From Roseovarius mucosus DSM 17069 (GTDB lineage Bacteria > Pseudomonadota > Alphaproteobacteria > Rhodobacterales > Rhodobacteraceae), in the NCBI RefSeq assembly GCF_000768555.3, contig NZ_KN293980.1, positions 220,947 to 284,946 of the forward strand: a DNA stretch of 64,000 bases, written 5' to 3'. Made by a program: the position numbers and the translations under genes. The first letter of the stretch is position 1. Every line of letters begins with the position of its first letter. Positions 1-64,000 of the stretch are shown here, piece by piece. The notes below the pieces were generated by a model. The model was not told the origin of the DNA, ran no database searches, and saw nothing but the letters and a program-made list of their open reading frames with translations.

Positions 1-1217
1 GGAAACCAGCTGATTGCGCTGCCAAAGGCCGCGGAGGTGAGACCCACGCCGGAGGTGCCGCCGACAGTCTGGATCGCCGTGCCCGCCTCGTTGAGCAGGT
101 AGTTGCCATCCGGTCCTGCAACCAGCTGTCCCGTGATGATGATCACCAGCGCGGTCATGGTGCAGATCACCACCGTGTCGATAAAGGGTTCAAGCAGCGA
201 CACGAAACCTTCGGTGATCGGTTCCTTGGTGCGCACCGCCGAATGGGCGATGGCGGCGGAGCCGACGCCGGCCTCGTTGGAAAAGGCCGCGCGCTTGAAG
301 CCTTGGATCAGCGCGCCGACCATGCCCCCCGCAACGCCCAGCCCGGTAAAGGCCCCTTCGAAGATCTGGCCAAAGGCCCAGCCAATCTGATCGGCATTCA
401 TCGCGATGATGATCAGCGCCGTGCCAACGTAGAGGATGCCCATGAAGGGCACGATTTTCTCGGTCACCTTTGCGATGGATTTGAGGCCGCCCACGATCAC
501 CGCAAAGACCACACCGGCAAAGATCACGCCGGTGATCCAGCCCGGATAAGCGCCGACGATGCCGGCAATCTGCTGATGCGCCTGATTGGCCTGAAACATG
601 TTGCCGCCGCCGAGCGCGCCGAGGATACAGAAGATCGAGAACATCACGGCGAGGATTCTGCCACCGGGCAGGCCGCGTTCGGCAAAGCCCTTGGTCAGGT
701 AATACATCGGGCCGCCCGAGACGCGGCCGTCGGGGTATTCGTTGCGGTATTTCACGCCCAAGGTGCATTCGGTGAATTTCGACGCCATGCCCATGAGGCC
801 CGCAAGGATCATCCAGAAGGTCGCGCCGGGGCCACCGATGCTGACCGCGACGGCGACGCCTGCGATATTACCAAGGCCCACGGTGCCCGACAGGGCGGTG
901 GCGAGCGCCTGAAAATGGCTGACTTCGCCGGCATCGTTGGGGTCGGAATAGTCGCCTTTGACCAGTGCGATGGAATGACCGATCGCGCGGAATTGAATAA
1001 AGCCGAAATAGAGCGTGAACACGGTGGCACCGATCACAAGCCACGCCACGATCCACGGAAAGGAAGTGCCCGGAAAGTTGGAAAAGATCAGATTGACGAA
1101 CCAGCCGGTTGAATTGGCGAAAATCTGGTTGACCTTTTCATCAACGGATTGTGCATGGGCGGGCATGGCGAGCATCGCCGCCCCGACCGCCGCCGCAGGA
1201 AATGCGTATCGAGTCAT
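1..1217 (-). CDS. AGCS sodium:alanine/glycine symporter, 3' end outside window
   Basis: Partial gene of about 405 codons; its C-terminus lies beyond the window start. It reads as a sodium-coupled carrier for small neutral amino acids of the AGCS family, an inner-membrane uptake protein. The ATG at 1217 is followed by a hydrophobic stretch ending in AMPAHA, resembling a signal peptide placed in front of the symporter core. The core has many hydrophobic segments and the family motifs GTVGLGNIAGVA and FSNEAGVGSAAIAHS, the latter near residues 310-325. The frame is the same at both ends of the visible part. A leftward universal stress protein gene lies just upstream, 27 bp away. The family call is firm; the substrate is inferred from the family. 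Confidence 0.9.
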   Translation of the reverse strand, partial: MTRYAFPAAAVGAAMLAMPAHAQSVDEKVNQIFANSTGWFVNLIFSNFPGTSFPWIVAWLVIGATVFTLYFGFIQFRAIGHSIALVKGDYSDPNDAGEVSHFQALATALSGTVGLGNIAGVAVAVSIGGPGATFWMILAGLMGMASKFTECTLGVKYRNEYPDGRVSGGPMYYLTKGFAERGLPGGRILAVMFSIFCILGALGGGNMFQANQAHQQIAGIVGAYPGWITGVIFAGVVFAVIVGGLKSIAKVTEKIVPFMGILYVGTALIIIAMNADQIGWAFGQIFEGAFTGLGVAGGMVGALIQGFKRAAFSNEAGVGSAAIAHSAVRTKEPITEGFVSLLEPFIDTVVICTMTALVIIITGQLVAGPDGNYLLNEAGTAIQTVGGTSGVGLTSAAFGSAISWF

Positions 1218-1244
1218 TTTTGTTATCCCTGTTGTTTCTTGCTG

Positions 1245-1679
1245 TTATGGAACAATGGTGCAGGGCACCGGGGCCGTCTGCACAAGCGCACCGGCGACCG
1301 AACCGAACACCCGCGCGCCGATCGCCGACTGGCCATCACGTCCGATGACGATCTGGACGGCGTTCACCTCTTTGGCGATGCGGCAGAGCAGATCGGCGGT
1401 GTTGCCATAGCGGATCACGGTTTCAACCGGCATGCCGCTGTCCTTCAGTTCCGTAACGACGGTTGAGGTGATCGCCTTTTCTGCGCGCTCCATCTCTTCG
1501 CGGCGGCGCTTATGGCGTTCTTCCAACTCGCTGGCCGTCAGGAAGGAATAGGGCGACCATTCCAGCACATGTGCCAGCACGATAGTGCCGCCTTGTGCGC
1601 GTGCGCGCTCTACCGCGAATTCCAAGGCGCGCCGCGATGACACGCTGCCGTCGTAGCCGACGACGAATTTTCCAGACAT
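1245..1679 (-). CDS. universal stress protein (UspA family)
   Basis: 144-residue single-domain UspA-type protein. The N-terminus KFVVGYDGS is the first beta strand and loop of the fold. The C-terminal part contains VIGRDGQSAIGARVFGSVAGAL, close to the ATP-binding G-2X-G-9X-G-S/T pattern, so it may belong to the nucleotide-binding class; the block ends PVPCTIVP as in the family. It is expected to be a soluble cytoplasmic stress-associated protein. It is transcribed leftward and could be read together with the amino-acid symporter 27 bp downstream. A pairing of a small USP with a transporter is common and suggests, without proving, a regulatory link. Confidence 0.88.
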   Translation of the reverse strand: MSGKFVVGYDGSVSSRRALEFAVERARAQGGTIVLAHVLEWSPYSFLTASELEERHKRRREEMERAEKAITSTVVTELKDSGMPVETVIRYGNTADLLCRIAKEVNAVQIVIGRDGQSAIGARVFGSVAGALVQTAPVPCTIVP

Positions 1680-1967
1680 GACAGGATCTCCCTCGCTGTT
1701 GTTGTTACTTGTCCGGGCATCCAGACGTTGCCCGGTAGTCTACTCTACCAGAGGTTACGTCTGCGGTTTTCCCGGATTTCCCGGATTTGCAGGCCGAATG
1801 CCGTAAATTTCGGCAAAAATCGGGATGTGCTGCAAGAATCTTCGTCTTTGGTGCTGAGGTCTGCGCGTGACGTATCGCCGCGCGCTGCTCTGTCACTGCC
1901 GCGTGTGTGCCATTGAATCCGGATCGGGATTTGCGCATAGATGGGGCAAACCCTGCTGGAGAGCCTT
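1680..1967. other. divergent intergenic region
   Basis: About 290 bp between the leftward stress-protein gene and the rightward phosphatase-like gene. It should hold both promoters, but no convincing -35/-10 pair, hairpin or repeat stood out. Short frames on either strand here have no recognisable similarity or ribosome-binding site. Confidence 0.4.
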
Positions 1968-2387
1968 ATGGACCTGCGCCCGATCACCCAAGATTTTACC
2001 GTATCCCCGCAGATCGAGGTGGGGGATGTGGCCGCTGTTGTCGATGCCGGATATCGTTCGATCCTTTGCAACCGCCCGGATGGCGAGGATTACGGGCAAC
2101 CGGCCTATGATGCCGTTGCCGCCGCAGCAGAGGCGGCGGGGCTTGCGGTGCGGTGGGTGCCTATTGTGTCGGGGCAAATGACACAGGCCGCATTGGATGA
2201 GTTTCGCGCAGCACTCGATGAGATGCCCAAGCCCATCCTTGCCTATTGCCGGACCGGCACGCGCTGCACGATGCTGTGGAGCATAACGCGGTTTGACGAT
2301 CTGGGCGGGGATGAAATCCTGCGCGCCACCGCCGAGGCGGGCTATGATATGTCCGGTCTCGTGGCGCAGCTTGAACGCCGGCAATGA
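1968..2387 (+). CDS. TIGR01244/BLH-type protein phosphatase-like protein
   Basis: 139 residues if translation starts at the ATG at 1968, which has GGAGAG five bases upstream; an in-frame ATG at 1941 is possible but lacks a good site. The protein resembles the beta-lactamase-hydrolase-like (DUF442) phosphatase fold. It has the P-loop CRTGTR at residues 94-99, a CX5R signature of cysteine-dependent phosphatases, so it keeps a plausible active site. Its stop overlaps the start of the next gene in ATGA, pointing to translational coupling with the following three genes. Its substrate is unknown; the neighbourhood of Kdo/lipid A enzyme relatives is the only clue. Confidence 0.8.
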   Translation: MDLRPITQDFTVSPQIEVGDVAAVVDAGYRSILCNRPDGEDYGQPAYDAVAAAAEAAGLAVRWVPIVSGQMTQAALDEFRAALDEMPKPILAYCRTGTRCTMLWSITRFDDLGGDEILRATAEAGYDMSGLVAQLERRQ

Positions 2388-3103
2388 CCGACTGGGCCGT
2401 CATCGGCCATGACGGAGAGAGGGCGCGCGCCTTTGTGATGCAGGGTGCGCGGATTGTTCAAGAGGCCACGGCCCCCGATGAGTCGGCCGCGCGGGCCATG
2501 CTGGCATCGATGCCGCACAGGATTTTCCGGGTTGGAGAAGGGCAGGGGGATCGCCTGCCAGCACAGATCATGCCGCAGGGTGCACGGGGGCTGGCACCGC
2601 TTGTGCAGGACAACCCGCCCGATGTCATCGACGCCTGGGTGCGTCTGTTGCTGATCGGGCTCTTGCAGGGACGGGCGCAATGGGACGGTGTGGCGTGGGT
2701 GGTCGGGCGCGACCTGAGCCATTGGGTGCATCTGAGTGCGGGCGAGGCTGTGAGTTGCCAGAGTTTCATGACGCCAAGGCTGGTGCGGCTCTTGGGGGGC
2801 GCCGCAGAGCCTTGTGATGTGGCCCTGGCCGATACGTTGAGCCGCCCGGAGCGTCTGGCGGCGTATCTGCGTGGGGCTGAGGTGCGCGGGTCTGCGACGG
2901 CGCTGACGGGTCACCTTTTGGCGGCGGAACTGGCGGCCGCGCGCCCCTATTGGCTGGGACAGAATGTGGTGCTGGTCGCGTCGGGTGACGCGGCTGAGAG
3001 CTATGCCGTTGCGCTGCTTGGGCTTGGCGTGCCGGTTGAGAGGATCGCGCCCGAGAGCCTGATTTCGCCTGCTCTTGTGGCGATTGACGGGGCGATGGCA
3101 TGA
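2384..3103 (+). CDS. divergent 2-dehydro-3-deoxygalactonokinase (DgoK)-like protein
   Basis: 239 residues, shorter than the roughly 290 of DgoK kinases. The overall order of blocks matches the family: a beta-strand start, the NPPDVI segment at 77-82, an HWV strand and a C-terminal segment with ALLGLGVPVERI. The catalytic signatures are missing. The N-terminal phosphate-binding DWGTS-type motif is replaced by GHDGERAR (8-15), the GEE block by DAW, and the PGTHSKW block by GRDLSHW (108-114). It is therefore probably not a working sugar kinase. The start overlaps the stop of the preceding gene and the stop overlaps the next start, so the group is coupled. Homology is moderately sure; function is unknown. 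Confidence 0.65.
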   Translation: MTDWAVIGHDGERARAFVMQGARIVQEATAPDESAARAMLASMPHRIFRVGEGQGDRLPAQIMPQGARGLAPLVQDNPPDVIDAWVRLLLIGLLQGRAQWDGVAWVVGRDLSHWVHLSAGEAVSCQSFMTPRLVRLLGGAAEPCDVALADTLSRPERLAAYLRGAEVRGSATALTGHLLAAELAAARPYWLGQNVVLVASGDAAESYAVALLGLGVPVERIAPESLISPALVAIDGAMA

Positions 3104-4320
3104 GCCGGTCGCTCAGCCTCTCGGCCTATCTGGCCTATGCGCGCCGGGCTGGGCGCGCAGGGCCTGCGCCGGATCAGGCGCGCCCGCCGGGGCCGCTTAT
3201 CTGGGCGCATGCGGTCGATGCGGCGCGGGCCGATACGCTGGTGCATCTGGCCGAGCGTTTGGCGGCGCAGAGGCGGGGTCTTCATCTCTTGCTGACCACG
3301 GCGAGCACGACACCCGCGCGCACCGACACGGCGGCGTCGGTCGTTTGGCAGACGGTGCCCGAGGACAACCTGCCCGCCGCCGAGGCATTTCTGGGCCATT
3401 GGCGGCCTGATATATGCCTCTGGACCGGGGGCGATTTGCGGCCTGCGTTGTTGATTTGTGCCGCGCGCATGAACATTCCTCTCTATCTTGTCGATGCCGA
3501 TGAAGAGAACCTGGATCGGGCAAGCTGGCGCTGGTTTCCCGACATGCCACGTGCAGTCTTGGGGTTGTTCACGGAAATCCTGACACGAACCGAAGCGGCG
3601 GCGCGGCTGGTCCGCCGGTTTGGGGCGCCCGAGCGGATCGTGACCGTGACGGGCGCGTTTCAGGAAGGGGCGATGACGCTACCCTTTAGTGTCGCCGAGC
3701 GCGAAGAGATGGCGGGCCTCTTGCGCAGCCGTCCGATCTGGCTTGCGTCGCGTATCCACCGCGACGAGCTGGCCACGGTGCTGGAGACGCACCGAGAGGT
3801 GAGCCGTCTGGCGCATCGTAGCGTTCTGATCGTGGTGCCGGACGATTTGCAGGATTGCGCCGAGATGCGCGCCACGCTGGACGCGCAGGGCTGGCGGGTC
3901 GCGGTCTGGTCCGAAGGCGAGATGCCAAGCGAGACAACGCAGGTAATTCTGGCCGATACGCGGGGCGAGATGGGGCTGTGGTATCGTCTGGCCCCGGTGA
4001 CATTCATGGGCTCGTCGCTGGTCTCGGGCCAGCATGGGCGCGATCCCAACGAGCCTGCCGCGCATGGATCGGCGATCCTTTATGGCCCCAACGTTGGCCG
4101 CTACCTCAACCGGTATTCGCGCTATGCCGAGGCCGGGGCGGCGCGGATCGTGCGTGACAGCGCGACGCTCACGGCGGCGGTGCAGCGGTTGATTGCGCCG
4201 GATCAGGCGGCGGTGATGGCCCATGCGGCCTGGGATGTGGCCTCGCGCGGGGCGGCGGTGACCGACCGGATTCAGGATATGCTGCTGGATCGGCTGGATC
4301 GGCTGGACGCCGCGCGATGA
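3100..4320 (+). CDS. divergent Kdo transferase (KdtA/WaaA)-like protein
   Basis: 406 residues, the usual length for KdtA, which moves Kdo from CMP-Kdo to lipid A precursor at the inner membrane. The GT-B layout is visible: GPLIWAHAV at 31-39 in the acceptor domain, ADTRGEMGLWYRLAP in the donor domain, then PNEPAAHGSAILYGP, matching the family's NPLEPAA block. Two catalytic or acceptor motifs are altered. The SVGE glutamate that acts as base in WaaA falls on DAAR (Arg43), and the ESELWPN block is TGGDLRPAL (109-117). There is no clear N-terminal membrane anchor. Coupled on both sides by 4-bp overlaps. Probably a non-canonical or inactive paralogue; the alignment was done by eye. Confidence 0.75.
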   Translation: MSRSLSLSAYLAYARRAGRAGPAPDQARPPGPLIWAHAVDAARADTLVHLAERLAAQRRGLHLLLTTASTTPARTDTAASVVWQTVPEDNLPAAEAFLGHWRPDICLWTGGDLRPALLICAARMNIPLYLVDADEENLDRASWRWFPDMPRAVLGLFTEILTRTEAAARLVRRFGAPERIVTVTGAFQEGAMTLPFSVAEREEMAGLLRSRPIWLASRIHRDELATVLETHREVSRLAHRSVLIVVPDDLQDCAEMRATLDAQGWRVAVWSEGEMPSETTQVILADTRGEMGLWYRLAPVTFMGSSLVSGQHGRDPNEPAAHGSAILYGPNVGRYLNRYSRYAEAGAARIVRDSATLTAAVQRLIAPDQAAVMAHAAWDVASRGAAVTDRIQDMLLDRLDRLDAAR

Positions 4321-5312
4321 GCCTGCCCGCGCATTGGTTCACGCCACCGGACCGACCCGGCCTGCGCGCGCGGTTGTTGACGCCTTGGGCGCACTGGCGG
4401 GCGCGCGGCAAGCGGGTGGATGGCGACGGCTGGCGTGCGCCGGTGCCGCTGATCTCGGTCGATGCATTGGCGGCGGGGGGTGTGGGTGCGTTGCCTGCGG
4501 TGCTGGCGGTGGTCGGGCATATACAGCGGTTGGGGTTTGCGCCTGTGATCCTTGCGCGGGGCGGGTCGGGACCGCTCCGGGTAGAGCCGCGCCGCCATGG
4601 GGCGGCAGAGGTTGGGGCGGCTGCGCTGCTGGCTGCGGATTTCGCGCCGACCTGGGTTGCGTCCGACTGGGCATCGGGCGCGCGGGCGGCCTTGGCTGAA
4701 GGCGGGGCCGATTGTCTCGTGATGATGGGGGGGCTGCGCGATCCGGCGCTGGTCAAGGATGTATCCATTGGCGTGGTCGATGCGGTGCGCGGGTTTGGCA
4801 ACGGACGCTGTCGCCCGGCGGGGCCGCTTGCGGAACCTCTGGCGGTGGCGTTGGCGCGGGTTGATCTGCTGATCCCGGTCGGGCCGCGTTCCGCCCAAGA
4901 GCGATTTGCAGAGCTTTGGGCCGAGCGGCTCGACATGCCAAGGATGCCGGGCGATCTGCAGCCGCTGCCCACCGGCATGGAGTGGGCGGGGGCGCGGCTC
5001 TTGGCCTTTGCGGGGGGTGAAGATCCGGGGCTCTTCTTTGCCACCTTGCGCGGGCTTGGGGCAGAGCTTGTGCGCTTTGAGGCGTTGGCGACAGAGGAGG
5101 CCTATGGCTCGGCCCTGCTCGCGCGGCTGGAGCGCGAGGCCTACCTGCGGGCTGCGCAACTGGTCACGACGGAAGAGGACGCCGTGCGTTTGCCAGAGGC
5201 GTTTCGGCGTAAGGTCTTAAGCCTGCCGATGCGGCTGAATCTGCCGGACATGGCCCCACTGGATGCGGCCCTGACGCGTGTGGGATTGCGTCAGGGCGGC
5301 AAGGTCAGTTGA
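4317..5312 (+). CDS. divergent tetraacyldisaccharide 4'-kinase (LpxK)-like protein
   Basis: 331 residues, normal LpxK length. LpxK phosphorylates the lipid A disaccharide at the inner membrane using ATP. Family segments are clear: FTPPDRPGLRARLLTP at the N-terminus, and VVDAVRGFGNGRCRPAGPLAEP (154-175, compare DA.RGFGNGR.LPAGPLREP). However the Walker A GGTGKTP is GGVGALP at 54-60, without the lysine and threonine. The DDGFQ block carrying the metal and catalytic aspartates is GGLRD (138-142), and the GDEP block is AEVG (97-100). It is predicted to be unable to bind or hydrolyse ATP in the LpxK manner. A canonical lpxK should exist elsewhere in the genome if the cell makes lipid A. Confidence 0.8.
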   Translation: MSLPAHWFTPPDRPGLRARLLTPWAHWRARGKRVDGDGWRAPVPLISVDALAAGGVGALPAVLAVVGHIQRLGFAPVILARGGSGPLRVEPRRHGAAEVGAAALLAADFAPTWVASDWASGARAALAEGGADCLVMMGGLRDPALVKDVSIGVVDAVRGFGNGRCRPAGPLAEPLAVALARVDLLIPVGPRSAQERFAELWAERLDMPRMPGDLQPLPTGMEWAGARLLAFAGGEDPGLFFATLRGLGAELVRFEALATEEAYGSALLARLEREAYLRAAQLVTTEEDAVRLPEAFRRKVLSLPMRLNLPDMAPLDAALTRVGLRQGGKVS

Positions 5313-6618
5313 TCGTGCTGTCCAGCCCTTCGGGCTGACCCACCACCACAAAGGTGAGCGCCTCGGGATCAAGGAGGTCGCGCGCGACGCGGTTGATGTC
5401 CTCGAGCGTGACGGCATTCACCTTGTCATTGCGGGTGGTGATGTAATCGGTCGGAAGCCCCTCCATCTGCATGCCGACGGCGATGTCGGCGATGGGGCCG
5501 TTCCCCTCGAATTGCAGGGGATAGGCGCCGGTCAGATAGGTCTTGGCGTTTTCCAGCTCTTCGGGGGTGACGCCGTCGGTGTGCATCCGCGCCCATTCGT
5601 CGCGAATGACGCTAATAGCCTCGGCGACGCGGTCATTGGCAGAGGCGACCGAGCCCATCCAAAGCTGGGCCGCGTCCTTGTCGGCAAGATAGGAATAGAC
5701 ACCATAGGTCAGCCCGCGTTTCTCGCGCACCTCGGTCATCAGGCGGCTTTCAAAGCCGCCACCGCCGAGGATATGGTTGAGGATATAGGCGGCGAAGAAA
5801 TCCGGATGATCGCGGTCAATGCCGGGTTGGGCAAAGGCCACGATGGATTGCGGGGTGGCAAAATCCGTGACCTTGACGCCGCCGGGCAGGTTGGGATTGG
5901 CCGCGCCGGGCAGGGGGGCGCCGGTTTCGGGCAGGTCGCCAAGAAGCCTGTCGAGGAGGGTGGCAAGCTCTGCCTCGGTGATGTCGCCCACGGCAGAAAC
6001 ATAGATCCGGTCCCGCGCAAGCGCCCCCTGATGCGCGGCCACGATGTCATCGCGCGTGAGCGCGGTCACGCTCTCGGCCGTGCCATCAAGCGATGATCCA
6101 TAAGGATGATCGCCGAATACGAGGCCGTCAAACGCCTTTGCCACGATATCGCGCGGGTTAGTTTGGGCGGAATTGATAACCGAGAGTATTTGCGCGCGCA
6201 CGCGCTCGATGGCGTCCGGGTCAAAGCGCGGTTCCACGAGGCTGGCGCGCAAGAGATCAATCGCCTGATCGCGGTTCTCGGTGAGGAATCGGGCTGAGAC
6301 GCTGACGCGGTCGTCATTGACGGAATAGCGGAAGTTGGCGGCGAGGGATTCAGAGGCGCGCGCAAAGCCCTGCGCGTCCATCTCGGCGGCCCCTTCTTCG
6401 AGAAGCCCGACCATGAGGTTTGTCACGCCACGCTTGCCCTCGGGGTCAAGCGAGCCGCCGCCGCGAAAGCGCAGTTCGAGCGCAACGAAGGGGATCGAGT
6501 GATCCTCGACCAGCCAGGCATTCAGTCCGCCGGACGTGGTGATTTCCCGCACGTCGATATCTGCGCGTGCGGGGAGAGCGGCCATCAGCAGAACAAAACT
6601 CAGAACAAAACGGATCAT
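5305..6618 (-). CDS. M16-family peptidase, non-zinc subunit
   Basis: 437 residues from the ATG at 6618 with a signal peptide (MIRFVLSFVLLMAALPARA). Two M16 repeats are present. The position of the HXXEH zinc motif reads NLMVGLLEEG, so no zinc site exists. The second repeat retains GLTYGVYSYL, the substrate-binding R/Y-type element of non-catalytic partners. Such proteins pair with an active M16 subunit in a periplasmic heterodimer. The active partner is the gene immediately upstream, which overlaps it by 4 bp. The 3' end overlaps the LpxK-like gene on the opposite strand by 8 bp. Confidence 0.9.
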   Translation of the reverse strand: MIRFVLSFVLLMAALPARADIDVREITTSGGLNAWLVEDHSIPFVALELRFRGGGSLDPEGKRGVTNLMVGLLEEGAAEMDAQGFARASESLAANFRYSVNDDRVSVSARFLTENRDQAIDLLRASLVEPRFDPDAIERVRAQILSVINSAQTNPRDIVAKAFDGLVFGDHPYGSSLDGTAESVTALTRDDIVAAHQGALARDRIYVSAVGDITEAELATLLDRLLGDLPETGAPLPGAANPNLPGGVKVTDFATPQSIVAFAQPGIDRDHPDFFAAYILNHILGGGGFESRLMTEVREKRGLTYGVYSYLADKDAAQLWMGSVASANDRVAEAISVIRDEWARMHTDGVTPEELENAKTYLTGAYPLQFEGNGPIADIAVGMQMEGLPTDYITTRNDKVNAVTLEDINRVARDLLDPEALTFVVVGQPEGLDSTIN

Positions 6619-7955
6619 TGCGTGACCTCCGGTGCCATAAGCCAGCCTGTGACGGATTGCGTGCGGTCCAGCACATCGCGCGCGGCCTGCATGATCTCTT
6701 CGGCGGTGGTGGCCTGGATGAGAGCGGGCCATGCCTGCACATCGGCCACGGTCAGGCCTTGGGTCAGTGCCTGACCATAACGCTGGGCCAAGCCCCCGGC
6801 ATCGTCACGGGCATAGGTTTCCGAGGCGCGGAACTGCATCTTGATACGCTCAAGCTGGTCGGCATCCACGCCGGTTTCGAGAAAGGTGATCAGCGCCTCG
6901 TCCATCGCGGCTTCGGCCTGTTCCAGAGTGACACCGGGGGCGGGCACGACAAAGAGGTCAAAGGTGGTGTCATCGAGCGACAGGCCCGAGTAGGACGCGC
7001 CGACCTGCACCGCCGTCTGGGTCTGAAACTGAAGTTTCTCGACCAGAAGCGAGGTTTGACCGCCGCCCAGAATATCGGCGAGCAGGGTCAGTGCCGCGGC
7101 TTTTTCCTGTGCGCCGCTGTCGCGCTCGGGTGCCAGATAGGAGCGGGTGACATAGGGTTGCGATACGCGCGCGTCGCGCATGGTGATCCGGCGTTCCGCC
7201 AGTTGCGGTGGCTCTTGCGGGCGGACGCGTTCGGGCAGGTCGGGATTGGCGGCGATGGGGCCGTAATAGGTTTCGGCCAAGGCGCGCACATTCTCGGGGG
7301 TGACATCGCCCGCGACGATCAAGATGGCATTGTTGGGGGCATAGAAGGTCCGGTAGTAATCAAGCGCCGCGTCGAGATCGAGCGCCTCCATTTCGTGTCG
7401 CCATCCGATGATCGGCACGCCGTAGCGGTGATTGAGATATTGCATCGCGTTCTTTTGTTCACGGAACAGCGCGCCGGGGCTGTTTTCGACCCGTTGATTG
7501 CGCTCTTCGATGATCACGTCGCGCTCTGTCAGGATGTCCGCCTCGTCCAGTTGCAGATTGGTCATGCGGTCCGATTCCATCCGCATGATCAGCTCAAGAC
7601 GGTCGGCGGCGATACGTTGGAAATACGCGGTATAGTCATAGCTGGTAAAGGCGTTGTCCGAGCCGCCGTTGCGCGCCACGGTGGCGGAAAATTCGCCCGG
7701 TGCCATGGTCTCGGTGCCCTTGAAGAGCAGATGTTCGAGGAAATGCGCGACGCCCGACACGCCCGGTGTCTCGTCGGCGGACCCGGCACGATACCAGAGC
7801 ATCTGCGTGACCACGGGCGCGCGGTGATCCTCGATCACCACCACATCAAGCCCGTTGTCGAGCGTGAAATGCGTCACCTGATCGGCAGTCGAGGCCGATG
7901 TCGGGGCAGCAAACGGCAAAAGGGCCAGCGTCAGCCCGGCGAGGAAATGTCGCAT
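6615..7955 (-). CDS. M16-family zinc metallopeptidase, active subunit
   Basis: 446 residues from the ATG at 7955, beginning with a signal peptide that ends near TSAS. The zinc-binding inverted motif HFLEH is present in GVSGVAHFLEHLLFKGT, with the distal glutamate in the downstream helix (TERDVIIEERNQR). These are the hallmarks of insulinase/pitrilysin-family peptidases. It likely acts in the periplasm as a heterodimer with the following non-zinc subunit, to which it is coupled by an ATGA overlap. The substrate is unknown; degradation of small peptides is typical of the family. Confidence 0.93.
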   Translation of the reverse strand: MRHFLAGLTLALLPFAAPTSASTADQVTHFTLDNGLDVVVIEDHRAPVVTQMLWYRAGSADETPGVSGVAHFLEHLLFKGTETMAPGEFSATVARNGGSDNAFTSYDYTAYFQRIAADRLELIMRMESDRMTNLQLDEADILTERDVIIEERNQRVENSPGALFREQKNAMQYLNHRYGVPIIGWRHEMEALDLDAALDYYRTFYAPNNAILIVAGDVTPENVRALAETYYGPIAANPDLPERVRPQEPPQLAERRITMRDARVSQPYVTRSYLAPERDSGAQEKAAALTLLADILGGGQTSLLVEKLQFQTQTAVQVGASYSGLSLDDTTFDLFVVPAPGVTLEQAEAAMDEALITFLETGVDADQLERIKMQFRASETYARDDAGGLAQRYGQALTQGLTVADVQAWPALIQATTAEEIMQAARDVLDRTQSVTGWLMAPEVTQ

Positions 7956-8029
7956 ATACGGTCTCCGGTCTATGTCGCGTTTGATTTGGTAGATACGCCT
8001 TGGCCGCGCCGTTTCAAGCGGGGTGGCGT

Positions 8030-8545
8030 TCACTCTGGCGGGGGCGGACTCGCCGGTGTTACCACGCCACGACTGCGCAGGTAGCGTTCTTCGGCATAGG
8101 CATCCAGCCATTCGCGGCGGTAGGCCTGCACGTAATCGTCGCCCGGCAGGAAGCGCAGCACATCGACGCGGCCATGCGCCTGACGCAGCGCCTTGTCCTC
8201 GGCGGCGAGAGTCTGGCGGATGGCCGGGGTGGTGGCCCCGAAACGGTTGGCATGATTGACAAGCGCGCCGTTGCTCGCGACCCCGCCTGCCGGATTGCCG
8301 CCAAGGGCGGCCACGCCATCGGCGAGGGGATTTTGATCGGTGAGGTTGCTGCCGCCAGGGTTCGGCGCGGGTAGGCTGGCCAGATCCTCGGGCGTTTGCA
8401 AGGGCTTGCCGGGAATTATGGAAAACTCGTCAGGCCCGTTTCCGGTATGACGAATCTTGCTGAGCGTGACGTCGTCGCGCCCGCCGCACCCGGCCACGAG
8501 CGTGGCCACAAGAAAGGTCAGAACTGTCTTTCGCGGCATCGTCAT
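8030..8545 (-). CDS. DUF3035 lipoprotein
   Basis: 171 residues from the ATG at 8545, chosen because AGGAG lies seven bases upstream; a GTG at 8551 is less well placed. The N-terminus is a lipoprotein signal with lipobox LVAGC, so the mature protein is expected to be lipid-anchored in the periplasm or outer membrane. The rest is proline- and glycine-rich with the DUF3035 pattern (DEFSIIPGKPLQTP, NPLADGVAALGG). DUF3035 proteins are typical of Rhodobacterales and have no known function. lspA, which processes lipoproteins, is the next gene upstream on the same strand. Confidence 0.85.
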   Translation of the reverse strand: MTMPRKTVLTFLVATLVAGCGGRDDVTLSKIRHTGNGPDEFSIIPGKPLQTPEDLASLPAPNPGGSNLTDQNPLADGVAALGGNPAGGVASNGALVNHANRFGATTPAIRQTLAAEDKALRQAHGRVDVLRFLPGDDYVQAYRREWLDAYAEERYLRSRGVVTPASPPPPE

Positions 8546-8596
8546 CGCCACTCTCCTGCAAGGTCATGGGAGCCTTATCGCATTCAATGCGCAAGG

Positions 8597-9067
8597 TCAC
8601 GAGGGCTTTTTGCCCGAAGGCAGCAGAACCATGCCAAATGCACCGGCAAACACGGCGATATCGGCCACGTTGAATGCATAGGGGTTGGAAATCCCGCAAC
8701 AGGACATGTTGAGAAAATCCGCCACCGCCCCATAGATCAGCCGGTCGATCACATTGCCGAGAGCGCCGCCCACCAGCAGCCCTGCGGCAAAGCGGTGCCA
8801 GCGCCCCAAGGGTTCGTTATGCACCCACCACAGAACCGCGCCCGAGATGACCAGCGCCACGGCAATCAGTACCCACCGGGTGAGCGGATCATCGCCCGCC
8901 AGAATCCCGAAGTTGATCCCGTAGTTCCACGCCATGCGCAGATTGATAAACGGCGGCCAGAGGTCGATGGAACCGAGGCTGCGCAGGTCCATCATATGCA
9001 CCACAAGATACTTTGTGGCCTGATCCAGCAGGAAGACCCAGAACGCCGTCCAGAATACGATCCGCAT
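8597..9067 (-). CDS. lspA: lipoprotein signal peptidase II
   Basis: 156 residues from the ATG at 9067. It is the inner-membrane aspartic peptidase that removes signal peptides from prolipoproteins. Four hydrophobic segments are visible. The two catalytic aspartates sit in [18 protein letters not shown] and FNVADIAVF, and the N-terminal LDQATK motif is intact. The start lies 7 bp after the purH stop, so it is likely cotranscribed with purH. The product is the natural processing enzyme for the DUF3035 lipoprotein encoded next. Confidence 0.95.
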
Positions 9068-9074
9068 CGGCGCG

Positions 9075-10665
9075 TCAGTGCCGGAAATGGCGCATGCCGG
9101 TGAAGACCATGGCCAACCCCGCCGCATCCGCCGCCGCGATCACCTCATCATCGCGCATCGAGCCGCCGGGCTGAATGATGGCGGTGGCACCCGCCTCGGC
9201 GGCGGTCATCAGCCCATCGGCAAAGGGAAAGAACGCATCCGAGGCCACGACGCTGCCTTGGGTCAGGGGCGCGGCCAGCCCGAGGGTTTCGGCCATGTCC
9301 ACGGCCTTGCGCGCGGGCAATGCGGCAGCTATCGACCCGGCTCATCTGGCCCGCGCCCACGCCGACGGTGGCCCCGTCCTTGACGTAGACGATGGCGTTG
9401 GATTTGACGTGTTTCGCCACTTTCCAGGCAAAAAGCAGATCCGCCAACTCGCGCGGGTTGGGCGCGCGTTTGGTCACAACCTTGAGATCGGCGGCGCTGA
9501 TACGGCCGTTGTCCTTGTCCTGCACGAGATAGCCACCCGAGACCTGTTTGATCATCCGCCCGGCAGTGGCAGGATCGGCCAGCCCATCGGTCAAGAGCAG
9601 GCGCAGGTTCTTCTTCTTGGCAAAAATACTCATGGCGCCAGCGTCTGCGCCAGGGGCAATCACCACCTCGGTGAAGATCTCTGCAATCTCTTCGGCGGTG
9701 GCCGCGTCGAGCGGCTGGTTGAGCGCGATGATGCCGCCAAAGGCGGAGGTGCGGTCACAGTCGAAGGCGTGTTTGTAGGCCTCGAGCAGCGTCGCGCCGC
9801 GCGCCACGCCGCAGGGGTTGGCATGTTTGATGATGGCGCAGGCGGGGCCATCGGCGGGGGCAAATTCGCTCACCAGTTCAAAGGCTGCGTCAGTGTCGTT
9901 GATGTTGTTGTAGCTCAGTTCCTTGCCCTGCACTTGCCGGGCGGTGGCCACGCCGGGGCGCTCTGAGCCATCGGTGTAGAAGGCCGCCGCCTGATGCGGG
10001 TTTTCGCCGTAGCGCAGCGTTTGTGCCAGCGTTCCGGCAAAGGCGCGGCGGCGTGGCGCGGCATCGCCTATGGCCCCAGCCAGCCATGTGCTGACCGCCG
10101 CGTCATAGGCGGCGGTGCGGGCATAGGCGATCTGTGCCAGACGCTGCCGGAACGCCCGTGTCGTGTGGCCATCATGCGCATCAAGTTCCGCCAGAAGCGG
10201 CGCGTAATCGGCCACATCCACCACCACGGTGACAAAACCGTGGTTCTTGGATGCGGCGCGGATCATCGCCGGGCCGCCGATGTCGATATTCTCGACGCAG
10301 GTCTCATAGTCGCCGCCGCGCGCCACGGTTTCCTCGAACGGATAGAGGTTGACGACCAGAAGGTCGATGGCACCGATGCCATGCGCCTGCATCGCTGCCT
10401 GATGCTCGGGGTTGTCGCGCAGAGCCAGAAGGCCGCCATGTACCATCGGGTGCAGGGTTTTGACGCGCCCGTCCATCATCTCGGGAAAGCCTGTCACCTC
10501 GGCCACGTCACGCACCGCGAGGCCCGCGTCGCGCAGCGCCTTGGCGGTGCCTCCGGTGGACAAGAGTTCGACCCCGCGCTCTGCCAATGCGCGACCAAGC
10601 TCAAGAAGCCCGGTCTTGTCGGAAACAGAGAGAAGGGCGCGGGTGATGGGTGCTTGATCGGTCAT
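9075..10665 (-). pseudogene. purH: purH, bifunctional AICAR transformylase/IMP cyclohydrolase, frameshifted
   Basis: The gene catalyses the last two steps of IMP synthesis. The N-terminal IMP cyclohydrolase domain ([15 protein letters not shown]) and the transformylase domain ([19 protein letters not shown]) are intact. The frame breaks after SRVDSCRIA: the expected continuation [12 protein letters not shown] is one base out of phase. Removing one G from the GGG at 9315-9317 restores a single frame of 529 residues ending [11 protein letters not shown]...HFRH, the usual PurH length. A real loss would make the cell a purine auxotroph, so a sequencing error is the simpler reading. Downstream gene lspA follows by 7 bp. 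Confidence 0.9.
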
Positions 10666-10689
10666 GTCGGGCGGTCCTGCCTTGTCGGT

Positions 10690-12445
10690 TCAGTCGTCAG
10701 CCACGGGATCAAGCGCCTCCTCCTCGACATCGCGGATGCCGACCGGAGTATCTTGCGCCTTGGCCAGTGACCATCTCAGATGGGTCGCATAGTCCATCGC
10801 GCGACCGGATAAAACGATCTGTTTGGTCGCACGCGGTTTGAGGCGCGTTTTTTCAAGATACACACTTGGTTGCAAGGACAAAGCGGCGTGCCCGTCGCTG
10901 CGGAATACCCAAATTTCGCCGCTGCGCAGCGCCAGGGACACCGCAGCCCCACCCATATCGACCGAAGCGTCCACATCGGGGTGCAGATGAAAGCGGATAT
11001 CATAGGCGATACCCTGCATTCGGCTGTCGTCAAGGGCGCGGTCAAAGCGGCGTTTGTCCATCTCCTCGATGGCGAGCAGCATGTCTTCTGCCCGCAAGCC
11101 CACGGCCGTCCGAGGTAAGATCGATTTGCCGAACATGGGTCAGGCCATGGCTGCGCCGATAGCCGTCCTGCGCCCCTTCGAAACGCAGCCCGTCGGGGGC
11201 CTTTGTCAGGTTGACCGGCACATTGCGCGGGGCTTCACTCAGCCATTCGGGGTGGCGTTTGTCGTTGCTGAGCCGCGCGCTGGATCCATTGGCAAGCACA
11301 AGTGTCGAATGCGAGGGCGTGGCGCGTCCCGCGCGTCGCCAGTCTGGTCCAAAGCTGTTGCCCGAGCCGCAATTGACGATCAGCGGGCGCCGCCCCGAGG
11401 TCAGTTCGAGCGCAAGGGTTGAGGCATGCGCCCCGGCAGAGGCCGGGCCGGTGGGGGGCGGTGCCGCGTCTATGATGACGCTGGTGCGGCCCGCGCCAAG
11501 CCGGGCAAAGCCCATGGCGAGCCCATCCATGCGCCGGGTCTTGACCCCACTGGTGGCAAGCGCGCTGTCAAGCCTCCCCTCCAGCCCGCGCCCGCCGCCG
11601 TGAAAACGAGCCAACCCGCCATCGGCATGGCGCAGGGTGCGCAGGGTGGGAGCGATGCGTTCGATCGCGCGCCAATGCGCCTCGCCTGCGGTTCGACCGG
11701 ATTCGCTCAGGGCCATGGCGGCCCAAGTGAGCAGGGTGAAAACCTCGAGCAGTTCCTCGGGATTGCGCGTGGGCACACCGCCTTGCGCGTCAATCTGGTC
11801 GGAGCATTCTCGTGCCAGTGCCGTCAGCGCCGGGTCGAGATGCGTTTGCATCCCCTCAAGCGACAGCCCGGCATAGATGAGGCCGGTCAGCGCCTCGAAC
11901 CGGGGCAGGCCGGGGCGGGCGGCCTGCCAGCGCCTGGACAGGAATGCCGTCTGTTGTGCCAAGGACCGAAAAAAGGGGGCGGAGGCCTCTGAGGGTTGAC
12001 CACTGAGCACGAAGAGCGCTTGGCTGATCCAGCGAATCAAGCGCCGGCCAGTCAGGTCCGGGGTCCAGCCCGGTCCGGTGCCTTTGCCGTAGCGATCGAT
12101 CCAAGCCCAAAGCCAGGCTTGCGCGCGCGCGCGCGCCGGGGTGTCGCCTGCTGCCGCCAAATCGTCGAGCCAGCCAAAGCCGTGCAATTGCGCGGCAAAT
12201 GCCGCGTCGGGCGGATCGAGATCCCAGATGCTGGTGTCCGGTGCCTCGACCAAGTGCCCGGCGAAGACAAAATTGCCGGCGCAGAGTTGTCGGCCACGGG
12301 CAAGGTAGCCGATGCTGCGCGGCTCTGGCTGCGACAGAAAGGCGGTGGCGGGACGGCTGAGAGCGGCGCGGCGTGCCGCCACGCGGTTCAGCAGGCGCGA
12401 CCAGCGCTCTGGCCAGCGTTCTGGCAAGGGATCGGATGTGGACAT
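10690..12445 (-). pseudogene. heparinase II/III family protein, frameshifted
   Basis: A heparinase II/III-like protein, a family of polysaccharide lyases often encoded beside rsmB and purH in Rhodobacteraceae. The N-terminal alpha-toroid part (WIDRYGKGTGPGWTPDLTGRRLIRWI) and the start of the beta-sandwich domain (PLIVNCGSGNSF, ATPSHSTLVL) are read from 12445. The frame breaks after DLTSDGRGLAG, where EDMLLAIEE should follow. One extra base near 11087-11089 explains it, and repair gives 584 residues. The second part (YDIRFHLHPDVDASVDMGG) is intact. A possible role in cell-surface polysaccharide turnover is inferred from the family. The break may be a sequencing error like that in purH. Confidence 0.85.
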
Positions 12446-12540
12446 ATGCCGTGCCTCTGGACGCTTCTTTCGGCGTTGATGGAGGCACTATAGCGGTGGG
12501 GTGTGGTCAAGTCACCGTTTCTTTGAAGGGGCTGGTGGCG

Positions 12541-13809
12541 TTAAAATCGCAGGCAGGCGATGTAGAATCCATCCATTCCGCCCAGGTCTGCCCAGTAATC
12601 GGGCCGCAGGCGCAGCCCGCCCTCTTCGGTGATCCAAGCCGGGTCAATTCCGGGATGCTCCAAGGCGACCCGGTCGACGCGCAGGCCGGGGTGACGTGCC
12701 AGCGCCTCTTCCACCTGACATTCGCCTTCGTCGGGCAAGAGCGAACAGGTGCAAAAGATCAGCCGCCCGCCGGGCTTCAGCAAGGTCAGCGCATGGTCGA
12801 GCATCTCGGCTTGCAAGCTGATAAGCGCGCCAAAGTCTGAGCCGTCCTTGGCGTGAGGCAGGTCGGGGTGACGCCGGATGGTCCCGGTCGCGGAACAGGG
12901 CGCGTCAAGCAGGATGGCATCATAGGGCCCGCCCTGATGGGTGCGCGCATCCTCGACCCGGCACGTGGCGGCAAGGCCGGTGCGGGAGAGGTTTTCGGCC
13001 ACTCGCGTCATGCGGCGCTCTGACAGGTCGAGAGCTGTGACTTGTGCGCCCGCCGCCGCCAATTGCAGCGTCTTGCCGCCAGGCGCGGCACAGAGGTCAA
13101 GCACCTGCTCGCCGGGTTTGGGGGCCAGCACCTGCACCGGCAGCGCGGCGGCCGCATCCTGCACCCACCACGCGCCCTCGGCATAGCCGGGTAGGGCCGA
13201 GACCTGCCCGGGATCGGTGCGCCGCAGCGAGCCGGTGGGCAAAAGCGTGGCCCCCAGTCGGTCGGCCCAACCCTCGGGGTCGGATTTCACGGTGATGTCG
13301 AGGGCGGCCCCGGCGAAATGCGCGCGCTCCATGGCGGTGACGGCACCCTTGCCCCAGGCCTCGACCAGCGGACCGCGCAGCCAGTCGGGCAAGCCGGGCA
13401 GTCGCAGGTCGTTCCAACTGCGCGGTGCCTCGTCGGCCAGTTTGCGCAGCACGGCGTTGACCAGCCCCTTGAGATTGGCGTGCCGCGCGCTCTGACCCAC
13501 GATGTCAACGGCGGCATTGACCACGCCATGCGACTCGCCGCCCTGCGCCAGTTCGACGGTGGCCAAGCGCAGCACGTTATAGACGGGCAGAGGCGGTGTC
13601 TTGCGCAGGTGGCGGGACAAGAGGCGGTCGGCGCGCGCCAGCCCGCGCAGCGTCTCAGAGGCCAGCCGTTGCGCGCGTGCGCGGTCGGCGGGGCTGAGCG
13701 GGTCGAGCGCACCCCCTGCGATGAGATCGGACAGGAGCCGCCCCTCGCCCAACACGCGGTCGAGCAGATGCGCCGCGGCTGAGCGGGCGGTGGCGGTGTG
13801 CTTTTTCAT
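12541..13809 (-). CDS. rsmB: 16S rRNA (cytosine-967-C5)-methyltransferase RsmB
   Basis: 422 residues from the ATG at 13809. An N-terminal NusB-like RNA-binding domain (about 1-140) precedes the SAM-dependent catalytic domain. Visible motifs are LDLCAAPGGKTLQLAA (motif I, SAM binding), LLDAPCSATGTIRRHPD with the PCS motif-IV cysteine that releases the product, and FCTCSLLPDEGE with the TCS catalytic cysteine of motif VI. It methylates C967-equivalent of 16S rRNA. It is the first gene of a leftward run continuing into the heparinase-like gene 95 bp away. Confidence 0.94.
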   Translation of the reverse strand: MKKHTATARSAAAHLLDRVLGEGRLLSDLIAGGALDPLSPADRARAQRLASETLRGLARADRLLSRHLRKTPPLPVYNVLRLATVELAQGGESHGVVNAAVDIVGQSARHANLKGLVNAVLRKLADEAPRSWNDLRLPGLPDWLRGPLVEAWGKGAVTAMERAHFAGAALDITVKSDPEGWADRLGATLLPTGSLRRTDPGQVSALPGYAEGAWWVQDAAAALPVQVLAPKPGEQVLDLCAAPGGKTLQLAAAGAQVTALDLSERRMTRVAENLSRTGLAATCRVEDARTHQGGPYDAILLDAPCSATGTIRRHPDLPHAKDGSDFGALISLQAEMLDHALTLLKPGGRLIFCTCSLLPDEGECQVEEALARHPGLRVDRVALEHPGIDPAWITEEGGLRLRPDYWADLGGMDGFYIACLRF

Positions 13810-13878
13810 GGGCCATGTCCTTGGCGAGGGGTTGGCTGTGCGATATATCAGGGGGGTCTTGCCAAGGAAAGCCCGACC

Positions 13879-14070
13879 ATGACCGATGATGACAGCACCC
13901 CGATCCGCGATCTGCCCCCTGCTGCGCAACGGGCGTTGGCAGAGGCCGAGGCGCGGCGCAAGGCCGCCGATGCCCTGGACCTGCCCCGCGAATTGGGGGG
14001 GCGACGCGAGGGGCTGGAGCCCGTGCGCTATGGCGATTGGGAGAAAAAGGGTCTCGCCGTCGATTTCTGA
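13879..14070 (+). CDS. DUF1674/SDHAF4-like small protein
   Basis: 63 residues. The C-terminus ELGGRREGLEPVRYGDWEKKGLAVDF is the DUF1674 signature shared with the eukaryotic succinate dehydrogenase assembly factor SDHAF4. Members of that family are thought to protect or assist flavinylated SdhA before assembly; for this bacterial copy the role is by homology only. The gene is divergent from rsmB with 69 bp between starts and stands alone before the ECF41 operon. Confidence 0.82.
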   Translation: MTDDDSTPIRDLPPAAQRALAEAEARRKAADALDLPRELGGRREGLEPVRYGDWEKKGLAVDF

Positions 14071-14115
14071 ACCGGGCTGGATATTCCCTGATCCACGCTC
14101 TTTTTCAACATCTCC

Positions 14116-14142
14116 TGTCACAACTCTGCCCTCCGTTTCGTC
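14116..14142 (+). promoter_or_regulatory. ECF41-type sigma factor promoter
   Basis: TGTCACA at 14116-14122, a 16-bp spacer, then CGTC at 14139-14142. This matches the published ECF41 promoter consensus as I recall it. It lies 23 bp before the first gene of an operon that ends in an ECF41 sigma factor, so autoregulation is expected. A strong ribosome-binding site, AAGGAGGT, sits at 14153-14160. Confidence 0.8.
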
Positions 14143-14165
14143 TTTACGGGACAAGGAGGTGCTAA

Positions 14166-14549
14166 ATGACGCGATCTTTCATAGCTCTAGTGGCGGCGTG
14201 GTGCGCGGGTATCGGGCTTTGGCTCGTGATCTCACCTGGTGGATTTTTCGCCACCATTCCCGGCGTGGCCGAAAGCGGCCCGTTCAACATTCATTTTTTC
14301 CGCGACGTGGGTCTTGCCTTTGTCGCCTCTGCACTGGCGCTGGGTGCAGGGGCGATGATGCGCGATTGGCGGGTGGCGCTGGCGGGGGCCGGATTCCCAC
14401 TGCTGCACGGCGGATTGCACCTTGCCGAGGCGGTCGATCACGGGCCGCATGGCGGGGCGGGCGAGCTGGTCGCCACTGTGCTGCCCGGGCTGATTGCGCT
14501 GACCGCCGCTTTGTGCCTAAGGATCAAGACACCGGAGGGCAGGTCATGA
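14166..14549 (+). CDS. small integral membrane protein of the ECF41 operon
   Basis: 127 residues with about four hydrophobic segments (roughly 5-27, 44-63, 68-85, 100-118) and conserved-looking HFFRDVGLAF, as seen in small DoxX/DUF4345-like membrane proteins; I do not assign a family firmly. It has an excellent ribosome-binding site and an ECF41-type promoter directly upstream. Its stop overlaps the start of the carboxymuconolactone-decarboxylase-like gene. The function is unknown; its position as first gene of a sigma-factor autoregulated operon suggests a role in the same stress or membrane response. Confidence 0.75.
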   Translation: MTRSFIALVAAWCAGIGLWLVISPGGFFATIPGVAESGPFNIHFFRDVGLAFVASALALGAGAMMRDWRVALAGAGFPLLHGGLHLAEAVDHGPHGGAGELVATVLPGLIALTAALCLRIKTPEGRS

Positions 14550-15085
14550 TGCGCTGGCTACTGAACATCGGGTTTCGACGCTTTGCGCGGCTCAATGATT
14601 ATGACACGACCTACCTTCAGGAGATGACCGATGCATGGCCCGGTGCAGGGCTGCGCTATCTTGTCCTGCCTGCGTTGAGCCGGTTGACCGGGCCCGATCC
14701 CGACATCTGGGCGGGCGCGATCCTCGCTTCGGTGTTGGACGGCGATTGCGGACCCTGCGCGCAGCTTGTGTGTAACGACGCGCTGGCAAAGGGGGTGGAC
14801 CCCGCGTGTCTGGCCGCCTGCCTGAGGCGTGATTTCGCGGCGGCAGGGGCGGTGGGTCTTGGCTTTTGCTTTGCAGAGGCGGCAATCGAAGGGGCGGAGG
14901 ATGCCGAGACATTGCGCGTCGAGATCGTTCGGCGGCACGGGGCGCGTGCGGCCATCGCCGCAGCGTTCGCCGCCGCCTCGGGGCGGGTCTATCCGGTGCT
15001 CAAGCGCGGGCTGGGGCATGGCGCGGCCTGCCATGCGATCAGGCTGGGTGAAAAGGACATCGCGGTTGTGAGGGCAGATCCATGA
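14546..15085 (+). CDS. carboxymuconolactone decarboxylase/AhpD-like protein
   Basis: 179 residues. The segment DGDCGPCAQLVCNDALAKG (about 69-87) carries a CXXC pair placed as in AhpD-fold alkylhydroperoxidases and carboxymuconolactone decarboxylase-like proteins, followed by helices typical of that all-alpha fold. ECF41 sigma genes are characteristically paired with such genes (or with oxidoreductases or epimerases), and here the stop overlaps the ECF41 start in ATGA. Probable redox activity through the CXXC pair is an inference. The substrate is unknown. Confidence 0.75.
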   Translation: MMRWLLNIGFRRFARLNDYDTTYLQEMTDAWPGAGLRYLVLPALSRLTGPDPDIWAGAILASVLDGDCGPCAQLVCNDALAKGVDPACLAACLRRDFAAAGAVGLGFCFAEAAIEGAEDAETLRVEIVRRHGARAAIAAAFAAASGRVYPVLKRGLGHGAACHAIRLGEKDIAVVRADP

Positions 15086-15954
15086 CCGGTGACGCGCTGC
15101 ATCTCTTCGAGGCCGAGCGCCCGCACCTGACGGCACTGGCCTACCGGATGCTGGGCGAGCGCGCGGCGGCCGAAGATGTGGTTCAGGACGCGTGGCTGCG
15201 CTGGTCCGCGCATGCGGCAACGGTTGAGGCGCCGCGCGCATGGCTGCGGCAGGTGACGACGCGATTGGCGGTGGACGCGCTGCGCCGCGCGCGGGCGCGG
15301 CGCGAGCATTACGTCGGCCCGTGGCTGCCCGAACCGATCATCGCCGAAGTGGACGAGGCCGATGGCGCGGCGCGGGTGGCGCTGGCCGAGGAGTGTCACC
15401 TTGCTCTTTTATGGGCGATGGAAAGGCTCAGCCCAGAGGACCGCGCGGCCTTCCTCCTGCGTCGGGTGTTTGATGCCGATTATGCCGAAATCGCTGCCGC
15501 GCTTGGTCGCAGTGAGACCGCCTGTCGTCAAATGGTGAGCCGCGCCGCCGCGCGCCTGAGAGAGGTGCGCCCGCGTTTCGCGCCTGACCAGGGCGCGGTT
15601 CGGGTGGCGCTCGACCGCTTCGCACAGGCGGCGATGGCACAGGATCACGCCACGGTCCTTGCCATGCTCGCGCCCGATGTCACAGCCATCAGCGATGGCG
15701 GCGGCAAGGCGCGCGCGGCGCTGCGGTCGCTCATGGGGGCGTCAGAGGTGGCGCAGGTGATCCTTGCGGTCGCGGCCAAGGCCGGTCCTGCGGTGCCGCG
15801 GTGGGTGCAGGCCAACGGCGCGCCTGCGCTTGCGATTCTCGATGGGGGAGCGGAGGATGTGCTTTATACGCTGACGCTGGACCCGTCGGGCAAGATCGAC
15901 TGGATCTACATCATGCGCAATCCCGACAAGCTGTTGAACGTGGTGAGAGCTTGA
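15082..15954 (+). CDS. ECF41-family RNA polymerase sigma factor with SnoaL-like domain
   Basis: 290 residues. Sigma region 2 (LTALAYRMLGERAAAEDVVQDAWLRW) and region 4 (LSPEDRAAFLLRRVFDADYAEIAAALGRSETACRQMVSRA) occupy the first 160 residues. The remainder is the SnoaL-like extension that replaces an anti-sigma factor in ECF41. The two extension signatures are present: DGGGK near 210 and NPDKL near the C-terminus. The linked CMD-like gene and the upstream TGTCACA-N16-CGTC promoter complete the ECF41 arrangement. The signal it senses is unknown. The gene ends facing a leftward periplasmic-protein gene. Confidence 0.95.
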   Translation: MTGDALHLFEAERPHLTALAYRMLGERAAAEDVVQDAWLRWSAHAATVEAPRAWLRQVTTRLAVDALRRARARREHYVGPWLPEPIIAEVDEADGAARVALAEECHLALLWAMERLSPEDRAAFLLRRVFDADYAEIAAALGRSETACRQMVSRAAARLREVRPRFAPDQGAVRVALDRFAQAAMAQDHATVLAMLAPDVTAISDGGGKARAALRSLMGASEVAQVILAVAAKAGPAVPRWVQANGAPALAILDGGAEDVLYTLTLDPSGKIDWIYIMRNPDKLLNVVRA

Positions 15955-15985
15955 CGCGACGATTCTGGATTATGCATTCGCCGGC

Positions 15986-16339
15986 CTAGCGCAGGTAGAG
16001 ATCCGCAAACTGTCCCGTGCCCTGATCCGAGATGAAGCGGATCGTGTCGCCATTCAGGCGCACCGCCTGACAGTTCGGGCCAAGGTCCATTTTGCCCCAA
16101 AAGAGATCTCGGCAGAAGTAATCGCCATTCCAGCGCCATGCGCCGGTGACGTCCCGGCCAAAGGCGCGGCCTTTGATCTGGCCATCAGAGGTCACGTTGA
16201 GGGTGATGCCAAAGCGGGTCAGGTCCCGCCCTTCGATCAGTGACACGAACCGGTCGCGTTTGGTTACGGGGGCAAAGCCCTCTGCCACGGCAGGGGCGGC
16301 CAGTCCGAGAAACAGCAGGGCAGCAGAAAGAACGCGCAT
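15986..16339 (-). CDS. hypothetical periplasmic protein
   Basis: 117 residues with a cleavable signal peptide (MRVLSAALLFLGLAAPAVA). The mature part is a small beta-rich protein with SLIEGRDLTRFGITLNV and an FCRDLFWGKMDLGPNC segment holding two cysteines that could form a disulfide. I do not recognise a family with known activity. It lies just downstream of dapB on the same strand, 56 bp away, and may be cotranscribed with it. Confidence 0.7.
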   Translation of the reverse strand: MRVLSAALLFLGLAAPAVAEGFAPVTKRDRFVSLIEGRDLTRFGITLNVTSDGQIKGRAFGRDVTGAWRWNGDYFCRDLFWGKMDLGPNCQAVRLNGDTIRFISDQGTGQFADLYLR

Positions 16340-16395
16340 CGGGACACCAGACCAAAAGTGGTTTGAACTGGATACGCGAGAGCGCCGGGATCGGA

Positions 16396-17214
16396 TCAGT
16401 TTTCGCCGAGGCCCAGAACGTCGATCATGTCGTAGCTGCCCGGTTTGCGCCCCAATCCCCAGAGCGCGGCCTTGAGCGCCCCGCGCGCGAAAATGGCGCG
16501 GTCGGTGGCGATGTGGCGCAGCACGATCCGCTCGCCTGCCGCCGCAAAGATCACGTCATGTTCACCGACGATGTCACCGCCGCGAATGGCCGAAAATCCG
16601 ATGTGCCCGCGCGTGCGTTTGCCAGTGATGCCGTCGCGGGCGCGGTCGCTGACGTGATCGAGCGCGACCCCGCGCCCCTCTGCCGCCGCTTCGCCCAGCA
16701 TGAGTGCTGTGCCGGAGGGGGCATCGACCTTTTGATTGTGATGCGCCTCGATGATCTCGATGTCGAAATCCTCGTCCAAGGCGGCGGCCACGCGCTTGGT
16801 CAGTTGTGTCAGCAGATTGACACCAAGGCTCATGTTGCCTGCGCGCACGATGACAGCGTGGCGCGCTGCGGCGTCGAGATGTTTGAGGTCGTCCGTACCG
16901 AGCCCGGTGGTGCCGATCACATGCACGACCCGCGCCTGAGCGGCCAGAGTGGCGAATTCCCGCGTGGCCGCGGGGGAGGTGAAGTCGATCACCGCATGGG
17001 CGCGTGCGATCACCTCGAGCGGATCGTCGGTCACAGTCACACCCATCTCGGTCCCGCCCATGGCGCGGCCGACATCCTGACCGATCCATGCATGCCCAGG
17101 CCGCTCAAGCGCGCCGATGAGCGTCGCGCGCGAACTATCGGCAAGGGTGCGGATCAGCATCTGGCCCATGCGGCCAGATGCCCCGGTGATCACGATGCCC
17201 GGCAGGTCGGTCAT
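16396..17214 (-). CDS. dapB: 4-hydroxy-tetrahydrodipicolinate reductase
   Basis: 272 residues from the ATG at 17214, which has GGAG eight bases upstream. DapB reduces 4-hydroxy-tetrahydrodipicolinate with NAD(P)H in lysine and diaminopimelate synthesis. The nucleotide-binding GASGRMGQM is at the N-terminus, and the catalytic and substrate block [14 protein letters not shown] holds the conserved H-H and K residues. The length is normal. It is divergent from rbfA. Confidence 0.95.
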
Positions 17215-17376
17215 TGGCGGCACTCCTGATGAGGGTTTCGCGCCTGCATAGCGCGCTGTGCTTTACGCGGCAAGGGCGCGGGCCGGGCCAGGGCGGCACA
17301 GGAGTATTCCGGCCCTGAAGAAGCCGGGTAGATTTCTGTGCTTGGAAATGCCGGTCCAAGCGATTAGATGCGGGGC

Positions 17377-17772
17377 ATGGCAAAGAACAAGTTTCATGAC
17401 GGGCCCGGCCCTTCGCAACGTCAGCTTCGCGTGGGCGAGTTGATCCGCCGGACGTTGTCCGAAGTTCTGATGCGGGGGGATATTCACGACCCCGAGCTCA
17501 ACCGTATTTCCGTGACGGTGGGCGAGGTGCGCGCCTCGCCGGATCTCAAGATTGCGACCGCCTATGTGATGCCGTTGGGGGGCGAGGGGCAAGACGATCT
17601 GATCGCGCTCCTGGCGCGCAACAAGCACGAGTTGCGGCGGATCATCGGCAAGAAGGTGGGGCTGAAATACGCACCCGATCTGCGCTTTCGGCTGGATGAG
17701 ACATTCGATCAGATGGATGAGACGCGACGCCTCTTTGACCAAGACACGGTGCGCCGGGATGTGGAAAGCTAG
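17377..17772 (+). CDS. rbfA: 30S ribosome-binding factor A
   Basis: 131 residues from the ATG at 17377 (an ATG three codons earlier is also in frame). RbfA binds the 30S subunit late in maturation, near helix 1 of 16S rRNA. The KH-like core is seen in [19 protein letters not shown] and [17 protein letters not shown]. It precedes truB, its usual partner, but a DUF2233 gene is inserted between them and overlaps its end by 14 bp. Confidence 0.93.
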
Positions 17773-18517
17773 GCTCTGTATCTTGCTTGCGGTGGTGCTT
17801 GGCCCTGGGGCCGTGCAGGCAGCCGAGTGCCGTGGCGAACAGTTTGAGGGCGAAAGCTACACCGTGTGTGCCGTTGACATGGCGCGCGATGATCTGCGGC
17901 TTTTCCTCAACGATGCCGAGGCTGGGACGCCTTTGGGCAGTTTCGGCGCCATTGAGGACCAGATAAAGGCCGAGGGCAAAGCGCTGGTCTTTGCGATGAA
18001 TGCGGGCATGTATCATGCGGATCGCAGCCCGGTCGGGCTGTATGTGGAGGCGGGCAAGGAGGTGCGTGGCCTTGTCACGCGCGACGGTCCGGGCAATTTC
18101 GGCCTCTTGCCCAACGGGGTGTTTTGCATCCGCAAGGGCCGCGCTGATGTGATCGAATCCCTGAGGTTTGAGCGGGAGAAGCCCGCGTGTCGTGATGCCA
18201 GCCAATCGGGGCCGATGTTGGTGATTGACGGCGCGCTGCATCCGCGGTTTCTGAAAGATAGCGACAGTCTCTATGTCCGCAACGGCGTGGGCACGTCCCA
18301 GGACGGACGGCGGGCGTTCTTCGTGATTTCGGACCGGGCGGTGAATTTCCATACGTTCGGGCGATTTTTCCGCGATCATCTGAAATTGAGTCAGGCGCTC
18401 TATTTCGACGGCAAGGTGTCGCGCCTCTATGCGCCCGCGCTTGGGCGCTCTGACATCGGCTTTCCTTTGGGGCCGATGGTGGGCGCGGTGATTGACGCGG
18501 GCACGGCAGTGGATTAG
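17759..18517 (+). CDS. phosphodiester glycosidase (DUF2233/NAGPA-like) secreted protein
   Basis: 252 residues with an N-terminal signal peptide ([20 protein letters not shown]). The NAGPA/DUF2233 core is visible: [51 protein letters not shown] and [13 protein letters not shown]. Family members hydrolyse sugar phosphodiester or GlcNAc-1-P linkages outside the cytoplasm; the substrate here is not known. The start lies inside the end of rbfA, suggesting cotranscription in rbfA-DUF2233-truB. The position between two RNA-maturation genes is not functionally obvious. Confidence 0.88.
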
Positions 18518-18553
18518 GCGCTGCTGCCTTGAACAACAGGCAAAGGGCCGGGC

Positions 18554-19459
18554 ATGGCACGCAAACGCAAGGGGCGCGAGATTTCGGGATGGCTGGTGGT
18601 GGACAAGCCCGCTGGCATGACCTCGACCGCTGTGGTCAACAAGGTGAAATGGGCGTTGCAGGCGCAAAAGGCGGGCCATGCAGGCACGCTTGATCCCGAG
18701 GCGACGGGGGTGCTGGCCGTGGCGCTTGGCGAGGCGACCAAGACGGTGCCTTATATCACCGATGCGCTCAAGGCTTATACGTTTTGCGTGCGGCTGGGGC
18801 AGGCGACCAATACCGATGACACCGAGGGCGAGGTGATTGCCGAGAGCGAGCGCCGTCCGTCTGATGACGAGATCAAGGCAGTGCTTGGCAGCTTTGTGGG
18901 CGATGTGATGCAGGTGCCGCCCAAGTATTCCGCCGTCAAGATCGACGGGCAGCGGGCCTATAAATTGGCGCGCGACGGAGAAGAGTTCGAGGTCGCGGCG
19001 CGGCCTCTCTGGGTTGAGGAATTGCTGCTGGTGGACCGGCCCGATGCGGATCATGCGGTGTTGGAAATGACCTGTGGCAAGGGTGGGTATGTCCGCTCTG
19101 TGGCGCGCGATCTGGGCGAGAAGTTGGGCTGTTACGGGCATGTTGCCTGGTTGCGGCGGGTCTGGTCGGGGCCGTTCGAGGCCGAGGATGGCCTGAGCAT
19201 CGAGGACATCGACCGGATGGCGCAGAGCCCGGAGTTGGAGGCGCATGTGCGCCCGCTCGAAGAAGGGCTGGCCGATTTGCCCATGGTCACGGCCACGCCC
19301 GAGGGGGCGACGCGTCTGCGCAATGGCAATCCCGGAATGGTCATCGCGACCGGCATTGAATACGGCGATGAATGCTGGGCTGCGATTGACGGCAAGGCGG
19401 TGGCCGTGGGCCGCTACAAGGCGGGGGAATTGCACCCCAGCCGGGTGTTCAACCAATGA
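18554..19459 (+). CDS. truB: tRNA pseudouridine-55 synthase
   Basis: 301 residues. TruB makes pseudouridine 55 in the T-loop of tRNAs. The catalytic aspartate is Asp47 in [41 protein letters not shown] and [12 protein letters not shown] are further family blocks. Length and C-terminal PUA-like region are normal. The stop codon overlaps the ATG of the following DUF1643 gene. Confidence 0.96.
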
Positions 19460-20025
19460 ACGGCGGCGCACCGGATCACCTGCATGATCCGGGCGGAAAG
19501 GTGCGCCTGCGCCTGCCTGACGGGGTGATAGGTGGGGCGGAATATTCGGACTGTGGGCGGTATCGGCAGGTTTTGAGCCGCGATTGGACGGCTGACGCAC
19601 AGGCCCCGCGCCGGGTTCTTTTTGTGGGCATGAACCCGTCTGTGGCCAGTGCGGAGGTCTCCGATCCGACCTGTCATCGCGAGGTGATGTTCGCCAAGGA
19701 TTGGGGGTATTCCTTTTATTTCAAGGGCAATATGCTGGATTGGCGGGCGACCTCGCCCAAGGATCTGCCGCGCGAGCCGGATGTGGCATGCAGTGCCGCG
19801 AACATCCCGGCGCTGGTGGCCATGGCGGAGCAATCAGAGCTTGTCGTGCTGGCCTATGGAAAGCTTCACGAGCGTTATCAAGGGGTTGTGAGGCGAGCGC
19901 TGCGCGAGATTGCGGCCACGAGCAAGCCGCTCATGTGTCTGGGGTTGAACAAGGACGGCTCGGCCAAGCATCCGCTCTACCTGCGCAAGGATACCCCGCT
20001 GATGGCATTCCCGATGCCGGTCTGA
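19456..20025 (+). CDS. DUF1643 family protein
   Basis: 189 residues. DUF1643 features are clear: the first half ends in [22 protein letters not shown], followed by [15 protein letters not shown] and, near the C-terminus, [21 protein letters not shown]. The fold and activity are not established in work I know of. It is translationally coupled to truB by a 4-bp overlap. A perfect 9-bp inverted repeat follows the gene. Confidence 0.85.
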
Positions 20026-20036
20026 GCCAAGCGGAC

Positions 20037-20063
20037 TGTACGGTTGTGCGGTCAAACCGTACA
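20037..20063. repeat. inverted repeat after the DUF1643 gene
   Basis: TGTACGGTT at 20037-20045 and its exact reverse complement AACCGTACA at 20055-20063 with a 9-base loop. No U-rich run follows on either side, so a simple intrinsic terminator is doubtful. It marks the change from GC-rich coding sequence to the AT-richer stretch downstream. Confidence 0.6.
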
Positions 20064-20263
20064 AACTCGCAGTTCAGCTCGCGCTCTTGCGTGAAGGTCA
20101 GGATAACTCATCTACCAAACCGGCAATAAGACGGTTTCTAAATCGGCCTGGAAACTGATCCTTGTCGTCCTGCAGATGCGAGCATTGCGGCGTTGTGCTA
20201 TCGTGCGGCAGGCCGATTGAAATTTTCAATAAGAATTTTCCGGCAATATCTGGCAGACTGTGG

Positions 20264-21238
20264 TCAATCGCCAGCGGTACACACATTTTTTTCTTCGAGC
20301 GCGTTCCCTAAATAAGAAACACGGTAGAATGCGACGTGGCACCCGGACGGAGAAAACGCTATTGGAGGCTCTACACGTCCCTCGATCACTTGTCGCCAAC
20401 TGGTGCTTTCATCTGCTTCCTGCACCAGTTCATACAAACCTCTTCTGGAAGACGGGATGGGGAAGCCCGAAATTTGGAAAAAAACCTTGCCGTTTACGGC
20501 ATAAATATCTTCCTGCGTTACACATCCGCAGCCGCAGGAAAAACAGCTTAACGTGTCTTCGACAAACAAAAGATCTTCTTCTGGCAAGGCTACGACGTCT
20601 ACTAAAATAAGGTCGCGATCCAACCACCACGCGGTTCTATGACAAGAGCCTTCTCCGTTTGGATATTCGCAGCCATTCTGAATGGCAAAGAACATCCCAG
20701 AGTGTTTGTCCCATACGACGAACGGCGCAGACCTATTGTCAGGAAACTTCAGCGGTAAGTTGATCAGCTTGGGCTTGGCTGCCTCAAACACTATTAGGCC
20801 GACTTTGCCGAGGTGGAGATAGGTTTTGAACGGAATTCCTTCCATCCGTGGAAAACCTCGGTTCATCCCGTGCCGTTTCCAATACTGGTAGGGGAACACC
20901 CTCATCTTGCTCCCATCAATGACACTGTATGTGTGATTGTCCTGCATAAAGAACTGTCCCGGCTCAATTGGCTCAGTGTCAAATTGCGGAACTTGGTGAG
21001 CCCATATTGGCATCTTCTTGTCAGTTGGACGTGTTGACCTATCTTCGATGTTCATGAGGCGAACATCGTCGTTCTGCGAATAAAGGTAGGTGTGTTCATC
21101 CAGCCAAATCAAAGGCGTTGCCTTTTCTTCCATAGCGATCGGCTTTTCGGGGATACATCTGGATGCCAAGCCTACCAAGGCGAACAGCAGGAATAATGGC
21201 ACCAAAACTCGTCGACGCAGAAAAAATCTCGTCATCAA
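20264..21238 (-). CDS. orphan membrane-anchored protein in an AT-richer stretch
   Basis: 324 residues, no family recognised. The N-terminus is basic (MTRFFLRRR) followed by one hydrophobic segment to about residue 26 ending ASRC, which could be an uncleaved anchor or a weak lipobox. The rest looks extracytoplasmic and beta-rich, with repeated short strand-like segments (PLIWLDEHTYLYSQNDDVRLMN, FFMQDNHTYSVIDG). A cysteine cluster CFSCGCGC is near residue 235. Base composition and codon use are visibly more AT-rich than the neighbours, consistent with horizontal acquisition. Start at 21238; an ATG one codon later is equally good. Confidence 0.65.
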   Translation of the reverse strand: MMTRFFLRRRVLVPLFLLFALVGLASRCIPEKPIAMEEKATPLIWLDEHTYLYSQNDDVRLMNIEDRSTRPTDKKMPIWAHQVPQFDTEPIEPGQFFMQDNHTYSVIDGSKMRVFPYQYWKRHGMNRGFPRMEGIPFKTYLHLGKVGLIVFEAAKPKLINLPLKFPDNRSAPFVVWDKHSGMFFAIQNGCEYPNGEGSCHRTAWWLDRDLILVDVVALPEEDLLFVEDTLSCFSCGCGCVTQEDIYAVNGKVFFQISGFPIPSSRRGLYELVQEADESTSWRQVIEGRVEPPIAFSPSGCHVAFYRVSYLGNALEEKNVCTAGD

Positions 21239-21367
21239 AAATCCTTACTCGTCAATTGGCCGACCCCAGAAAGAGATATCCAGTCATAGTATGATCCACA
21301 ATTCGTCGCTGATTTGAACGTTATCATGCTGATCTGATTCTGGGATGATTGGGGCTTCGTTTACCGT

Positions 21368-22000
21368 TCAGTCTACCGCGCGGCACATCGCCTTGAGCGC
21401 CGCCGCGTGATCGGGCGACGCGACGAGGGCGTTGGCGGCCAGATCACGGGCCGATTGCATCAGGCTGTCACCGGGAACGACACGGTCGAACAGCCCCCAG
21501 TCGAGCGCCTCTTGGGTGCTGAGCCGTGCCCCGGCCAGCAGGATCATCTTGGCGCGGGCCGGGCCGATCAGGGCGGCAAGGCGGGCGGGGTCGCTGGGTT
21601 GGGGCAAAAAGCCCAGTTTCATCACCGGATAGAACGCGCCAGCGCCCTCGGCGGCGATGCGGATGTCACAGGCAAGCGCCATGCCTGTGGCCCCGCCCGC
21701 GACCGTTCCATTGAGCGCGGCGATACTGAGACCGGGCAGGGCGGCAATGGCGCCCGAGAGGCGTTCCCAGACCGGGCTGGTGGCGAGGCCGGCGCGTGCG
21801 GCGTCCAGATCGGCCCCGGCGGAAAACACTTTTCCTGCGCCGGTCAGCACGAACACGCGCGCCTCTTGGGCGGCCTCTGCGATGTCGGCGAGGTCGGACA
21901 GCATCGGCTCGGTCAGGGCATTGGCCTTGTCCGGGCGCTTGAGGGTCGCGATCCAGAGCCCGCCGTCGCGTTCGAGCGTGACCAGAGCATCCGCGCTCAT
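21368..22000 (-). CDS. enoyl-CoA hydratase/isomerase family protein
   Basis: 210 residues from the ATG at 22000, somewhat short for the crotonase family (about 260). The acyl-CoA oxyanion elements are present: FSAGADLDA near 60 and ALNGTVAGGATGMALACDIRIA near 95-116. The glutamate normally found in the second catalytic block is not evident. It may be a hydratase, isomerase or hydrolase in acyl-CoA metabolism. The ATG overlaps the TGA of the upstream SDR gene, so the two form an operon. Confidence 0.85.
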   Translation of the reverse strand: MSADALVTLERDGGLWIATLKRPDKANALTEPMLSDLADIAEAAQEARVFVLTGAGKVFSAGADLDAARAGLATSPVWERLSGAIAALPGLSIAALNGTVAGGATGMALACDIRIAAEGAGAFYPVMKLGFLPQPSDPARLAALIGPARAKMILLAGARLSTQEALDWGLFDRVVPGDSLMQSARDLAANALVASPDHAAALKAMCRAVD

Positions 22001-22746
22001 ATCAGGCCCACCCGGCGGCGGATCGCCTCGTCGCGCAGCGAGATTTCCTGTCCGGCGAACTCGGCGGCGTCGGGGCCGCACATCCAGAGGAGGGCGCGTG
22101 CGGGCCAATCGGCGGGGATATGGCTGGACCAGTCCAACTGGCTGACGGCATTGACGCCGCTGGCCTTGATCTCGCGCTGCATGTCGGTGGCCACCGTGCC
22201 GGGCGATAGGCCCATGACGCGGATCCCTGCGGGGGCGGCTTCGAGATCGGCGCAGCGGGTCAGCATCGCAGCCCCGGCCTTGGAGGTGCAATAGGCGCTC
22301 CAGCCTTCAAGCGGGTTATGGGCCGCGCCGGAGCTGACGGTCAGGATGGTGCCCGCGCCACGCGCGATCATGCCGGGCAGGGCGGCGCGCATGCCGTTGA
22401 ACACACCCTTGAGGTTCACGTCGATGGCGCGCGCCCAATCATCGGGATCAGCCTCGGACAGGCTGGTGATGGGGTCGATCACGCCAGCGTTGTTGATCAG
22501 CACATCGAGATGCCCAAAGGCGGTGTGGCAGGCGGCAACGGTAGCCTCCATTTCCCAAAAGCGGCTGACATCGCAGGGAATGGCGATAGCTGCGGGGCCA
22601 ATTTCACCAGCCAGTTCGGCAATTGCATCGCCATTGCGCGCCGCGAGTGCGACATTCGCCCCTGCGGTGGCGAAAACCCGCGCAGCGGCGGCGCCGATGC
22701 CTTTGCTGGCGCCCGTGATGAGAACGCATTTGCCCTGCATATCCAT
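21997..22746 (-). CDS. short-chain dehydrogenase/reductase
   Basis: 249 residues from the ATG at 22746. A classical SDR: cofactor-binding TGASKGIGAAAARV (Gly-rich TGxxxGIG), NNAG, a serine in TVSSGAA and the catalytic YCTSK (YxxxK). The segment LAARNGDAIAELAG after the second strand carries arginine, consistent with NADP(H) preference, which is only suggestive. Coupled by ATGA overlap to the crotonase-family gene. The substrate is not known. Confidence 0.9.
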   Translation of the reverse strand: MDMQGKCVLITGASKGIGAAAARVFATAGANVALAARNGDAIAELAGEIGPAAIAIPCDVSRFWEMEATVAACHTAFGHLDVLINNAGVIDPITSLSEADPDDWARAIDVNLKGVFNGMRAALPGMIARGAGTILTVSSGAAHNPLEGWSAYCTSKAGAAMLTRCADLEAAPAGIRVMGLSPGTVATDMQREIKASGVNAVSQLDWSSHIPADWPARALLWMCGPDAAEFAGQEISLRDEAIRRRVGLI

Positions 22747-22875
22747 GGTATTCCCCTTTTTGAATGCCCTTGTCCTAACGCTGGGGTAGGCCAAGTTCCA
22801 GTCAGATCATCCCTTGACCAAGCGGCGGTGACAACCGAAGTTGTTGGCAACCCCGATTTAAAAAAGGTGCTCTTC

Positions 22876-24396
22876 ATGTCTTATATCCGCACGATCGCCG
22901 CTTCGACTTCTGTGCTCTGCCTGTCGGCGACAGCCGGATTTGCCGATCTGACCGCCGCAGAGGTCTGGCAGGATTGGCAAAGCTATCTGGAAAGCAATGG
23001 CTATGCTGTCACCGCAGAGACTGCACAAGCAGGCGATACGCTGACGATCCGCGATCTCGCGATGCGGATGGAGGTGCCCGAAGAGGGTGGCACCGTCGAG
23101 GTCCGCATGGGAGAGATGCAACTTGTCGAACAAGGCGACGGATCGGTGGCCGTGATCCTGCCTGCTGTCATGCCGATTGCGATGGACCTCAAGGATGAGG
23201 CGGGCGAGCAGGTTGCGGTCACCATGCAGGTGGCGCAAACGGGCATGGAGATGGTCGTGACCGGCGATGCCAGTGCAATGACCTATGACTACACCGCGCA
23301 AGAGGTTGCGATGACGCTGGATGACGTCGTTGCCGGGGCGGAGACGGTCGAGATCGGGGTGGCCGAGGTCCGCATGGCCGACATGGCGGGACGGCATCAG
23401 AGCACGCTGGACGGCGCGACGCGCGCGGTCACGCAAGAGATGACCGCCGGTCCCGTGGCCTACGAGATTGATTTCACGGATCCCGAAGAAGGTGGGCGCG
23501 CCCGGATCAACGGCACGTTGGCACGGCTCAGCATGACCGGGAATGGCGATATGGTCGATGGCGTGGACACCAGCGACATGGCTGCCGCGCTGCGCGCAGG
23601 TTTTCGGGTGGACAGTGAGATCGCCTATGAAGAGGGCAACACGTCCTACCGGCTGACAAACGGCGACGAGGATATCGAAGGCACCCAAAGCTCGACATCG
23701 GGCACGCTGCAGGTGAGCATGGGGCCGGATGGTTTGCGCTATGGCGGCGAGGGGCGCGACGTGAGCGTTGCCCTGGCGGGAAGCGGTTTGCCATTTCCGG
23801 TTACGGCCGGGATGGCGCGGATGGGATTCAATTTTGCGATGCCTGTTGTCAAAAGCGACGCGGCACAGGACTTTGCCTTGGCGCTCGAGTTCGGGGGATT
23901 CACCATGGCCGATACGATCTGGGCGATGTTCGATCCGGGCGCGCAATTGCCGCGTGATCCGGCGACGATCAGCATTGATCTCTCCGGCAAGGGGCGGCTC
24001 TTTTACGACCTGCTGGACCCCGCGCAGATGGCCAAGCTGGAAGAGGGGGACGAGGTCCCCGGCGAGGTGGAAAGCCTCGTGCTCAATGACCTGACGGTTG
24101 ATCTGGCGGGGGCCAAGCTGACCGGGGCGGGGGCGTTTACCTTTGATCAGACGGACCTGACCAGCTTTGACGGGGTGCCGGCCCCGGAGGGCGCGATTGA
24201 TCTGCGGCTGGTGGGGGGCAATGGCCTCTTGGACAAGCTCATTGGCATGGGCTTTGTGGCCGAAGATAAGGCGATGATGGTGCGGATGATGGCGGGTATG
24301 TTCGCGCGCACTGGCACCGGCGAGGACGAGTTGACCTCGCGCATCGAAGTGACCGAGGAGGGTCAGGTTCTGGCCAATGGGCAGCGTCTGAAGTAA
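22876..24396 (+). CDS. DUF2125 domain periplasmic protein
   Basis: 506 residues from the ATG at 22876, beginning with a signal peptide (SYIRTIAASTSVLCLSATAGFA). The mature protein is acidic and beta-rich with the DUF2125 pattern typical of Rhodobacterales, including GFTMADTIWAMFDPGAQLPRDPATISIDLSGKG near 345-375 and MGFVAEDKAMMVRMMAGMF near the C-terminus. The open frame extends upstream of 22876, but that part is the shadow of the divergent SDR gene. No function is known. A hairpin terminator follows at 24420. Confidence 0.88.
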   Translation: MSYIRTIAASTSVLCLSATAGFADLTAAEVWQDWQSYLESNGYAVTAETAQAGDTLTIRDLAMRMEVPEEGGTVEVRMGEMQLVEQGDGSVAVILPAVMPIAMDLKDEAGEQVAVTMQVAQTGMEMVVTGDASAMTYDYTAQEVAMTLDDVVAGAETVEIGVAEVRMADMAGRHQSTLDGATRAVTQEMTAGPVAYEIDFTDPEEGGRARINGTLARLSMTGNGDMVDGVDTSDMAAALRAGFRVDSEIAYEEGNTSYRLTNGDEDIEGTQSSTSGTLQVSMGPDGLRYGGEGRDVSVALAGSGLPFPVTAGMARMGFNFAMPVVKSDAAQDFALALEFGGFTMADTIWAMFDPGAQLPRDPATISIDLSGKGRLFYDLLDPAQMAKLEEGDEVPGEVESLVLNDLTVDLAGAKLTGAGAFTFDQTDLTSFDGVPAPEGAIDLRLVGGNGLLDKLIGMGFVAEDKAMMVRMMAGMFARTGTGEDELTSRIEVTEEGQVLANGQRLK

Positions 24397-24419
24397 CGCG
24401 GAAATACAAGGCAGGAGAG

Positions 24420-24447
24420 GGTCACGGGCGCAGGCGCGTGGCCTTTT
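24420..24447 (+). terminator. rho-independent terminator after the DUF2125 gene
   Basis: GGTCACG at 24420-24426 pairs with CGTGGCC at 24437-24443 (one G-T pair), and TTTT follows at 24444-24447. It separates the DUF2125 gene from the pmbA-like gene. Confidence 0.65.
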
Positions 24448-24513
24448 GCTTAGGCGCGGGCTTGCGCGTGAGGGGGTGGCGGTCTACCTCAGGGCGGCAA
24501 CAAGGAGATGCCG

Positions 24514-25860
24514 ATGGCGAAAGCGCTCGATGAATTGACCCATGCGCTGATTGACGCGGCCCTGAAGGCCGGGGCCGAGGCGGCGGATGCCATTGCCTTG
24601 CGCGGGCAGTCGATCACAATCGACATGCGCGGCGGTGCGCTGGAACAGGCAGAGCGTGCCGAGGGGGTGGACATCGGTCTGCGCGTGCTGATCGGTGGGC
24701 GGCAGGCGAATGTGTCGGCCTCGGATACCGGGGCTGCGACGATTGCGGCCTTGGCCGAGCGGGCCGTGGCGATGGCGCGGGAGGCGCCGGTTGATCCCTA
24801 CGCCGGGCTGGCCGAGGCGGGGCAATTGGCGAGGGATTGGGATGTGGCAGCGCTGGAGCTGTGCGATGCGGCACCTGAGCCTGCCCCCGATGGCTTGGCT
24901 CGCATGGCGCAAGAGGCGGAGGCGGCGGCCTTGGCGGTGTCCGGTGTGACCCAAGTGCAATCGGCGACGGCGGGCTATAGCCAAAGGGCCGTGCATATCG
25001 CGGCGAGCAACGGGTTCTCGGGCGGTTATGCGCGCAGCGAAACAGGGGTTTCCTGCGTGGCAATCGCCGGATCGGGCACCGGGATGGAGCGCGACTATGA
25101 TGGCGACAGCCGGATTTTCGCCAGCGATTTGCGGGATGCGTCGGACATCGGGCAAAGGGCCGGTCTGCGCGCAGTGGAACGTCTGGGCGCGCGCCGTCCG
25201 CGCACCGGGGCCTATCCGGTGCTGTTTGACGAGCGCATTTCCGGCTCCTTGATCGGGCATCTGCTGGCGGCGGCCAATGGGGCGTCGGTGGCGCGGGGAT
25301 CGTCCTGGCTGCGGGAACGGTTGGGCGAGCAGGTGCTGCCCGAGGCGCTCTCGGTTCTGGAGGACCCGCACCGTCCGCGTGTGAGCGGATCGCGCCCGTT
25401 CGATGCCGAGGGGCTGCCGACCGCCAAGCGGGCGATTGTGCAGGATGGCGTGCTGATGGGCTGGACGCTCGATCTGGCCACGGCGCGCAAGCTGGAGATG
25501 CAGAGCACGGCCAATGCCACGCGCGGCACGTCTTCTGCGCCCTCGCCGGGGACGTGGAATATCGCACTCACGCAAGGCACGCAGAGCCGCGAGGATCTGA
25601 TCCGCGAGATGGGCACGGGCCTGTTGGTCACGTCGATGATCGGCTCCACCATCAATCCCAACACCGGCGACTATTCGCGGGGGGCGGCGGGCTTCTGGGT
25701 TGAAAATGGCGAGATCAAATGGCCGGTCAATGAATGCACCATCGCCGGCAGCCTGCCCGAGATGTTGCGCCAGATGGTCCCGGCCAATGATGCACGGCTG
25801 CATGTGGGCCGGGTGGTGCCATCGCTGCTGATCGAGGGGTTGACGCTTGCCGGGGAATGA
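24514..25860 (+). CDS. pmbA: TldD/PmbA family metallopeptidase-like protein
   Basis: 448 residues from the ATG at 24514, chosen because AAGGAG lies at the right spacing; an ATG at 24508 directly abuts that site. PmbA (TldE) is the partner of TldD in a protease complex that matures microcin B17-type peptides and degrades CcdA in E. coli. Family blocks: FSGGYARSETG, GTGMERDYDGDSRIF, MQSTANATRGTSSAPSPGTWNI and TINPNTGDYSRGAAGFWVENGEI. The E-subunit type lacks the TldD zinc motif HEXXXH, as expected. The CysQ-like gene starts within its last 14 bases. Confidence 0.92.
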   Translation: MAKALDELTHALIDAALKAGAEAADAIALRGQSITIDMRGGALEQAERAEGVDIGLRVLIGGRQANVSASDTGAATIAALAERAVAMAREAPVDPYAGLAEAGQLARDWDVAALELCDAAPEPAPDGLARMAQEAEAAALAVSGVTQVQSATAGYSQRAVHIAASNGFSGGYARSETGVSCVAIAGSGTGMERDYDGDSRIFASDLRDASDIGQRAGLRAVERLGARRPRTGAYPVLFDERISGSLIGHLLAAANGASVARGSSWLRERLGEQVLPEALSVLEDPHRPRVSGSRPFDAEGLPTAKRAIVQDGVLMGWTLDLATARKLEMQSTANATRGTSSAPSPGTWNIALTQGTQSREDLIREMGTGLLVTSMIGSTINPNTGDYSRGAAGFWVENGEIKWPVNECTIAGSLPEMLRQMVPANDARLHVGRVVPSLLIEGLTLAGE

Positions 25861-26626
25861 TCTGGCACTCTTGATCGAGGCGGCGCATGAGGCGGGCCGG
25901 ATTGCGACCGCCTTTGTGGGTGGGCCGCTCGACATGCAGGACAAACCGGGTGGTGCCGGGCCGGTGACGGCGGCGGATCTGGCGGTCAATGCGATGCTGG
26001 TAGAGCAATTGCGCGCGGCGCGGCCTGACTATGGATGGCTGTCGGAAGAGACTGAGGATAACGCGGCACGGCTAGGGGCCGAGCGGGTGTTCATTGTCGA
26101 TCCCATCGACGGCACCCGCAGTTTCATCGAAGGCAATCACGACTGGGCGCATTCTCTGGCGGTGGTGGAGCGTGGCGTAGTCATTGCCGCGGCGATTTAC
26201 TTGCCGATGCGCGACAAGCTCTACGCTGCCGCAGCAGGGCATGGGGCCACGCTGAACGGGGTGCCCATCCGGGCCACGGCGCGGGCAGATCTGGTGGGCG
26301 CGTCGATATTGGCGTCCAAGCCCAATTACGCGGCCGAGAATTGGCGAGGGGGCCAAGTGCCCGAGATGGCGCGCGCCTTTCGCCCGTCGCTGGCCTATCG
26401 CCTGAGCCTTGTTGCGGAGGGGCGTTATGACGCGATGATGACGCTGCGCCCATCCTGGGAATGGGACATTGCGGCGGGCGATCTGATCCTGCGCGAGGCG
26501 GGGGCGGTCACATCGGACCGCCGCGCCGTGCCGCTCCGGTTCAACAATCCGGTGCCGATGGTCGATGGCGTGCTGGCGGCAAACCCGCTGTTGCATGGGG
26601 CGCTGCACGCCGCCTTGGCCGCATGA
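25847..26626 (+). CDS. inositol monophosphatase/CysQ-like 3'(2'),5'-bisphosphate nucleotidase
   Basis: 259 residues with a TTG start at 25847 overlapping pmbA; GAGGGG lies about seven bases upstream and no nearby ATG is in frame. The metal-dependent, lithium-sensitive phosphatase motifs are present: WLSEET near 65, DPIDGTRSF near 84 and WEWDIAAGDLIL near 204. The arrangement fits CysQ-type nucleotidases that clear PAP as well as inositol phosphatases; which substrate applies cannot be told. The coupling to pmbA is common in this group of bacteria. Confidence 0.88.
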   Translation: MPGNDLALLIEAAHEAGRIATAFVGGPLDMQDKPGGAGPVTAADLAVNAMLVEQLRAARPDYGWLSEETEDNAARLGAERVFIVDPIDGTRSFIEGNHDWAHSLAVVERGVVIAAAIYLPMRDKLYAAAAGHGATLNGVPIRATARADLVGASILASKPNYAAENWRGGQVPEMARAFRPSLAYRLSLVAEGRYDAMMTLRPSWEWDIAAGDLILREAGAVTSDRRAVPLRFNNPVPMVDGVLAANPLLHGALHAALAA

Positions 26627-26703
26627 TCCACCTAGCGCCCCCTTGCGCCCGCTGGTGATCCGCGTCTAATGCGCGGGCGACAGGATCAAAAAACAGGCAC
26701 ATC

Positions 26704-27624
26704 ATGCCCCGCTCCGACAATTTGACTGGCGCCCTTCTGATGATGGGGTCTATGGCCGCGTTCACGCTGAACGACGCCATGATCAAGGGGTTGGCAGGGC
26801 AGGTGCCGCTTTTCCAAGTGATGTTTCTGCGCGGGGTGGTGACGACGATCCTCGTCGCGCTGATCGCGTGGAAGATGGGCGCGCTCAAGCGGCATCTCCC
26901 GCGCGAGGATTGGGGGCCGGTGTTCTGGCGTCTGGTGGGCGAAATCGGATCGGCGTATTTCTTTGTCACGGCCCTCTATCATATGCCGCTGGCCAATATC
27001 AGCGCGATCATGCAGGCCCTGCCGCTGACACTGACATTGGCCGCCGCGCTTTTTTTCCGCGAGCCGGTGGGCTGGCGGCGGATGGCGGCGATCTTGGCCG
27101 GGTTTGTCGGCGTGATGTTGATCGTGCGGCCGGGCACCGAAGGGTTCAACATCTATTCTGTCTATGGATTGGCGGCCGTTGCCTTTGTCACGCTGCGCGA
27201 TCTGGCGACGCGGCGGTTGTCGCGCGATGTGCCCTCGATGCTGGTGACGCTGTTCAACTCGTTCTTCATAATGGCGTTTTTCGGTCTGGGAAGCCTGACC
27301 GGCGAATGGGTGGCGCTCGATGGGCGGGCCGCGCTCTTGATCTGTGGCGCGGCGGTGATGATCATCGGCGGCTATCTTTTTTCAATCATGGTGATGCGGG
27401 TTGGCGAGATAAGTTTCGTGGCACCGTTTCGCTACACCAGCCTGATTTGGGCCTTGATTCTGGGGTGGTTGGTGTTCGGCGACTGGCCGCAGACGCTGAC
27501 CTTGGTCGGGGCTGCTATCGTGGTGGCAAGCGGGCTCTTTACCCTTTACCGCGAGGCGCAGATCAGCCGCCGGGCAAAAGCGGATTTGAAAAGACAGCTT
27601 TCACTTGGGCCTCGTCCACGTTGA
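26704..27624 (+). CDS. EamA/DMT-superfamily transporter
   Basis: 306 residues with about ten hydrophobic segments in two EamA repeats, the first starting GALLMMGSMAAFTLNDAMIKGL and ending GFVGVMLIVRPG. The second includes SFVAPFRYTSLIWALILGWLVFGDWP, the typical repeat end. Members export or import metabolites across the inner membrane. It is the only gene between the CysQ-like gene and a converging glycosyltransferase, with which its last 62 bp overlap. Confidence 0.9.
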   Translation: MPRSDNLTGALLMMGSMAAFTLNDAMIKGLAGQVPLFQVMFLRGVVTTILVALIAWKMGALKRHLPREDWGPVFWRLVGEIGSAYFFVTALYHMPLANISAIMQALPLTLTLAAALFFREPVGWRRMAAILAGFVGVMLIVRPGTEGFNIYSVYGLAAVAFVTLRDLATRRLSRDVPSMLVTLFNSFFIMAFFGLGSLTGEWVALDGRAALLICGAAVMIIGGYLFSIMVMRVGEISFVAPFRYTSLIWALILGWLVFGDWPQTLTLVGAAIVVASGLFTLYREAQISRRAKADLKRQLSLGPRPR

Positions 27625-28381
27625 ACTGAGATTTGAAAAACGCTGCTTCGCGGGCATCAATCGGGTGCATCGGACCCGTTTTGTATTTGGCATGAGAGTC
27701 GTTGTCGGCATGTTTGGCGCGCAGATACATATGCGGGCCGGGCTGAATCAGCGTGGGCATGTCGTAATGCAACTTGTGATGGCCGAAATTCATTACGGTC
27801 AGCGGATCGCCGGGGCGGAAGAGCACCGCAAGGCCACAGGCCCAAAAGGGCGCCTGAAGCTCTTCGGCGACGATTCCGCGTTCTGACAGGGTGACGGAAT
27901 AGCCGCGGTTATAGTCGATTGCCATGTAGCGCCAGCTCTTGCGCATGGTGCGGGTGTGTTTCTCGAACCAGCGCAGGCTACGCACGAAACCGAGACCGAC
28001 CGCATCGTCATCATCGAGGCGGAATTGCATCGAGAGGTCGGTATCCTCGCCCAGTTCGTGCTTGATCGCCAGTTGCATGGCAAGGCGATGCTTCATCGGC
28101 TCGCTTTCGATGATCTTGATCTGCGGCACCGGGGCGGTGAGATCGTGCAGGCGCTCGAGATAGGGTTTGGGCATTTTCTGCCCGATCATGACCAGAAATG
28201 TGAAATCGGGATTCTGTTGGGCGGCAATCGAGGGCAGGGTCAGGCATTCGAAATGGCGAAACCGCAGCTCCATCCGGGTTGGCGCGTAAAGATAGGCCTC
28301 GCGTTCCTCGACCGTGTCATGCATGCGTTTGAAGCCGCCCAAGGCGGGGTAGGAAAATCGGCAGATCCCGATCACGCGCAT
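27563..28381 (-). CDS. putative rhamnosyltransferase, copy 1
   Basis: 272 residues. It matches the putative rhamnosyl transferase family: N-terminal GICRFSYPALGGF, EREAYLYAPTRM, FRHFECLTLPSIAAQQNPDF and the acidic block FRLDDDDAVGLGFV near 120, which resembles a GT-A DXD metal site. It probably adds a sugar to a surface polysaccharide or glycoprotein in the cytoplasm. A paralogue lies immediately upstream in the same direction. Its 3' end overlaps the DMT transporter gene on the other strand by 62 bp. Confidence 0.85.
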   Translation of the reverse strand: MRVIGICRFSYPALGGFKRMHDTVEEREAYLYAPTRMELRFRHFECLTLPSIAAQQNPDFTFLVMIGQKMPKPYLERLHDLTAPVPQIKIIESEPMKHRLAMQLAIKHELGEDTDLSMQFRLDDDDAVGLGFVRSLRWFEKHTRTMRKSWRYMAIDYNRGYSVTLSERGIVAEELQAPFWACGLAVLFRPGDPLTVMNFGHHKLHYDMPTLIQPGPHMYLRAKHADNDSHAKYKTGPMHPIDAREAAFFKSQFNVDEAQVKAVFSNPLLPGG

Positions 28382-28396
28382 GTCCTGTCCTTACCT

Positions 28397-29214
28397 CTAG
28401 CGAAAGCTGGCGCGGACCCGGTCCGCGTCGATTTGAAAGTGATCGCGAAAGAGTGCCTCGCCTGCGGTATCCAACAGAGAGAGCTTGGGCATTCTCACTC
28501 CCTCTTTTTGTCGCGAGTCATTGTAGCCGTTGTGACCGCGCACGAACATCGGTTCCTGGGGCCAGGAGAGTGTGGGCATGTTCTGCCAGAGGCGCGCGTG
28601 GGAATAGTTCATGATCGTATGGCGCACGCCGGGGCGAACCGAGAGCGCGAGCGCAGGTGTCCACATGTGCTGAAACGTGGCCGAGGCCAGGATGCCTTCG
28701 GGCGTTGGGGTGGCGACAAAGCCGTTGACGAAATCAATCGCGACATGGCGGTGGCTGCGCAAGAGGCCGCGCGCCGAATGGGCCAGTTTGCGCAGACGCT
28801 CCACGAAATGGACGGATACCGCATCGTCGTCGTCCATGCGGAATTGCAAGGGGGTTGATCGCTGTCCAGAACGGCTGCATTGATCACCTCGCGCATGACA
28901 TCGCGGTGGCGCCCCGGTTCGCGGACCAGGACGCGAGCCTGCGGTAGGGAGACGAGATTGTCCATCAGGCGGGCGTGATCGCGCCGGGGCATGTTGGGGC
29001 CGATGACCACCAAAAGGATGAAATCCGGATCGGTCTGAGCGCGCAGGGGTGGGAGGGTAAATTGCTCAAACAGGCGAAACCGTTCCTTCATGCGTTCGGG
29101 GGCGTATAAATAAGCCTCGCGCTCTGCGGTTTCGGTATGTTCGACCTGAAAACCACCGAGGGCTGGATAGGAAAACCGGCACAGGCCGATCACCTGCGAA
29201 TTTGCATTTTCCAT
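28397..29214 (-). pseudogene. putative rhamnosyltransferase, copy 2, frameshifted in a C tract
   Basis: Paralogue of the preceding gene (shared IGLCRFSYPALGGF, EREAYLYAPERM, FRMDDDDAV). The frame breaks at a run of five C (five G on the + strand at 28850-28854). Adding one C gives QPPLQFRMDDDD and a single frame of 272 residues from the ATG at 29214, exactly the length of copy 1. The N-terminal third and the DXD-containing rest are otherwise intact. A homopolymer indel can be a sequencing error or a slipped-strand ON/OFF switch; this sequence cannot decide. An alternative start lies at 29226. Confidence 0.82.
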
Positions 29215-29226
29215 CCTGCCCTGCAT

Positions 29227-29543
29227 GCCTTAGACTGCTTGTATCGACTGTGGCATTGGCCTGTGGTGAACGCAAGTCCGGACCTGTTGACAACCCCCGC
29301 GACTCCCCCTATACGCGCCCCATCCATGGCTGAGGGGGTCGCCCCGTCGCCTGTATCAGAACTGTAGTGGTCAAGATCCGGGCGAATGCGCCCCGATCCT
29401 CTGGAAACCCACCGCGTCGGACCCAGAATGCAGGGTGCGATTGCGGTCTTTGCGTATTGCGGACGCGCGATTCGCTTTTGATTAACCGCATGGGGCTGGT
29501 CCTTGTGCAGACACATGTGTTGAGAGACGGGGAAATAACCGGA
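29227..29543. other. divergent intergenic region upstream of the str operon
   Basis: About 315 bp between the leftward rhamnosyltransferase and rpsL. It contains a strong promoter at 29287-29315 and a long untranslated leader of roughly 220 bases before rpsL. No RNA gene was recognised in it; the leader may carry regulation but no defined fold was found. Confidence 0.5.
29287..29315 (+). promoter_or_regulatory. probable sigma-70 promoter of rpsL-rpsG-fusA
   Basis: A perfect -35 TTGACA at 29287-29292, a 17-bp spacer and TATACG at 29310-29315. This is the best housekeeping promoter match upstream of the str operon. It predicts a 5' leader of about 220 bases. Confidence 0.65.
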
Positions 29544-29915
29544 ATGCCAACGATCCAACAGCTGATCCGCAAGCCGCGGCAGCCGAAAGTCAGAACCACC
29601 AAGTCACAGCATCTTCAGGGCTGCCCGCAGAAGCGTGGCGTTTGCACGCGCGTCTACACGACGACGCCGAAGAAGCCGAACTCGGCCATGCGGAAGGTTG
29701 CCAAGGTGCGCCTGACCAATGGCTTCGAGGTCATCAGCTACATCCCCGGCGAGAGCCACAACCTTCAGGAGCACTCTGTGGTTCTGATCCGTGGCGGCCG
29801 TGTAAAAGACCTTCCCGGTGTGCGTTACCACATCCTGCGCGGCGTGCTCGATACGCAAGGCGTCAAGGATCGTAAGCAGCGCCGTTCGAAATATGGCGCG
29901 AAGCGTCCGAAGTAA
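29544..29915 (+). CDS. rpsL: 30S ribosomal protein S12
   Basis: 123 residues from the ATG at 29544. S12 sits at the decoding centre of the 30S subunit and controls translational accuracy. The loop [18 protein letters not shown] retains both lysines of the streptomycin-resistance position near residue 43, and [13 protein letters not shown] retains the second one near 88, so a streptomycin-sensitive form is expected. First gene of the rpsL-rpsG-fusA-tuf run; 12 bp separate it from rpsG. Confidence 0.98.
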
Positions 29916-29927
29916 GAGGAACCACAG

Positions 29928-30398
29928 ATGTCTCGTCGTCACGCCGCAGAAAAACGCGAAGTCCTGCCCGATGCCAAGTATGGCGATCGGGTTCTGACCA
30001 AGTTCATGAACAACCTGATGATCGACGGCAAGAAATCCGTCGCTGAAACGATCGTCTACAACGCGCTCGAGCGCGTCGAAGGCAAGATCAAGCGCGCGCC
30101 GGTGGAAGTGTTCCACGAAGCGCTCGACAATATCAAGCCGTCGGTCGAAGTGCGTTCGCGCCGCGTCGGTGGTGCCACCTATCAGGTGCCCGTCGAAGTG
30201 CGCCCCGAGCGCCGCGAAGCTCTTGCCATCCGTTGGCTGATCAACGCATCGCGCTCGCGGAACGAGAACACGATGGAAGAGCGTCTGGCAGGTGAGCTGC
30301 TTGATGCGGTCCAGAGCCGCGGTTCGGCCGTGAAGAAGCGCGAAGACACCCACAAGATGGCAGACGCGAACAAAGCGTTCAGCCATTACCGCTGGTAA
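29928..30398 (+). CDS. rpsG: 30S ribosomal protein S7
   Basis: 156 residues, normal for the short bacterial form. S7 nucleates assembly of the 30S head and contacts the E-site tRNA. The N-terminus [21 protein letters not shown] and the block [23 protein letters not shown] are diagnostic. It lies between rpsL and fusA, with a 20-bp gap to fusA. Confidence 0.98.
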
Positions 30399-30418
30399 AC
30401 CTCAGAGGCATTTGAATC

Positions 30419-32542
30419 ATGGCACGCGACTATCCCCTCCAGCGTTACCGGAACTTCGGGATCATGGCCCACATCGATGCGGGCAAGACCACGACGACCG
30501 AGCGCATCCTGTTTTACACCGGCAAGTCCCACAAGATCGGCGAAGTTCACGACGGCGCCGCGACAATGGACTGGATGGAGCAGGAGCAGGAACGCGGTAT
30601 CACCATCACTTCGGCTGCGACCACGACTTTCTGGCAGCGCCAGGAAGACCCGAGCAGCGAGGGTATTTCGGATACCAAGTATCGCTTTAACATCATCGAC
30701 ACCCCCGGCCACGTCGACTTTACCATTGAAGTCGAGCGTTCGCTGGCGGTTCTCGATGGCGCGATCTGTCTGCTGGACGGGAACGCCGGCGTCGAGCCGC
30801 AGACCGAAACCGTGTGGCGTCAGGCTGACCGCTACAAGGTGCCGCGTCTGGTGTTCGTCAACAAGATGGACAAGATCGGCGCGGATTTCTTCAACTGCGT
30901 CAAGATGATCAAGGATCGCACCGGGGCCATTCCGGCGCCCGTCGCCTTGCCGATCGGTGCCGAGGATCAACTCGAAGGCATCATCGACCTGATCAAGATG
31001 GAAGAGTGGGTCTGGAAGGGCGAAGATCTGGGCGCGTCCTGGGTTCGCCAGCCGATCCGTGACGACCTCAAGGATCTGGCCGACGAATGGCGCGCCAACC
31101 TGATCGAAGTCGCCGTCGAAATGGACGATGACGCGATGGAAGGCTATCTCGAAGGCAAAGAGCCCGATGAAGAGACCCTGCGCGCGCTGATCCGCAAGGG
31201 CACGCTGTCGCTCAGCTTCGTGCCGGTTCTGGTTGGCTCTGCCTTCAAGAACAAGGGTGTGCAGCCGCTTCTGAACGCCGTGATCGACTTCTTGCCGTCG
31301 CCGCTCGACGTGCCGCCGTACATGGGCTTTAGCCCGGATGACGAGACCGAGACCCGGAACATCGCGCGTCACGCCGATGATTCCGAGCCTTTCTCGGCGC
31401 TCGCGTTCAAGATCATGAACGACCCCTTCGTTGGCTCGCTGACCTTCACACGCATCTATTCCGGCGTGATGAAGAAGGGCGATGCGATGCTCAATGCCAC
31501 CAAAGGCAAAAAAGAGCGCGTTGGCCGCATGATGATGATGCACGCCATCAACCGCGAAGAGATCGAAGAGGCCTTTGCTGGGGACATCATCGCTTTGGCC
31601 GGTCTCAAAGAGACAACCACGGGCGACACGCTCTGTGATCCGGCCAAGCCGGTCGTTCTCGAAACCATGACCTTCCCCGATCCCGTGATCGAGATCGCGG
31701 TCGAGCCCAAGACGAAGGGTGACCAAGAGAAAATGTCGGCGGGTCTGGCCCGTCTGGCAGCAGAGGACCCTTCCTTCCGCGTCGAAACCGACCTCGAGTC
31801 CGGTCAGACCATCATGAAGGGCATGGGCGAACTGCATCTCGACATTCTGGTTGACCGTCTGCGTCGCGAGTTCAAGGTCGAGGCCAACATCGGTGCGCCG
31901 CAGGTGGCGTATCGCGAAACCATCAGCCACATGGTCGAGCATACCTACACCCACAAGAAACAGTCGGGTGGTTCGGGTCAGTTCGCCGAGGTCAAGCTGG
32001 TCATCACGCCGACAGAGCCGGGCGAAGGCTTCAGCTTTGAGAGCAAGATCGTCGGCGGTGCCGTGCCCAAGGAATATATCCCGGGTGTCGAAAAAGGTAT
32101 CCGCTCGGTGATGGACAGCGGCCCGCTCGCCGGTTTCCCGGTGATCGACTTCAAAGTGGCGCTGATCGACGGTAAATACCATGACGTGGACTCTTCGGTC
32201 ATGGCGTTCGAGATTGCCGGTCGTATGGGCATGCGTGAAGGCCTCAAGAAGGCGGGCGCCAAGCTGCTCGAGCCGATCATGAAGGTCGAGGTCGTGACGC
32301 CTGAAGAGTATACCGGCAACGTCATCGGCGATCTTACGTCGCGGCGCGGTCAGGTGTCGGGCCAAGAGCAGCGCGGCAATGCCATCGCGATCAACGCCAA
32401 CGTACCGCTTGCCAATATGTTCGGCTATATCAATACGCTGCGCTCGATGTCTTCGGGACGCGCCCAGTTCACGATGCAGTTCTCGCATTACGAGCCGGTG
32501 CCGCACAACATCTCGGAAGAGATTCAGAAGAAATACGCATAA
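30419..32542 (+). CDS. fusA: elongation factor G
   Basis: 707 residues. EF-G is the GTPase that drives translocation and, with RRF, ribosome recycling. The P-loop is [15 protein letters not shown], with DTPGHVDF (G3) and [10 protein letters not shown] (G4) downstream. The C-terminal domains include the VAYRETI start of domain IV and [21 protein letters not shown] of domain V. An 84-bp spacer with a structured repeat separates it from tuf. Confidence 0.98.
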
Positions 32543-32546
32543 CGGC

Positions 32547-32610
32547 GGTGGGCAATCTGCCCACCCTACCCCCCCTGTAGGGTGCGTCACCGCGCACCGC
32601 ATTAGACCCA
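32547..32610. repeat. REP-like palindromic element in the fusA-tuf spacer
   Basis: GGTGGGCA at 32547-32554 and TGCCCACC at 32558-32565 form a perfect 8-bp stem with a 3-base loop. A second imperfect stem built from CTAC...GTAGGGTGCG and GCGCACC follows. The combination resembles the GTAGGGTGCGT-type repeats scattered through many proteobacterial genomes. It could terminate or attenuate fusA-tuf readthrough, but no clear T run is present. Confidence 0.5.
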
Positions 32611-32626
32611 AGAAGGAGCCAGAACC

Positions 32627-33802
<1,176 letters not shown>

Positions 33803-33884
33803 CAACCTTTAAGGGTTCGACGAGGGAGGCCGGGTGGTCCGGCCTTCCTCCTATCAACTCCAATGCCGCGAAAGGCTAAGACAA

Positions 33885-34193
33885 ATGCAAAGCCAAAATA
33901 TTCGCATTCGGCTCAAGGCGTTTGATTACCGTGTGCTGGATGCCAGCACGCAGGAAATCGTAAATACCGCCAAACGGACGGGTGCCCAGGTGCGTGGGCC
34001 GATCCCGCTGCCGAACAAGATCGAGAAATTCACGGTTCTGCGTGGTCCGCACGTGAACAAGAAATCCCGCGACCAGTTCGAGATTCGGACGCATAAGCGT
34101 CTCTTGGACATCGTCGATCCCACGCCGCAGACGGTGGACGCGCTGATGAAGCTCGACCTCGCCGCAGGCGTGGACGTGCAGATTTCGGTTTAA
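33885..34193 (+). CDS. rpsJ: 30S ribosomal protein S10
   Basis: 102 residues from the ATG at 33885. S10 is a head protein of the 30S subunit and, as NusE, a partner of NusB in transcription antitermination. The sequence shows [18 protein letters not shown] at the start and the loop [24 protein letters not shown]. First gene of the S10 operon; 12 bp before rplC. Confidence 0.98.
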
Positions 34194-34205
34194 GGAGAGC
34201 AAGAG

Positions 34206-35048
34206 ATGTTGCGCTCTGGTGTGATCGCGAAAAAAGTCGGCATGACCCGGCTTTTCCTCGAAGACGGCAAACAGGTTCCTGTGACCGTTCTTCAATTGGA
34301 TAAACTTCAGGTGGTGGCACAGCGCACCCCTGAGAAAGACGGCTATACGGCCGTGCAACTTGGGGCTGGCACCGCCAAAGCCAAGCGCACGACGCAAGCC
34401 ATGCGTGGCCACTTCGCCGCAGCCAAGGTCGAGCCCAAGCGCAAGATCGCGGAATTCCGCGTGGCGCCTGAGGCCATGATCAACGTGGGCGAGGAAATCA
34501 CTGCTGACCATTACTTTGAAGGTCAGTTCGTGGATGTCTCGGGCACCTCGATCGGTAAAGGTTTTGCCGGTGCGATGAAGCGGCACAACTTTGGTGGTCT
34601 GCGGGCCAGCCACGGTGTGTCGATCAGCCACCGTTCGCACGGCTCGACGGGTCAGTGTCAGGACCCGGGCAAGGTGTTCAAGGGCAAGAAAATGGCCGGT
34701 CATATGGGGGCCGTGCGTGTCACCACGCAAAACCTTCAGGTCGTCAAGACGGATGCGGACCGCGGCCTGATCATGATCAAGGGTGCTGTTCCCGGCTCAA
34801 AAGGTGGTTGGGTGACGATCAAGGATGCGGTGAAAAAGCCGTTCCCCGAGAACGCCATTCTGCCCGCCGCGCTGCGCTCTGCTGCGGAAGAAGCTGCCAA
34901 AGCTGCTGAGGCTGCGGCCGCTGCTGCTGCGGCTGAAGCAGAAGCTGAAGCCAAGCGTCTGGCCGAAGAGGCTGCCGCCGCTGAGGAAGCTGCTCTGAAA
35001 GAGGCTGAGGCCAGCATTCAGGCCGAGAAGAAGGAAGGCGAAGAATGA
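34206..35048 (+). CDS. rplC: 50S ribosomal protein L3 with Ala/Glu-rich C-terminal extension
   Basis: 280 residues. The first 210 or so are the normal L3 fold: [54 protein letters not shown] with the methylated-glutamine region, and GNGQ-equivalent downstream. L3 reaches toward the peptidyl-transferase centre and starts 50S assembly. The last 65 residues are an additional alanine/glutamate-rich, probably helical or coiled tail ([26 protein letters not shown]), not found in E. coli L3. The stop overlaps the rplD start by 4 bp. Confidence 0.96.
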
Positions 35049-35662
35049 AACTCGACGTGATCAAACTGGACGGCGGGACGGCCGGCTCGGTCGATCTGGG
35101 CGAAGACATCTTCGGCCTCGATCCCCGTGCGGACATCCTGCACCGCGTCGTCCGCTGGCAGCGCAACAAGGCGCAGGCTGGCACGCACAAGGTCAAGACC
35201 CGGTCGGAAACCAGCTATTCCACCAAGAAGATCTATCGCCAGAAGGGCACCGGCGGCGCACGCCACGGTGACAAGAATGCGCCGATCTTCCGTCACGGTG
35301 GTATCTACAAGGGTCCGACACCCCGCAGCCATGCGCATGACCTGCCCAAGAAGGTCCGCGCGCTTGGTCTCAAGCACGCGCTCTCGGCCAAGGCCAAGGC
35401 AGGCGCGCTTGTGATCCTCGACGAGGCGTCGTCGAATGGCAAGACGGCGGAATTGGCCAAGCAGGTCAAGAACCTCGGCTGGAAGCGCGCGCTGGTCATC
35501 GACGGCGCACAGGTGAATGCAGAATTCGCCCGTGCCGCGGCCAATATCGAGGGTCTCGATGTGCTGCCGTCGGTCGGCGCAAATGTCTATGACATCCTCA
35601 AGCGTGACACGCTCGTGATCACCAAGGCGGGTGTCGAAGCACTGGAGGCTCGTCTGAAATGA
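35045..35662 (+). CDS. rplD: 50S ribosomal protein L4
   Basis: 205 residues. L4 lines the exit tunnel and in E. coli autoregulates the S10 operon; whether that applies here is unknown. The tunnel loop is seen in [27 protein letters not shown], and [20 protein letters not shown] follows. Both ends overlap neighbouring ribosomal genes by 4 bp. Confidence 0.97.
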
Positions 35663-35955
35663 GCGCGAAACCTGAACATTACGATGTGATCCGCAAGCCG
35701 ATCATCACCGAAAAGGCCACTATGGTCTCGGAAAATGGGGCTGTGGTGTTCGAGGTCCATATGGATGCCAACAAACCTGCCATCAAAGAGGCCGTTGAGG
35801 CGCTCTTTGGGGTTAAGGTGACGGCTGTGAACACCACGATCACCAAGGGCAAGCAAAAGCGCTTCCGGGGTCAGCTTGGCCGTCGGAATGACGTCAAGAA
35901 AGCCTATGTGACCCTCGCCGAGGGCAACACGATCGACGTGACCACGGGTCTCTGA
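35659..35955 (+). CDS. rplW: 50S ribosomal protein L23
   Basis: 98 residues. L23 lies at the tunnel exit and is the docking site for trigger factor and [27 protein letters not shown] and [30 protein letters not shown] are the family blocks. Unusually, it is followed not by rplB but by a strong terminator and an unrelated methyltransferase gene. Confidence 0.97.
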
Positions 35956-35993
35956 TCGTGGTGGGGCTTTCCCCACTCTATGGATTGAAATAA

Positions 35994-36031
35994 GAACCCC
36001 GACTGCCGAGAGGTGGTCGGGGTTCTTCTTT
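35994..36031 (+). terminator. strong terminator after rplW
   Basis: GAACCCCGACTGCC at 35994-36007 pairs with GGTGGTCGGGGTTC at 36012-36025 around a GAGA loop: 14 pairs with two G-T wobbles, followed by TTCTTT. A smaller hairpin, GTGGGG/CCCCAC, lies at 35961-35976. Together they should stop most transcription of the S10 operon before rplB. Confidence 0.85.
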
Positions 36032-36045
36032 GGTGACACGCGCCT

Positions 36046-36073
36046 TTGCTATGGAACAGGGCAATGGTAATTA
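36046..36073 (+). promoter_or_regulatory. candidate promoter of the methyltransferase gene
   Basis: TTGCTA at 36046-36051, a 16-bp spacer and TAATTA at 36068-36073, between the rplW terminator and the methyltransferase start. The match is modest; it is offered because a promoter is needed in this short gap. Confidence 0.3.
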
Positions 36074-36106
36074 CCCTGACAACGACGTTTGGAATGTGAA
36101 AACAGT

Positions 36107-36865
36107 ATGCAGCTTGAAATCGACATTGCCGCCGAGGCCGAGGAGGATCGGATCGCGTCACTCGATCTCACATGCTTTGATCGTGGCGACCTTGTTAACC
36201 TGATCTTGCAGCGCTCCGAAGTGATGTTTGACCGTCCGAAGTCGGGGCGCGTTATCAAGGCGTGGCAAGAGGGCGAAGATGCGCCGATCCAGGCCGTGGT
36301 GGACGAGATGGGGGAGACCATCGCGCGCCGGGCCGCCGGGGTCATTCACGCCGAATACAAGGCTATCAAGGGATTGTTGCAGGATCTGAACCTCAAACGG
36401 CTGGCTGATATTGGCTGTGGTTATGGGTTCTTTGATCTCTTTGCCGCGCAGGATCTTGGGTGTCAGGTGCTTTTGATTGATATCGAGGAGAACACGCACC
36501 GGCATTTCGGGTTCAATCTAGAGGGTGCGGCCTATTCCTCGCTCAGCCGGGCCAAGCGTTTGCTCGTCTCGAATGGGATCAAGTCGAGCATGATCGAAAC
36601 ATTGAACCCATCCAAGAAGCCGGTCGAGGCGTCCAAGCCTGTAGATTTGACTGTAAGCTTTCTCTCTTGTGGGTTTCACTATCCGGTGGATCCGTATCTG
36701 CCGTTTCTTGACAAGGTGTTGCGGCCCGGCGGCGCGGCGATTTTCGACTTGCGCCGGAGCACATCAGCCGCACAGGCACAAAAGCTGGAAGAGTTTGGTG
36801 CGTTGTCTGACATGGCCGCGCCGCCTAAAGCGCGCCGTGTTCTGCTGCGCAAGGCGACGGCGTAA
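36107..36865 (+). CDS. SAM-dependent methyltransferase inside the S10 cluster
   Basis: 252 residues from the ATG at 36107; an in-frame TTG at 36089 is possible. The class I SAM-binding motif is LADIGCGYGFFDLFAA near 100, with an acidic residue ending the second strand (LLIDIEE) and LRPGGAAIFDLRR as the later strand. The N-terminal 90 residues are a helical region without a recognised family. The substrate is unknown; an rRNA or ribosomal protein is a tempting but unsupported guess from its position between rplW and rplB. It is flanked by a terminator upstream and a promoter downstream, so it is probably its own transcription unit. Confidence 0.75.
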   Translation: MQLEIDIAAEAEEDRIASLDLTCFDRGDLVNLILQRSEVMFDRPKSGRVIKAWQEGEDAPIQAVVDEMGETIARRAAGVIHAEYKAIKGLLQDLNLKRLADIGCGYGFFDLFAAQDLGCQVLLIDIEENTHRHFGFNLEGAAYSSLSRAKRLLVSNGIKSSMIETLNPSKKPVEASKPVDLTVSFLSCGFHYPVDPYLPFLDKVLRPGGAAIFDLRRSTSAAQAQKLEEFGALSDMAAPPKARRVLLRKATA

Positions 36866-37137
36866 AAACCCGAGTGCACGGGTGTGGGGCTGTGGCCAAC
36901 GCACAGCGCCATGCAGACACCGCCGCGGCCCTTTAAATCTTGGGCAAACCCCTTGACCGCGCAGGTGACCTCCCTTATCAGACCCCATCCGCAAGGCCCC
37001 GGATTCGTCCGGGGCTTCGCTGTTGTTCGCAAGGGCAACTCTAACCGGGGACCTACGGGGCCTCATACCTTGGCCACCCTCGGGGGGCTATAACATAGGC
37101 GGGGCATCCCGCCGTAAGCAAACGGAAGACAGAAAGC
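36866..37137 (+). promoter_or_regulatory. promoter and leader region of the rplB operon
   Basis: A 272-bp gene-free stretch. TTGACC at 36953-36958, a 17-bp spacer and TATCAG at 36976-36981 form a good housekeeping promoter. Just downstream, GCCCCGGA/TCCGGGGC (36996-37003 and 37008-37015) forms a perfect 8-bp stem capped by TTCG, expected near the 5' end of the transcript. No T run follows, so it is more likely a stabilising or regulatory leader structure than a terminator. The mRNA leader before rplB would be about 150 bases. Confidence 0.65.
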
Positions 37138-37980
37138 ATGGCACTCAAGTCGTATAAGCCGACGACGCCGGGCCAGCGTGGGCTGGTGCTGATCGACCGT
37201 TCGGAGCTGTGGAAAGGACGTCCGGTCAAATCCCTCACCGAGGGTTTGACCAAGAATGGCGGCCGGAACAATACCGGACGGATCACGATGCGTCGCAAAG
37301 GCGGCGGGGCGAAACGCCTCTATCGCATCGTCGATTTCAAGCGGACGAAATTCGATATTTCGGCAACCGTGGAACGGATCGAATATGACCCGAACCGCAC
37401 CGCATTTATCGCGCTGATCAAATACGAAGATGGCGAGCAGGCCTATATCCTGGCACCGCAGCGTCTGGCGATTGGTGACAAGGTGGTCGCCTCGGCCAAG
37501 GCCGACATCAAGCCGGGTAACGCGATGCCGTTCTCGGGCATGCCCATCGGTACGATCATTCACAACATCGAGCTCAAGGCTGGCAAGGGCGGGCAGATTG
37601 CACGCGCCGCTGGCACCTATGCGCAATTCGTGGGCCGCGACGGTGGCTATGCTCAGATCCGTCTGAGCTCGGGCGAACTGCGTCTGGTGCGCCAGGAATG
37701 CATGGCCACTGTTGGGGCTGTCAGCAACCCAGACAACTCGAACCAGAATTACGGCAAAGCGGGCCGTATGCGTCACAAAGGCATCCGCCCGTCTGTGCGT
37801 GGTGTGGTTATGAACCCGATCGACCACCCCCATGGTGGTGGTGAGGGCCGGACCTCGGGTGGTCGCCACCCGGTTACGCCTTGGGGCAAGCCCACCAAAG
37901 GCGCGCGCACCCGCAACAAGAACAAGGCGTCGCAGGATCTCATCGTGCGCTCGCGTCACGCCAAGAAGAAGGGCCGCTAA
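37138..37980 (+). CDS. rplB: 50S ribosomal protein L2
   Basis: 280 residues. L2 supports the peptidyl-transferase centre and subunit joining. The highly conserved [20 protein letters not shown] segment near 222-241 includes the key histidine, and [20 protein letters not shown] is the N-terminal RNA-binding block. It heads a separately transcribed part of the S10 cluster; rpsS follows after 3 bp. Confidence 0.98.
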
Positions 37981-37983
37981 CAC

Positions 37984-38262
37984 ATGGCACGTTCTGTATG
38001 GAAAGGCCCCTTTGTCGATGCCTATGTCTTGAAAAAGGCAGAGGCAGCGCGCGAGTCGGGGCGTAATGAAGTCATCAAGATCTGGTCGCGTCGTTCGACG
38101 ATCCTGCCGCAGTTCGTGGGTCTCACGTTCGGCGTCTACAACGGCCACAAGCATATCCCTGTCAACGTCAGCGAAGACATGATTGGTCAAAAGTTCGGTG
38201 AATATTCGCCGACCCGGACCTATTACGGTCATGCCGCAGACAAAAAAGCGAAGCGGAAGTAA
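37984..38262 (+). CDS. rpsS: 30S ribosomal protein S19
   Basis: 92 residues. S19 binds the 30S head next to S13. [45 protein letters not shown] and [19 protein letters not shown] are the family blocks. Three bases separate it from rplB and three from rplV. Confidence 0.98.
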
Positions 38263-38265
38263 GTC

Positions 38266-38646
38266 ATGGGCAAGGAAAAGAACCCCCGCCGCGTGGCAGA
38301 CAACGAAGCGATGGCCAAGTTGCGCATGCTTCGTACCAGCCCGCAAAAGCTGAACCTCGTTGCTGCGATGATCCGCGGCAAGAAGGTTGACAAGGCGTTG
38401 ACCGATCTGACCTTCTCGAACAAGCGCATTGCGCAGGATGTCAAGAAGTGTCTTCAGTCCGCGATTGCCAATGCCGAGAACAACCACAATCTCGATGTGG
38501 ATGGTCTGATCGTGGCAGAGGCCTATGTCGGCAAGAACCTTGTGATGAAGCGTGGCCGTCCGCGTGCCCGTGGTCGCTTCGGCGCGCTGAAAAAGCCGTT
38601 CTCGGAGCTGACAATCAAGGTGCGTGAAATTGAGGAGCAAGCCTAA
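38266..38646 (+). CDS. rplV: 50S ribosomal protein L22
   Basis: 126 residues. L22 extends a hairpin into the exit tunnel. [39 protein letters not shown] and the hairpin region [15 protein letters not shown] are clear. No macrolide-type deletion is seen in the hairpin. The last base is shared with the rpsC start. Confidence 0.98.
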
Positions 38647-39353
38647 TGGGTAACAAAGTCAATCCGATTGGCATGCGCCTGCAGGTGAACCGCACCTGGG
38701 ACAGCCGCTGGTATGCCGACACAAAGGACTATGGCAATCTGCTGCTCGAGGATCTTGCGATGCGCAAGTTCATCGGCGAAGAGTGCAAGCAGGCCGGCAT
38801 CAGCCGTGTGATCATCGAGCGTCCGCACAAGAAGTGCCGCGTCACGATCCACACTGCACGTCCCGGCGTGATCATCGGCAAGAAAGGCGCCGACATCGAG
38901 GGTCTGCGCAAGAAGCTGGCGGCAATGACCGCAAGCGAATTGCACCTCAATATCGTCGAAGTGCGCAAGCCCGAGCTGGATGCAGCCCTTGTGGGTGAGA
39001 GCATCGCACAGCAGCTTGAGCGTCGTGTGTCCTTCCGTCGCGCCATGAAGCGTGCCGTGCAGAACGCGATGCGCATGGGTGCGCTTGGGATCCGGGTCAA
39101 CGTCTCTGGCCGTCTTGGCGGTGCCGAGATTGCGCGGACCGAGTGGTATCGCGAAGGCCGGGTGCCGCTGCACACGCTGCGTGCGGACATCGACTATGCG
39201 CCCGTCGAGGCCACCACGGCCTACGGGATCATTGGTATCAAGGTCTGGATCTTCAAGGGTGAAATCATGGAGCACGATCCCGGTGCCCGTGACCGCAAGG
39301 CCCAGGAACTCCAGGATGGTCCCGCGCCCCGTGGCGCCGGCGGCCGCCGTTAA
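38646..39353 (+). CDS. rpsC: 30S ribosomal protein S3
   Basis: 235 residues. S3 forms part of the mRNA entry channel. It has the KH motif [17 protein letters not shown] and the C-terminal block [30 protein letters not shown]. The C-terminus is rich in arginine and glycine. It overlaps rplV by one base and precedes rplP by 13 bp. Confidence 0.98.
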
Positions 39354-39366
39354 GGAGGAATGAAAG

Positions 39367-39780
39367 ATGCTTCAACCAAAGCGCACCAAATTCCGCAAGC
39401 AGTTCAAGGGCCGGATCAAGGGCGAAGCCAAGGGCGGCTCTGATCTCAACTTTGGCACTTTCGGTCTCAAGGCCACTCAGCCCGAGCGTATCACCGCGCG
39501 TCAGATCGAGGCCGCTCGTCGTGCCATGACGCGTCACATGAAACGTCAGGGCCGTGTCTGGATCCGGATTTTCCCGGATGTGCCGGTCTCCTCCAAGCCC
39601 ACCGAGGTTCGGATGGGTAAAGGTAAGGGTTCGGTCGATTACTGGGCCTGCAAGGTCAAGCCGGGCCGGGTCATGTTCGAGATCGACGGTGTTAGCGAAG
39701 AGATCGCCTTTGAGGCGCTGCGTCTGGCGGCGATGAAACTGCCGATCAAGACGCGCGTCGTGGTCCGCGAAGACTGGTAA
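39367..39780 (+). CDS. rplP: 50S ribosomal protein L16
   Basis: 137 residues. L16 sits near the A site of the 50S subunit. [46 protein letters not shown] and [24 protein letters not shown] are diagnostic. In most bacteria rpmC follows directly; here a terminator and three unrelated genes come first. Confidence 0.98.
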
Positions 39781-39812
39781 GGACCATGGGGTAACACCCA
39801 TGCTACGAATCA

Positions 39813-39847
39813 CCCCCGTGCGAGAGCTCGCGCGGGGGTTTTTCTTT
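39813..39847 (+). terminator. strong terminator after rplP
   Basis: CCCCCGTGCGAG pairs with CTCGCGCGGGGG (39813-39824 and 39827-39838, one G-T pair), followed by TTTTTCTTT. It ends the rplB-rplP transcript. Confidence 0.9.
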
Positions 39848-39880
39848 GCCACTTGCTTGGCACCACGCTAAGAGCGGGCC

Positions 39881-40501
39881 ATGCCCAATATCGATTCCCT
39901 CTTCGTGACCCGCCTCTATCGTGCCGCCCTGAGCGAGCACGCACCCGCGATTGATGCCAAGGAATTGGAGGCGTCCTGCTATTCCATCGCCGAGGATGAC
40001 GAGGCGGGACAGGAATGGTGCGACGAGAATGGCTATCCCGGCTACACCTCTTATGCCTCGCTCAGCGACCTTCCGTGGCGGTTTCCGATTTTTGCCGATC
40101 TGGTCAAGGTGCTGGACGCCCATGTCGCGGCCTTTGCCAAAGATCTCGAGTTTGATCTGGATGGCAAGGAATTGAAGCTTGAGGACATATGGATCAACAT
40201 CCTGCCCGAAGGCGGGATGCACGCGAGCCATATCCACCCACATTCAGTGATTTCCGGTACGACCTATGTAGCGATGCCCGATGGCACAAGCGCGCTCAAG
40301 CTGGAAGACCCGCGATCGGCGCGCATGATGGCCTCTCCGGTGCGGCGCAAGGACGCGCGGCAGGAATTGCGCACGTTCATTTACGCCAAGCCGGTGGTGG
40401 GCGATGTCCTCTTGTGGGAATCATGGCTGCGCCATGAGGTGCCGATGAACATGTCCGAGGATGACCGCATCAGTGTCAGCTTCAATTATTCTTGGAGTTG
40501 A
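39881..40501 (+). CDS. TIGR02466 family putative 2OG-Fe(II) oxygenase
   Basis: 206 residues. Features of the TIGR02466 family: WINILPEGGMHASHIHPHSVISGTTYVAMP with the putative iron-binding histidines near 115-121, and VGDVLLWESWLRHEVPMNMSEDDRISVSFNYSW with a third histidine and the arginine expected for 2-oxoglutarate. This supports an iron- and 2-oxoglutarate-dependent dioxygenase; the substrate is unknown. It sits alone between the rplP terminator and cspA. Confidence 0.85.
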   Translation: MPNIDSLFVTRLYRAALSEHAPAIDAKELEASCYSIAEDDEAGQEWCDENGYPGYTSYASLSDLPWRFPIFADLVKVLDAHVAAFAKDLEFDLDGKELKLEDIWINILPEGGMHASHIHPHSVISGTTYVAMPDGTSALKLEDPRSARMMASPVRRKDARQELRTFIYAKPVVGDVLLWESWLRHEVPMNMSEDDRISVSFNYSWS

Positions 40502-40709
40502 GGGCGTAAAACCGCCTGATTTTAGTGAATCCACGGTATTTTTGGTTTTCCCCTTGTAAAATTTGGCAAACTCCCCCATGTGCAAGGGGCTAACGTTATT
40601 CTATTTCGATCATCTGCTCCTCTAAACCGGCTGTCAGTATCTCGATCCAGACCGACCACGCCGCGACTGCCGCATTCCCGCGGGCAGCACTACCAGAGGA
40701 GACATCACG
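40502..40709 (+). promoter_or_regulatory. cspA upstream region, probable long leader
   Basis: About 210 bp with several AT-rich stretches. It includes CCCCTTG and CAAGGGG as inverted copies about 25 bp apart near 40552-40592. Cold-shock genes often have long structured leaders, which this could be. No single promoter match was convincing. Confidence 0.4.
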
Positions 40710-40916
40710 ATGGCCAACGGCACCGTGAAATGGTTCAATTCCACCAAAGGCTTCGGCTTTATCGCGCCCGACAATGGCGGCAAGGACGTTTTCGTCCACA
40801 TCAGCGCTGTTGAGCGCGCAGGCCTGACCGGCCTCGCCGACAATCAGAAAGTGACCTTCGACATCGAATCCGGCCGTGACGGCCGTGAGAGCGCGTCGAA
40901 CCTCCAGCTCGCATAA
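40710..40916 (+). CDS. cold-shock domain protein
   Basis: 68 residues, a single OB-fold cold-shock domain with both RNA-binding motifs: [12 protein letters not shown] (RNP1) and DVFVHISAV (RNP2). It binds single-stranded RNA or DNA and may act as an RNA chaperone. The strong GAGGAGACATCACG-ATG leader supports the start. A terminator follows 19 bp downstream, so it is monocistronic. Confidence 0.95.
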
Positions 40917-40934
40917 GCGATCTGATCTGATGGG

Positions 40935-40969
40935 AACGGCCTCGGGGAAACCCGGGGCCGTTTCTATTT
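40935..40969 (+). terminator. rho-independent terminator after the cold-shock gene
   Basis: AACGGCCTCGGG at 40935-40946 pairs with CCCGGGGCCGTT at 40951-40962 (one G-T pair) around GAAA, followed by TCTATTT. Confidence 0.85.
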
Positions 40970-41082
40970 GGTGTGGGATAATTCAAGAGGCTGTTTCGCC
41001 AAATAGCACGTGAGACTTGACGCGACTGATCAAGGGTTGTGAGGTGCTGAAGTTGTAAAAGTTAGTGTTCAAAGGAAGAACG

Positions 41083-41661
41083 GTGAAGCGTTCCACCACT
41101 TACGAGCTTGATCCGGGGCCGAAGCGCATTCTTTGGATCATCATATGGGCATGTGTGATCAATTTCGTGATCCATCTTTTCCCAATCTCATTGCTGAGCC
41201 TGTTTGATATTTATCCGTCTGCCTTTGCGCAGGAGATCGCATTAGACCATACCGGGCAGCTTCAAGAAAAACTGAATAGGGCAAATGCTACCGTTGAAAT
41301 GCTGATTGGCCTTGTCCTCCAGATGACGCTTGCAGCGTTGATGGTGGCTTGGGTTATGATCCGTGAGGTGTTTCGCGGTCTTGCTCGCGGACGGCAGGCC
41401 ATTGTTTTGAAACTGGATTCCTATGTGCTGCTCCTAGGTTTGAATGGTTTTTCATGGGGCCTCCTTATGGTTCTGATCCTAAAAGGTTTCGCCGCCTTTG
41501 AGGGATCGCGGTTGGGGAGTGCGCCACAGTTTACATTGTTTGCTGTCGCGGGCTTGGTCCTTTTATCTCTGATACTGGCCTTCGCATTTCTTGTAGATCC
41601 GGCGAAGGCGCAAGCCAACTTGTCAAATATGAGGGCGACGAGACGGGCGAATGGATGGTAA
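41083..41661 (+). CDS. orphan integral membrane protein
   Basis: 192 residues from a GTG at 41083 with AAAGGAAG ideally placed upstream. Four hydrophobic segments are seen, roughly 15-42, 70-96, 110-135 and 145-170, with a short extracytoplasmic loop (DIYPSAFAQEIALDHTGQLQEKL) after the first. No family was recognised. Codon use is more AT-rich than the surrounding ribosomal genes, which suggests an insertion between rplP and rpmC. The function is unknown. Confidence 0.65.
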   Translation: MKRSTTYELDPGPKRILWIIIWACVINFVIHLFPISLLSLFDIYPSAFAQEIALDHTGQLQEKLNRANATVEMLIGLVLQMTLAALMVAWVMIREVFRGLARGRQAIVLKLDSYVLLLGLNGFSWGLLMVLILKGFAAFEGSRLGSAPQFTLFAVAGLVLLSLILAFAFLVDPAKAQANLSNMRATRRANGW

Positions 41662-41668
41662 TTGAAGC

Positions 41669-41704
41669 GAGAGTGTGGGCATAATAGAGAGTGTGGGCAT
41701 AATA
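41669..41704. repeat. 18-bp tandem direct repeat
   Basis: Two exact adjacent copies of an 18-base unit beginning GAGAGTGTGG and ending CATAATA, at 41669-41686 and 41687-41704. They lie just after the orphan membrane protein gene and before the spc-operon promoter. Confidence 0.9.
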
Positions 41705-41758
41705 ACGGTGACAAAGGGAAGGTCTGGTTCTTTATAACCAAGGATGTCCAAACTCCCC

Positions 41759-41787
41759 TTGCCCTCTGCTACCGCCTCCCGTATAGA
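41759..41787 (+). promoter_or_regulatory. probable promoter of the spc gene run
   Basis: TTGCCC at 41759-41764, a 17-bp spacer and TATAGA at 41782-41787, about 120 bp before rpmC. It resembles in form and spacing the promoter ahead of rplB. It would drive rpmC through rpmD. Confidence 0.55.
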
Positions 41788-41908
41788 GCTCCAATCCGCT
41801 TGCCCGGCCAGTCCGGGGATTCGGGTATTTGCAATTCATCCACCGGGTTTCGAGTTACCCTGAGCAAACCGTCAGGGGCTGGCCGGTGTTTTGAGAAAGG
41901 AAAAGGCG

Positions 41909-42109
41909 ATGAACGCCAAGGAACTGCGTGACAAGACCCCGGATCAGCTCCGGGAGGAACTCACCAACCTGAAGAAGCAGCAGTTCAATCTGCGTTTTCG
42001 GGCGGCTACCGGCCAGTTGGAGAATCCCGCTCAGATGCGTATTGCCCGCCGCGACGCCGCGCGCGTGCTGACCATTCTGAACGAAAAAGCCAACGCGGCA
42101 GCAGAGTAA
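41909..42109 (+). CDS. rpmC: 50S ribosomal protein L29
   Basis: 66 residues from the ATG at 41909, which has GAAAGG upstream; an earlier in-frame ATG is less likely. L29 is a two-helix protein near the tunnel exit. [36 protein letters not shown] and [16 protein letters not shown] are family-typical. It is the first gene after the interruption of the cluster. Confidence 0.97.
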
Positions 42110-42121
42110 GGAGCCCGAGAT

Positions 42122-42352
42122 ATGCCCAAACGTATTCTTCAAGGGGTCGTGACCTCTGACGCAAACGCCCAGACCGTGACCGTATCGGTCGAGCGTCGTT
42201 TCAAGCACCCCGTGCTTCAGAAAACCATTCGTAAGTCCAAGAAATACCGGGCTCACGATGAGAACAACACGTTCAAAGTGGGCGATGCCGTTCGGATCAT
42301 CGAATGCGCGCCCAAGTCCAAGACGAAACGCTGGGAGGTGCTTGAGGCATAA
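42122..42352 (+). CDS. rpsQ: 30S ribosomal protein S17
   Basis: 76 residues. S17 is an early 16S rRNA-binding protein with an OB fold. [26 protein letters not shown] and [21 protein letters not shown] are diagnostic. A 79-bp gap separates it from rplN, longer than elsewhere in this run. Confidence 0.98.
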
Positions 42353-42431
42353 GCCTTTAGCGCCTTTTGGCATTAATCGAAACCCTGGGGACAAGGCAGT
42401 GCATCGCCCCCCATAGGTCGGGAGAAACCAA

Positions 42432-42800
42432 ATGATCCAGATGCAGACCAACCTGGATGTTGCTGACAACTCCGGCGCTCGCCGAGTTCAGTGCATCAAG
42501 GTTCTGGGTGGTTCCAAGCGTCGATACGCATCCGTGGGCGACATCATTGTCGTCTCGGTCAAGGAAGCCATCCCGCGCGGTCGCGTGAAGAAGGGCGACG
42601 TCCGCAAGGCCGTCGTCGTGCGCACCGCCAAGGAAGTCCGTCGTGAAGACGGCACCGCCATTCGTTTTGACCGCAACGCCGCCGTGATCCTGAACAACGC
42701 AGGTGAGCCGGTTGGTACCCGTATTTTCGGGCCGGTCGTTCGCGAGCTGCGTGCCAAGAACTTCATGAAAATCATCTCGCTCGCCCCGGAGGTGCTGTAA
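42432..42800 (+). CDS. rplN: 50S ribosomal protein L14
   Basis: 122 residues. L14 lies at the subunit interface. [22 protein letters not shown] at the start and the C-terminal [28 protein letters not shown] are highly conserved. rplX starts one base after its stop. Confidence 0.98.
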
Positions 42801-42801
42801 G

Positions 42802-43113
42802 ATGGCTGCCAAACTGAAAAAAGGTGACACCGTGGTCGTTCTGTCCGGCAAGGACAAGGGCCAAAAAGGTACGATCACCAATGTTGACCCGAAATCTGGC
42901 AAGGCCGTGGTTGAAGGCGTGAACATGGCGATCCGCCACACCCGCCAGAGCCAGACCAGCCAAGGCGGTCGCATCCCCAAGGCGATGCCGATCGACCTCA
43001 GCAATCTGGCGATTGTCGACAAGAACGGCAAACCGACCCGCGTTGGCTTCAAGATCGAAGGCGACAAGAAGGTCCGTTATGCCAAGACCACGGGGGACGT
43101 GATCGATGCTTGA
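42802..43113 (+). CDS. rplX: 50S ribosomal protein L24
   Basis: 103 residues. L24 initiates 50S assembly. The KOW motif is visible in [36 protein letters not shown]. The stop lies 8 bp inside the start of rplE, indicating coupling. Confidence 0.98.
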
Positions 43114-43669
43114 TACCGCAACCTATACCCCGCGCCTCAAGACGCATTTCCGCGAGGTCATCAAGCCTGCTCTGAAAGAAGAGTTCGGCTACAAGAACGA
43201 CATGCAGATCCCGCGTCTTGAAAAGATCGTGCTCAACATCGGCTGTGGTGCCGAGGCTGTTCGCGACTCGAAAAAGGCGAAGTCGGCACAGGAAGACCTG
43301 AGCACGATCGCCGGTCAGCGCGCTGTCGTCACCAAGGCCCGCAACTCTATCGCCGGTTTCCGCGTTCGCGAAGACATGCCGCTTGGAGCCAAGGTCACAC
43401 TGCGTGGCGACCGTATGTATGATTTCCTCGACCGTCTGATCACCATCGCGATGCCGCGTATCCGCGACTTCCGTGGGGTTTCGGGCAAGTCGTTCGATGG
43501 GCGTGGCAACTATGCCATGGGCATCAAGGAACATATCATCTTCCCCGAAATCAACTTCGACAAGGTCGACGAAGTCTGGGGGATGGACATTGTCATCGCA
43601 ACCACGGCGAAGACCGACGCTGAAGCCAAGGCGCTGTTGAAGCAATTCAACATGCCCTTCAACAGCTGA
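43106..43669 (+). CDS. rplE: 50S ribosomal protein L5
   Basis: 187 residues. L5 binds 5S rRNA in the central protuberance. [42 protein letters not shown] and [21 protein letters not shown] are family blocks. It overlaps rplX by 8 bp. Confidence 0.98.
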
Positions 43670-43688
43670 GCCGGGGGAGGATAGATCT

Positions 43689-43994
43689 ATGGCTAAGAAA
43701 TCAATGGTCGAGCGCGAGAAGAAGCGCCAAGTGCTGGTGGATCGTTTCGCCAAGAAACGCGCCGCGCTGAAAGTGATCATCAATGACCAGAGCAAGCCGA
43801 TGGAAGAGCGTTTCCGCGCCTCTCTCAAGCTTGCTGCACTGCCGCGCAACAGCTCGGCCACACGGCTGCACAACCGGTGCCAGCTTACGGGCCGTCCGCA
43901 CGCGTATTACCGCAAACTCAAAGTGTCCCGGATCATGCTGCGCGAGCTCGGCTCGAGCGGGCAGCTGCCCGGCGTCGTGAAATCGAGCTGGTGA
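43689..43994 (+). CDS. rpsN: 30S ribosomal protein S14
   Basis: 101 residues, the long zinc-independent (C-minus) form: the CXXC...CXXC zinc pairs are absent and the block [40 protein letters not shown] is intact. S14 binds the 30S head. It precedes rpsH by 13 bp. Confidence 0.98.
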
Positions 43995-44007
43995 GGAGGT
44001 CAGAGAT

Positions 44008-44400
44008 ATGAACGATCCTATCGGCGATATGCTCACCCGTATCCGCAACTCGCAGATGCGTGGCAAGTCCACCGTGATGACCCCCGCCTCGAAAATGCGT
44101 GTGCGCGTTCTCGATGTTCTGGCATCCGAGGGCTATATCCGTGGCTATGAGATGACGCAGGATGCCAATGGCCATCCCGCTATCGAAATCAGCCTCAAAT
44201 ACTACGAAGGCACGCCTGTCATTCGCGAAATGAAGCGGGTTTCCAAGCCCGGTCGTCGCGTCTATCTGGGCGTCGATGACATTCCGCAGGTCCGTCAAGG
44301 TCTGGGTGTGTCGATTGTCTCCACCTCCAAGGGTGTGATGTCGGATGCAGCCGCGCGCGCAGCCAATGTTGGCGGCGAAGTGCTCTGCACTGTCTTCTAA
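44008..44400 (+). CDS. rpsH: 30S ribosomal protein S8
   Basis: 130 residues. S8 binds the central domain of 16S rRNA and, in E. coli, represses the spc operon. [19 protein letters not shown] at the start and [31 protein letters not shown] at the end are diagnostic. Confidence 0.98.
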
Positions 44401-44412
44401 GGAGACCTGGTC

Positions 44413-44946
44413 ATGTCACGAATTGGTAAAAAACCCGTTCCCCTGCCCTCCGATGTCACTGTGACGCTGTCGGGACAGAAGATCGAAGTCAAAGGCCCCA
44501 AGGCAACCAAGACCTTTACCGCGACGGATGATGTCACCATCACCGTCGAGGATAATGAGATCTCGGTCACGCCGCGCGGCAAATCCAAGCGCGCGCGCCA
44601 GCAGTGGGGGATGACCCGTACGGTCATCGCCAATATGGTGCACGGCGCTCGGGATGTCTTCAAGAAAGAGCTGGAAATCCGCGGTGTGGGCTATCGTGCC
44701 CAGATGGCGGGCAACGTGCTCAAGCTGAACCTCGGCCTCAGCCATGATGTCGATTTCCCCATTCCGGACGGTGTGACCGTGACCGCGCCCAAGCAGACTG
44801 AGCTTGTGGTCGAAGGCACGGACAAGCAGCTCGTTGGACAGGTCGCGGCCAATATCCGCGACTGGCGGCGTCCCGAACCCTACAAGGGCAAGGGCATCCG
44901 CTACAAAGGCGAGTACATCTTCCAGAAGGAAGGCAAGAAGAAGTAA
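44413..44946 (+). CDS. rplF: 50S ribosomal protein L6
   Basis: 177 residues. L6 lies near the sarcin-ricin loop at the factor-binding site. [41 protein letters not shown] and the C-terminal [18 protein letters not shown] are family hallmarks. It precedes rplR by 11 bp. Confidence 0.98.
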
Positions 44947-44957
44947 GGACGCGACAG

Positions 44958-45317
44958 ATGGCAAACAGCAAAAGAAAACTGTTCCTCAAACGCCGCCTGC
45001 GCGTTCGGAACAAACTCCGCAAGGTCAATGCAGGGCGCGTGCGCCTCAGCGTTCACCGCTCCAACAAGAACATCAGCGTGCAGCTGATCGACGACGTCAA
45101 CGGTGTGACGCTCGCCGCCGCCTCGACCCTCGAAAAGGATCTGGGCATGGTGGGCAAGTGCAATGTCGAGGCTGCCACCAAGATTGGCACCGCGATTGCC
45201 GAGCGGGCCCAAAAAGCCGGCATCACCGAGGCCTATTTCGATCGGGGCGGCTTTCTGTTTCACGGGCGTGTCAAGGCAGTTGCCGACGCCGCGCGTGAAG
45301 CTGGCCTGAAGATTTAA
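44958..45317 (+). CDS. rplR: 50S ribosomal protein L18
   Basis: 119 residues. L18 binds 5S rRNA together with L5. [34 protein letters not shown] and the C-terminal [26 protein letters not shown] are conserved. Confidence 0.98.
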
Positions 45318-45329
45318 GGAGACGAGAGA

Positions 45330-45896
45330 ATGGCAAGAGAAGACAACCGCCGCGACCGTCGCGAACGCGAGGAAGCCCCGGAGTTCGCCGATCGTCTCGT
45401 CGCGATCAACCGTGTGTCCAAGACGGTCAAGGGCGGTAAGCGCTTTGGCTTTGCGGCACTGGTGGTCGTGGGCGATCAAAAGGGCCGGGTAGGCTTTGGC
45501 AAGGGCAAGGCTAAGGAGGTCCCCGAGGCCATCCGCAAAGCCACCGAGGCGGCCAAGCGCGCAATGATCCGCGTGCCGCTGCGCGAGGGCCGCACCCTGC
45601 ACCACGACATGGAAGGGCGTCATGGCGCCGGCAAGGTCGTGATGCGCACAGCTCCGCATGGTACTGGCATCATTGCCGGTGGCCCGATGCGCGCCGTGTT
45701 CGAGATGTTGGGAATTCAAGACGTAGTCGCGAAATCGACCGGCTCGCAGAACCCCTACAACATGATCCGCGCCACGCTCGATGGTCTCCGCAAAGAGACC
45801 AGCCCGCGTATGGTGGCGCAGCGCCGTGGCAAGAAGGTGGCCGACATCCTGAAAAAGGGTGACGAAGCGCCGGTTGCCGAAGCGGCAGAAGCGTAA
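45330..45896 (+). CDS. rpsE: 30S ribosomal protein S5
   Basis: 188 residues. S5 contributes to decoding accuracy and the mRNA entry site. The N-terminal domain has [35 protein letters not shown], and the C-terminal one [41 protein letters not shown]. It ends with an Ala/Glu-rich tail. Twelve bases separate it from rpmD. Confidence 0.98.
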
Positions 45897-45908
45897 GGAA
45901 CGGGACAA

Positions 45909-46097
45909 ATGGCAAAAACCATCGTCGTCAAGCAGATCGGCAGCCCGATCCGCCGCCCTCAGGATCAGCGCCAGACCCTCATCGGTCTGGGTCTGAACAA
46001 GATGCACAAGACCCGTGAGCTCGAGGATACCCCCTCGGTGCGTGGCATGGTCAACAAGCTGCCGCATCTGGTTAAGATCATCGAGGAGCGCGGTTAA
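45909..46097 (+). CDS. rpmD: 50S ribosomal protein L30
   Basis: 62 residues. [56 protein letters not shown] matches bacterial L30 throughout. It ends this ribosomal run: a terminator follows, and rplO, which usually comes next, is not adjacent. Confidence 0.97.
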
Positions 46098-46106
46098 ACC
46101 GTCGCA

Positions 46107-46168
46107 GGCTGAGATATCTCAGCCAGTAAAAATCAGAACGCCCCGGTCCGTGAGGATCGGGGCTTTTT
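46107..46168 (+). terminator. double hairpin terminator after rpmD
   Basis: A perfect palindrome GGCTGAGAT/ATCTCAGCC at 46107-46124 is followed by GCCCCGGTCC/GGATCGGGGC (46140-46149 and 46154-46163, one G-T pair) around GTGA and then TTTTT. The second element is a textbook intrinsic terminator ending the spc run. Confidence 0.9.
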
Positions 46169-46316
46169 GCGTGATGCGGTGGGGTCATCCTTTAGTCGCG
46201 TCCGACCAGAATCAGCGCCGGGCTCTGGCATGGTGCGTGATAGGTTCAGAGCCGGGGTTGATCCGGGGGTTTGAATCCTCGATCACCCATCCGCATCGCT
46301 TTGAGGAGGAAGGCCG

Positions 46317-46754
46317 ATGTCTGACCAATGTTCCGGTGGTTGCGACCACATCCATACCCATACCAAACATGCACCGATCGACAATCACACCTGTCACTGT
46401 TCCGTTTGCAAGAGTGTGACGGGCCAGGACACGACCCATGTGGTGTTCTACAACCACGGTGATGTCGTGGTGGATAACGAGGCGGGTTTGAAGCGCCAGC
46501 CATTCAACGCCAACAACCCCGATGGTCCGCTGGAGCTATGCACCTGCGGCACCTGCGGCGCGCCGATCATGCTTGATGACAAGCAGCACCGAATCCGCGT
46601 GATCGTGCCCAACCTCATGGGCTATGGCGACAAGATCGCCTCAGCCAGCTATCATGCGTTCTATGACCCGGCGACGGGCGTGCCCAAGCCCGATGATGGC
46701 CGCCCGGTCTATGTCGCGTTGCGTCCCGATTTCGTCTGGCCCAACCCGTCCTGA
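46317..46754 (+). CDS. GFA/CENP-V domain protein
   Basis: 145 residues with GAGGAGGA as ribosome-binding site. GFA-type zinc sites are recognisable: CHCSVC near 26-31 and CTCGTCGAPI near 73-82. The family includes glutathione-dependent formaldehyde-activating enzyme, although the activity of most members is doubtful. The first 20 residues hold an unusual cysteine- and histidine-rich stretch (CSGGCDHIHTHTKH) that may bind metal. It is the first gene after the ribosomal cluster and is convergent with the next gene. Confidence 0.82.
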   Translation: MSDQCSGGCDHIHTHTKHAPIDNHTCHCSVCKSVTGQDTTHVVFYNHGDVVVDNEAGLKRQPFNANNPDGPLELCTCGTCGAPIMLDDKQHRIRVIVPNLMGYGDKIASASYHAFYDPATGVPKPDDGRPVYVALRPDFVWPNPS

Positions 46755-46778
46755 CCCGACCCAAGGCCGGGGCGCAGG

Positions 46779-47753
46779 TCAGCCCCGGCCATGCGGCGTC
46801 TCGAGGTTCAGAACCGGGTTGATCGGAATGATCCGGTTGGGGTTTATCGTGTCATGGCTGTAATGATAGTGGCGTACGATATGGTCGAAATTGACCGTCT
46901 CTGCCACACCCGGCCATTGATAGAGCTCGCGCAGATATCCCCACAAGTTCGGGTAATCGACAATGCGCGCGCGGTTGCATTTGAAGTGCAGGTGATAGAC
47001 CGGATCAAACCGGATGAGGGTGGTAAAGAGCCGCCAATCGGCTTCGGTCACGCGGTCGCCCATCAGGTAACGAGTCTGGCCCAACCGCTCTTCCAGCCAA
47101 TCGAGGCTTGAAAAGAGGGGATGCACGGCACTGTCATAGGCCTCTTGGCTGGTGGCAAAACCGGCCTTGTAGACGCCGTTGTTGACGGTGTCATAGATGC
47201 GCTCATTCACCGGCTCAATCTCGGCGCGCAGGTCTTTAGGCCAGAAATCCAGAGTGTTGTCGGTGATCCCGTCGAAGGCGGAATTGAACATGCGGATGAT
47301 CTCGGCGCTTTCGTTCGAAACAATGGTTTCGCGCTCTGTGTCCCAGAGGATCGGCACCGTCACACAGCCTGAAATCTCTGGGTCAGCCTTGAGATAGATG
47401 TCGCGCGCGTAGGGCAGACCATAGAGCCGGTCGCCAGTCGCGCCGGAGAAGTCGGTGCGGAATTCCCAGCCCTCCGAGAGCATGTCGGGATGTACGACAG
47501 AGACGTCTATGTGATCCTGCAAGCCCTTGAGCGCGCGAAAGATCAGCGTGCGATGCGCCCAGGGGCAGGCCAGCGACACATAGAGGTGATAGCGTCCGCT
47601 TTCCGCCTTGAAACCGCCATCGCCCGACGGTCCGGCGCTGCCGTCCGACGTGATCCAGCTGCGGAATTTCGCGGTCGAGCGCACGAATTTTCCGCCTGTC
47701 GAACTGGTGTCGTACCATGTGTCTTGCCATTTGCCGTTGACCAGTTGGCCCAT
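46779..47753 (-). CDS. glutathionyl-hydroquinone reductase (omega/xi-class GST)
   Basis: 324 residues. The catalytic cysteine is Cys63 in VSLACPWAHRTLIFR, and the family motifs GRYHLYVS and PLFSSLDWLEERLGQTRYLMGD follow. These identify an ECM4/YqjG-type S-glutathionyl-(chloro)hydroquinone reductase, which uses glutathione to reduce glutathionyl-hydroquinones in the cytoplasm. It faces the GFA gene and is divergent from the cobalamin operon. Confidence 0.93.
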   Translation of the reverse strand: MGQLVNGKWQDTWYDTSSTGGKFVRSTAKFRSWITSDGSAGPSGDGGFKAESGRYHLYVSLACPWAHRTLIFRALKGLQDHIDVSVVHPDMLSEGWEFRTDFSGATGDRLYGLPYARDIYLKADPEISGCVTVPILWDTERETIVSNESAEIIRMFNSAFDGITDNTLDFWPKDLRAEIEPVNERIYDTVNNGVYKAGFATSQEAYDSAVHPLFSSLDWLEERLGQTRYLMGDRVTEADWRLFTTLIRFDPVYHLHFKCNRARIVDYPNLWGYLRELYQWPGVAETVNFDHIVRHYHYSHDTINPNRIIPINPVLNLETPHGRG

Positions 47754-48051
47754 GTCATCTCTCCTCTTTCAGGCCAATCTAGGGTCACTGGCATGGGCGG
47801 GTAAGCCGCAGCACCGCGCAGCGCCCGTGCAGAGCTGCACATGTCGCGAACGGGGTCGTGGGCTTCGTTTCTTCGTTTGCAGCACCGCGAGCCTACGCCT
47901 ATAAGCAGTCCATGACGAAGCCCGCGACCGGGCCGGAAAGGTGTGCGACGATTGGCTGACCCATGTCGGGAGCGGATCGCGCATCGTCGGGGCCGACTGG
48001 TCCGTTCGCCCCTTTTCGCCCTGTCGCGCGACCGAGGAAAAGGGGACTGCC
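47754..48051. other. divergent intergenic region upstream of the cobalamin operon
   Basis: About 300 bp between the leftward reductase gene and the rightward DUF6732-like gene. It contains a good promoter at 47877-47905. No cobalamin riboswitch could be recognised: the conserved B12-box sequence is absent. Several GC-rich inverted stretches exist in the leader without a clear fold. Confidence 0.45.
47877..47905 (+). promoter_or_regulatory. candidate promoter of the cobalamin operon
   Basis: TTGCAG at 47877-47882, a 17-bp spacer and TATAAG at 47900-47905. It would give a leader of about 140 bases before the first gene of the operon. Confidence 0.5.
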
Positions 48052-48276
48052 ATGCGATTCGCCACGATTCTGACTGTGCTCTTGAGCGGCACCGCTGCCT
48101 ATGCCCATCCGGGCCACCTGGCCGAGGTGGCGGGGCATGGTCACTGGTTGGGGGCCGCGGCCCTTGGGGCGGCGATTGCGATAGGCCTTTGGTCCGGGCT
48201 GCGCGCGCGTAAGGAGCGGGCAGAGACAGATGAAGCCGAAGAAGAGAGCACTGACGAAGCGCCGCAGGAGGCATGA
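48052..48276 (+). CDS. DUF6732-like small membrane protein
   Basis: 74 residues from the ATG at 48052. A signal-like N-terminus (RFATILTVLLSGTAAYA) precedes HPGHLAEVAGHGHW, a histidine-rich periplasmic segment, one transmembrane helix (LGAAALGAAIAIGLWSGL) and an acidic tail. The architecture resembles small metal-handling membrane proteins such as CbtB. It overlaps the start of cbiX, so a role in cobalt supply is a reasonable inference, not a demonstrated function. The family name is from memory of similar Rhodobacteraceae genes. Confidence 0.7.
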   Translation: MRFATILTVLLSGTAAYAHPGHLAEVAGHGHWLGAAALGAAIAIGLWSGLRARKERAETDEAEEESTDEAPQEA

Positions 48277-49541
48277 GCATGGTCAAAACAGGTGTGATGA
48301 TCTGCGGGCACGGCTCGCGGAGCCAATCGGCGGTCGATGAATTCAGCGTATTGGCGGATAAACTGCCGGGCTATCTGCCCGATGACTGGCTGATGGAATA
48401 CGGCTATCTCGAATTTGCCAACCCGGTGATCCGCGACGGTCTGGACCGTCTGCGCGCGGCGGGCTGCGAGCGGATTCTGGCGGTGCCGGGGATGCTCTTT
48501 GCCGCCATGCATTCCAAGAACGACATTCCCACGGTCCTTAATACCTATGCCGCCACGCATGGGATCGAGGTGCGCTATGGTCGTGAACTGGGGGTGGACC
48601 CAAAGATGATCGCCGCTGCCGGGGCCCGCATTCGCGAGGCGATTGACCGCGCCAATGTGAAACATGGCGAGGTTGGCTTGCATGACACCTGCCTCGTGGT
48701 GATCGGGCGTGGCGCGTCGGATCCGGATGCCAATGCCAATGTCGCCAAGATCGCGCGGCTCTTGCACGAAGGCATGGGCTTTGGCTGGTGCGAGGTGGGC
48801 TATTCCGGTGTCACCTTCCCGCTGGTCGAGCCGTGCCTGCAGCATGTGGTCAAACTGGGCTACAAACGCGTGGTGGTATTTCCCTATTTCCTGTTTTCGG
48901 GCATTCTGATTGACCGCATCTACGGCTTTACCGACCGCGTCGCGGCCGAGCATCCGGGCATGCAATTCGTCAAGGCCGGCTATCTCGGGGACCACCCCAA
49001 GGTTCTGGAAACCTTTGCCGAACGTGTGACAGAGCAACTGAGCGCCGTGCCGCCGCCCAATTGCGGCACCTGTCAGTATCGCACGCAAATCCTCGCCATT
49101 GAAGGCGGGGCGGTGCAACGCATCACGCCTGAACAGCGCGCCGCCTTGGCCGAGGCGCGGGGCACCGGGCATCCGGCGTTTGGTGATGTGCCGCCGCCGA
49201 CCTGCGTCATGTGCAAATACCGGACCCAGATTCTGGGCTTCGAGGCCGAGGTTGGGGCGGTGCAGGAAAGCCACCATCACCATGTCGAAGGGCAGGGCGC
49301 CTCTGCGCCCGGCTCGAACGTGGCCGATTGCATGCTCTGCGATACCTTCTGCACGGGGCTATGCCGGTTGGAGGCGCAGGCCAAGCACCACCATGATCAC
49401 GGGCATCACCATCACCACGATCATGATCATGCACATGACCACGGGCATGATCACCATCATGATCACGACCACCACCACGCGCCCTATCCCCATGCCCGCC
49501 ATCCGCATGGGCCAGAGAGCGCGCGGCGGACCAAGGCCTAG
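48273..49541 (+). CDS. cbiX: CbiX-type sirohydrochlorin cobaltochelatase with CXXC sites and His-rich tail
   Basis: 422 residues; start overlaps the preceding stop. Two CbiX repeats are present: the first begins GVMICGHGSRSQSAVDEF and includes PGMLFAAMHSKNDIP with metal-binding histidine; the second has VVIGRGASDPDANANVAKI and VVVFPYFLFSGILIDRI. CbiX inserts cobalt into sirohydrochlorin. The C-terminal third adds CXXC pairs at 264/267 and 311/314 and a cluster at 353/356/360/364, possibly an Fe-S site. It ends with a run of about 25 histidines mixed with aspartate between 372 and 412, probably for cobalt or nickel binding. Confidence 0.93.
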   Translation: MSMVKTGVMICGHGSRSQSAVDEFSVLADKLPGYLPDDWLMEYGYLEFANPVIRDGLDRLRAAGCERILAVPGMLFAAMHSKNDIPTVLNTYAATHGIEVRYGRELGVDPKMIAAAGARIREAIDRANVKHGEVGLHDTCLVVIGRGASDPDANANVAKIARLLHEGMGFGWCEVGYSGVTFPLVEPCLQHVVKLGYKRVVVFPYFLFSGILIDRIYGFTDRVAAEHPGMQFVKAGYLGDHPKVLETFAERVTEQLSAVPPPNCGTCQYRTQILAIEGGAVQRITPEQRAALAEARGTGHPAFGDVPPPTCVMCKYRTQILGFEAEVGAVQESHHHHVEGQGASAPGSNVADCMLCDTFCTGLCRLEAQAKHHHDHGHHHHHDHDHAHDHGHDHHHDHDHHHAPYPHARHPHGPESARRTKA

Positions 49542-49607
49542 GCTCGGCTTCTTCTTGGTGAAAATACTCCCGCCGAGGGCTCTTACGCTCCCGGTATTTG
49601 CAAAGGC

Positions 49608-50252
49608 ATGACAGTGCGCCCATATGAAAAAAACCCCTCTGCCATCTACGAGATGAGCTTTGCCACAGTGCGCCAAGAGGCGCGGCTCGATCGGTTTGGC
49701 CCCGGCATGGAGGCGCTTGCGATCCGGCTCATTCATGCCTGCGGTATGGTCGAGGTGGCGGATCGTCTGGCGTTTTCCAGCGGGGCCTATGCTGCGGGCC
49801 ATGCCGCCTTGCAGGCCGGTGCGCCGGTGTTTTGCGATTGCGAGATGGTGGGCGCGGGCATCATCCGCCGCTACCTGCCGCAAGACAACGAGGTGATCGT
49901 CACGTTGAATGACCCGCGCGTGCCGGGAATCGCTGCGGGGATTGGTAATACGCGCTCGGCGGCGGCGGTGGAGTTGTGGGCGGAACGGCTGGAGGGTGCC
50001 GTGGTTGCGATCGGCAATGCGCCGACCGCGCTCTTTCATCTCCTCGAATTGCTCGACGAGGGCGCGCCGCGCCCGGCGCTGATTCTGGGTTTTCCGGTGG
50101 GGTTTGTTGGGGCCGCTGAGAGCAAGGCCGAACTGGCGGACAACCCGCGCAGTTGTGAATTCGTAGCGCTGCGCGGACGGCGCGGTGGATCGGCGATGGC
50201 GAGTGCCGCAGTCAATGCCCTTGCCGCAGGATTGCCAGAGGTGCGCGCATGA
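49608..50252 (+). CDS. cobH: precorrin-8X methylmutase
   Basis: 214 residues. CobH moves a methyl group from C11 to C12 to form hydrogenobyrinate. VRPYEKNPSAIYEMSFATVRQE, EVADRLAFS, FCDCEMVGAGI and ILGFPVGFVGAAESK are family blocks; the histidine of HACGMVEVADR is the expected catalytic one. Its stop overlaps the cobL start by 4 bp. The 66-bp gap after cbiX contains a short element repeated elsewhere in this group of genomes. Confidence 0.95.
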   Translation: MTVRPYEKNPSAIYEMSFATVRQEARLDRFGPGMEALAIRLIHACGMVEVADRLAFSSGAYAAGHAALQAGAPVFCDCEMVGAGIIRRYLPQDNEVIVTLNDPRVPGIAAGIGNTRSAAAVELWAERLEGAVVAIGNAPTALFHLLELLDEGAPRPALILGFPVGFVGAAESKAELADNPRSCEFVALRGRRGGSAMASAAVNALAAGLPEVRA

Positions 50253-51460
50253 CCGGCAACGTGGACCCTTGGCTGCATATCGTTGGCATCGGCGAGGATG
50301 GGATGGCCGGGCTCTTGCCCGCAACCCGCGCCATTGTCGAGGCCGCAGAGGTGATCGTGGGCGGCGAGCGGCATCACCAATTGTCAGAGTCTGTGACGGC
50401 AGAGCGCATCGCCTGGCCATCGCCGTTTGACGCGCTGACAGATCTCCTGACCGGATTGCGCGGTCGGCGTGTGGTGGTTCTGGCCACGGGCGACCCGCTG
50501 TGGTTCTCGGTCGGTGCGCGGATCGGTCGTTCTTTGGCCCCCTCCGAGATTGTTTATCATCCGCAGCTTTCGGCGTTTCAGCTTGCCGCGGCGCGGATGG
50601 GCTGGAGCATGGCGGACCTTGAGACGCTGACGGTGCATGGGCGCCCCGTCGAGCAGATGATCGCCTTCATTCAACCCGATGCGCGGCTCTTGATCCTGAC
50701 CACGGGGGCCGAAACGCCCGGGCAGATCGCCAAGTTTCTGACCGAACGGGGGTTTGGGCAATCGCGGATGACGGTTCTGGCCAATATGGGCGGGGCCGAG
50801 GAGGCGCGATTTGACGGGTTGGCCGAAAGCTGGGCACATGTGGTGCCACCGTTTAACACGCTGGCCGTCGAGTGTGTGGCCGCCCCCGAGGCCGCGTTGT
50901 TGCCCCGCGTGCCGGGACTGGCGGATGATCTCTTTCAACACGACGGCACCATGACCAAGCGCGAGGTGCGCGCCGCCACGCTGGCCAAGTTGATGCCGAT
51001 GCGTGGGGCGCTGTTGTGGGACATCGGCACCGGCTGCGGTTCGGTTGCGGTAGAGTGGATGCGCGGCGCGCGCTATGCGCGCGCGATTGGCATCGAGCCG
51101 CGCGCGGATCGCCGCGCGATGGCGGCAGCGAATGCATTGGCGCTTGGTGTGCCGCGACTGGAGTTGATCGAAGGTCGTGTGCCCGAGGCGTTGACCGGGC
51201 TTGAGGCCCCGGATGCAGTTTTCATCGGCGGCGGGCTGTCGGAGGCAGTGTTCGAGGCAGCTTGGGGCGCGCTGCGGCCTTTGGGACGTTTGGTGTGCAA
51301 CGCCGTCACCTTGGAGAGCGAGGCGGTGTTAGTGGCGCTCTACAAGCAACACGGCGGCGAGTTGGTGAAATTGCAGGTCAATCGCGCAGAGCCAGTGGGG
51401 GGGCTGACGGGTTGGCGGCCACTCATGCCGGTCACGCAATGGAGCCTGGTGAAGCGATGA
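50249..51460 (+). CDS. cobL: precorrin-6Y C5,15-methyltransferase (decarboxylating)
   Basis: 403 residues, the full bifunctional form. The N-terminal tetrapyrrole methylase domain starts LHIVGIGEDGMAGL and has VVVLATGDPLWFSVG. The C-terminal class I methyltransferase domain (from about 225) carries LLWDIGTGCGSVAVEW as motif I. Together they methylate C5 and C15 and decarboxylate the C12 acetate. Coupled to cobH; cobI follows after 53 bp. Confidence 0.95.
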   Translation: MTGNVDPWLHIVGIGEDGMAGLLPATRAIVEAAEVIVGGERHHQLSESVTAERIAWPSPFDALTDLLTGLRGRRVVVLATGDPLWFSVGARIGRSLAPSEIVYHPQLSAFQLAAARMGWSMADLETLTVHGRPVEQMIAFIQPDARLLILTTGAETPGQIAKFLTERGFGQSRMTVLANMGGAEEARFDGLAESWAHVVPPFNTLAVECVAAPEAALLPRVPGLADDLFQHDGTMTKREVRAATLAKLMPMRGALLWDIGTGCGSVAVEWMRGARYARAIGIEPRADRRAMAAANALALGVPRLELIEGRVPEALTGLEAPDAVFIGGGLSEAVFEAAWGALRPLGRLVCNAVTLESEAVLVALYKQHGGELVKLQVNRAEPVGGLTGWRPLMPVTQWSLVKR

Positions 51461-51513
51461 GCGGTGGGCGTCGGAATTGAGTATCTTTGGAACGATGAAA
51501 GGCGGGCGCGCGC

Positions 51514-52215
51514 ATGGCCGGTAAGCTCTTTGGCGTAGGCCTCGGACCGGGCGACCCCGAGCTGATGACGCTCCGGGCGCATCGGCTGATTTCGGCTGCG
51601 CGCGTGGTGGCCTATCCGGCATTGGCGGGAGGTGAGAGTTTTGCCCGCGCGATTGCCGCCGGAGCGATTGCGCCGGGCACGCGCGAGATCGTGATGGATG
51701 TGCCGATGACGGTCGAGCGTGCGCCCGCACAGGCGGCCTATGATCGAGGCGCGGCCGAGATTGCCGAGGCCCTGGACGAGGGGCAGGATGTGGTATGCCT
51801 CTGTGAAGGGGATCCGTTTTTCTATGGGTCGTTCATGTATCTCTTTGCCCGCCTCAGTGGGCGCTATGAGGTCGAGGTTGTGCCCGGTGTCACCTCAATC
51901 GCCGCCTGCGCGGCGCGGGCGGGGCGGCCCTTGGTGGCGCGCAACGAGCGGCTGACAGTGCTGCCGGGCCCGCTGCCCGAGGCGGAGTTGCGGGCGCGGA
52001 TCGAGGGGGCCGAAAGCGTAGCCATCATGAAGGTGGGGCGGCATCTCTCCAAGATCCGGGCGGTGATCGACGACCTGGGGCTGACTGCGCATGCCGTCTA
52101 TGTCGAACGCGCGAGCCTGCCCGAAGAGGTGGTCTGCCCGCTGGCGCAAGCGCCTGAAAAGGCACCGTATTTTTCAATGATTCTGCTCACGAAAGGGGCC
52201 GATCCATGGCTGTGA
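51514..52215 (+). CDS. cobI: precorrin-2 C20-methyltransferase
   Basis: 233 residues. A tetrapyrrole methylase with GVGLGPGDPELMTLRA at the start, CLCEGDPFFYGSFMYL and VVPGVTSIAACAARAGRPL. It methylates C20 of precorrin-2 or its cobalt form; the preference between the free and cobalt-loaded substrate cannot be read from sequence by eye. Its end overlaps the next gene by 10 bp. Confidence 0.94.
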   Translation: MAGKLFGVGLGPGDPELMTLRAHRLISAARVVAYPALAGGESFARAIAAGAIAPGTREIVMDVPMTVERAPAQAAYDRGAAEIAEALDEGQDVVCLCEGDPFFYGSFMYLFARLSGRYEVEVVPGVTSIAACAARAGRPLVARNERLTVLPGPLPEAELRARIEGAESVAIMKVGRHLSKIRAVIDDLGLTAHAVYVERASLPEEVVCPLAQAPEKAPYFSMILLTKGADPWL

Positions 52216-54023
52216 GACCTGTTGTTCTGGCGCTGAGCCGCTCTGGTGAGGCGGTGGCACATCGCGTGGCTGATCTGATCGGCGGCGATGTGCATGGCCG
52301 CGAGGGGCGTGTGGAACAGGCGGCGGCCTGGTTTCCCAATGCACTCGATCATGCGCGGGACCTCTTTACTGCCGGGGTGCCGGTGGTGGGGGTCTGTGCC
52401 AGCGGCATCTTGATTCGGGCGGTCGCGCCGATGTTGAGCGACAAGCGGGGAGAGCCGCCTGTGGTTTCGGTGAGCGACGATGGGTCCGTGGTGGTGCCGC
52501 TCTTGGGGGGGCACCGGGGGGCCAACCGGCTGGCGGCGGTGATTGCCGAGGGTCTGGGCACAGTTGCGGCGGTGACGACGGCAGGCGATGTGGCGATGGG
52601 CGTGGCCCTCGATGCGCCGCCCATGGGCTACCGTCTGGCCAATGCCGAGGATGCCAAGGCGGCAATGGCGGCGATGTTGGCGGGTGAAGGTGTCAGCGTT
52701 ACTGGGGAAAATATATTTAATATCAAAGATATGGGTGGATCGGTCGAATTGGTGGTGACCGAGGCTCCGGTTGCGGGCCATGATCGCAGGCTCGTCTATC
52801 ATCCACAGCGTTACGCCCTCGGTTTGGGCTGTGCGCGGGGGTGCGAGACCGAGGAACTCTGGGATCTGGTCTGTCGGATCTTGGACGAGGCCGGGATTGC
52901 GCCGGGGGCGGTGGCCTGTGTGGCGTCGATTGACCTCAAGGCCGATGAAAGTGCCATGAATGCGGTCGCGCGGCGGTTGGGTGTGCCCTTCCGCCTGTTC
53001 AATGCGGCGGAGCTGGAGGCCTACGCAGGGCAATTGGCGAACCCGTCCGAGGTGGTCTTTGCCGAGGTTGGATGCCACGGCGTGTCCGAGGGTGCGGCCC
53101 TGGCCTGTGGTGGTCAACTGGTTGTAGAAAAACGAAAAACTGCCAATGCAACCTGTGCGCTGAGCCGGTCCGAGGCGGTCATTACCGAGATGCCGGGGCG
53201 GGCGCGCGGGCGTTTGAGCGTGCTGGGCATTGGCCCCGGACAGGCAAGTTGGCGGACGCCGGAGGTGTCGCGGCTTGTCGCTGAGGCTGACGAGTTGGTG
53301 GGGTATGGCCTTTATATTGACCTCTTGGGACCCTTGGCGGCGGGGAAGGCGCGCAGCGATTTTCCGCTGGGAGGCGAGGAGGCGCGGTGCCGTTATGCGC
53401 TGGAACAGGCAGGGCAGGGAAAGAACGTTGCGCTGATTTGTTCAGGAGATGCAGGTATTTACGCGATGGGGGCGCTGGTTTTCGAGCTCTTGGATCGCGG
53501 GCCGGAAGCGCAGGGGGTGAGTGACGCGGCGCGGCGGGTGGAGGTTGTGTGCTCGCCCGGTGTGTCGGCACTTCAGGCGGCGGCGGCGCGGGCGGGGGCC
53601 CCTCTTGGGCATGATTTCTGCACGATTTCGCTCAGTGACCTATTGACGCCGCGCGAAGATATCATTCGGCGATTGAATTCTGCGGCAGAGGGCGATTTCG
53701 TGATCGCTTTCTATAATCCGGTGTCCAAGACGCGGCGGACTTTATTGTCCGAGGCGCGGGATATTTTGCTCAAACACCGCCCGGCGGATACGCCTGTGCT
53801 GCTGGCAAGTTCGCTGGGGCGACCGGAAGAATCCTTGCGATACAGGCGCTTGGCCGATTTGCAGGTGGATGAGGTGGATATGTTAACGGTTGTTCTGGTC
53901 GGGTCGTCCAACAGCCGTCTGGCGCAGTTGGGCGAGGGGCCGCGCATGTTCACGCCGCGCGGCTATGCGCGCAAGATTGATGGCGATCTGGCCGAGGTCA
54001 GAACAGGGAAGGCATTGAAATGA
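52206..54023 (+). CDS. cobJ: CbiG-CobJ fusion: cobalt-precorrin-5A hydrolase / precorrin-3B C17-methyltransferase
   Basis: 605 residues, a fusion. The first third is a CbiG N-terminal and central region (GVCASGILIRAVAPML, PPVVSVSDDGSVVVPLLGGHRGANRLA). Around 220-320 lies a CbiG/CobE C-terminal domain (ALGLGCARGCETEEL, SIDLKADESAMNAVA). From about 338 a complete CobJ domain follows: LSVLGIGPGQASWRTPEV, ICSGDAGIYAMGALVFELL, VCSPGVSALQAAAARAGAPLGHDFC and FYNPVSKTRRTLLSEAR. CobJ contracts the ring by methylating C17; CbiG opens the delta-lactone in the early-cobalt route. Joining the two in one chain suggests consecutive steps on a shared intermediate. Confidence 0.93.
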   Translation: MAVRPVVLALSRSGEAVAHRVADLIGGDVHGREGRVEQAAAWFPNALDHARDLFTAGVPVVGVCASGILIRAVAPMLSDKRGEPPVVSVSDDGSVVVPLLGGHRGANRLAAVIAEGLGTVAAVTTAGDVAMGVALDAPPMGYRLANAEDAKAAMAAMLAGEGVSVTGENIFNIKDMGGSVELVVTEAPVAGHDRRLVYHPQRYALGLGCARGCETEELWDLVCRILDEAGIAPGAVACVASIDLKADESAMNAVARRLGVPFRLFNAAELEAYAGQLANPSEVVFAEVGCHGVSEGAALACGGQLVVEKRKTANATCALSRSEAVITEMPGRARGRLSVLGIGPGQASWRTPEVSRLVAEADELVGYGLYIDLLGPLAAGKARSDFPLGGEEARCRYALEQAGQGKNVALICSGDAGIYAMGALVFELLDRGPEAQGVSDAARRVEVVCSPGVSALQAAAARAGAPLGHDFCTISLSDLLTPREDIIRRLNSAAEGDFVIAFYNPVSKTRRTLLSEARDILLKHRPADTPVLLASSLGRPEESLRYRRLADLQVDEVDMLTVVLVGSSNSRLAQLGEGPRMFTPRGYARKIDGDLAEVRTGKALK

Positions 54024-54793
54024 CTGTCTATTTCATCGGTGCAGGGCCGGGTGATCCGGAGCTTTTGACCAAGAAGGCAGAGCGCATCATCGGGCAATGC
54101 CCCGTGTGCCTTTATGCCGGGAGCCTTGTGCCCGCCGAGGTTGTGGCCGGTGCGCCCGAGGGGGCGCTGGTCATGGACACCGCGCCGATGACGCTGGAGG
54201 ATACCCATGCGGTCATTTTAGATAGCCATAACAAAGGCTTGGACGTGGCTCGGGTGCATTCGGGCGATCCGTCACTCTATGGTGCGATTGCGGAACAAAT
54301 TCGTAAACTTCGGGCTGATGGCATTGATTATCAGATCATTCCGGGGGTTCCGGCCTATGCGGCGGCGGCGGCGGCGTTGGGGCAGGAATTGACGGTGCCG
54401 GAAATCGCGCAAAGCATTGTTTTGACACGGGTTTCCATGAAATCCACGTCGATGCCCGAGGGCGAGACTCTGGAGAATTTCGCGCGCACTGGGGCGACGC
54501 TGGCGATTCATCTTGGTATCCGTAACCTACGGGAAATACATAGAATTCTGGCGCCCTACTATGGCGATGACTGCCCCGTCGTGGTGGCCTATCGGGTGGG
54601 GTGGCCGGATCAGATGTTTATCCGGGGCACGCTTGCGGACATTCACGCCAAGGTTCGCGCCGAGAAGATCACCCGTACAGCCTTGATTCTGGTGGGAAAA
54701 GTTCTGGGCGAGATCACTGATTTCAAGGATAGCGCGCTCTATGATCCGGGTGTGCCGCATGTGCTGCGGCCCAAGGTGGCGGCGAAGGTGTAG
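54020..54793 (+). CDS. cobM: precorrin-4 C11-methyltransferase
   Basis: 257 residues. FIGAGPGDPELLTKKAERII and GSLVPAEVV near the start, RVHSGDPSLYGAIAEQI and IPGVPAYAAAAAALGQELTVPEIAQ in the core mark a CobM/CbiF methylase. It methylates C11 after ring contraction. Last gene of the visible cobalamin run, overlapping the CbiG-CobJ stop by 4 bp; a palindrome with GTAAGG repeats follows. Confidence 0.95.
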   Translation: MTVYFIGAGPGDPELLTKKAERIIGQCPVCLYAGSLVPAEVVAGAPEGALVMDTAPMTLEDTHAVILDSHNKGLDVARVHSGDPSLYGAIAEQIRKLRADGIDYQIIPGVPAYAAAAAALGQELTVPEIAQSIVLTRVSMKSTSMPEGETLENFARTGATLAIHLGIRNLREIHRILAPYYGDDCPVVVAYRVGWPDQMFIRGTLADIHAKVRAEKITRTALILVGKVLGEITDFKDSALYDPGVPHVLRPKVAAKV

Positions 54794-54833
54794 ACCTTAC
54801 GATTCGTAAGGTTTGTAAGGGGATTTTGTAAGG
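54794..54833. repeat. palindrome with repeated GTAAGG after cobM
   Basis: ACCTTACGA at 54794-54802 and TCGTAAGGT at 54804-54812 form a perfect 9-bp inverted repeat with one central base. Two further TTGTAAGG copies follow at about 54813-54820 and 54826-54833. It could be an operator or part of a termination signal for the cobalamin operon; the T run expected for a terminator is poor. Confidence 0.6.
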
Positions 54834-55029
54834 TCGGCGTTTTCTTCGCGCGGAGCAAGGCCGAAGGCCGCCGCGCGATCGCCGACCCGCCCCCCGGGGC
54901 GGCGATTGGCTGAGGTTCTGGCACCCACGGAGGTAGGGCAGGCTTTGCTGAGATAAACTGCCCCTCACACGCGTCGGATCGCCACCCCGCGGGTCGGCGA
55001 CCGCGCGGCTTAAGGAAAGCTCGTGCGCC
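54834..55029. other. gene-free, GC-rich structured spacer
   Basis: About 195 bp between the cobM palindrome and the operator palindromes of the XRE-cupin regulator. It contains inverted copies of GGTCGGCG and CGCCGACC and CCCCCGGGG-type stretches able to fold, but no coding frame, RNA gene or known riboswitch was recognised. Confidence 0.4.
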
Positions 55030-55095
55030 CGTGAAATTTCATTTGATTTTTTCACGGAATCGGAGCAGCGTGAAAATTGAGCGGAAATTTTCACG
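55030..55095 (+). promoter_or_regulatory. two palindromic operator candidates upstream of the XRE-cupin gene
   Basis: Site 1: CGTGAAA at 55030-55036 and TTTCACG at 55050-55056. Site 2: CGTGAAAATT at 55069-55078 and AATTTTCACG at 55086-55095, a perfect 10-bp inverted repeat. Both are 27 bp overall with the same CGTGAAA half-site, and site 2 ends 9 bp before the regulator's start codon. This is the arrangement expected for autoregulation by the adjacent DNA-binding protein. Confidence 0.75.
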
Positions 55096-55104
55096 AGACC
55101 TTCC

Positions 55105-55677
55105 ATGCAGCAGAGTCAGATCGACGGGATGCGCAGTCTTGGCGCGGACCTGCGCGCGTTGCGCAAGGCGCGCGGGCTGACGCTGGCGGCACTGGCCGAA
55201 ATGCTGGGACGGTCGGTCGGGTGGCTGTCACAGGTCGAGCGTGATCTGTCGGAGCCGTCGATCAGCGATCTGCGGCAGGTGGCCGAGGTGTTGGGCGTGC
55301 CGATGTCGCTGCTGTTCGGTCACGCGAGCGCGCCCGCCGAGGAACAGGGCTATGTGGTGCGGGCAGGCGCGCGGCGACCGATGGGATCGGGCGAGGAAGG
55401 GTTGATCGAGGAGTTGCTCTCGCCGGACCTGACCGACGATTTCGAGGTGATCCATTCGACCTTTCGCCCCCGGTCCAAGATGCAGCGCTCGGCGCAGCGC
55501 CCGACGCAGGAGGTGGGCTATATCCTGTCCGGGCGGCTGGACCTGAGCATCGGCGGGCGGAAATTCACCGTTGGCCCCGGCGACAGTTTCCGGTTTCGCG
55601 GCGAGCACTATGCCTGGGCCAACCCCTATGACATCCCTTGCGTGGCGATCTGGGTGATCGCCCCGCCGGTCTATTGA
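55105..55677 (+). CDS. XRE-family regulator with C-terminal cupin domain
   Basis: 190 residues. Residues 8-65 form an XRE helix-turn-helix (LGADLRALRKARGLTLAALAEMLGRSVGWLSQVERDLSEPSI). The C-terminal half is a cupin (QEVGYILSGRLDLSIGGRKFTVGPGDSFRF) that probably binds a small effector. Such proteins often repress amino-acid, polyamine or methylamine catabolism genes and release DNA on ligand binding. The gene heads a rightward run of seven genes and has two palindromic operator candidates directly upstream. Effector unknown. Confidence 0.92.
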   Translation: MQQSQIDGMRSLGADLRALRKARGLTLAALAEMLGRSVGWLSQVERDLSEPSISDLRQVAEVLGVPMSLLFGHASAPAEEQGYVVRAGARRPMGSGEEGLIEELLSPDLTDDFEVIHSTFRPRSKMQRSAQRPTQEVGYILSGRLDLSIGGRKFTVGPGDSFRFRGEHYAWANPYDIPCVAIWVIAPPVY

Positions 55678-55687
55678 GGGGCGCGCC

Positions 55688-56308
55688 ATGAGCTATCACG
55701 CTTGGACCGTCTTTGCGCTCTTCTGGGTGGTGTTCGTCACCACGCCGGGGCCGAATGCGGTCAATTGCATCACCAATGGCATGACGATCGGGTTTCGGCG
55801 CAGCCTGTGGGGGGTGTTGGCGATTCTGACGCAGGCGACGCTGTTCCTGAGCCTGTCGGCAGCGGGGATCACGGCGCTGATTGCAGCCTCGCCGGTGGCG
55901 TTTCAGGTGGCCAAGCTGATCGGGGCGGGGTTCCTGATTTACCTGGGCGTGCGCGGTTGGATCATGGCGCGGCGACCTGTTGAGGCGGGGGAGGCCCCGA
56001 AAGGCTCGGTCTATTGGCGGGCGCTGGCGATTGCCACGATCAACCCCAAGAGCGTGGCGGGGTATCTGGCGGCGTTTAGCCAATTCGTGCAGCCCGATGT
56101 GCCGATTGGCGCGCAGATGTGGGTGATTTTCCCCACGGCGCTGAGCCTGACGACGCTGAGCTATGTGGGCTACACCGCGCTTGGGGCGGGGCTTGGCCGG
56201 GCGGCGCTGGGGGCTGTGTTCAATGTCTGGCTGCGGCGGGGGATGGCCGCCTGTTTCGTGATCTATGGCGTGGCGCTGGGCAGCGCCGTAACTCCGGGGA
56301 GAGGATGA
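55688..56308 (+). CDS. LysE/RhtB family amino-acid exporter
   Basis: 206 residues with about six hydrophobic segments. The family start FWVVFVTTPGPNAVNCITNGMTIGFRR holds the PGPN motif, followed by the small-residue helix KLIGAGFLIYLGVRGWIM. LysE-type proteins export amino acids or related compounds across the inner membrane. It starts 10 bp after the regulator and ends overlapping the GFA gene, so it belongs to the same operon. Export of a surplus or toxic intermediate of the pathway is inferred. Confidence 0.9.
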   Translation: MSYHAWTVFALFWVVFVTTPGPNAVNCITNGMTIGFRRSLWGVLAILTQATLFLSLSAAGITALIAASPVAFQVAKLIGAGFLIYLGVRGWIMARRPVEAGEAPKGSVYWRALAIATINPKSVAGYLAAFSQFVQPDVPIGAQMWVIFPTALSLTTLSYVGYTALGAGLGRAALGAVFNVWLRRGMAACFVIYGVALGSAVTPGRG

Positions 56309-56679
56309 TGCACAAGGGATCGTGTCTGTGTGGAGATGTGACATTTACGGTCAACGCCGCGCCTGAAGGGGCGAGTGCCTGTCATTGCGGGCAGTGCCGC
56401 AAGCAATCGGGGCATGTCTGGGCCTCGGCCTATGTGGCGCGGTCGGATTTGAGCATTTCGGGACCCGTGAGCTGGTACGCGGCGAGCGACATCGCCAAGC
56501 GCGGCTTTTGCCCCAGGTGCGGCTCGTTCCTGTTCTGGGCCGCGCATGCGGAGGACACCATGAGTTTCGCGCTGGGGGCGCTGGAGGCGCCGACCGGGCT
56601 GCGCTTGGAGAAGCACATCTTTGTCAAGGACAAGGGTGATTATTACGACATCGCGGACGGCGTGCCGCAGAAGGACTGA
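56305..56679 (+). CDS. GFA family protein in the methylamine-type operon
   Basis: 124 residues from the ATG at 56305, overlapping the LysE stop. The zinc-binding cysteines are complete: KGSCLCGDV at the start, CHCGQCRKQSG near 31-41 and FCPRCGSFLFW near 71-81. This is the classical glutathione-dependent formaldehyde-activating enzyme fold. In an operon with two demethylating flavoproteins that would release formaldehyde, a role in binding or passing on formaldehyde is attractive but remains inference. Confidence 0.88.
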   Translation: MMHKGSCLCGDVTFTVNAAPEGASACHCGQCRKQSGHVWASAYVARSDLSISGPVSWYAASDIAKRGFCPRCGSFLFWAAHAEDTMSFALGALEAPTGLRLEKHIFVKDKGDYYDIADGVPQKD

Positions 56680-56690
56680 GGGAGAGGGAC

Positions 56691-59135
56691 ATGGCGGAAT
56701 TTCCGGGCACGGCGCGGGTTGTGATCATCGGCGGGGGCGTGGTGGGCGCGTCCTGCCTCTATCATCTGGCAAAGGCGGGGTGGCGCGATTGTGTGCTGCT
56801 CGAAAAGAACGAGTTGACCGCTGGCAGCACATGGCATGCGGCGGGCAATGTGCCGACGTTTTCGACAAGCTGGTCGGTGATGAACATGCAGCGCTATTCC
56901 ACCGAGCTTTATGCACGCCTCGGGGCCGAGGTGGACTATCCGATGAATTACCACCAGACCGGCTCGATCCGTCTGGCGCATAGCCGCGAGCGCATGCAGG
57001 AATTTCAGCGCGCGCGGGGGATGGGCAAGTATCAGGGGATGGATCTTGATATCCTCGGGGTGGACGAGATCAAGGCGCGCTATCCGTTTCTGGAGACGCA
57101 TGACCTGCAAGGCGCGCTCTATGATCCCAATGATGGCGATATTGATCCCGCACAGGTGACGCAGGCCTTGGCCAAGGGCGCGCGCGACATGGGGGCGACG
57201 ATCCTGCGGTTCACGCCCGCCACGGGCGTGCGGCGTGAGAATGGGGAATGGATCGTCGAGACCGAGAAGGGCGAAATCCGGTGTGAGTATGTGGTCAACG
57301 CCGCCGGATATTATGCGCAGCGGGTGGGCGAATGGTTCAAGCCCTATGGCGGGCGCACGGTGCCGATGATGGTGATGAGCCATCAGTATCTTTTGACCGA
57401 TGAAATCCCGGAACTGGAGGCGTGGAGCCGGGAGCAGGGGCATAAATTGCCGCTCTTGCGCGATGTCGACAGCTCTTACTACCTGCGGCAGGAAAAATAC
57501 GGTCTGAACCTTGGGCCCTATGAGCGCAATTGCAAGGCGCATTGGGTGAAGCCCGAGGATCCGATGCCGGAGGATTTCAGCTTTCAGCTCTACCCCGACG
57601 ATCTGGAGCGGCTGGAGTGGTATATCGAGGATGCGATGGCGCGGGTGCCGTTGCTGGGGCAGGCGGGGATTTCCAAGGTCATCAATGGCCCCATTCCCTA
57701 TGCGCCCGATGGTCTGCCGCTGATCGGGCCGATGCCGGGGGTGCCCAATGCGTTCGAGGCCTGTGTCTTTACCTTTGGCATCGCGCAGGGCGGCGGTGCA
57801 GGCAAGGTGCTGGCGGAATGGGTGACGGAAGGCGCGACCGAGTGGGACATGTGGGCCTGTGACCCGCGCCGCTATACCGATTACACCGACCCGGACTATT
57901 GCATCGCCAAGGGGATGGAAGTGTATGGGCATGAATATGCCATGCATTTCCCGTGGCACAGATGGCCCGCGGCACCGGATCGCAAGGTGAGCCCGGTACA
58001 TGACAAGGTGAAGGCATTGGGTGGCGTCATGGGCGTCTACAATGGTTGGGAGCGGGCCAATTGGTTTGCCAAGCCCGGCGACGACACCTCGGAGGCCGCG
58101 ACGCAGACCTGGGACCGCGCGGGCCCGTGGGAGGCGCGCATTCGCGAGGAATGCGAGGCGGTGCGCGATGCCTGCGGCGTGCTCGATCTGCCGGGGTTCA
58201 CCCGGCTCTGGATCGAGGGGGCGGGGGCCGATGACTGGCTGCGCGGCTTTGTGACGGGGGGATTGCCCAAGGTGGGGCGGATGAACCTGGTTTATGTGGC
58301 CGACACGCGAGGGCGGATCGTGACGGAGTTTTCCTGCATCCGGCTGAAAGAGGACAGTTTCGTGCTGATCACGGCGGCCACCGCGCAATGGCATGACGGC
58401 GAATTGGTGCGAAAGGCGCTGCCCGAGGGGCTGAGCCTGCGCGAGACCACGACGGAGCGCGATGCGCTGCTTCTGGCGGGGCCGAAAAGCCGCGAGATCC
58501 TGGCGGGGCTGACCGATGCCGATCTGAGCCTGCCGTGGCTGAGCCATCAGCATGCGACCGTCGCGGGGCAAAAGGCGTTTCTGATGCGGGTGAGCTTTAC
58601 CGGCGAATTGGGCTGGGAAATCCATGCCGAGAATGCGGCGATCCCGGCGATCTATGAGGCGTTGATGGCGGCGGGGGTGAAACCCTTTGGCATGTTCGCG
58701 CTGAATTCCTTGCGGATCGAGAAGGGCTATCGCGCGTGGAAAGGCGATCTGAGCACCGATTATTCGATGCTGGAGGGAGGGTTGGACCGGTTCGTCAAAC
58801 TGGACAAGCCGCAGGATTTCCCCGGCAAGGCGGCGCTCTTGGCCGAGAAGCAGCGGGGGGTGAAGAAACGCTTTGTCACGCTGATCGTCGACGCCAAGGC
58901 AGCGGATGCGCCCTATATGTCGACGCTCTGGCATGAGGGGCAGATCGTGGGCGAAACCACGAGCGGGGCCTGGGGCTACCGGGTGAAGGCCAGCGTGGCC
59001 CTGGGCATGTTGCGCAACGATCTGGCGGTGCCGGGAACCGAAATCGAGGTGGAGATTTACGGGGAACGCTGCCGCGCGGTGGTGCAGCCCGACGCGCCCC
59101 TCTGGGATCCGGAGAATGAGCGGTTGCGGGCATGA
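56691..59135 (+). CDS. dimethylglycine dehydrogenase-like flavoprotein, copy 1
   Basis: 814 residues. The N-terminal DAO domain starts VVIIGGGVVGASCLYHLAKAG (FAD Rossmann motif) and has STWHAAG with His49 at the position that covalently holds FAD in dimethylglycine and sarcosine dehydrogenases. From about 430 a GcvT/aminomethyltransferase domain follows (VYNGWERANWF, SFTGELGWEIHAENAAIPAIYEALM, KLDKPQDFPGKAALL), which binds folate and captures the oxidised methyl group. The likely reaction is oxidative N-demethylation; the substrate is not known. The stop overlaps the next start. Confidence 0.9.
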   Translation: MAEFPGTARVVIIGGGVVGASCLYHLAKAGWRDCVLLEKNELTAGSTWHAAGNVPTFSTSWSVMNMQRYSTELYARLGAEVDYPMNYHQTGSIRLAHSRERMQEFQRARGMGKYQGMDLDILGVDEIKARYPFLETHDLQGALYDPNDGDIDPAQVTQALAKGARDMGATILRFTPATGVRRENGEWIVETEKGEIRCEYVVNAAGYYAQRVGEWFKPYGGRTVPMMVMSHQYLLTDEIPELEAWSREQGHKLPLLRDVDSSYYLRQEKYGLNLGPYERNCKAHWVKPEDPMPEDFSFQLYPDDLERLEWYIEDAMARVPLLGQAGISKVINGPIPYAPDGLPLIGPMPGVPNAFEACVFTFGIAQGGGAGKVLAEWVTEGATEWDMWACDPRRYTDYTDPDYCIAKGMEVYGHEYAMHFPWHRWPAAPDRKVSPVHDKVKALGGVMGVYNGWERANWFAKPGDDTSEAATQTWDRAGPWEARIREECEAVRDACGVLDLPGFTRLWIEGAGADDWLRGFVTGGLPKVGRMNLVYVADTRGRIVTEFSCIRLKEDSFVLITAATAQWHDGELVRKALPEGLSLRETTTERDALLLAGPKSREILAGLTDADLSLPWLSHQHATVAGQKAFLMRVSFTGELGWEIHAENAAIPAIYEALMAAGVKPFGMFALNSLRIEKGYRAWKGDLSTDYSMLEGGLDRFVKLDKPQDFPGKAALLAEKQRGVKKRFVTLIVDAKAADAPYMSTLWHEGQIVGETTSGAWGYRVKASVALGMLRNDLAVPGTEIEVEIYGERCRAVVQPDAPLWDPENERLRA

Positions 59136-60202
59136 CCCTGCCTGAGACCATGTGCGGCGTGTATCTCACCCGTCATGGTGGACCTGAGGCCTTGGCGTGG
59201 CGCGCGGATATTCCCGTGCCACGGCCCGGCCCCGGCGAGGTGCTGGTGCGGGTGCGGGCGGCGGGTGTCAACAACACTGACATCAACACGCGCGAAGGGT
59301 GGTATGCGGCGGCGGTGGCAGGGGCCACCGGCGAGACTGCGGACGGTGTGGAGAGCGGCGGCTGGGCGGGCGCGCTGGCGTTTCCGCGTATTCAGGGCGG
59401 TGATCTCTGTGGCGAGGTGGTGGCACGCGGCGCGGGGGTCGAAACGCCTGCGCTGGGTGCGCGCGTGACGTGCCCCATCAACATTTCGCGCCCGACCGAG
59501 GAAAATCCGGTCGGGTTCATCGCGCTGGGTTCTGAGATTGACGGGGCCTTTGCGGAATACTGCCTGATGCGCGCCGATGACCTCTATGACGTGAGCGATG
59601 TGCCGCTCTCGGATATCGAGATTGCGGCGCTGCCATGCGGTTTTGGCACGGCGCTGGGCCTCTTGGATCGGGCGGGGGTTGGGCCGGGGCAAGAGGTGTT
59701 GATCACCGGGGCGTCGGGCAATGTCGGCCTTGCGGCGGTGCAGCTTGCGGCGGCGATGGGCGCGCGCGTGACGGGGATGGCCGCCGCCGTCAAGGCGGCG
59801 GTGTTGCGCGAGGAAGGCGCGGCAGAGGTGATCGCGCGCGACGCGCCCTTGCCGCAGGACCGCTATGACGCGGTGATCGACCTTGTGGGCGGTGCGGGCG
59901 TTGCCGCGCTGATTGATGCGTTGCGCCCCGGCGGGCATTATGCCGTGGCAGGGGCCATTGCCGGACCGATGATCACGGTTGATCTGAGGCGCATTTATCT
60001 GCGCGACATCACGCTGCATGGCTGCACCTATCAGGCGCCTCAGGTCTTTGCCCGGTTGATCGAGATGGCGCGCGCGGGGCGCGTGCGCCCTCGCATTGCC
60101 GCCACCTACCCGTTGCGCGACATCGCCCGCGCGCAAGCCGATTTTCAGGCCAAGACCCATGCTGGGAAATTGGTGCTTTTACCCCCGGAGGACAAAGAAT
60201 GA
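59132..60202 (+). CDS. MDR-superfamily quinone oxidoreductase-like protein
   Basis: 356 residues. A medium-chain dehydrogenase/reductase with the GroES-like N-terminal part (PGPGEVLVRVRAAGVNNTDINTREG) and the Rossmann domain GQEVLITGASGNVGLAAVQLAAAMGARVTG. It lacks the structural- and catalytic-zinc cysteine pattern, so a zinc-independent NADPH:quinone or enoyl reductase is more likely than an alcohol dehydrogenase. Overlapping starts and stops tie it to both neighbouring genes. Its role in the pathway is unclear. Confidence 0.88.
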   Translation: MTLPETMCGVYLTRHGGPEALAWRADIPVPRPGPGEVLVRVRAAGVNNTDINTREGWYAAAVAGATGETADGVESGGWAGALAFPRIQGGDLCGEVVARGAGVETPALGARVTCPINISRPTEENPVGFIALGSEIDGAFAEYCLMRADDLYDVSDVPLSDIEIAALPCGFGTALGLLDRAGVGPGQEVLITGASGNVGLAAVQLAAAMGARVTGMAAAVKAAVLREEGAAEVIARDAPLPQDRYDAVIDLVGGAGVAALIDALRPGGHYAVAGAIAGPMITVDLRRIYLRDITLHGCTYQAPQVFARLIEMARAGRVRPRIAATYPLRDIARAQADFQAKTHAGKLVLLPPEDKE

Positions 60203-61095
60203 CCGCAATCACGCTGCTCGATGGCTCTATCGGGCAGGAATTGGTGAAACGCTCGGGCGACCGGGCGACGCCGCTCTGGTCGACGCAGGTGATGATCGAC
60301 CACCCCGGATTCGTCCGGTTGGTGCATGACGATTATTTCGCGGCGGGGGCCACGGTGGCCTCGACCAATACCTATGCGGTGCTGCGCGACCGGCTGACGC
60401 GCGTCGGATTGCAGGATGAGGTGGCGCAGCTGACCGATGTGGCGGTATCGGCAGCGGTGGCGGCACGCGATGCCCATGGCTCGGGCCGGGTGGCCGGAGC
60501 GATCGGGCCTCTGGTGCAGTCCTATCGGCCTGACCTCTGCCCGCCCGCCGTAGAGGCCGCAGCGCTCTATGCGGAGAATGTGGCGTTGCTCAGGGATCGG
60601 GTGGACCTGATCCTGCTGGAAACCATGGCCTCGGTCGATCAGGCGCGCGGCGGGTTGATGGCGGCGGGGCAGAGCGGCCTGCCGGTGTGGTTGGGGGTCA
60701 CGGTGATGGATGACGACGGCACGCGGCTGCGCTCGGGCGAGGGCTTGGGCGATTTGGCCGCGTTGGTGGCCGAGTTTGCGCCCGAGGCGGTGTTGATCAA
60801 CTGCACGCGGCCTGAATCCGTGGCGGCGGGGCTGGAGATCGTACGCGGGTTCGGCGTGCCTTCCGGGGCCTATGCCAATGGCTTTACCTGCATCAGCGCG
60901 GGCTTTCTGGGGGCGGCGCCCACGGTGGATGCGCTGGAGCAGCGCAGCGATTTGAGCCCGGACGCCTATGCCGATTTTGCCATGGGCTGGGTCGCGCAAG
61001 GGGCCAGCATCGTGGGCGGCTGCTGTGAAGTGGGGCCTGCGCATATCGCGGAACTGGCACGGCGGCTGCGCGCGGCCGGGCATGACATCGTCTGA
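60199..61095 (+). CDS. homocysteine S-methyltransferase family protein
   Basis: 298 residues. The family's zinc ligands are present: Cys202 in VLINCTRPESV and Cys275/Cys276 in VGGCCEVGPAHI. The start ITLLDGSIGQELVKRSG is typical of the MmuM/BHMT group. These enzymes move a methyl group from betaine, S-methylmethionine or another donor to homocysteine, making methionine. Placed between two dimethylglycine-dehydrogenase-like genes, a betaine-like donor is plausible, though the size is nearer MmuM than BHMT. Donor unknown. Confidence 0.88.
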   Translation: MTAITLLDGSIGQELVKRSGDRATPLWSTQVMIDHPGFVRLVHDDYFAAGATVASTNTYAVLRDRLTRVGLQDEVAQLTDVAVSAAVAARDAHGSGRVAGAIGPLVQSYRPDLCPPAVEAAALYAENVALLRDRVDLILLETMASVDQARGGLMAAGQSGLPVWLGVTVMDDDGTRLRSGEGLGDLAALVAEFAPEAVLINCTRPESVAAGLEIVRGFGVPSGAYANGFTCISAGFLGAAPTVDALEQRSDLSPDAYADFAMGWVAQGASIVGGCCEVGPAHIAELARRLRAAGHDIV

Positions 61096-61125
61096 GACTT
61101 TCATCGTTATATCATGGGGTTATGA

Positions 61126-63573
61126 ATGACCGATCTTCCAACTCAGGCCCGTGTGGTCATCATCGGCGGCGGCGTCGTGGGCTGTTCCGTGGCCTATCAT
61201 CTGACCAAGCTTGGTTGGCAGGATGTCGTCCTGCTGGAGCGCAAGCAATTGACATCGGGCACCACCTGGCATGCGGCCGGGCTGATCGGGCAATTGCGTG
61301 CCTCGGCCAATATGACACGGCTCGCGCGGTATTCGGCAGAGCTCTACACCGGGCTTGAGGCCGAGACCGGCGTTGCCACCGGGTTTCGGCAAGTGGGATC
61401 GGTGTCGGTCGCGCTGACGGGTGAGCGGCTGGAGGAACTCAAGCGCAATGCCGCGATGGCGCGCGCCTTTGGCGTGCCGGTCGAGGAAATGAGCCCGGCC
61501 GAGATCAACGCGCGCTATCCGCATCTCAACCTTGACGGGGTCACGGGCGGTGTCTGGTTGCCCACGGACGGGCAGGCGGACCCCGCGAATATCGCGCTGG
61601 CGCTGGCCAAGGGCGCGCGCAACCGCGGCGCACGGGTGCAGGAGCGGGTCAAGGTCACGGGGATTGCCCGCGCGGGGCGGCGCGTGACCGGGGTCGATTG
61701 GCAGGGCGAGGACGGCAGCGCGGGCCATATCGCCTGTGAGGTAATCGTCAATTGCGCGGGCATGTGGGGGCATGAGGTGGGCCGGATGGCGGGCACCAAT
61801 GTGCCGCTGCATGCCTGCGAGCATTTCTATATCGTGTCCGAGCCGATCGCGGGCCTCACGCAATTGCCGGTCCTGCGGGTGCCCGATGAATGCGCCTATT
61901 ACAAGGAAGATGCCGGCAAGATCATGCTGGGCGCATTCGAGCCGGTGTCAAAGCCCTGGGGGATGAATGGCATCCCCGAGAGTTTCGAATTTGACCAGCT
62001 GCCCGAGGATTTCGACCATTTCGAGCCGATCCTGGAAGCGGCGGTGAACCGGATGCCGATGCTGGCGGAGGCGGGAATTCACACCTTCTTTAACGGTCCG
62101 GAAAGTTTTACCCCCGATGATGCCTATCATCTGGGGCTCTGCCCCGAGATGGACAATGTCTGGGTTGCCGCCGGGTTCAATTCCATCGGCATCCAGTCGG
62201 CCGGGGGGGCGGGCCATGCGCTGTCGCTCTGGATGGATGCGGGAGAGCGGCCATTTGATCTGGGCGATGTGGATGTGGCGCGGATGCAGCCCTTTCAGGG
62301 CAACAAGCGCTATTTGTTCGAGCGCTCCAAGGAAACCTTGGGTCTGCTCTATGCCGATCACTACCCCTACCGGCAAAAGGCCACGGCGCGCGGTGTGCGG
62401 CGCACGCCGTTTCATGCGCAACTCTTGGCCCAAGGTGCTGTCATGGGTGAATTGGCGGGCTGGGAGCGGGCCAATTGGTATGCGGAGGCCGGGCAGGAGC
62501 GGGAGTATCGCTATAGCTGGAAGCGGCAGAACTGGTTTGAGAACAGGGCGGCGGAGGTGCGGGCCATTCGCGGGGCCGTGGGCATGTACGATATGTCGAG
62601 TTTCGGCAAGCTGCGGGTCGAGGGTCGCGACGCCGAGGCGTTTTTGAACCATGTCTGCGGGGCGGATATGTCGGTGGCGCCGGGACGGATCGTCTATACG
62701 CAGTTCCTGAATGCCAAGGGCGGTATCGAGGCGGATGTGACGGTGACGCGGCTGAGCGAGACCGCCTATCTGGTGGTGACACCGGCGGCGACGCGGCTGG
62801 CGGATGAAACATGGCTGCGGCGGCATGTGGGCGAGCGCGCGGTCGTGATCACCGATGTGACGGCGGGCGAGGGCGTGCTGGCCGTGATGGGGCCGAAGGC
62901 GCGCGACCTCATGCGCGCGGTCTCGCCTGACGATTTCTCGAACGCTGCGCATCCCTTTGGCCATGCCCGGCAGATCGAGATCGGGATGGGTGTCGCGCGG
63001 GCGCATCGCGTGTCCTATGTGGGCGAGTTGGGATGGGAGATCTATGTGAGTGCCGATATGTGCGGCCATGTGTTCGAGGTGCTGCATGCGGCGGGGGCGG
63101 ACCACGGGCTGAAACTCTGCGGAATGCACGCGATGGACAGTTGCCGCATCGAAAAGGCGTTCCGGCATTTCGGCCATGACATCACCTGCGAGGATCACGT
63201 GTTGGAGGCGGGGCTTGGCTTTGCCGTGGCCACGGGCAAGGCCGATTTCATCGGGCGCGAGGCCGTTCTGGCCAAGCGCGAGGCGGGGTTGGAGCGGCGG
63301 TTGGTGCAGTTTCGCCTGACGGACCCCGAGCCGATGCTCTATCACAACGAGCCCTTGCTGAGGGACGGCGAGATCGTGGGCTATCTGAGTTCGGGCGCCT
63401 ATGGGCATCATCTGGGCGGTGCGATGGGCCTCGGCTATGTGCCTTGCAAGGGCGAGAGCGCGGAGCAGGTTCTGGCCTCAAGCTACGAGGTCGATGTGGC
63501 CGGGGTCAGGGTGAAGGCGGAGGCGTCGCTCAGGCCGATGTATGATCCCAGATCCGAGCGCGTGAAGGCGTGA
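61126..63573 (+). CDS. dimethylglycine dehydrogenase-like flavoprotein, copy 2
   Basis: 815 residues with the same architecture as copy 1: VVIIGGGVVGCSVAYHLTKLG, TTWHAAG with His49 as likely covalent FAD site, then a GcvT-type domain from about 430 (GELAGWERANWYAEAG, SYVGELGWEIYVSADMCGHVFEVL). The second block KAFRHFGHDITCEDHVLEAGLGFAV is closer to typical dimethylglycine/sarcosine dehydrogenases than copy 1. The two copies are clearly diverged, so they probably act on successive or different N-methyl substrates. It is separated from the homocysteine methyltransferase gene by 30 bp. Confidence 0.92.
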   Translation: MTDLPTQARVVIIGGGVVGCSVAYHLTKLGWQDVVLLERKQLTSGTTWHAAGLIGQLRASANMTRLARYSAELYTGLEAETGVATGFRQVGSVSVALTGERLEELKRNAAMARAFGVPVEEMSPAEINARYPHLNLDGVTGGVWLPTDGQADPANIALALAKGARNRGARVQERVKVTGIARAGRRVTGVDWQGEDGSAGHIACEVIVNCAGMWGHEVGRMAGTNVPLHACEHFYIVSEPIAGLTQLPVLRVPDECAYYKEDAGKIMLGAFEPVSKPWGMNGIPESFEFDQLPEDFDHFEPILEAAVNRMPMLAEAGIHTFFNGPESFTPDDAYHLGLCPEMDNVWVAAGFNSIGIQSAGGAGHALSLWMDAGERPFDLGDVDVARMQPFQGNKRYLFERSKETLGLLYADHYPYRQKATARGVRRTPFHAQLLAQGAVMGELAGWERANWYAEAGQEREYRYSWKRQNWFENRAAEVRAIRGAVGMYDMSSFGKLRVEGRDAEAFLNHVCGADMSVAPGRIVYTQFLNAKGGIEADVTVTRLSETAYLVVTPAATRLADETWLRRHVGERAVVITDVTAGEGVLAVMGPKARDLMRAVSPDDFSNAAHPFGHARQIEIGMGVARAHRVSYVGELGWEIYVSADMCGHVFEVLHAAGADHGLKLCGMHAMDSCRIEKAFRHFGHDITCEDHVLEAGLGFAVATGKADFIGREAVLAKREAGLERRLVQFRLTDPEPMLYHNEPLLRDGEIVGYLSSGAYGHHLGGAMGLGYVPCKGESAEQVLASSYEVDVAGVRVKAEASLRPMYDPRSERVKA

Positions 63574-63579
63574 GCAGGG

Positions 63580-63632
63580 TGGGGGGCCAGCCCCCCACGC
63601 CCCCCGAGGTATTTCGGGCCAGATGAATGTGG
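63580..63632. terminator. GC-rich hairpin after the DMGDH-like operon
   Basis: GTGGGGGG and CCCCCCAC form an 8-bp stem around CCAG near 63580-63599, followed by CCCCCCGAGGTATTTCGGGCC. This resembles the hairpin-plus-GAGGTATTT elements found between genes in many Rhodobacteraceae and probably ends the operon. Confidence 0.55.
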
Positions 63633-63670
63633 GAGTGGTCATGGCGGGGCGAGTCGTGTAAGGCGCGGCC

Positions 63671-64000
63671 ATGACTGATTATGATCCGCCGACCGATCCG
63701 CTTGAGGTGCTGCATGACGATCACGAGATCGTCGTGGTGAACAAGCCTGCGGGCCTCTTGAGTGTGCCGGGCAAGGGGGAGCATCTGGCCGATTGCCTGA
63801 TGGCGCGGGTGCGCGATGTGTTTCCCACCGCGCTCTTGGTGCATCGGCTGGACCGCGATACGTCCGGCGTGATGATCTTTGCGCTGACGCCGCATGCGCA
63901 GCGGCATCTGGGGCTGCAATTCGAGAAGCGGCAGGTGCGCAAGACCTATGTGGCGCGGGTCTGGGGGCGGATGGAGCCGGAAACCGGCGTGGTCGATCTG
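63671..64000 (+). CDS. RluA-type pseudouridine synthase, 3' end outside window
   Basis: Partial, 110 codons visible from the ATG at 63671. LEVLHDDHEIVVVNKPAGLLSVPGKG and LLVHRLDRDTSGVMIFALTPHAQR are the RluA-family motifs, the second holding the catalytic aspartate in HRLDRDTSG. RluA-type enzymes modify uridines in 23S rRNA or tRNA. Which site it modifies cannot be told from this part. Confidence 0.93.
   Translation, partial: MTDYDPPTDPLEVLHDDHEIVVVNKPAGLLSVPGKGEHLADCLMARVRDVFPTALLVHRLDRDTSGVMIFALTPHAQRHLGLQFEKRQVRKTYVARVWGRMEPETGVVDL

Follow-up and report, generated by a model that had tools for sequence, protein, structure and literature searches.

Sphingomonads have a Gram-negative envelope without lipopolysaccharide (LPS). 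Another alphaproteobacterium, Rhodothalassium salexigens, has been reported to have an outer membrane that lacks LPS (excerpted text of PMC11762602). To judge from its genes, Roseovarius mucosus DSM 17069 would share this lipid A-free envelope with them, although Roseovarius differs from both in that the loss appears to be repeated inside one genus and in that LpxK, LptD and a KdtA-family protein that we call KdtA2 are kept. LpxK is known as the lipid A kinase, tetraacyldisaccharide 4'-kinase (PF02606, TIGR00682). We take the roles of its catalytic residues from A. aeolicus LpxK, in which, according to an excerpt of PMC6286764, single mutation costs 850- to 8100-fold in kcat at residues that are gone here. 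Among titles and abstract openings we found no report of lipid A loss in Roseovarius or of an inactive LpxK, and the excerpted text of PMC4511512 mentions neither lipopolysaccharide nor LPS.

The locus lies near the start of the window, by which we mean the whole 64,000-nucleotide stretch that was analysed. It comprises four open reading frames on the + strand (1968-2387, 2384-3103, 3100-4320 and 4317-5312), with the ATGA overlap noted in the preliminary description at every junction. All four genes are coupled by ATGA in 4 genomes (G000, G351, G342 and G316); the gene order is identical in G327 and G369, but there a gap precedes KdtA2. Profile searches uphold the proposed DgoK-, KdtA- and LpxK-like identities of the last three products, and the motifs quoted for them (GRDLSHW, DAAR, TGGDLRPAL, GGVGALP and GGLRD) are all found in the translations. 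The LpxK, KdtA and DgoK families each have a single match in the genome, in every case within the operon; a search for canonical kdtA and lpxK elsewhere in it gave no other match to either family. The genes pmbA and cysQ (24508..26626, + strand) are about 19 kb from the operon in the window; in other genera they lie directly upstream of KdtA2-lpxK at 8 loci.

The first gene (1968..2387, + strand) had been described as a phosphatase that keeps a CX5R active site. Its motif reads CRTGTR, which is CX4R and not the CX5R of the protein tyrosine phosphatase-like family, and its product belongs to the BLH/TIGR01244 family (PF04273, 107 bits; the TIGR01244 'sulfur transferase' model, 132 bits against a cut-off of 86). 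It is thus more likely to be a sulfur transferase than a phosphatase, and its omega within the window's clade is 0.06-0.08. The second gene (2384..3103, + strand) encodes a short DgoK-like protein, a predicted pseudoenzyme that matches PF05035 in its C-terminal part only (41 bits). Compared with DgoK (2-dehydro-3-deoxygalactonokinase) it is about 60-70 residues shorter and lacks the N-terminal DWGT and the GTHSKW motif, in place of which the alignment shows GHDG and GRDLSHW. It is 36% identical to an annotated Ruegeria DgoK, with 79% of the query covered, but the Ruegeria gene sits in a galactonate operon whereas the window's gene has no adjoining aldolase. An AF2 model built from 4 sequences has a pLDDT of 40, and the best match in a sequence search of the PDB has an E-value of 0.33. 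The gene has an omega of 0.10-0.19, and its motif change is already present in the LpxC-positive genome G369. The sulfur-transferase-like and DgoK-like genes precede KdtA2 in G369 too, so neither gene is connected with the loss of lipid A.

KdtA2 (3100..4320, + strand), the KdtA-family paralogue adjoining lpxK, matches PF04413 with 84.5 bits and NF004387 with 200 bits, well under the latter's cut-off of 617. In an alignment with the canonical KdtA of G278, G364 and G369, DAAR (3217..3228, + strand) replaces SVGE, which we take, partly from an excerpt of PMC6286764, to be the site of the catalytic Glu of KdtA. KdtA2 shares the family profile of WaaA/KdtA and mostly retains ADTxGExGLWY and the donor domain's NEP segment, but unlike the canonical enzyme it has no SVGE, ESELWPN or PRHPER and no hydrophobic N-terminal segment. 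SVGE and ESELW occur in 0 of the 84 scorable KdtA2 copies (86 were aligned, and 2 are cut short of the sites), including those of relatives that also carry canonical kdtA, whereas SVGE and ESELWP are present in 3 of 3 canonical copies. Two KdtA-family genes are found in 3/3 LpxC-positive Roseovarius tested and one in 7/7 LpxC-negative Roseovarius tested. A profile made for KdtA2 also matches canonical KdtA (261-269 bits), so a count made with it is one of the whole family. By these alignments and counts KdtA2 is an old paralogue, not an orthologue, of the canonical gene. That it is a decayed copy of a sole kdtA is ruled out by its coexistence with a canonical copy in all three LpxC-positive Roseovarius. 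Its omega is 0.026-0.05 in the window's clade (the saturated G000-G327 comparison being left out), and 69 of its 71 conserved sites are unchanged in the two main lineages with eroded LpxK described below.

The last gene (4317..5312, + strand), which has an 8-base overlap with a convergent M16 peptidase gene, encodes a protein with a full-length match to PF02606 (172 bits) and to the LpxK fold, although it scores only 82 bits against the NCBI lpxK cut-off of 92. The equivalents of seven catalytic residues of A. aeolicus LpxK are lost, at four places on the + strand: the former P-loop reads GGVGALP for GGTGKTP (4476..4496; K51 and T52), GAAA stands for GDEP (4614..4625; D99 and E100), the former Walker B reads MGGLR for DDGFQ (4725..4739; D138 and D139), and a Glu codon replaces that of the general-base His (5094..5096; H261). 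The protein therefore has no Walker A GGxGKT and no Walker B DD, and A101 and E260 stand where the D99/H261 dyad should be. We considered whether the catalytic residues might lie at shifted positions, but alignments show other residues filling the old ones. The LpxK-like protein is thus, from its sequence, a predicted pseudoenzyme. Of the three proteins for which a joint loss of catalysis had been proposed it is, on the same kind of evidence, the only one to have lost its active site here: the three have separate histories and there was no simultaneous loss, because the KdtA2 motifs are absent in 84/84 copies and the DgoK-like change is already present in LpxC-positive G369.

The host genome has 0 matches to LpxC and 0 to LpxB. 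LpxB was likewise found in 0 of 12 LpxC-negative genomes (10 Roseovarius, G229 and G101) and in 8 of 8 LpxC-positive controls. Canonical KdtA is gone in 7/7 LpxC-negative Roseovarius tested (G334, G335 and G376 being outside this test), and LptD is kept in 10/10 tested. From our searches for LpxC, LpxB and canonical KdtA, which cover part of the pathway, we infer that lipid A is not made in the window's host, and several Roseovarius lineages look to have lost genes for its synthesis. In G101, an LpxC-negative genome of another genus, our searches gave no LpxK match and no KdtA match, so the pair is dispensable there.

Across the genus, the kinase motifs are intact in all 69 LpxC-positive genomes with LpxK, whereas 11 of 12 LpxC-negative genomes, from 4 lineages, have lost 3-7 of the seven catalytic residues. 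All seven are lost in 8 copies, four in G327 and G337, and three in G334; G327 has lost the Lys and kept DDGFQ. None of the 11 eroded copies has T59 or E102, and of the other residues K58 survives in 1, D101 in 3, D137 in 2, D138 in 3 and H260 in 1. The sole exception among the 12 is R. tolerans (G376), which has an intact LpxK without LpxC and LpxB. G229, with no LpxC match, is partly altered: it keeps the P-loop and DHQ and has EED for DDG. Three genomes are incomplete (G332, 65% complete; G337, 86%; G334, 94%), so that a missing LpxC could be a gap in them, and of these LpxB was tested in G334 alone. An independent-pairs test of lpxC loss against LpxK erosion gave 5 of 6 pairs (p = 0.0625, with the partly altered G229 scored as eroded). 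Taken across the genus, the link between a missing lpxC and an LpxK stripped of catalytic residues is more than chance and is well supported.

Trees of KdtA2, of LptD and of LpxK without the eroded columns indicate independent losses. The KdtA2 tree rejects the two main eroded lineages as one clade (p = 0.0001), and a careful 28-row LpxK tree rejects it weakly (p = 0.0498 and 0.022). A quick LpxK tree of 86 rows, alone among these, failed to reject it (p = 0.53, the tree constrained to one clade being slightly likelier). On the KdtA2, LptD and 28-row LpxK trees we reject one common origin for the eroded LpxKs. With agreement among three or more of the four rows required in each lineage, 13 sites changed in both main lineages, and 8 of them to the same new residue where 1.1 would be expected from a rough BLOSUM62 calculation (G49D, T59L, E102A, P103A, D138G, N142D, V175L and V305M, several of them at the old active site).

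The eroded genes have remained open, with 297-352 codons in all 11 copies, whereas in 1000 runs of a neutral simulation frames stayed open in 2.7%, 0.2% and 0 at 0.2, 0.43 and 0.86 changes per site. Four pairs from the window's clade give an omega of 0.15-0.23 (likelihood ratio against omega = 1, 36-114), and G332 against G335 and G302 gives 0.12-0.13; the G302-G335 comparison is saturated and was left out. At least 95% conservation in LpxC-positive genomes is seen at 135 sites, of which every one of the 11 eroded copies retains the same 41, a sample of 4 lineages in which 8 of the 11 rows come from two clades. By these measures the predicted dead LpxK is still under purifying selection.

We put at roughly 55% the probability that LpxK plays a kinase-independent part, probably together with KdtA2, in a lipid A-free outer membrane that continues to use Lpt. 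In this host and in several further Roseovarius lineages lipid A synthesis would have been lost, and LpxK, freed from the pathway, would have shed its ATP-binding, catalytic and substrate-phosphate-binding residues. Because a different set of residues remained unchanged as these were lost, LpxK would still do something that never needed kinase activity; a gene that is eroded but selected suggests a second, non-catalytic job. The likeliest role would be a structural one alongside its constant neighbour KdtA2, and from their adjacency we infer a physical partnership. Since KdtA2 lacks the hydrophobic N-terminal segment that canonical KdtA has, LpxK may supply its membrane contact. Together they might build or organise a substitute for lipid A, an amphiphile of the outer membrane that is still exported via LptD. 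Counting against this reading are the intact LpxK of R. tolerans, the partial erosion in G327, G334 and G337, and the absence of both LpxK and KdtA matches in G101.

Some of these observations also fit plain decay, in which LpxK is a relic, jobless since lipid A was lost and still present because too little time has passed. R. tolerans would then resemble an early stage and G327 a middle one, G101 is without an LpxK match, and LpxK evolves faster than its operon neighbour (79-92% identity, against 96-98% for KdtA2). We consider decay unlikely, given that omega = 1 is rejected in all four pairs, that 11/11 copies are open where neutral simulations seldom stay so, and that 41 residues are invariant in all 11; nor would a polar effect protect lpxK, which is the last gene and has a convergent gene behind it. 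The parallel identical replacements could instead mark a rebuilt site, with the LpxK-like fold now carrying out a different chemistry, perhaps without ATP. This seems quite unlikely, because the replacements do away with contacts to nucleotide and phosphate, and the old P-loop varies between and within lineages (GGVGALP, GGVGPLP, GSVGNLP; GDVALP, GDVLP, AGNLALP), a variability hard to reconcile with a new catalytic site.

Two further explanations leave lipid A in the cell. It might still be made by enzymes too diverged or different to detect, with the LpxK variant working; LptD is kept, and our searches cover known families only. We regard this as very unlikely, since LpxC and LpxB are jointly missing in near-complete genomes, as is canonical KdtA in all 7 genomes examined for it, whereas sister species are positive by the same searches, and since the LpxK residues whose mutation is so costly in A. 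aeolicus (excerpt of PMC6286764) are gone. The preliminary description had suggested a repurposed pseudoenzyme module, serving for instance to scaffold the synthesis of Kdo/lipid A or to regulate it. One part of it stands, namely an LpxK-like protein that is a pseudoenzyme as far as its residues tell and is kept by selection, and the proteins are indeed homologues of pathway enzymes with their signatures gone. The scaffold or regulator part is unsupported, because the host has no LpxC match, no LpxB match and no canonical KdtA, and with three proteins changed at different times we find it highly improbable.

A broader form of the kinase-independent role for LpxK is tentative: that it is an ancient function in Rhodobacteraceae, exercised with KdtA2 and the outer-membrane Lpt machinery. 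The repeated disappearance of lipid A within Roseovarius, with R. tolerans as one case, would then lift the enzymatic constraint and bare the second function, the same residues being erased in parallel while Lpt exports a substitute amphiphile. KdtA2, KdtA-like without the catalytic motif, is easily mistaken for a Kdo transferase and is likely to be mis-annotated. Among related species that look to have lost lipid A, the known lipid A kinase forms a graded series, from intact in R. tolerans through half-eroded in Roseovarius sp. 217 to apparently dead but conserved in the window, which tells the catalytic constraints on a single enzyme apart from its non-catalytic ones. In these cultured marine bacteria, which seemingly have a lipid A-free outer membrane together with LptD, the cargo of Lpt becomes a testable question.

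The four plus-strand genes of the operon (window positions 1968-5312) overlap by ATGA at each junction, and the window ORFs bear out this layout. The products belong to the BLH/TIGR01244, DgoK-like, KdtA and LpxK families of Pfam and NCBIfam. All the motif losses quoted in the preliminary description were seen in the translations, but the CX5R active site it assigned to the first protein reads CRTGTR, which is CX4R. The LpxK-like gene is the last of the four and shares 8 bases with the M16 peptidase gene that converges on it, and therefore no downstream gene depends on it. A sulfur-transferase gene and a DgoK-like gene, in that order, precede KdtA2 (the KdtA-family paralogue adjoining lpxK) in the window host G000 and in G351, G342, G316, Roseovarius sp. 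217 (G327) and G369. Neither gene was detected in the ten remaining Roseovarius loci, although some of these break off nearby.

The window host genome (4.24 Mb in 17 contigs, 99.97% complete) has no match to LpxC or to LpxB, so it probably has no lipid A pathway. The preliminary description had left room for canonical kdtA and lpxK genes elsewhere in this genome; a search returned one LpxK match and one KdtA-family match, both in the operon. LpxC is present in 286 of the 295 genomes of our family survey, and in 256 of the 260 that are well assembled, the four without it being G000, G101, G136 and G229. Within the genus it was found in 70/84 genomes and in 62/72 well-assembled ones; the ten lacking it are G000, G302, G316, G327, G334, G335, G340, G342, G351 and G376 (R. 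tolerans DSM 11457). LpxB is missing from these ten, from G229 and from G101, and was found in all of eight LpxC-positive controls. The outer-membrane protein LptD was found in the ten, in G101 and in the controls, and among the genomes tested is missing only from G229. G101, a member of another genus (one contig, 100% complete), keeps an LptD (L132) that is 30% identical to that of the window host and has no LpxC, LpxB, LpxK or KdtA match. G229 (L086), likewise from another genus of the family and without LpxC, LpxB or LptD matches, has an LpxK with an intact P-loop and EED for DDG, adjoined by a KdtA-family gene.

LpxK homologues were found in 81 of the 84 genus members, including 72/72 well-assembled ones; none was seen in LpxC-negative G333 and G356 (73 and 81% complete) or LpxC-positive G365 (72% complete). 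The motifs GGxGKTP, GDEP, DDG and DHQ are kept in every LpxC-positive genus genome with LpxK (69/69), and 11 of the 12 LpxC-negative ones have an eroded LpxK, so catalytic loss appears to go with loss of lipid A. The exception, R. tolerans (L102, lpxK at 6218-7225), keeps all motifs in a fully intact LpxK with LpxC and LpxB matches missing; its upstream pathway was apparently lost recently. We scored seven catalytic residues (K58, T59, D101, E102, D137, D138 and H260), which match A. aeolicus K51, T52, D99, E100, D138, D139 and H261 by alignment and shared motifs; in PMC6286764, mutants of A. aeolicus K51, T52, D138, D139 and H261 have kcat lowered 850- to 8100-fold. All seven are gone in eight eroded copies, while G327 keeps D101, D137 and D138, G334 keeps these and K58, and G337 keeps D101, D138 and H260; T59 and E102 are gone in 11/11. 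Sites matching lipid-phosphate contacts are also mostly gone, R118 being kept in 1/11, N142 in 2/11 and R172 in 2/11 eroded copies; by our reading of the alignment these appear to correspond to A. aeolicus R119, H143 and R171.

LpxK erosion in Roseovarius probably arose more than once. Four lineages carry eroded copies: G327 together with the window's clade; G302/G332/G335/G340; G334; and G337. An 86-row KdtA2 tree places six LpxC losses on well-supported branches, with five LpxK state changes if G229, only partly altered, is scored as eroded. KdtA2 also rejects joining the first two lineages as one clade (p 0.0001). With eroded columns removed, a careful 28-row LpxK tree disfavours one clade (p 0.0498 and 0.022), and a quick 86-row tree leaves the matter undecided (p 0.53). 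For the 18 Roseovarius sampled, the LptD tree calls for four LpxC losses, some of its forks being weakly supported; lptD lies far from the KdtA2-lpxK locus in the G316 chromosome. An independent-pairs count gave 5/6 (p 0.0625).

The 30 LpxK loci with the best scores in the family survey, a non-random set from 30 genera, all have a KdtA-family gene within 1.5 kb. This gene lacks SVGE in 27; in three genera (L007, L021, L024) it is canonical, with both SVGE and ESELW, an arrangement that may be ancestral. Two KdtA-family genes were found in each of the three LpxC-positive Roseovarius tested: the diverged one beside lpxK (E 7e-20 to 1e-23) and, elsewhere, a canonical one (E 4e-51 to 2e-55). The seven LpxC-negative ones tested have only the diverged gene, the canonical copy being gone. 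KdtA2 relatives occur at 26 named loci, 19 labelled Roseovarius, the closest among them. Judged from these sequences, KdtA2 is an old paralogue. SVGE and ESELWPN are indeed missing from the window's copy, as described earlier, but SVGE or ESELW occurs in 0/84 KdtA2 copies covering the motif sites (86 aligned), and the missing Kdo-transferase signature is therefore not particular to the window.

The neighbours upstream vary. Eight loci of other genera have both pmbA and cysQ ahead of KdtA2-lpxK, as do 0/15 Roseovarius loci retrieved with their flanks; the window's copies are at 24508-26626, about 19 kb away. An ORF of about 80 aa (M-QRLHLVFGGEL...) was found upstream of KdtA2 in 8 of 20 loci examined (L083, L084, L086, L088, L090, L091, L092, L094). 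The window's clade showed no such ORF, and the one in G369 (L082) appears truncated. The DgoK-like protein, the host's single DgoK-family match, is 36% identical to catabolic DgoK over 79%, but is about 60-70 residues shorter and has neither DWGT nor GTHSKW; LpxC-positive G369 shows the same losses. Its omega of 0.10-0.19 indicates purifying selection, and its structure model has a pLDDT of 40.

These findings are explained most simply if LpxK has a function that does not need kinase activity and is kept after lipid A loss. Several points count against this: LpxK evolves faster than KdtA2, it is intact in R. tolerans and only partly eroded in three genomes, and G101 has neither LpxK nor KdtA. 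A literature search, without most subscription journals, returned no description of Roseovarius lipid A loss or of an inactive LpxK. As the mechanism we favour, at about one chance in three, a membrane-anchored pair of LpxK and KdtA2, because KdtA2 is the constant neighbour of lpxK, is more conserved than LpxK, and lacks the hydrophobic N-terminal segment that canonical KdtA has. The retained LptD suggests that cargo other than lipid A, delivered by Lpt, would still reach the cell surface.
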